A stretch of 21,133 nucleotides of DNA. It comes from a virus. Where the stretch lies: positions 1-21,133 of the IMG/VR virus record IMGVR_UViG_3300033156_000787. One strand, written 5' to 3'. Under the pieces are notes generated by a model that did not search any database, was not told where the DNA came from, and saw nothing but the letters and a program-made list of their open reading frames with translations. This document shows positions 1 to 21,133 of this stretch, in pieces. The stretch's first letter is position 1; each line of letters starts with the position of its first letter. Made by a program: the position numbers and the translations under genes.

Positions 1-1
1 C

Positions 2-1558
2 ATCGAGTTATACCAGATATACGCGCTTGGTGAGTTTGCTACACCGCAGACAATTATTTACACGAATTGGGACATAATTAATGAGCCACCGCGGAGCTTT
101 GACGATATTATCTATGGACTCGACTTTGGATACAACAACCCGACATGCCTTCTCAAGATAGGCTGGAGAGATCAGGAGATATACATCTTAGACGAACTTT
201 ATCAGACGCACCTAACAAATTCAGAATTGATCGATAGGCTAAAAGAGTTAAACGTATCTAAGAACAGCCCTATATTTGCCGACTCCGCAGAACCGGATCG
301 CATAAAAGAAATACAACAGGCGGGATACTGGATACAAGGTGTGGCTAAGAATGTAAAGAACGGAATTGACCAAGTAAAACGCAGGAAAATTCACATACTA
401 TCTCATTGTGTGAATACTATACGTGAAATTAAAAATTACTCTTGGCGTAAAAAAGGTGATATAATCTTAGACGAACCAGTGAAATTCGATGATCATTGTT
501 TTGATAATAAAACTGAAATTTTAACAGAAAATGGCTGGAAATTATTTAAGGAATTGAAATCCGGGGAGAAAGTTGCTACGATGGGTGCTGATGGATATTT
601 AGAGTGGAATGAGCCTTATGAGTATATCGACCAAGAGTATGACGGGATAATGTATGTCCACGAAGGTAATAATTTAAATTTTGCAGTAACGAGAAATCAC
701 CGCTTTTGGAATGCGAGCCAATACTCAGCTAAGAAAGTAAGAAAACCGCGGTTTTATTTTTGGACATATGAAGAATTACCTCAGTTATCATTTGTGTTAA
801 GGGTGGCTCGTACAAAATCGGGAGAGAAAGTGGATTTATTATTTGCTGAATTCGTTGGTTTTTGGCTTGCAGAAGGATGTAAAAGTTTAACAAGAGGCCG
901 AAAATATGTGCATGTAGACAATAAAGATAAAGAATATTTAGCAAAATTCAAAGAGAAATTTGGTGGTAGTTTATATAAAACTTCAACAGCTTGGCGTTTA
1001 TCTATTCGTTCAGATTATTTATATGATGCTTTACCACGCGGTTTGACAGATACAAAATATATACCAAATTATGTGTTTAAATGGGATCAAGCTGGTGTTG
1101 AGGCATTTCTTAAGGGAACTCTAAAAGGTGATGGAAGAGTCAGTAAGAAAGGAATTAGTATTGATTTAGCATCTAAGCAATTAATAGATGATTTACAAAG
1201 ATTATTATTCTTGCATGGTTTTGCTACTAATGTTTATAATATATATGCATGGCGTTTATCAAAAACACCTTCCGGTTATAGTTTTTGTAAGCCAATATGG
1301 AGATTGTCGATATCGAAAGAAACACGCGGCACAAATGGAATGGGCTTTGTAGAGTTAAGAAAAGATAAAATCAAAATTGTTCATTATAAAGGGCGAATTT
1401 ATAGTGTTAATGTTAAAAATCATATAATAGCTGTTAGGCGTAATGGTAGAATTATGTGGACGGGGAATTCGATGGACAGTCTAAGATACGCGGTTACTGG
1501 AAAAATCATGACTGCCAAGCCGCAATTTACCACAGCCAAGCATACCATTAAATTGTAA
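2..1558 (+). CDS. terL: Large terminase subunit, C-terminal nuclease half, split by an intein (5' partial)
   Basis: The frame is open from base 2, so the gene starts upstream and the N-terminal packaging ATPase is outside the window. What remains is the RNase H-like nuclease that cuts concatemeric phage DNA during packaging. Visible motifs are GLDFGYNNPT (first catalytic Asp, codon at 122-124), DELY, FADSAEPDRI (second acidic motif) and the closing motif, which reads DDH-SMDSLRYA once the intein is removed. The intein occupies 497-1468; the host protein contributes about 194 residues here. A TTG at 227 is only an internal codon, because terminase-like sequence continues upstream in the same frame. 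The portal gene follows after 15 bases, the usual terminase-portal order. The family call rests on motifs and gene order and is strong. Confidence 0.93.
   Translation: MELYQIYALGEFATPQTIIYTNWDIINEPPRSFDDIIYGLDFGYNNPTCLLKIGWRDQEIYILDELYQTHLTNSELIDRLKELNVSKNSPIFADSAEPDRIKEIQQAGYWIQGVAKNVKNGIDQVKRRKIHILSHCVNTIREIKNYSWRKKGDIILDEPVKFDDHCFDNKTEILTENGWKLFKELKSGEKVATMGADGYLEWNEPYEYIDQEYDGIMYVHEGNNLNFAVTRNHRFWNASQYSAKKVRKPRFYFWTYEELPQLSFVLRVARTKSGEKVDLLFAEFVGFWLAEGCKSLTRGRKYVHVDNKDKEYLAKFKEKFGGSLYKTSTAWRLSIRSDYLYDALPRGLTDTKYIPNYVFKWDQAGVEAFLKGTLKGDGRVSKKGISIDLASKQLIDDLQRLLFLHGFATNVYNIYAWRLSKTPSGYSFCKPIWRLSISKETRGTNGMGFVELRKDKIKIVHYKGRIYSVNVKNHIIAVRRNGRIMWTGNSMDSLRYAVTGKIMTAKPQFTTAKHTIKL
497..1468 (+). 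mobile_element. Intein with LAGLIDADG homing endonuclease, inserted in the terminase nuclease motif
   Basis: An in-frame protein insertion of 324 residues that should splice itself out of the terminase. It starts at Cys1 (codon 497-499, CFDNKTEILTENGWKLF, a block A pattern), has a block B TxxH (VTRNHRFW), and ends in a block F/G-like stretch finishing MWTGN before a Ser +1 residue (codon 1469-1471). Two LAGLIDADG-type motifs lie between: FVGFWLAEGC (about 850-880) and FLKGTLKGDGRV (about 1102-1140), typical of a DOD-type homing endonuclease. The penultimate residue is Gly rather than the usual His, a known but less common variant that may slow C-terminal cleavage. By eye the insert is more A+T-rich than the terminase on its 5' side, as expected for an acquired element. 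Boundaries are inferred from Cys1, Asn-Ser and the restored DDHSMD motif. Confidence 0.92.
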
Positions 1559-1573
1559 GGGGAGGTTTTGCTC

Positions 1574-2734
1574 ATGAAAACTAAAGCCCAAGAATTGACT
1601 AATCAGTTTTCGTATACATGGGCAAATTTATTACAAGATATAGGTGAAATATATAATATTCCAGATTTAGATTCTCAAACTTGCAGTGAAATGCTAAAAG
1701 ATGAATCAATTTTTTCGGGATTGAAATTCTTTGCAAGCAATGTAGCTAACTCTATTGGTCAGTTTATTCATGATAAGGAGGAGATACAAGATTTTGTTCA
1801 AGAAAATTTCGAAGAATTATCTACTTCCTTTGCTATCACGCTTGCAGAAATGGTAATAAAAATGAAGACATTTGGGTTTTGTGTTGCAGAAATCGTGTGG
1901 AAGGTAAAACAAAATCATTTAATGCTTTCTAAATTAGTGATCTTAGATCCACTTCATACAACTTTTAATATGGAAAACGGAGAGATAAAATCAGTTAATC
2001 AGTATACTGCTATAAAGGGCAGAATTGAAATACCAGCTAATAAATGTTTTATTTTACGCAATGGATCAGGCTTATATGGAGAAAGCGCTTTAATTCCGGT
2101 TTATCGTAGTTGGAAAATGAAAAAAGTTCTGATGAAATTCTGGGCAATAGCAATGGAAAGATATGCTGTACCAGTTTTAGTCGGAAAGACACAAGGTGAT
2201 ACCGATAAACTTTCTCAAGCATTAGCGGGGCTTTGGACTAATGGTATTATCGCTTCAACCCCAGATACAGATATAAATGTGTTAGAGCCGAAAAACACAG
2301 TTACAGAGACATTTACCAAAGCTATTGATCATCTCGATATGATGATATATCGTGGCTTGCTACTTCCAAGATTGTTAGGCGGACCTCAGGCAAGTATAGG
2401 CTCGTACGCACTTGGAAAAGTACAACTTGATCTCTTCCTATCTGCTGTAAGGCAAGAAGCTAACCGAATCGCCGAGGAGGTTATTGACCAGATTGTGGCA
2501 AAGATTATAGAATATAACTTTATTGATGTTGACTCATATGGTTCATTTACTCCTGTGAGCGAAATGACCCCAGAGGATAAGGCTAAGTTTACAGATATTC
2601 TATCTGATCTTTCAGATATGGGTATTCTCGACCCTGTATCAGATGAAAATTGGATACGAAATATGTTAGGGCTTCCAATAACAGAGCAACCTGTTATAGA
2701 ACCAGAAGCTACAAGTGAGGAACAAGAAAAATGA
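1574..2734 (+). CDS. Portal protein, Mu gp29-like (DUF935 type)
   Basis: 386 residues. It should form the dodecameric ring at the head vertex through which DNA enters and leaves. The first half has the portal pattern of the Mu gp29/DUF935 family: FSGLKFF near the N terminus, an EIVWK strand, then NGSGLYGESALIPVYRSW followed by KKVLMKFWAIAMERYAVPVLVGK. Toward the C terminus LLLPRLLGG and GSYALGKVQLDLF match the same family. It is shorter than Mu gp29 (about 500 residues). The ATG at 1574 is preferred over an in-frame TTG at 1568 because the AGGGGAGGT site (ending 1566) lies 7 bases from the ATG but only 1 from the TTG. Its stop overlaps the next start as ATGA, suggesting translational coupling. 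Assigned by motif memory and by position after the terminase. Confidence 0.88.
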   Translation: MKTKAQELTNQFSYTWANLLQDIGEIYNIPDLDSQTCSEMLKDESIFSGLKFFASNVANSIGQFIHDKEEIQDFVQENFEELSTSFAITLAEMVIKMKTFGFCVAEIVWKVKQNHLMLSKLVILDPLHTTFNMENGEIKSVNQYTAIKGRIEIPANKCFILRNGSGLYGESALIPVYRSWKMKKVLMKFWAIAMERYAVPVLVGKTQGDTDKLSQALAGLWTNGIIASTPDTDINVLEPKNTVTETFTKAIDHLDMMIYRGLLLPRLLGGPQASIGSYALGKVQLDLFLSAVRQEANRIAEEVIDQIVAKIIEYNFIDVDSYGSFTPVSEMTPEDKAKFTDILSDLSDMGILDPVSDENWIRNMLGLPITEQPVIEPEATSEEQEK

Positions 2735-3636
2735 AATATATCGGGACTGCTAAAAGACTGCTTTCAGTAATTGATGAATGGACATTACGTAAGACTAAGA
2801 AATATATACGTGCTAAATTAAGTGAGCTTGTACAGCAGCTAAGATTGGGACATTCAACTAACTTTACAATCTCAGATATTGTATATACTACATATTTGAT
2901 GGCATATACATGTGGGCGTATAATAGCAATTGGAAATAATAGGAAACAAAGAATTATAATAAAGAAAGCAGAACCAGATGAGCAATTAATAACGTTATAT
3001 AAGTTGTTAATTAAGCCAAATGCGCAAATTATTGAAAAACTAATTCGTGTACCTGTATCTAAGCTACCCATGGATAGTGTACTTGAGCTTTTTGCACCCA
3101 GTATCGCGGCTTTGACTGTGTTCGAAACATATTCAATGAGTTTAAATCTATTAGATCAGACCACAACGAAGAAGACACAGCGTTGGGTATTAGATACAAT
3201 TCAACAAGGCATGAGCGAACGAGAAGCGACGATATATTTAAAACAGAAATTGGGTGCAGAATTAGAAAACAGGGCACAGAAAATTGCACGAACTGAGGCA
3301 ACACGCGCATATAATTTGGGTACTTACGAGGAATCTTTTGATTCTGGAATTGTTGAAGGATATAGGTTTAATGCAGTTTTAGACGAACGGACAACCGAGA
3401 TATGCAGAGCGAGGCACGGAATATATATACCTAAAAATGATATTGGAATACTCGCTCAGAATACTCCGCCGCTTCATGTAAATTGTCGAAGCTTGCTTGA
3501 ACCGGTAACAACATTTGATAAAAAGCCAACAAAAACAGTATATGATCTACCAGTAGATGAAAAAATTCAACCGCAGACGCGTGATGGGGATACAGAGTTT
3601 GTGTATAATTATTTGCAAGCAAAGGTGGGTGGTTAA
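2731..3636 (+). CDS. Minor head protein, Mu gpF / SPP1 gp7-like
   Basis: 301 residues. The C-terminal half carries the phage head-morphogenesis domain found in Mu gpF and SPP1 gp7, a few copies of which sit near the portal and take part in early head assembly or DNA entry. Diagnostic elements in order: ARTEATRAYN (about 186-195), DERTTEICRARHG (218-230) and PPLHVNCRS (246-254), which supply the conserved Arg, Asp, Cys and His positions of this domain. The N-terminal 140 residues are helical and not diagnostic. The start overlaps the portal stop (ATGA), and the next gene begins 2 bases after its stop, so portal, minor head and the ligase-protease gene look co-translated. The stretch is very A+T-rich. 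Confidence is high for the family and low for the exact role. Confidence 0.88.
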   Translation: MKYIGTAKRLLSVIDEWTLRKTKKYIRAKLSELVQQLRLGHSTNFTISDIVYTTYLMAYTCGRIIAIGNNRKQRIIIKKAEPDEQLITLYKLLIKPNAQIIEKLIRVPVSKLPMDSVLELFAPSIAALTVFETYSMSLNLLDQTTTKKTQRWVLDTIQQGMSEREATIYLKQKLGAELENRAQKIARTEATRAYNLGTYEESFDSGIVEGYRFNAVLDERTTEICRARHGIYIPKNDIGILAQNTPPLHVNCRSLLEPVTTFDKKPTKTVYDLPVDEKIQPQTRDGDTEFVYNYLQAKVGG

Positions 3637-3638
3637 AA

Positions 3639-6155
3639 TTGAAGCTTGAGGAGATAACACCAGCACGATTAAATAAAGTTAGTGATAAGGAATTATTGGC
3701 TATACATCTTAGATTACACCAGTTATATGGAAATACAACAGAGTTTACTAAAGAAGATATTATTAATTTTCATAAACTTGTGATTGAGGAAATGAAGAAG
3801 CGTGGAATGAATCACAATATAGAAGATGCTCTTGATATACATACACGTGAATTATTAAAGAATGTTAATGATACGATGGTTGTGCCTGATTTTGTTAGTA
3901 TAGTTGGTTCAACAGTAAAAGGCAACAAAGAACCTGACGATCTCGATATTCTTATCCGCGCAGAGCGAATTGATAAGGGATTTCTTATCTACCCCGAGAA
4001 TATAGAATTACCTATCCGAAATATAGTTGATCCTAATAAACAGCAGAAATTACATTTTATCCCTAATCCGCAAGGTGCGCATGATGATTATATCCCGGTT
4101 TTTGATCTTGTATTAAGAGCTAAGAAACTTCAACTTGTTAAACTTAATTTTGCCAAGCGAGTCGAGCCTATCACAAGATATATACCTCAAAAGCCATTCA
4201 TGGCAGGATATACAGAGTTTTTTTCTGCAGAGGAGTTATGGAATAAATGGGCTGTAAAGCATGAAGATAAAACATTCTTAATCTCACCTAAAATTGATGG
4301 CTTTAGAACCATTATTCAAAAACGCGGGCAAAATGTTTCAATTTGGTTTGAAGATACTAAAGAAGACAGAGCTGAACAACTGCCGCAAATAGTTAACGCA
4401 ATAAAAGAATATGAGGATTGTATCGTAGAAGGTGAGTTAGTTGTAAAACGAGGAAATAAATTTCTTGCACGACCTGAAATTATATCTTTTCTCGCTGGAA
4501 AGATACAAGCCGAACCTGTTATATTTCTGTATGATATTTTGTATTTCCGTGATGATATACATAATGAGCCATTCTCAGATAGGTATAAATTACTAAAGAA
4601 GTTTAATAAAAAGCCGTTTAGTGTTTTACCACAATATAAAGCTAAGACAAAACAAAGCTTCTTAGATGCATGTAGAAAAGCAGTTTCATATAATGCACCT
4701 GTTGAGGGTGTTGTGACGCGTGTTTCAGATATGTCGTATCACTTTGGAGCAACTGAAGAGTATGCAAAATTTAAGCTCTGGGTAGAACTTAAAGTTAAGG
4801 TTGTTAAAATACATACTACTAAAAATGGTTATGTCTATGAGTGTGCTTTACGTAATAAAGATACAGATGTGATTATAGGAAAAACATTCGTATCTAAGAG
4901 TAAACTTGTTAATGAAGGGGAAGTTTTGAATGTAGCAGTTGAAGAGCTTTTATTGTATCCAGATGGTACGGTTAAATGGGGTAAACCTTTCCCACTGGGA
5001 CCTGATAAATCACGACCTGCATATACAGTAACACAAGCTATCGATATAGCCAGACGTGGTAAATGCTTAAAAGAAATAATAACGAAGTTAAAGGATGAAG
5101 GTGATACAAGCGGTGAAGAAGGCGAGCGAAAATGGAAACAGATTTGGTATTCAATTTATCCTCGCTCTGGCAGGGGGCGTTTTGTCTACCAGTGGCATTT
5201 TCGAGGTTTAAATGAGGAAGAGATAAATTTATCTGCTGAAGAGCTACTGAAACGTGGACATTCTGTCCATGGTGATTTGCGTTTTGAGGGTGAAAATGCA
5301 CTGTGGGGATTTACAGTATTCTTAGGTAAACCTGAGGATGTTTTGAAAGGAAAAGATGTTACTAATCTTGGAGAATTTAAATTACAGGGTACATTCAAAC
5401 TTGTACAGCCGAAAGAATGGCTTAAGATAGGTGAACCACCATATGTTGTTAAGCCCGGGGATGTGGGAGCAACTAACAAAAGTTATGCTAAGTTTTTTAA
5501 GATAGATTCGGGTACTTATAATATGGGCGTATGGCGTGAACATATGGTTGAAATTTTTATACATGGTAGTAAAATTAAAGGTAGGCATTTAATTGAATAC
5601 GCTCCTGTAGGCACAAAAAGAATCTGGCTAATCGAAAAACCCGAAGATCAGACACCATATGCAGAAAAGCACCAGATTGAGAATGTAATTAAGGGACTGC
5701 GCGAAAAAGGACAAACTTATTTGCTGTGGGCGGAGCCGGGAGAGAAGCCGAAGCTAATTGATGTTAGAAAAATATCTTCAAAAACTATACCAGTATACCG
5801 CGCAAAACCTCATTATGTCCTCGCTCCCGTTCTTGTACCTAATGAACCTGATTGGTATGGTGATATAATATCTGAAGAGGAGATACGAAAGGCGGCTACA
5901 AAATGGTTACACGAATATCGCAAAGTGGGTATTTTTCATAAAAATGAACTTGAAGATACTCAAGCTCGTGTAGTAGACTCTTTTATAGCTCCTGTTGATT
6001 TAGTGTTGGATAATAAGAAAATTAAACGTGGTACCTGGCTATTGGGTATTGAGATAAAAGATAATACATTATGGGGTATGATAGAGACAGGAAAGATATC
6101 TGGCTTAAGTATGGAAGGAGTCGCAATTAGACGGGAGGTACAAGAGAATGGGTAA
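3639..6155 (+). CDS. Multidomain nucleotidyltransferase / ATP-dependent DNA ligase / 3'-phosphoesterase-like / XkdF-type prohead protease
   Basis: 838 residues in one frame, TTG start after an AAGGTGGGTGG site. Domains in order: helical SDKELLAIHLRLHQLYG region (about 1-75); a Pol-beta-type nucleotidyltransferase motif, VGSTVKGNKEPDDLDILI (89-106), with GS and DxD; an ATP ligase core with motif I KIDG (Lys218), III VEGELV (263-268), IIIa FLYDILYF (296-303), IV VEGVVTR (355-361) and V FKLWVELKVKV (378-388), followed by an OB-like segment to about 455; a LigD-type phosphoesterase-like domain (about 500-670) with QWHFRG and HGDLRFE (His520, His544, Asp546, Arg548) and RIWLIEK; and a C-terminal XkdF/S78-like protease (about 715-838) with IFHK (His767), SFIAPVDL and KISGLSMEG (Ser824). 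All ligase motifs look intact, so it is probably active. The position between minor head protein and scaffold is that of a prohead protease. Why DNA-joining domains are fused to it is unknown. Confidence 0.87.
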   Translation: MKLEEITPARLNKVSDKELLAIHLRLHQLYGNTTEFTKEDIINFHKLVIEEMKKRGMNHNIEDALDIHTRELLKNVNDTMVVPDFVSIVGSTVKGNKEPDDLDILIRAERIDKGFLIYPENIELPIRNIVDPNKQQKLHFIPNPQGAHDDYIPVFDLVLRAKKLQLVKLNFAKRVEPITRYIPQKPFMAGYTEFFSAEELWNKWAVKHEDKTFLISPKIDGFRTIIQKRGQNVSIWFEDTKEDRAEQLPQIVNAIKEYEDCIVEGELVVKRGNKFLARPEIISFLAGKIQAEPVIFLYDILYFRDDIHNEPFSDRYKLLKKFNKKPFSVLPQYKAKTKQSFLDACRKAVSYNAPVEGVVTRVSDMSYHFGATEEYAKFKLWVELKVKVVKIHTTKNGYVYECALRNKDTDVIIGKTFVSKSKLVNEGEVLNVAVEELLLYPDGTVKWGKPFPLGPDKSRPAYTVTQAIDIARRGKCLKEIITKLKDEGDTSGEEGERKWKQIWYSIYPRSGRGRFVYQWHFRGLNEEEINLSAEELLKRGHSVHGDLRFEGENALWGFTVFLGKPEDVLKGKDVTNLGEFKLQGTFKLVQPKEWLKIGEPPYVVKPGDVGATNKSYAKFFKIDSGTYNMGVWREHMVEIFIHGSKIKGRHLIEYAPVGTKRIWLIEKPEDQTPYAEKHQIENVIKGLREKGQTYLLWAEPGEKPKLIDVRKISSKTIPVYRAKPHYVLAPVLVPNEPDWYGDIISEEEIRKAATKWLHEYRKVGIFHKNELEDTQARVVDSFIAPVDLVLDNKKIKRGTWLLGIEIKDNTLWGMIETGKISGLSMEGVAIRREVQENG

Positions 6156-6801
6156 GAAAAGGAAATTACATAAGTTAGAAAATTTAGAGGTTTTTTCTAT
6201 ACATCTTGTAGATGATCCCGCTGTTGAGGAGGCAAAATTCCTTGTAAAAAAAAGTAAAGGAGGGAAAAACATGGATAAAAGAGAATTAGTCGATGAGATG
6301 AACGAAGAGGAACAAATCAGCGAGAGAATCCAAGAAGTTGAAAAATCAGCTGATGAAGCACTTAAGCTGGTTGGAAAATTTCTTGATGATATTAAAGAGC
6401 TCGCTGATGATCTACCAGATAAGATTAAAGATGCAGTTGGAAAGCTTGCAGATGCATTTAAGGCCAGCTATGGCTACCCTGTGCCTAAATCAAAAGACCC
6501 TGAATTAGCTAAACTCTATGAGGAGCTTCAAAAACACAAAGAAGAGACTAACATACTAAAAGCTGAATTGTGGGCAAAGGAAAGGATAGCAGAAGGTAAA
6601 CCACCCGCGGTAGTGAATAAGCTGGTTGAATTATTGAAATCAACACCCGCGATGAAGGATACCGCAGAAGAAATCTTGAAAGCTATTCCAAGTGTTGATC
6701 TATCTCAAAAAGCATCAGAAAAAATAACCAAGGATAAGCTCGAGGAAATGAAGGCAAGAGTAAATGCAGTCGCAGATGCTGTGTGGGGAGGTGAAAAATA
6801 A
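6148..6801 (+). CDS. Probable scaffold protein with a nested internal start
   Basis: 217 residues, highly charged and mostly helical, rich in Glu and Lys with heptad-like stretches, and without a recognised enzyme motif. Its position right after the prohead protease and before decoration and capsid genes is where scaffolds lie. The first 35 residues contain LENLEVFSIHLVDDPAVEEAKF, a segment that resembles the tail end of XkdF-type protease products in other phages, so the ORF may join a protease-derived tail to a scaffold. A second start, ATG at 6271, has a much better ribosome binding site (AAAGGAGGG, 7-base spacing) and would give a 176-residue protein beginning MDKRELVDEM. The start at 6148 overlaps the upstream stop. 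Scaffold is an inference from context and composition. Confidence 0.65.
   Translation: MGKKRKLHKLENLEVFSIHLVDDPAVEEAKFLVKKSKGGKNMDKRELVDEMNEEEQISERIQEVEKSADEALKLVGKFLDDIKELADDLPDKIKDAVGKLADAFKASYGYPVPKSKDPELAKLYEELQKHKEETNILKAELWAKERIAEGKPPAVVNKLVELLKSTPAMKDTAEEILKAIPSVDLSQKASEKITKDKLEEMKARVNAVADAVWGGEK
6256..6273 (+). promoter_or_regulatory. Strong internal ribosome binding site and ATG within the scaffold ORF
   Basis: AAAGGAGGG at 6256-6264 is followed after a short A-rich spacer by ATG at 6271, in frame with the longer ORF starting at 6148. This is one of the best Shine-Dalgarno matches in the window and lies inside a coding region, so a separate short product is likely. Confidence 0.6.
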
Positions 6802-7301
6802 TGTTGTTAGAAAGAGTTGAGCTTCTTAAAAAGGTTGATGTATCTGGTAATTTGGCTGCACCACAGATAATGGGCTGGGATGGAACAAAGTATATCGTAG
6901 CTGTTGGAACGAAACAAGATACTTTCAATGGTGATGACTCTACAACGGAGTTTACACTAACATACGGTGATATTGTACATGGTTCAGTTGTGATAGAGGT
7001 AGATGAAACTGAGCTTACAGAGGATACAGATTATACTGTCGATTATTCAGCTGGAAAAATAACATTCCAAACTGCACCAGCGAGCGGTACGGATAATATC
7101 GTGGTAGACTATAGTTATTTTGCTGCCGATCCAAGCGGAATACTGTTAGATGATATCACAGCCAGCCAAGATCCTGATTATGCCCGTCTAATATTGTTAG
7201 GAGTATATTACCTTGATAATTTTGAAACCGCCCCACTTGTAGATGTAATAGAGCGGTTGGCACGAAACAATATTTTCTTAGTACCACGCACAAGTGCTTA
7301 A
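6801..7301 (+). CDS. Probable head decoration protein (lambda gpD-like C-terminal part) with an inserted beta domain
   Basis: 166 residues. It lies immediately before the gpE-like major capsid gene, the place of gpD-type decoration proteins that bind the capsid surface and stabilise the full head. Two parts flank a central insert: residues 1-40 (QIMGWDGTKYIVAVG) and 110-166 (PSGILLDDITASQDPDYARLILLGVYY), a weak match to the gpD-like pattern of a Gly-rich loop and a strand naming the protein's level. Residues 42-107 form a separate beta-rich module (FNGDDSTTEFTL ... DYTVDYSAGKITFQTAP) that recurs in two tail proteins of this window. The start overlaps the upstream stop by one base (TAATG) behind GGGGAGGTG. 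The decoration role is inferred from position and weak similarity; the module itself is clear. Confidence 0.6.
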   Translation: MLLERVELLKKVDVSGNLAAPQIMGWDGTKYIVAVGTKQDTFNGDDSTTEFTLTYGDIVHGSVVIEVDETELTEDTDYTVDYSAGKITFQTAPASGTDNIVVDYSYFAADPSGILLDDITASQDPDYARLILLGVYYLDNFETAPLVDVIERLARNNIFLVPRTSA

Positions 7302-7324
7302 CCTTAAAAAAGGAGGGATAACTA

Positions 7325-8326
7325 ATGGCTTTTAATTGGCAATTTCTAACAGATTTATACAGAAAAGCAAAAGTAGAAGATTACTTTCTTACAAATATGC
7401 TTGGAAAACAGAAGCGGCTTTCACCTCTTCCCGAGATAAGAGTACGAATGGAATCCGGCTCAATGTCTGTAGCCGCGCTTGGTAAAATAGGTGATCCGCC
7501 ACGGGCAATAAATGCCAGTACTGCTGTTACGGAGACAACGCTTCAGCCAGCGCAGATATTTGAGTATGATACTATAACCGAAGATGATGTCTTTACAATA
7601 GCTAACCCTGAGATAGTTGCAGTGAATAGCACGGCGGAAACAGTTAGCAATGCAGAGTATATCCGCGCGGTTAAACTTGAAGAGCTTAAAAGACGTGTAA
7701 TGCGCCGGATTGAACTTATGTTCGCAGAGATAATTACAACCGGCGGGATAAATTACAATGATGGTGAAAGAGCTTACAGTGTTAGTTATGGTGTAACGCC
7801 CGGTTCTTTGGAGATTTCGTCTTCATCGACAGTATACTCAGATTTGTTGGATATTGCAGATGAGATGAGAAGCGCTGGACACAATCCAAGTATGATAATC
7901 ATAACTAAGAATGTTGAAACAGCTCTTATGGGTAATGACCAAATAATTGAAATGCTGAATACTCGTACTTTTGGACTTGGGCAAGCTAACTTGAAACAAT
8001 ATACCAATGCGCGGGAAATACTTAGACTTGAAGGCTTGCCTCCAATTGTATGTTACATGGGTACGTATACGAATTCGGAAGGATCATCAACTAAGTATGT
8101 TAATGACTCCGATTTTGTTATAATGGTAGATTCAACAGCGTTCCGACTCGGTTATGGTGCAATACAGAATTATCACTTAAGTGAGACACCCAAGGCGATA
8201 GATGTAGCTTCTTGGGAAGAAGTAGTTAACCACGGAACTGAAAAGGCTCTGTTCGTGCTTTCACGCCCGCTCCCTTATATCGTTAGCGCAGACGCTTTGA
8301 AGATATACAGCGTAACAATTAGCTGA
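7325..8326 (+). CDS. Major capsid protein, lambda gpE family (HK97 fold)
   Basis: 333 residues, close to the 341 of lambda gpE. It should form the icosahedral shell. The key stretch is the long helix and following turn, LEELKRRVMRRIELMFAEII then TTGGINYNDGERAYSV, which matches the spine helix and 'TTG-I-Y' region of the gpE-type capsid family (Phage_cap_E). Other supporting parts are the N-terminal FLTNMLGKQKRL and the C-terminal VLSRPLPYIVSADALKIYSV, a peripheral-domain strand typical of these proteins. AAAAAAGGAGGG lies 8 bases before the ATG, a very strong site as expected for the most abundant virion protein. A hairpin terminator follows directly. No protease-cleaved delta domain is evident, which suggests the separate scaffold does that job. 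Confidence 0.9.
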   Translation: MAFNWQFLTDLYRKAKVEDYFLTNMLGKQKRLSPLPEIRVRMESGSMSVAALGKIGDPPRAINASTAVTETTLQPAQIFEYDTITEDDVFTIANPEIVAVNSTAETVSNAEYIRAVKLEELKRRVMRRIELMFAEIITTGGINYNDGERAYSVSYGVTPGSLEISSSSTVYSDLLDIADEMRSAGHNPSMIIITKNVETALMGNDQIIEMLNTRTFGLGQANLKQYTNAREILRLEGLPPIVCYMGTYTNSEGSSTKYVNDSDFVIMVDSTAFRLGYGAIQNYHLSETPKAIDVASWEEVVNHGTEKALFVLSRPLPYIVSADALKIYSVTIS

Positions 8327-8332
8327 GCGTGT

Positions 8333-8364
8333 GGGGGCACAATTAATTGCCCCCTCCGCTTTTT
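8333..8364 (+). terminator. Intrinsic terminator after the capsid gene
   Basis: GGGGGCA (8333-8339) pairs with TGCCCCC (8348-8354) across an 8-base A/T-rich loop, followed within six bases by a run of five T (8360-8364). It lies 7 bases after the capsid stop and 13 bases before the next start. The U-run is short, so partial termination with read-through to the tail genes is plausible. Confidence 0.75.
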
Positions 8365-8376
8365 GGGAGTGATTGA

Positions 8377-8727
8377 ATGACAGTTGAAGAGTTGAGACTG
8401 ACTTTAAGCGAACAATTTCAAAAATTATCCGGCGCGATATTGCCAGATGACGCTGTGCTTGGAAATTTCTTTGAAGAAGCCAAGATATTTGTATCTAACT
8501 TTGTTCAAGTAGATTCGAATGCTGAGCGTATTCTTTACCCTTTATACGTAGCTACTAAATTGTTAGAAAGAAATGGACTTTTTGATCTCGCAGATAAATA
8601 TTGGCAAAGATTCAAAGAAACTCTCCAATTGCTGAGTGGACAAGCAATAACCGAACCCACGAGAAGTGATATTACCGTGCAAAGCGATGAAAGAGTATTT
8701 GATGAAACAGAATTAGAGAAGTGGTAG
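8377..8727 (+). CDS. Probable head-tail connector (gp6-like adaptor)
   Basis: 116 residues, all-helical in appearance, with a long central helix pair (LGNFFEEAKIFVSNFV; LYPLYVATKLLERNGLFDLA) and a polar C-terminal tail. Size, helical content and place directly after the major capsid gene fit the small adaptor proteins that dock on the portal and receive the tail (gp6/gp15 type). No catalytic motif. GGGAGTGATTG precedes the ATG. It is the first gene after the terminator, so its dosage is probably lower than that of capsid. The assignment is by position and fold-like pattern, not by a specific motif. Confidence 0.55.
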   Translation: MTVEELRLTLSEQFQKLSGAILPDDAVLGNFFEEAKIFVSNFVQVDSNAERILYPLYVATKLLERNGLFDLADKYWQRFKETLQLLSGQAITEPTRSDITVQSDERVFDETELEKW

Positions 8728-8730
8728 CAT

Positions 8731-9159
8731 ATGGTGAAAATCTCTGTTGAGATTCATGATCGTGAGTTACAAAAATTACTTAGCAAATTAAGTAGCTTAG
8801 ATTTATCTGCTCCTATGAAAGATATATCCATATACATGAAATCATCTGTACTAAAAAACTTTGAAGCACAGGGGCGTCCTGAGAGATGGAAACCACTTTC
8901 ACCTGAATATGCAGAATGGAAAGCTAGGCATGGTTATTCATCTAAGATTCTTATACGTAAACACAGATTAATGCAATCTATTAGTGCGCGTTCAGGTACA
9001 AATTACGCAAGAATTTTTACAGGAGTCGATTATGGTATTTATCATCAACTCGGAACTAAGAAAATGCCCGCGAGACCATTTCTTGTGATACAAGATGAGG
9101 ATGTAGAAGTAGCTAAGAAAATTCTTCAATCTTTTGTGGAGAAGGTGGCAAGAGTATGA
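8731..9159 (+). CDS. Virion morphogenesis protein, Mu gpG / tail-completion type
   Basis: 142 residues. It matches the Phage_tail_S / virion morphogenesis family (Mu gpG-like, P2 gpS-like): an N-terminal strand-helix (ISVEIHDRELQKLLSKL), then the diagnostic GRPERWKPLSPEYAEWK (877-927), LIRKHRLMQSI, a GVDYGIYHQLGTKKMPARPF block, and a C-terminal helix. These proteins join head and tail or complete the neck. Conserved HQxG-x-ARPF residues are all present, so the gene looks intact. Start ATG 8731 follows the previous stop by 3 bases, and its own stop overlaps the next start (ATGA). Family confident; precise neck position is not decided by the sequence. Confidence 0.82.
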   Translation: MVKISVEIHDRELQKLLSKLSSLDLSAPMKDISIYMKSSVLKNFEAQGRPERWKPLSPEYAEWKARHGYSSKILIRKHRLMQSISARSGTNYARIFTGVDYGIYHQLGTKKMPARPFLVIQDEDVEVAKKILQSFVEKVARV

Positions 9160-9569
9160 GAGCTGAGATTTTGGAAATGATTCAGAACAAGTTAAAAGAA
9201 ATAAACTTAGATGCCGAGTTATTTGAACCTAACTGGGAAATTCCACATGCAACACCCGCTGTGTGGATAGAACTTGCTTCTGAAGAAATAAAAGAAGGTT
9301 TTTCAGCACAAGAACGAAAAATTCCAATAACAATTTTTATCGCTGAAAGAGTATTCGCTTCTAACTTTTATGAAGAACAGATAAATATGTTGAACTTAGC
9401 TGATCAAGTAGAAGAGTTATTAACTAACTATATTACCCAAGTACAAGAGAAGAAAATTGTGATAGAATATGCGGGTTGCTCTTATTTTTCAGAACAAGCA
9501 AGACAAGAAGAAGGCATGTTAACAATCTTAGCTATCGCGTTGAAATTTAAAGTTAAATTCAGGAGGTGA
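9156..9569 (+). CDS. Probable tail terminator protein
   Basis: 137 residues of alpha/beta character. An N-terminal helix (EILEMIQNKLKEI), a strand with AVWIEL, a KIPITIFIAER strand, a helix (EEQINMLNLADQVEELL) and a C-terminal TILAIALKFKVKF strand match the pattern of the small tail-completion/terminator fold (gpU, gp17 and Mu gp37-like proteins) that caps the tail tube at its head-proximal end. It sits between the gpG-like gene and the tail tube gene, the usual site. ATGA overlap with the upstream gene suggests coupled translation. No sequence motif proves the family, so this remains an inference from fold pattern and order. Confidence 0.6.
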   Translation: MRAEILEMIQNKLKEINLDAELFEPNWEIPHATPAVWIELASEEIKEGFSAQERKIPITIFIAERVFASNFYEEQINMLNLADQVEELLTNYITQVQEKKIVIEYAGCSYFSEQARQEEGMLTILAIALKFKVKFRR

Positions 9570-9575
9570 AATTAG

Positions 9576-10553
9576 ATGAGTATAACACCTGAAGAAGTGA
9601 AACTTGTACTTCCACAAGCTGAATTTGTTAGAACAATATCTCCAAGTGGTACAACTGAAATAACCAAGCGAATTGGTATAGGAGGTTTAACCCGTTCTAA
9701 GTTTCTTACACATGCGATTAGTGTAGATATGGAAGGCGATATTACATCTCCCAACCTTATTAAAGCTTTGTTGGGGAATACTGAAATGACTATAGATATA
9801 CACGATTTGGAAGTTTCTGGTGCTTTGTGTGAATCAATTGATATTGGTATTACAGCAACTGACCCTGTTACTTTTAGTGCTTCTTTGCAGGCTAAGAATA
9901 TTAGCACAATATCACCGGGAACACCTACAGAACCGGACGAGTTGTTCACAAAGGCAGAAGGAATTATCGCAATTAACGGATCGCCTACCGATATAAACGA
10001 GCTATCTTTAAGTCTCGAAAGAGATTTAGAGGCTGTCTACGGTGGAACAGGTGCGACTGTTTCTGAGCGTATGAAACCCACAAGCTTCAAAATAGGTACT
10101 TGGGAGTATTCGGGTGATTTTTCCATTGAACCCAGCACGCTCTCAGATATTATTAAACTTTGGGATCCCACAGACACTAAATGGAATATCGTTGCTCAGT
10201 TTATAGATGCTGTTACAAGTTCACATACATTCGGCTTTGTACTAAGAAATATAGTTATAAGTGAAACTGGCGGAGATGTATCAGCGGAAGAAATTACTGC
10301 CTCGCGTTCTTTTGAAGCCGAAGCTTTCGAGGTTGGTGAGGTAGCTTCTGAATCATTCGTTGGTGATGGAACAACGACAGATTATGTTCTAACAGATACA
10401 CCTTTAGCTAATTCTGTTCTTGCTAAGGTAGCAGATACTTATACTACAGATTTTACCGTTGATTATGGAACAAAAACAGTTACATTTGGGACAGCACCCG
10501 GAGATGGCGATGACATAGTAATTACTTATCTCACGGAGGTGGTTTTGTCATGA
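9576..10553 (+). CDS. Major tail tube protein with a C-terminal beta module
   Basis: 325 residues with alternating beta strands. It stands immediately upstream of the tail assembly chaperone and tape measure, which is the tube-protein slot of siphoviruses. The N-terminal 260 residues contain repeated strand patterns (KFLTHAISVDMEGDIT, SLSLERDLEAVYGG, PTSFKIGTWEYSGDFSIEP) of the tube fold, with two symmetric halves. Residues 261-325 (FVGDGTTTDYVL ... DFTVDYGTKTVTFGTAP) form an add-on module that probably projects from the tail surface; the same module occurs in the decoration protein and in a 164-residue tail protein. AGGAGGTG precedes the ATG. No sheath gene is present, supporting a non-contractile tail. 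The family call rests on context plus strand pattern. Confidence 0.75.
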   Translation: MSITPEEVKLVLPQAEFVRTISPSGTTEITKRIGIGGLTRSKFLTHAISVDMEGDITSPNLIKALLGNTEMTIDIHDLEVSGALCESIDIGITATDPVTFSASLQAKNISTISPGTPTEPDELFTKAEGIIAINGSPTDINELSLSLERDLEAVYGGTGATVSERMKPTSFKIGTWEYSGDFSIEPSTLSDIIKLWDPTDTKWNIVAQFIDAVTSSHTFGFVLRNIVISETGGDVSAEEITASRSFEAEAFEVGEVASESFVGDGTTTDYVLTDTPLANSVLAKVADTYTTDFTVDYGTKTVTFGTAPGDGDDIVITYLTEVVLS

Positions 10554-10861
10554 TCTTTATCCCAGATTCAGTAGTTGAGTATGAGATAGACGGCGCAACA
10601 TTCAAGCTCCGTCCGCTCTCAGGTGAGGAAGTTCTGAAAATTCTTGGTAAAAAGGGATTTGATAAAAATCTTGATGCTGAGGTGGCGGCGGAATTAGTAC
10701 ATGCCAGTGTTCTTGAATTTTATTACGAGGGCAAAAGATATTCTAAAGACTTGATTTCTGCACTTAAAACTGATGTCTATCTCGCACTTTTACAAAAAGT
10801 TATGAGCTTAAATATGGAGGTAGATACAAAAAACTCACCCAATTTGAAAAAATTATCTTAG
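10550..10861 (+). CDS. Tail assembly chaperone, unshifted product (gpG-like)
   Basis: 103 residues, acidic/helical (FKLRPLSGEEVLKILGKK, AELVHASVLEFYYEGKRYS), ending at TAG 10859-10861. It sits between the tail tube and the tape measure, where tail assembly chaperones are found; these proteins coat the tape measure during tail polymerisation and are absent from the finished virion. GGAGGTGG precedes an ATG that overlaps the tube gene's stop. Near its 3' end it contains the canonical slippery heptamer at 10828-10834, so a fraction of ribosomes should make a longer product (see the -1 extension). The role is inferred from position and the frameshift signal together. Confidence 0.8.
   Translation: MIFIPDSVVEYEIDGATFKLRPLSGEEVLKILGKKGFDKNLDAEVAAELVHASVLEFYYEGKRYSKDLISALKTDVYLALLQKVMSLNMEVDTKNSPNLKKLS
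10828..10834 (+). other. Programmed -1 frameshift site, A AAA AAC
   Basis: In the chaperone frame the codons read ACA AAA AAC, giving the canonical X-XXY-YYZ heptamer. Slipping by -1 moves into a frame that stays open to 10950. A stem TGGGGTT/AACCCCA with a GGAA loop (10888-10905) lies 53 bases downstream, further than the usual stimulator distance. A second A-run at 10847-10852 (G AAA AAA) is a weaker alternative. Confidence 0.78.
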
Positions 10862-10950
10862 TCATGATGAAAACACACGGATTACCTTGGGGTTGGAAAA
10901 CCCCATTTCGAACAATGTTAGCAGTCCTCCTATTAAAGGAGGGGTCGTAA
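10834..10950 (+). CDS. -1 frame extension of the tail assembly chaperone (GT-type product)
   Basis: This frame has no good independent start but continues the chaperone by 38 residues after slippage at 10828-10834: LTQFEKIILVMMKTHGLPWG and on to LLLKEGS, ending at TAA 10948-10950, just before the tape measure ATG at 10951. The fused protein would be about 133 residues (95 from the upstream frame). The lambda gpG/gpGT pair works this way: both forms are needed, and the T domain binds tail tube. The short downstream part is smaller than lambda T, but such short extensions exist in other phages. The AAAGGAGGGG of the tape measure lies inside it. Confidence 0.72.
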   Translation, partial: LTQFEKIILVMMKTHGLPWGWKTPFRTMLAVLLLKEGS

Positions 10951-13332
10951 ATGGCGGCGACTGTTGAAATAGTTATCAAAGCTGTAGATCAGATGTCGCA
11001 AGTTTTAGATCAAGTTAGACAAAAAACGAAGAATCTTAGAGAAGTAGGAACTACTTTTCAAAAAGTCGGTTTAGGTTTAACTGCTGTCGGCGGTGCAATT
11101 TCAGCGGGAATAGGTATGGCTGTAAAAACTTTTGAAGAATTCGAATATGCTATGAAAAATGTTCAAGCTGTATCTGGTGCTACTGGAGAGGAACTAACAA
11201 TATTAGAAGAAAAAGCACGGGAGATGGGAGCAAGCACAGTATTCTCTGCTAAAGAGGCGGCAGACGCAATGTATTATCTCGCGTCAGCTGGTATGAAAAC
11301 TCAGGATATTGTTAGTTCCTTAAATGGTGTCTTACAGCTTGCCGCGGCGACACAATCCGATCTTGCATTTGCCTCTCAAACTATTACCGCGTCATTGTCT
11401 CAATTTGGTTTATCCGCTGAACAAGCCGGCAGAGTCGCTGATGTATTTGCTTCTGCGATCTCTAATTCTCAAGCCACCTTGGAAAAATTAGCTAATTCTA
11501 TGCGTTATGTGGGCCCCGTCGCTAACTCGCTTGGAATGAGTCTTGAAGAGACAACCGCCACATTAATGGCATTATATAATGCCGGGTATAGAGGAGAACA
11601 AGCTGGTACTATACTGCGTGGTGCTTTCTCGGCATTGCTTTCACCATCTAAATCAGTTAGAGAAGCAATAAATAGCTTGGGGCTTGAACTTCAAGATTTA
11701 AATCCCACAGTACACAGTGTTGCTGAAATAATCGATACTTTGGCTAAAGCCGGTGCAGATACAGCAGATGTCATTCAAATATTTGGAAGAGAAGCGGGAC
11801 CGGGAGTAGCCGCGCTTATTCAGCAAGGCGGGGATGCTATACGTAAATATACATCCGCTTTAAAAAGCGCTGGTGGAACTGCACAAAATGTAGCAGAAAC
11901 CCAGATGGATTCACTACATGGGCAGTTAAAGATACTTCGTTCTGCTTTTCAGGAAATGCAAATCGCAATTGGAGAAGCAGTTTTACCCACTATAAGTGCT
12001 TTTGTTGAGAAAATAACAAGTTTAATTAACTGGTTTAATCAGTTACCTGAACCTATAAAAAACGCGATAACTAACATGACGATGTGGGGCAGTGCGATAT
12101 TGACTGTGTCCGGTGGCGCTTCACTGCTTATTGGTACAATTATGAAAATGATCGCTACATTTAAAGAATTTGGAAGTATGCTCAGCCTCTTAACAGGAAA
12201 TGTTAGCAAACTTAGTGGTGTCTTTACCTTATTAAAAACAGTATCTTTAAGCGCCGCTAAAGGAATAGGGAGCGCACTAAGTTTCTTAGCCACGAATCCT
12301 CAATGGCTTCTGCTCGCTGCTACTATAGCAGGAATAATCATAATTATAAAAGCGATTATTGAGCATTGGGATGAGGTAGTTGCGTTTTTCAAAAAGACCT
12401 TAAAAGTTATTGTTAATATTTTTTCCGCAGCTTGGAATGCGATAAAGAAAGTCGCTTTATTTGTTGTTGATCTCATCGTTCAAGATTGGAAAAACTTTGT
12501 TAGAGAATGGCAGAGAATATGGGAAGCGATAAAAAAAGTTGCAGAAATTATCTGGAATTTCTTAAAAGAAATTGCAATTGCGGTAGCAGATTATATTACT
12601 AAACGCTGGAAAGCTTTTGTAGAATTTTGGAAATCCGCCTGGAACGTTATAAAAAGCATTGCAGAATACGTTTGGAAAGGAATTAAGCTTGTAGCAGAGG
12701 CGGTTATTACTTTTCTAACTGCGCGTTGGACTGCTTTTGCTAAATTCTGGCAAGCAACTTGGGATGTAATAAAAAAAGTGGCGGGTGCTGTATGGAACTT
12801 TTTAAAGGCTATTGCTGAAGCGGTTGCAATGTTTATAACAGAGAGATGGAAAGCATTTGCTGAATTTTGGAAAAAACTTTGGGAAGGGATACAACGAGTC
12901 GCAACTGCGATTTGGAATGCTATCAAAAAGGCTGGCGAAGCTGTTGTTAATGCGTTGAAAAGTATTTGGGAAGGTTTTGCCAACTTCTGGAAAAAACTTT
13001 GGGACGGCTTAAAGAATTTCGTTCTAAAAATCTGGGACGGTATTAAAGGCGCGGCAAAGAAAGTTAGCGATTCACTTGTTGGCCATTCGATTATACCTGA
13101 TATGATCGACCAGATTATAAAAGAGTTTAAGCGTCTATCCGAAGCAGAGAATATGATAGAAAATATTGAGGATAGATTCGATAATCTGAGTAAAATAAAA
13201 TTAGGTGGTATGCAATTAGGTACAGCAGGAGCACAAAGAGTTTCTAACAGAGTTAATGTAGCAGTTAATGTGCGAGAACCTTCAGAACTAACAGATGTTC
13301 TACGAAATATAATGCGAGGTGTGATGACATGA
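10951..13332 (+). CDS. Tail tape measure protein (TP901 type)
   Basis: 793 residues. It sets tail length and is ejected with the DNA; at about 1.5 angstrom per residue it would give a tail near 120 nm. Residues about 70-270 match the PhageMin_Tail/TP901 core (GATGEELTILEEKAREMG, YYLASAGMKTQDI, GYRGEQAGTILRGAF, GREAGPGVAAL). Two hydrophobic segments follow, about 376-400 and 452-470 (WLLLAATIAGIIIIIKAII), which may insert in the host membrane. Residues 473 to about 710 are five full 40-residue repeats and a partial sixth, each starting with Trp. The gene starts directly after the chaperone extension stop behind AAAGGAGGGG. Length and domain order are typical; the Trp repeats are unusual in regularity. 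Confidence 0.92.
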   Translation: MAATVEIVIKAVDQMSQVLDQVRQKTKNLREVGTTFQKVGLGLTAVGGAISAGIGMAVKTFEEFEYAMKNVQAVSGATGEELTILEEKAREMGASTVFSAKEAADAMYYLASAGMKTQDIVSSLNGVLQLAAATQSDLAFASQTITASLSQFGLSAEQAGRVADVFASAISNSQATLEKLANSMRYVGPVANSLGMSLEETTATLMALYNAGYRGEQAGTILRGAFSALLSPSKSVREAINSLGLELQDLNPTVHSVAEIIDTLAKAGADTADVIQIFGREAGPGVAALIQQGGDAIRKYTSALKSAGGTAQNVAETQMDSLHGQLKILRSAFQEMQIAIGEAVLPTISAFVEKITSLINWFNQLPEPIKNAITNMTMWGSAILTVSGGASLLIGTIMKMIATFKEFGSMLSLLTGNVSKLSGVFTLLKTVSLSAAKGIGSALSFLATNPQWLLLAATIAGIIIIIKAIIEHWDEVVAFFKKTLKVIVNIFSAAWNAIKKVALFVVDLIVQDWKNFVREWQRIWEAIKKVAEIIWNFLKEIAIAVADYITKRWKAFVEFWKSAWNVIKSIAEYVWKGIKLVAEAVITFLTARWTAFAKFWQATWDVIKKVAGAVWNFLKAIAEAVAMFITERWKAFAEFWKKLWEGIQRVATAIWNAIKKAGEAVVNALKSIWEGFANFWKKLWDGLKNFVLKIWDGIKGAAKKVSDSLVGHSIIPDMIDQIIKEFKRLSEAENMIENIEDRFDNLSKIKLGGMQLGTAGAQRVSNRVNVAVNVREPSELTDVLRNIMRGVMT
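12367..13080 (+). repeat. 120-bp tandem repeat (40-residue Trp-rich units) in the tape measure gene
   Basis: Units begin with TGG codons at exactly 12367, 12487, 12607, 12727, 12847 and 12967, a perfect 120-bp spacing. Each reads roughly W-x-x-F-x-x-F-W-x-x-x-W-x-x-I-K-x-V-A-x-x-(V/I)-W-x-x-I/L-K and then a hydrophobic helix ending near ITxR. DNA identity between units is moderate, while the Trp and Lys positions are preserved, so the protein repeat is maintained by selection. Confidence 0.9.
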
Positions 13333-13787
13333 CAATAAGCAATGCACCCGCAAATTGGACAATAAACATGCGCACAATTCAGTTTAAAATAGAAGATGGC
13401 TTAAATATTCTTACGGGTTCTTTTGAAGCAGTTGCAACTGAAAAACCCTCAACATATCCATCGATGACCTTAGAATTTGCAGGCAGGACGTTTCCTATTC
13501 AGGTAGTTAGCATTACCGCTCAGCAAAAGGAAAACTGCTGGAGTTTAGCATGCGATTTTGAGGAAGCAGGACGAGAAGCGCTTTTGACCAAGAACATCAG
13601 TATCGGCTTTGTTTATCTATCCGCACAGGAGATTCTTGACTTGCTTGTGGAAAAAGAGATTGCTACAAAGAATATTGACGCATTTCTTGGAGATGCAAAA
13701 ATGTCATTCCAATTCCAAGGTACGATAGAAAATCTTATACAGAATTTCGCTCGTATCTTGGGCGTTAACGTCAGGTGGGTGAGGTAA
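13329..13787 (+). CDS. Tail-tip protein, hub-like N-terminal region (tentative)
   Basis: 152 residues following the tape measure, where distal tail and hub proteins are coded. The first 80 residues are beta-rich (TIQFKIEDGLNILTGSFEA; FAGRTFPIQVVSIT). The C-terminal part, LSAQEILDLLVEKEIATK then MSFQFQGTIENLIQNFARIL and GVNVRWV, resembles the segment of Mu gp44/tail-hub proteins where a helix pair precedes a 'W-W' strand. A full hub would be longer and would continue into a C-terminal half, which is missing here; the protein two genes downstream has a hub-like C terminus. ATGA overlap with the tape measure gene. I rate the family as possible, not proven. Confidence 0.45.
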   Translation: MTISNAPANWTINMRTIQFKIEDGLNILTGSFEAVATEKPSTYPSMTLEFAGRTFPIQVVSITAQQKENCWSLACDFEEAGREALLTKNISIGFVYLSAQEILDLLVEKEIATKNIDAFLGDAKMSFQFQGTIENLIQNFARILGVNVRWVR

Positions 13788-13789
13788 AG

Positions 13790-15013
13790 GTGCGAGGCTT
13801 TAAGAAAGAGGGTTATATATATGGCTCTTTTCCGACTCAAATTACAAATTACCATTGGATTTGGAATTCAGATGGCTCCTTTTTCTCAGATAATTCTCAT
13901 ATTTACGAGGTAAATGATACCGAACATACTACACCGGTTGATATTATATCCTTTATCGTCATCGATGATACTCATCATCTTATAAAGTATCACAAAGACG
14001 ATAATATCAAGATCGGCATTTTAGTTGTAAACGATCCCGTTGGGCACTCGCTCGAGATAGATGGAATCTTGCCGATTGGAATCCTACCCGCTCCCCTCTC
14101 TTACCCCGAGAATCCTGGAGACCCCTATTTTCGCTATCCTACTAACGCAGTTGTCGCTCCAGACCCCGAATATGACCGTGCTATATTCACCTGCACATGC
14201 CCTCGCACAGCATATATGCCCACACTTGAGAAAGTCGGGATAAACTTTTCAACAGGCGAATTAACAAGAGCAAAATCATATATCTTATACGATGGTGACG
14301 ACACCTATCCCGCCTTGGGAAGCAACTTATACATGGCTGGTACAGACAACTATGTTTATATTCCTATTCTGATACCAGGAAATAGTAAGTTAACTTATTA
14401 CAAAGTACCTCTGAGCGCAGATAGCAAGACGCTTTTGCAGTCTAACATCGATGTCAATGCATCAGGACCAATTACTGGTGCAACACCATATCGAAATGGA
14501 TTCTTGAAAACAAAAGATAAAATGGTGATTTTTAATTGGACATTTAGCACGTTTCCTTTTACATTGCATTTTGTGAATTTCGTTGACACAGATAGCGGTT
14601 ATACCTCGGTTGATTTTTCTAATACCGACCCGGCATTTGCGGGGGCTGCTTCAGAAGCATCTACTAGTCCTCATAGCGCACAGGTAGGAGATAAATTTGT
14701 AGTGGCTAATAATGTCAGAGTCTACATCTCAGGACTCCACTATTATTTCTTTATAAACGTGCTTAATGATAATGGAGAACTCGAAAAATCTTTCACAATT
14801 TCAAGCCCCGCTTATTATAAAGTGCGTGAAGTGTGGGGTGGAGCCGATGGATATCTTTATATAGCCGGATACGACGATGACCTTTGGAGTTTACGTGTCT
14901 TCAAAGTCGATCTCGAAAACGAGACAATGGAAACAGAGCAACAATGGGACGATTTTGGTTTTGAAGGTGATATCTGCTTTGATGGAGACAATATTATTTT
15001 CTTAGAATATTGA
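13790..15013 (+). CDS. Uncharacterised tail protein, beta-propeller-like
   Basis: About 407 residues from a GTG at 13790, chosen because GAGGT (13781-13785) lies 4 bases upstream; an in-frame GTG at 13775 (412 residues) lacks a good ribosome binding site. I do not recognise the family. It is beta-rich with repeated 'Y/V-hydrophobic-x-G-xx-D/N' strand patterns (SNLYMAGTDNYVYIPIL; DKFVVANNVRVYISG; GYLYIAGYDDDLWSLRVFKV; DICFDGDNIIFLEY), which suggests a propeller or stacked-sheet fold. Aromatic and Asp-rich, with no signal peptide or catalytic motif. Higher G+C by eye than the portal-ligase region. Its place between a hub-like gene and another tail gene suggests a tail-tip or host-binding component. 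Confidence 0.55.
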   Translation: MRGFKKEGYIYGSFPTQITNYHWIWNSDGSFFSDNSHIYEVNDTEHTTPVDIISFIVIDDTHHLIKYHKDDNIKIGILVVNDPVGHSLEIDGILPIGILPAPLSYPENPGDPYFRYPTNAVVAPDPEYDRAIFTCTCPRTAYMPTLEKVGINFSTGELTRAKSYILYDGDDTYPALGSNLYMAGTDNYVYIPILIPGNSKLTYYKVPLSADSKTLLQSNIDVNASGPITGATPYRNGFLKTKDKMVIFNWTFSTFPFTLHFVNFVDTDSGYTSVDFSNTDPAFAGAASEASTSPHSAQVGDKFVVANNVRVYISGLHYYFFINVLNDNGELEKSFTISSPAYYKVREVWGGADGYLYIAGYDDDLWSLRVFKVDLENETMETEQQWDDFGFEGDICFDGDNIIFLEY

Positions 15014-15028
15014 GGAGAGGAGGAAAAT

Positions 15029-16330
15029 ATGCCGAATTATACTTGTCAGATAAATTATAATGAATGGTTTAGTACAGATGGAAATTATACGTTTCTATTA
15101 ACACCAACCGCTTCCTATTCCTTTGTTTTCGAGCTGTGGTTTCCGAATTTCGACACAGCCACCAAGACCTATTCCAACTCGTATGTAGATGTGTTTCGAT
15201 TACAGCGTGGACAATTGTTCTCTATTCAAGCGGATAACTATGGTGAAGAAGGTCCCCCCATGGTTACCTACGATGAAATAGAGTTTCAAAAAAATTGCCG
15301 TATTCCTTATGATAAAAAGTATGCCAAATTTGAAGGCGGACCGTATTCAGATCAGCTACAATTTGCTTACTGGCATGGCTATGTTACCTATTCAGGCTCC
15401 GGATTGATTCTAAGTACCGAAATATCGAGTAAGTTTTATGAGGCGCTTAAAAAGAATAACGCAGTTGTAACGCTTAATGGGACGGCTTTGACTGGAAGAG
15501 GAGAATTTTCGATAGAGGGTACTTCCTTCTCTGAGACTAAAACCGTCTCTTTTGAAATCAACTGGGCCTTATATGACGAAATAAATTGGAATCAGCTTAA
15601 TCGATTGTTTGGCAACCCATACAGCAGAATCGACATTACTGTATCTATCCCCTATTTTACAGCGCAAAAAAGCGGTGAAAAATATATATTAAAAGTTCCG
15701 TATAAGTTGGAGATGAAAGAGACATTCGATTACTCCTGTGTGGTAGGCGACTTTAGAAGTGCTGATGAGATAGCACAGATAGTAACAGAAAAAGCATATC
15801 AGCTTGCGCTAAGCGATTTGAGTGTTGAGATAGTGGCAAGTGGGAAATACTCGGACCTTGAGGACGGCGCCGTTCCACCCTCAAGCGGTTCGTATATAGT
15901 GCCAGGCGCACCTGTCTTGCAGGTTACGAACGAAGATGCGCCTGGCACAGAAGCGCTCGATAGGTTCGCAGAATTGACATTCTTAAACTTAGCACCTAAG
16001 GAAATAGTCGAGTTGTCGCTAAGAGAAACTGAGGACGAATTACCAGAACTTGGTGAGATAATAGAGGTGGACGGGACAAATTATCTCGTGGAGAGTTTAT
16101 CTTACGCAGACGGCTGGTTCAAGGTTACAGCATGGAGACCTTTAACCGAGCAGGTAACTGCTTCAAGCATTGAAAATAAGATGGCAGATGCGATAAAGAG
16201 CCAGAACATGAAGCGAGGAGCGCTAGTTTCTACCGAGGCAAATTATGTAAGAGTGCAAACACCGTTCGGTGAAATCAACGTCCCCAAGTCAAAGGCAATC
16301 ATTCAAGATTCTACTGTTTTTTGGAGGTGA
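15029..16330 (+). CDS. Uncharacterised tail-tip/baseplate protein
   Basis: 433 residues, strong AGAGGAGG site before the ATG. The first 260 residues are beta-rich with many Tyr/Phe (SYSFVFELWFPNF; GPYSDQLQFAYWHGYV) and an ELALYDEINW-like helix region. The last 170 residues contain a loop (GAVPPSSGSYIVPG) and then LPELGEIIEVDGTNYLVESL with WFKVTAWRPL, a pattern seen at the C terminus of tail hub proteins, where it forms the small barrel closing the hub. It ends in VQTPFGEINVPKS and QDSTVFW. Taken with the 152-residue gene upstream, it could be the distal part of a hub or a baseplate subunit. A 12-bp inverted repeat lies in the coding sequence. Family not firmly recognised. Confidence 0.5.
   Translation: MPNYTCQINYNEWFSTDGNYTFLLTPTASYSFVFELWFPNFDTATKTYSNSYVDVFRLQRGQLFSIQADNYGEEGPPMVTYDEIEFQKNCRIPYDKKYAKFEGGPYSDQLQFAYWHGYVTYSGSGLILSTEISSKFYEALKKNNAVVTLNGTALTGRGEFSIEGTSFSETKTVSFEINWALYDEINWNQLNRLFGNPYSRIDITVSIPYFTAQKSGEKYILKVPYKLEMKETFDYSCVVGDFRSADEIAQIVTEKAYQLALSDLSVEIVASGKYSDLEDGAVPPSSGSYIVPGAPVLQVTNEDAPGTEALDRFAELTFLNLAPKEIVELSLRETEDELPELGEIIEVDGTNYLVESLSYADGWFKVTAWRPLTEQVTASSIENKMADAIKSQNMKRGALVSTEANYVRVQTPFGEINVPKSKAIIQDSTVFWR
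15899..15948. repeat. 12-bp perfect inverted repeat with a nested 5-bp inverted repeat
   Basis: GTGCCAGGCGCA (15899-15910) is the exact reverse complement of TGCGCCTGGCAC (15937-15948), separated by 26 bases. Inside, ACCTG (15910-15914) pairs with CAGGT (15920-15924). No T-run follows, so it is not an intrinsic terminator. It lies within a coding region (Pro-Gly-Ala and Ala-Pro-Gly codons). Confidence 0.75.
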
Positions 16331-16336
16331 AAATTA

Positions 16337-16831
16337 ATGGCAGAGTTCACATTGGACAATACTAAAAACGGGTTGGTGCTTAAAGCAGCCGGAGGGAAAA
16401 TTCCGGTCTGGATAAAAGCAACGATACCAGATACTTATAAATTGACAATCTCTGTATATCCCTGTTATCTTGCAGAGCAAAACTGGATCGAGAAGCAAGA
16501 CCTGTCATCAGCTTCCTCAATGACGTTATCCTTGAAGCCTGTTACCAAGATCGAACAGCTTTATATAGACGACACGCTTTTAGACGAAACCGAATACACC
16601 CTCGACTACGTGAACGGAATCGTTACTTTCACATCAGCACAAACAGGAACAGCAACGGTATATTATAAAGCGATACCAAACATTGATACAAGTACAATGT
16701 ACAGTGAGGAAATTGCTGGCGATGATACAGAAAAGCGTAAAACACTTGTCTTTGATCTCAGCGGGATACCTTATGTCGCATTCGTTTTCACAACAGATAG
16801 CACAACAGAATTTACCGTTCAAACCTATTAA
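16337..16831 (+). CDS. Small tail protein with the recurrent beta module
   Basis: 164 residues after a GGAGGTGAAAA site. Residues 1-67 form an unrecognised beta-rich part (KIPVWIKATIPDTYKLTISV), and residues 68-113 (KPVTKIEQLYIDDTLLDETE and YTLDYVNGIVTFTSAQTG) repeat the module seen in the decoration protein and in the tail tube: a Thr/Asp-rich turn, 'DYTxDYxxGxxTF' and a closing Tyr strand. The last 50 residues (RKTLVFDLSGIPYVAFVF) are again beta. Likely a virion surface or tail-tip protein. No enzyme motif. Between two other small tail genes with tight spacing. Confidence 0.55.
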   Translation: MAEFTLDNTKNGLVLKAAGGKIPVWIKATIPDTYKLTISVYPCYLAEQNWIEKQDLSSASSMTLSLKPVTKIEQLYIDDTLLDETEYTLDYVNGIVTFTSAQTGTATVYYKAIPNIDTSTMYSEEIAGDDTEKRKTLVFDLSGIPYVAFVFTTDSTTEFTVQTY

Positions 16832-16843
16832 GGTGGTGATAAC

Positions 16844-17128
16844 ATGCTATATACAGATAGCGAAGGAGTTCATATTGTTTTAGAAATAGGCGATATCTCT
16901 GTCTCTCAATTTAATACCGCTTACATAGCGTATGAAAAACCCAGCGGAATAAGAGGAGAGTGGGAGGCAACAATTGAAAGTGAGGAGAAGCAAATTAGAT
17001 ACATTACCCAAAAGGGTGACCTTGACGAAGTCGGACTTTGGAAATTTCAAGCGCATTTAATAGGTACGGACATCAACACGGAGTTTTGGGGAGAAGCTAC
17101 ATGGGTATATGTGAATAGCCATGTGTAA
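16844..17128 (+). CDS. Small tail/baseplate protein, BppU-like (DUF2479-type) beta domain
   Basis: 94 residues. The pattern 'IVLEIGDISVSQFNTAYIAY-KPSG-RGEWEATI ... RYITQKGDLDEVGLWKFQAHL' matches the Ig-like 'KP-G-x-GxW-A-x ... Y-T-GDL-xxGxWxxQ' domain of phage upper-baseplate and tail-accessory proteins. Length is right for the isolated domain. Role: probably a structural decoration of the tail tip or fibre. GGTGGTGATAAC gives a usable ribosome binding site at 7 bases. No transmembrane segment. Family resemblance is from memory of this recurring pattern and not from a search. Confidence 0.55.
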   Translation: MLYTDSEGVHIVLEIGDISVSQFNTAYIAYEKPSGIRGEWEATIESEEKQIRYITQKGDLDEVGLWKFQAHLIGTDINTEFWGEATWVYVNSHV

Positions 17129-17140
17129 GGGTGAGATGAA

Positions 17141-17884
17141 ATGAAATTTGCACAAGTTTTCAACAGCCGTTACTTTAATTCTTCAGATAGATTAAAGCAA
17201 GAATTTATAACTGCTCCCATATACCTTTATTCATTTATGCCCGCCCTTGAAGCTGAGGGTGAGATCAAAGATACAACTGTATTAATTACAAAAGATATAA
17301 TTTCAGTAGAAAGCCCGGATTTCTATATACCTTCTATAACGTTATATATAACCTCTTCATTTCCAGAAACCAAGGGGGAGTTACAAAATTCCACTGCTAT
17401 TATCCGTGTTAAGAAAAATGAGCTTATTCCAAGTTCGAGTTTGGAATTAAATACCGGCCTTGTTTATATCGCGCCTTATTCGTTAGATAAATATTTGTCA
17501 AAGATACTCGATACTGCATTTATAAATATATTGAAAACACCCTTACATGGTGAAACTGTCAAGGAGCTCACTTCCGCAGATGTAGCAGTAAATGCTCAAT
17601 CTAAAAATGTTATAGCAACAATAGACATAAACGGCTATACCATTATTTTATTTAGTTATCCCATGTATTTAAATTGGAGCGATATTATACGTGCTGGTAC
17701 TAAGATAAAAAGTACAACTAAAAATATCGAGCAGATGATAAGTGCAATTAGAGAAAATTATACTTTAAAAAGTAACAGTAAGAATATCGAGCAAGTAGCA
17801 AGTTTAACTAAAGGAAGTTATAGTTCAAAGAGTATAATTAATAATGAAGAAAAAAGAGAATCTATAATAGAAACTACCGAATAA
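17141..17884 (+). CDS. Uncharacterised tail-region protein with internal repeats
   Basis: 247 residues, family not recognised. It is distinctly A+T-rich. The N-terminal part contains at least two related segments of about 32 residues, EGEIKDTTVLITKDIISVES (from about residue 38) and KGELQNSTAIIRVKKNELIP, each ending in a strand rich in Tyr/Val/Ile (TLYI, LVYI). The C-terminal 60 residues hold a 20-residue repeat (KSTTKNIEQMISAIRENYTL, KSNSKNIEQVASLTKGSYSS) and a third partial copy. Such repeats suggest a fibrous or surface role. Position among tail genes supports virion or fibre-associated function. Nothing in the sequence gives a biochemical activity. Confidence 0.5.
   Translation: MKFAQVFNSRYFNSSDRLKQEFITAPIYLYSFMPALEAEGEIKDTTVLITKDIISVESPDFYIPSITLYITSSFPETKGELQNSTAIIRVKKNELIPSSSLELNTGLVYIAPYSLDKYLSKILDTAFINILKTPLHGETVKELTSADVAVNAQSKNVIATIDINGYTIILFSYPMYLNWSDIIRAGTKIKSTTKNIEQMISAIRENYTLKSNSKNIEQVASLTKGSYSSKSIINNEEKRESIIETTE
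17708..17833 (+). repeat. 60-bp tandem repeat (20-residue units)
   Basis: Two full units, 17708-17767 and 17768-17827, each beginning AAA AGT and containing AAT ATC GAG CA at the same offset, followed by the start of a third (AAG AGT at 17828). The period is exactly 60 bp, in frame with the CDS. Confidence 0.7.
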
Positions 17885-17899
17885 AGGAGGTATGTATAA

Positions 17900-18337
17900 A
17901 TGGCAACAGCAAGTGTATATAAGAAATTTATCCTAAAGTTGAATACTGGTGAAACTTTTAATTGGGAATCCGATACAATTAAAGTTGCACTTCTTACTTC
18001 CGCATATACGCCAGATGAAGCTAACGATGAATTTTTCTCAGATGTCGAAGCTAACGAAGTTACAGGAAATGGTTACACGGCCGGCGGTGAAATTTTATCT
18101 AACACTCAGGTTACCTATGACAGCGGTAATGACCAATATATTCTCACGGCTGATAATGTCACATGGACAAATGCAACTATTACAGCTCGGTATGCGGTAA
18201 TATACAAAGACACCGGCGACTCCTCAACTTCACCGCTTATCGCATATACGGATTTCGGTAATGATGTTGGAATCACAAATCTTGACTTTACTCTCATAAT
18301 GCCAGTAACCGGGCTTGTCGGATATAAATTTAGCTAA
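17900..18337 (+). CDS. Phage structural protein of unknown function (conserved tail-region family)
   Basis: 145 residues, AAAGGAGGT before the ATG. The sequence resembles a family common next to tail fibres: a Thr/Asn-rich start with KVALLTSAYTPDEANDEFF, then EVTGNGYTAGGEIL, VTYDSGNDQYILTADNVTWTN, TARYAVIYKDTGDSSTSPLI and a final LDFTLIMPV. It is beta-rich, with no catalytic motif. I recognise the recurring pattern as a phage protein without a settled role, perhaps a fibre-base or head/tail decoration subunit. It lies directly before the tail fibre gene, with 25 bases between, and the two are probably co-transcribed. Confidence 0.6.
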   Translation: MATASVYKKFILKLNTGETFNWESDTIKVALLTSAYTPDEANDEFFSDVEANEVTGNGYTAGGEILSNTQVTYDSGNDQYILTADNVTWTNATITARYAVIYKDTGDSSTSPLIAYTDFGNDVGITNLDFTLIMPVTGLVGYKFS

Positions 18338-18348
18338 AACTAAGAAAG

Positions 18349-18373
18349 GGAGTGATCTATAAATGATCACTTT
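18349..18373 (+). promoter_or_regulatory. Hairpin covering the tail fibre ribosome binding site and start codon
   Basis: AGTGATC (18351-18357) and GATCACT (18365-18371) pair perfectly around the loop TATAAAT, and two G-U pairs (18349/18350 with 18372/18373) extend the stem. The stem takes up the GGAGTG of the Shine-Dalgarno region and the G of the ATG at 18363-18365. It could limit fibre translation; this is a prediction from sequence only. Confidence 0.5.
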
Positions 18374-19745
18374 AAATGCGTCTAATAACGCATATACCAC
18401 CCTTGCGAATGCAATAACAGAAACAGATACAACTATCATAGTTAACTCATCGGCGGGATTTCCTGATACACCATTCCGTGTTACCTTATCTAATGCGTCT
18501 AACATAGAAATCGTCGAAATCACCGCTGTAGATGGAAACACTTGGACTGTTATACGCGAGGTAGAAGGCACAACAGCGCAATCATGGGAGGCAGGGACAT
18601 CTATCGAACTGCGCTGGACAGCCGGGCTGTATGAAATCATGAGAGACGGTATTAACACGTTAGAAACAGATAAAGCTAACAAGGATATGTCTAATGTAAC
18701 AGCTCCCGATCCTATTGAGCCGACAGATGTGTCTAACAAAAGATATGTAGACGCTGCAACTGCCGCTATTGGCTTGGTTTTTTATCCTACGAAAGACCCC
18801 GATACTGAATTCCCAGAGTATTTCATATTAGATAAATACCCTTCTGCCTCCCCGGAGACAATCGAGGTAAGTGCATCGACGGCTGGCGATATCCTGATAG
18901 GCGGTTGGCTAAACCTGCTTTCTTTTGATAGACTCAAATTCGGCGCTTACGTGGGTTTCGTTACGGCTGAAGTAATTAGTGGAAATATAGATGTCCAACT
19001 TAAGTTCATGCTCTATGAGAAACTTTCAGATGGAACAGAAATATTGATAGGAGAATCGAATCTATCACCCGTAATCAATTCAAAGGATATATACTCAATA
19101 ACTTTTATATTATCCGAGGATTATATTTTCAACGATGGAAGACTGCTTGGAAAATTATACGCTGTTTATTCCACAGGTGGAGCTTCCACAACTATACGAA
19201 CATACTTTGGTGGCCCCGAAGCCTCGCGTCTTATCGCTCCGAATGACTTTGGCATATTAGATAAAAATTACTCATTTATTGATCTTTCCAATGTAGAAGA
19301 CTCTGTTGTAATAGATAAGGTTAAAAATGTAGATGGCGCTGACAGCGGACTTGACGCCGACATGTTAGACGGAAAACACGCTGATGAACTGCAAGCGGCG
19401 GGACCTAACATCCTTGATACCGACCCAACGATGAAGTTTATAAGTTTGTTTGGAAGTTTATCTGGGACAGCTAAATGGTTTGGTGGTATACTCGCTTCTA
19501 ATGGCAAAATATATGGAATACCGCTTAACAGCACACAAGTGTTAGAAATAGACCCTGAAACGCAAAATGTAACTTTGTTTGGTAGTTTATCTGGAACAAG
19601 CAAATGGTTTGGTGGTGCTCTCGCTCCAAACGGTAAAATCTATGCGATGCCATACAACAGCACACAAGTGTTAGAAATAGACCCTGAAACGCAAAATGTA
19701 ACTTTGTTTGGTAGTGAATACCGTTTAGTAGCACGCAAATTTTAG
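18363..19745 (+). CDS. Tail fibre / receptor-binding protein, frame-broken in its C-terminal repeats
   Basis: 460 residues to the stop at 19743-19745. The N-terminal part is a fibre-attachment region: a beta domain with TTIIVNSSAGFP, EIVEITAVDGNTWTVIREVE, GTTAQSWEAGTSIELR, then EPTDVSNKRYVDAA. The shaft region includes NVDGADSGLDADMLDGKHAD, a motif shared by many phage fibres. From about residue 354 the chain enters 43-residue propeller-like repeats (WFGGILASNGKIYGIPLNST, QVLEIDPETQNVTLFG). A 58-bp deletion in the third unit shifts the frame and ends translation early. The downstream repeats continue in another frame and then return to this one. AAAGGGAGTG precedes the ATG, inside a hairpin. 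Likely recognises host surface receptors; the truncated form may still assemble. Confidence 0.8.
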   Translation: MITLNASNNAYTTLANAITETDTTIIVNSSAGFPDTPFRVTLSNASNIEIVEITAVDGNTWTVIREVEGTTAQSWEAGTSIELRWTAGLYEIMRDGINTLETDKANKDMSNVTAPDPIEPTDVSNKRYVDAATAAIGLVFYPTKDPDTEFPEYFILDKYPSASPETIEVSASTAGDILIGGWLNLLSFDRLKFGAYVGFVTAEVISGNIDVQLKFMLYEKLSDGTEILIGESNLSPVINSKDIYSITFILSEDYIFNDGRLLGKLYAVYSTGGASTTIRTYFGGPEASRLIAPNDFGILDKNYSFIDLSNVEDSVVIDKVKNVDGADSGLDADMLDGKHADELQAAGPNILDTDPTMKFISLFGSLSGTAKWFGGILASNGKIYGIPLNSTQVLEIDPETQNVTLFGSLSGTSKWFGGALAPNGKIYAMPYNSTQVLEIDPETQNVTLFGSEYRLVARKF

Positions 19746-20207
19746 AGATAGACCCTGAAACACAAAATACAACTTTATTTGGTAATTTCTCTGGAGCTGG
19801 TAAATGGTTTGGTGGTGTTCTCGCTCCTAATGGTAAAATATATGGAATACCATGTGATAGTACGCAAGTCTTAGAGATAGACCCTGAAACGCAAAATGTA
19901 ACTTTATTTGGTAATTTCTCTGGAGCTGGTAAATGGTTTGGTGGTGCTCTCGCTCCAAACGGTAAAATCTATGCGATGCCATACAACAGCACACAAGTGT
20001 TAGAAATAGACCCTGAAACGCAAAATGTAACTTTGTTTGGTAGTATATGGAATACCACGGGAAAGTACGCAAGTCTTAGAAATAGACCCTGAAACGCAAA
20101 ATGTAACTTTATTTGGTAATTTCTCTGGAGCTGGTAAATGGATAGGTGGCGTATTAGCTCCTAACGGTAAAATCTATGGGATATCGTATAATAATACACA
20201 AGTTCTT
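19422..20207 (+). repeat. 129-bp tandem repeat array of the tail fibre (43-residue units), two units deleted
   Basis: The tract GACCCTGAAA falls at 19551, 19680, 19751, 19880, 20009 and 20085, with a related GACCCAACGA at 19422. Spacings are 129, 129, 71, 129, 129 and 76. Thus two units lost 58 and 53 bp. Both losses start after TTTGGTAGT and rejoin at the '(ATAT)GGAATACC' part of the unit. Together they remove 111 bp, a multiple of three. Units differ at several positions (for example GGTAGTTTATCTGG versus GGTAATTTCTCTGG). Confidence 0.9.
19718..20092 (+). pseudogene. Tail fibre repeat segment in the shifted frame
   Basis: After the first deletion the repeat sequence is open in a different frame from 19718 to the stop at 20090-20092, encoding QILEIDPETQ, FGNFSGAGKWFGGVLAPNGK, YGIPCDSTQVLEI and so on for two full units. 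No plausible start with a ribosome binding site opens this frame at its head (first in-frame ATG is at 19976), so it is a displaced part of the fibre gene and not an independent gene. Confidence 0.75.
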
Positions 20208-20255
20208 TGTCTCCAGCTTATGTCTTACTACGGACCATATCTGAATAAATTTTAA
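20037..20255 (+). pseudogene. Tail fibre C-terminal end, back in the original frame
   Basis: After the second deletion the reading frame equals that of the fibre start at 18363 and runs VYGIPRESTQVLEIDPETQN through one more full repeat to the natural-looking end LQLMSYYGPYLNKF and TAA at 20253-20255. The last unit leaves the repeat consensus at about 20207, giving a distinct C-terminal tip. The segment has only a TTG at 20037 and no ribosome binding site. It would be part of the protein only if the frame is restored, by a repeat rearrangement, a double frameshift or a different allele. Confidence 0.7.
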
Positions 20256-20284
20256 TATGTATAACATTCTTAGGAGGTGTAATG

Positions 20285-20485
20285 ATGAAGTGTTTTATCG
20301 TTCCTAAGGACAGCGAGCTTAGAAGGGAGTTATCTGCGGCTAAAGTTGTTATATGTTCTGTGAAGCTCACTAACGGCGAGATTGTGGATATAGCAGATAT
20401 ATCGTATAAACAGCGACCCGAGCTACAAGAACTGTTGAGCCACTGCGAGGAGGCGGATATAGACATCGTGGAGGAACAGCCATGA
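20285..20485 (+). CDS. Small uncharacterised protein
   Basis: 66 residues from ATG 20285, preferred to the ATG at 20282 because AGGAGGT (20272-20278) is then 7 bases from the start (4 bases for the other). Mixed alpha/beta: KCFIVPKDSELRRELSAAK, then KVVICSVKLTNGEIVDIADI and a C-terminal acidic helix (ELQELLSHCEEADIDIVEEQ). I do not recognise a family; it has two Cys (C at 'MKCF' and 'SHCEE') and no membrane segment. Stop overlaps the next ATG (ATGA). It lies between the fibre and the HTH/phosphoesterase genes, and its good ribosome binding site supports it as a real gene. Confidence 0.6.
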   Translation: MKCFIVPKDSELRRELSAAKVVICSVKLTNGEIVDIADISYKQRPELQELLSHCEEADIDIVEEQP

Positions 20486-20610
20486 TAACAAAATACGAGA
20501 AGAATAAACTTGTTAAATTACGTAAACAAGGTTATTCATGGCGTGAGATAGCACGTGAATTCAAAAAAGTCTCAAAAGAAAGTTATACAGATTTACGACC
20601 TCGCAGATGA
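20482..20610 (+). CDS. Small HTH-like ORF, possibly the broken N terminus of the metallophosphoesterase
   Basis: 42 residues: an N-terminal basic helix followed by a helix-turn-helix-like LVKLRKQGYSWREIAREFKK, then a short tail and TGA at 20608-20610. It starts on the upstream stop (ATGA). The pattern is that of the HTH segment often found at the front of phage regulatory or phosphoesterase proteins. The next frame downstream continues with KKVIQIYDLADEMDLSPKRV, which would follow naturally from the HTH, and the two frames meet at A-rich runs near 20561-20580. Either a short real DNA-binding protein or a gene split by a single-base frameshift or sequencing error. Confidence 0.45.
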   Translation: MITKYEKNKLVKLRKQGYSWREIAREFKKVSKESYTDLRPRR

Positions 20611-21133
20611 AATGGACTTATCCCCTAAACGTGTTAAAGAAACTTTGAACAAGCTAATAGAGTCAGGCAAGAACATAACTATCGACAATAACATAGTTAT
20701 ATTCAATGAACCACGCAAAGGGGCTGAAATTGACTTTGAAACGGGCAACAGCGACTACATTAAATTTGGCATAGTTTCAGACACTCACTTTGGCTCGAAA
20801 TACCAGCAATTAACCGCATTGTATGACTTTTATAACCGTTGTAAAAGTGAAGATGTACAAGTGGTGTTTCACGCAGGCGACTGGGTAGCAGGACGCGGGA
20901 TATATAAAGGACAGGAATACGACAACTTTTTACACAGCATGAAGGAACAGCGCGAGTATTTGATGGAAAAATACCCCAGAACTGGTATTAAAACAATCGG
21001 GATCACAGGCAACCATGATGAATCTTGGACATCGCTAACGGGTGATTCTCTAATAAACTTAGCCGCGCAGACGCGTGATGATATAGAAATAGTTGCAGAA
21101 TACCAAGCCTTTGTGAACTTTAACGGCTTCAAA
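20555..21133 (+). CDS. Calcineurin-like metallophosphoesterase with an N-terminal HTH-like region (3' partial)
   Basis: Open in one frame from GTG 20555 (ATG 20612 is an alternative) to the end of the window, so the 3' part is missing. The first 40 residues form a winged-helix-like segment, IYDLADEMDLSPKRVKETLN. The enzymatic core then shows the metal-binding motifs of this superfamily: FGIVSDTHFGS (Asp-x-His, codons 20780-20788), HAGDW (GD motif) and GITGNHDES (GNHD, about 21005-21025). These residues coordinate two metal ions that cleave phosphodiester or phosphomonoester bonds. Substrate is not indicated; DNA/RNA-end processing is one possibility in phages. The upstream frame boundary is uncertain because of the small HTH ORF, which overlaps it. 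Confidence 0.8.
   Translation, partial: MNSKKSQKKVIQIYDLADEMDLSPKRVKETLNKLIESGKNITIDNNIVIFNEPRKGAEIDFETGNSDYIKFGIVSDTHFGSKYQQLTALYDFYNRCKSEDVQVVFHAGDWVAGRGIYKGQEYDNFLHSMKEQREYLMEKYPRTGIKTIGITGNHDESWTSLTGDSLINLAAQTRDDIEIVAEYQAFVNFNGFK

Follow-up and report, generated by a model that had tools for sequence, protein, structure and literature searches.

Phage polyvalent proteins are multi-enzyme chains that are predicted to travel inside the head and to be injected along with the genome (Iyer 2017, PMC5512222). According to that study, an assemblin-like peptidase is always C-terminal and probably processes these proteins during virion assembly, and the repertoire also includes Pol-beta nucleotidyltransferase (NT), 2H, ADP-ribosyltransferase (ART) and DNA methylase domains. 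LigD (PMC8656161) combines in one chain an ATP-dependent ligase, a 3′-phosphoesterase (PE) with a Gln-x-His...His-x-Asp-x-Arg site and a POL domain of the AEP-primase type. According to Pitcher 2006, as cited in PMC7719229, the mycobacteriophages Omega and Corndog bring Ku and use host LigD for infection. Two further points of comparison are the XkdF (Peptidase_S78_2) proteases of head maturation, such as PBSX XkdF, PaP1 gp48 and that of PAK_P3, and a protein of the archaeal virus ANMV-1 annotated only as ‘ATP-dependent DNA ligase’ (KP703175, AJP62006).

Here we analyse a 21,133-nt stretch of DNA from an uncultured tailed virus (the window), in which one open frame encodes, from N to C terminus, an NT, an ATP-dependent DNA ligase with its OB domain, a LigD-type PE and an XkdF protease (Table 1). 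A preliminary description had proposed an uninterrupted 838-codon frame joining repair domains to a prohead protease, and both the frame and the domain searches bear this out. The TTG start is backed by the closest relatives (for example, L002), which have ATG at the equivalent residue, and the fusion is neither chance nor an assembly artefact because it was found again on dozens of independent contigs. Support is strong for the ligase, PE and protease and weaker for the NT. Key catalytic residues of the four domains are invariant in 50–78 relatives, with the exception of one PE position and the third Asp of the NT. The window’s own fusion protein has neither a UDG nor a methyltransferase (MTase) domain. 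A phmmer search with the full-length protein found no match in the PDB and domain profiles were needed; a Pyr_excise match at residues 38–62 was taken as chance, as it spans just 25 residues.

Table 1 Features of the window, with nucleotide positions and the basis of each assignment
Feature	Position	Strand	Basis
Terminase large subunit, C-terminal part, split by a Hint/LAGLIDADG intein	227..1558	+	Pfam/PHROG
Mu-type portal protein	1568..2734	+	Portal_Mu 7.6e-42
MuF-like head morphogenesis protein; ends 2 bases ahead of the fusion gene	2731..3636	+	Phage_Mu_F 7.8e-15
Complete fusion gene NT–ligase–PE–XkdF, 838 aa, TTG start	3639..6155	+	Open frame; relatives’ ATG at start residue
Residues 1–163, helical N-terminal part and predicted Pol-beta-type minimal NT (G90 S91, D101, D103)	3639..4127	+	61/61 motif; weak Pfam matches; AlphaFold2
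Residues 161–172, NT/ligase linker, low confidence	4119..4154	+	pLDDT <50
Residues 176–470, ATP-dependent DNA ligase (adenylation domain, Lys218 codon 4290–4292) and OB domain	4164..5048	+	Pfam, PDB profile, Foldseek
Residues 490–702, LigD-type PE (Q518, H520, H544, D546, R548)	5106..5744	+	LigD_N in relatives, PDB profile, Foldseek
Residues 713–715, PE/protease linker, low confidence; candidate release point	5775..5783	+	pLDDT <50
Residues 723–834, XkdF (Peptidase_S78_2) protease; His767 5937–5939, Ser824 6108–6110	5805..6140	+	Pfam 4.9e-22
Probable scaffold gene; 8-base overlap with the fusion’s stop; GGAGGT ribosome site before ATG	6148..6801	+	phrog_34096 C-terminal part E = 0.004; slot as in PaP1/PAK_P3
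Probable decoration/virion structural protein	6801..7301	+	phrog_11431 1.9e-6
Major capsid protein, gpE type	7325..8326	+	Phage_cap_E 6.6e-24
Terminator-like hairpin 3′ of the capsid gene	8333..8354	+	Consensus scan only

The ligase domain matches Pfam DNA_ligase_A_M over residues 207–379 (E = 3.9e-16). The family ligase profile retrieved solved DNA ligases from the PDB (down to 1.7e-30) and placed Lys218 opposite the lysine of motif I in the A. fulgidus enzyme, and Foldseek of the full model returned archaeal and human ATP-dependent DNA ligases as its top matches (E of 1e-16). The LigD ligase is among the matches of this domain, yet archaeal ligases score higher. An ATP-dependent ligase with Lys218, as read earlier from the motifs, is thus confirmed by profile, structure and alignment. 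K218, R278, E356, G357 and K377 are present in 68/68 ligases; KxNG replaces KxDG in about half of the ligases, and motif III is altered in some.

The window PE is too divergent to be recognized alone by the Pfam LigD_N model (E = 0.09), which 27 of 34 relatives match (best, 4.7e-5). Searched against 177,635 PDB sequences, the PE profile found three chains, all archaeal PE proteins, and each of the seven Foldseek matches below 1e-3 to the AlphaFold2 PE model (pLDDT 89) is a LigD PE structure. What had been described as a phosphoesterase-like QWH...HGDLRFE domain can therefore be placed as a LigD-type PE. H520, H544, D546 and R548, all conserved in 78/78 sequences, are the motif equivalents of P. 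aeruginosa LigD residues His42, His48, Asp50 and Arg52, and Q518 is that of Gln40 (site residues from the review PMC8656161). The window PE has no His counterpart to His84, an essential residue of the P. aeruginosa enzyme; T612 occupies the position (aligned by eye), and H635 (76/78) is a candidate stand-in. Position 616, at the place of LigD Tyr88, is mostly Tyr, Phe or Trp across the family; the LigD pair of His84 and Tyr88 is not preserved.

At the C terminus, residues 725–831 match Pfam Peptidase_S78_2 (PF14550) with E = 4.9e-22 and 78.7 bits against a cut-off of 24, and D738, H767, W812 and S824 occur in 50/50 relatives. H767 and S824, already singled out in the XkdF-like C terminus, are the putative catalytic residues of this domain, which we take to have an assemblin-like fold. 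The XkdF proteins of cultivated phages that we checked, PaP1 gp48 (L132), PAK_P3 (L136), Lactococcus 28201 (L134) and Rhizobium RHph_Y1_11 (L135), share the domain and, in PaP1 and PAK_P3, the operon slot, but are unlike the window protein in being proteases of 138–349 aa with no enzyme domains. The label ‘DNA methyltransferase’ is common on such short proteases, phrog_1530 included, and is apparently wrong. Two PHROG labels on XkdF proteins (phrog_1530, ‘DNA methyltransferase’, and phrog_14859, ‘RNA ligase’) at first resembled independent enzyme fusions; these were rejected, as the cultivated-phage examples are short XkdF proteases or protease–scaffold proteins and the labels are doubtful (no phrog_14859 members were among the examples).

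The NT, at about residues 78–160, is the least certain of the domain calls and is predicted to be of Pol-beta type. Its GS-x9-DxD motif (G90, S91, D101, D103), noted at the outset, is invariant in 61/61 sequences, although Pfam matches among relatives are weak (NTP_transf_2 in 6/30 and DNA_pol_B_palm in 3/30), and the AlphaFold2 model reproduces the beta-GS/beta-DxD layout with moderate confidence. The NT profile had no meaningful match in the PDB, and 16/61 sequences have Ser in place of the third acidic residue. No AEP-primase POL domain was matched anywhere in the fusion protein. The proposal that the protein has the same three activities as LigD therefore holds for the PE and ligase but is inexact for the polymerase, because a Pol-beta-type NT stands where LigD has an AEP-primase-type POL. 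Like LigD, the protein has the PE signature and an ATP-dependent ligase in one chain; unlike LigD, it has the order NT–ligase–PE and a head-protease fusion, and no Ku adjoins it in the window. By sequence, the protein falls short of LigD membership in two respects, the POL domain and PE His84.

To search for relatives we used profiles, as a genome scan with a single sequence found nothing. A four-sequence profile recovered 54 viral loci as well as two contigs from bacterial MAGs (Dehalococcoides JdFR-54 and Bacillota SURF_36); a PE profile gave 102 confirmed stretches, 80 of which were kept. More than 80 further viral or prophage contigs carry a comparable cassette; once duplicates were removed, there were 83 distinct PE-bearing loci, with a ligase in 70, an NT in 69, XkdF in 66, UDG in 42 and a small SAM-methyltransferase in 25, the NT and ligase counts being lower bounds because some contigs lack their 5′ end. 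The usual order is NT–[MTase]–ligase–[UDG]–PE–XkdF, with up to seven domains per chain compared with four in the window protein. Among the 79 loci whose 3′ end is closed, XkdF is fused in 65, a few of which have a chain divided between two frames, and absent from the other 14. State changes on the PE tree number at least 10 for the MTase, at least 5 for UDG and at least 7 for XkdF, which indicates that modules have been gained and lost repeatedly. The PE is the most constant module, usually beside XkdF; a ligase was undetected in L102, L095, L112 and L122. A viral structure search also returned an unnamed 827-aa protein over 655 aligned columns, so proteins of this type probably sit unnoticed in databases.

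The preliminary description had suggested looking for the same fusion in other phage head operons, and at all loci with tested flanks the cassette lies in the head module. Upstream neighbours (n = 54) include Portal_Mu (26), Phage_portal (6) and MuF (19), and several different capsid families lie downstream; the slot is thus kept while the capsid type varies. Members without XkdF occupy the same place, and in L009, L012, L030, L048 and L055 the next gene is protease- or scaffold-like (judged by eye). In the window, the gene order is terminase C-terminal part (with its intein), Mu portal, MuF, fusion, scaffold-like, decoration-like and gpE capsid, and the probable scaffold gene matches the scaffold part of protease–scaffold proteins. 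The stand-alone XkdF of Pseudomonas phages PaP1 and PAK_P3 fills the identical slot (portal–XkdF–scaffold–decoration–gpE capsid), relative to which the window protein has about 720 extra N-terminal residues. The terminase intein adjoins a conserved C-terminal nuclease motif (...KFDDHC / NSMDSLRYA). Promoter-like sites in the window are no more frequent than the shuffled expectation.

Several relatives carry additional modules. These include an Acb1 anti-CBASS domain with both HxT motifs in the L013 head polyprotein (3814–8016; residues 417–557, 2.6e-22), a 2H domain in L129, Dam methylases in L053, L054 and L059, a metallo-beta-lactamase (MBL) fold in L012, L017, L046, L048, L055, L079 and L098, with HxHxD in some, and an ART in L123 (1.6e-40). 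The L123 protein (1476–6890) is a head-module polyprotein of 1804 aa with two ART domains as well as methyltransferase and ligase segments, and in that of L079 (3525–5969) the MBL domain is accompanied by the family PE and by a canonical LigD_N domain that is clearly recognized (2.3e-15). Some relatives have an MTase, Dam, MBL or Acb1 module at the position of the NT/ligase linker (161–172), one of three low-confidence stretches in the AlphaFold2 model (the others are 485–489 and 713–715). The model suggests that these linkers are probably flexible. ART, 2H, Acb1 and Dam are known or predicted types of head-delivered effector or counter-defence protein.

The family thus resembles polyvalent proteins in every sequence-level feature that we examined: disparate enzyme domains share a chain, the genes lie among late virion structural genes and a peptidase (here XkdF, residues 723–834) is C-terminal. 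It differs from the polyvalent proteins described in the searched passages of PMC5512222, in which we found no LigD-type ligase or PE, in that its core is a strand-break and base-repair set, its protease is XkdF and its slot lies between portal and capsid genes. The general mode of action was therefore already predicted by Iyer 2017, and the earlier statement that no such system had been described was too strong; it stands for the repair-enzyme version, as we found no XkdF–ligase fusion or repair-enzyme polyvalent protein described in the literature searched, which left out most subscription journals. The ANMV-1 protein shares the NT–ligase–PE order and directly follows a portal-like gene, but it lacks XkdF and has a different C-terminal domain. 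As in Omega and Corndog (Pitcher 2006, as cited in PMC7719229), use of the NHEJ pathway by phage is the common element; unlike them, the family encodes its own ligase and PE in the head module.

We favour packaging and delivery, the reading put forward in the preliminary description and supported in part here: with a probability of roughly 0.6, the protein is a ‘polyvalent’ head polyprotein whose NT–ligase–PE part is packaged through its fusion to XkdF and would be injected with the genome, mending incoming DNA. The head-operon context, the C-terminal protease, the low-confidence linkers and the company of ART, 2H, Acb1 and Dam all argue for this reading. The three enzymes would enter the forming prohead as one chain with XkdF, active there beside the scaffold; such loading is suggested because XkdF-type proteases work inside the prohead. 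During maturation, XkdF would cleave the scaffold and probably also its own linkers, and the enzymes could be released at 161–172, 485–489 and 713–715. The enzyme part may be too large to exit the shell and would then be packaged with the DNA and enter the cell alongside the genome. There, before phage gene expression, the PE could clean blocked 3′ ends and the ligase seal nicks or joined ends; in relatives, UDG would first strip deaminated bases, and the Acb1, Dam and ART modules would target host defence or host proteins. Taken together, UDG, PE, Pol-beta-type NT and ligase read as base-excision and strand-break repair of the incoming genome, and the partner modules as counter-defence. In a broader version, put forward more tentatively and perhaps a one-in-three proposition, virions of a large uncultured tailed-virus group would carry the UDG–PE–NT–ligase kit, made in one polyprotein together with the head protease, and mend genome decay and strand breaks on entry: a packaged base-excision/end-joining pathway within a single chain.

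Several observations count against packaging and delivery: T612 at the PE His84 position, the KxNG ligases, the altered motif III, the Ser in 16/61 NTs and the 14 complete loci without XkdF. Because those 14, ANMV-1 included, lack the protease, the fusion is not needed for cassette function and release by a fused protease is not the whole story. They also lend something to a cytoplasmic role, in which a late-co-expressed repair or replication enzyme is cut from the chain before or during assembly and seals concatemer nicks in the producer cell; the cassette is a separate gene in these members, and a nick-mending ligase ahead of packaging is plausible. We nonetheless consider this unlikely, as it leaves unexplained why the cassette keeps its place between portal and capsid, why it is often fused to a prohead protease and why it is accompanied by modules suited to early host takeover (ART, Acb1 and Dam).

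Those same modules, with 2H and MBL, share chains with the cassette and could point instead to counter-defence, the NT–ligase–PE part editing or destroying nucleic acids or nucleotide signals made by the host (such as DNA or tRNA cut by nucleases, or modified nucleotides); protein modification has earlier been suggested for the minimal Pol-beta NTs of polyvalent proteins. We rate this somewhat lower again, given that the ligase is nearest to DNA ligases rather than RNA ligases and that a UDG–PE–ligase set is most simply read as DNA repair. Enzyme folds that are inert and serve as scaffold bulk or as a tether for targeting the protease would fit both the fusion to a head protease and the motif changes (KxNG, and the third Asp of the NT to Ser), but seem very improbable because key catalytic residues that structure alone does not demand are kept in 100% of 50–78 divergent sequences.

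A widespread, sequence-defined family now stands behind the proposal, so far little tested, that multi-enzyme proteins are injected by phages together with their DNA. Some virions may bring their own DNA-repair pathway, a suggestion that one virion proteome or recombinant protein could test. Protease fusion is also a suggested route for loading enzymes into capsids, which may be of use in engineering, and the family is a source of new ligase, PE and UDG enzymes.

Two further features occur in individual relatives. LAGLIDADG intein-like insertions lie within the ligase and PE domains of L044 (residues about 397–757) and L055 (residues about 1139–1442). Ku was found in one of the 24 viral records tested and not in the other 23, which include the 21-kb window, all records being fragments. 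In that one record (L133, 4786–6613; the record of L055), a viral Ku gene (E = 2.5e-24) lies directly ahead of a free-standing LigD-type ATP-dependent ligase (judged by eye); this virus, which also bears the head cassette, apparently encodes an NHEJ pair of its own.
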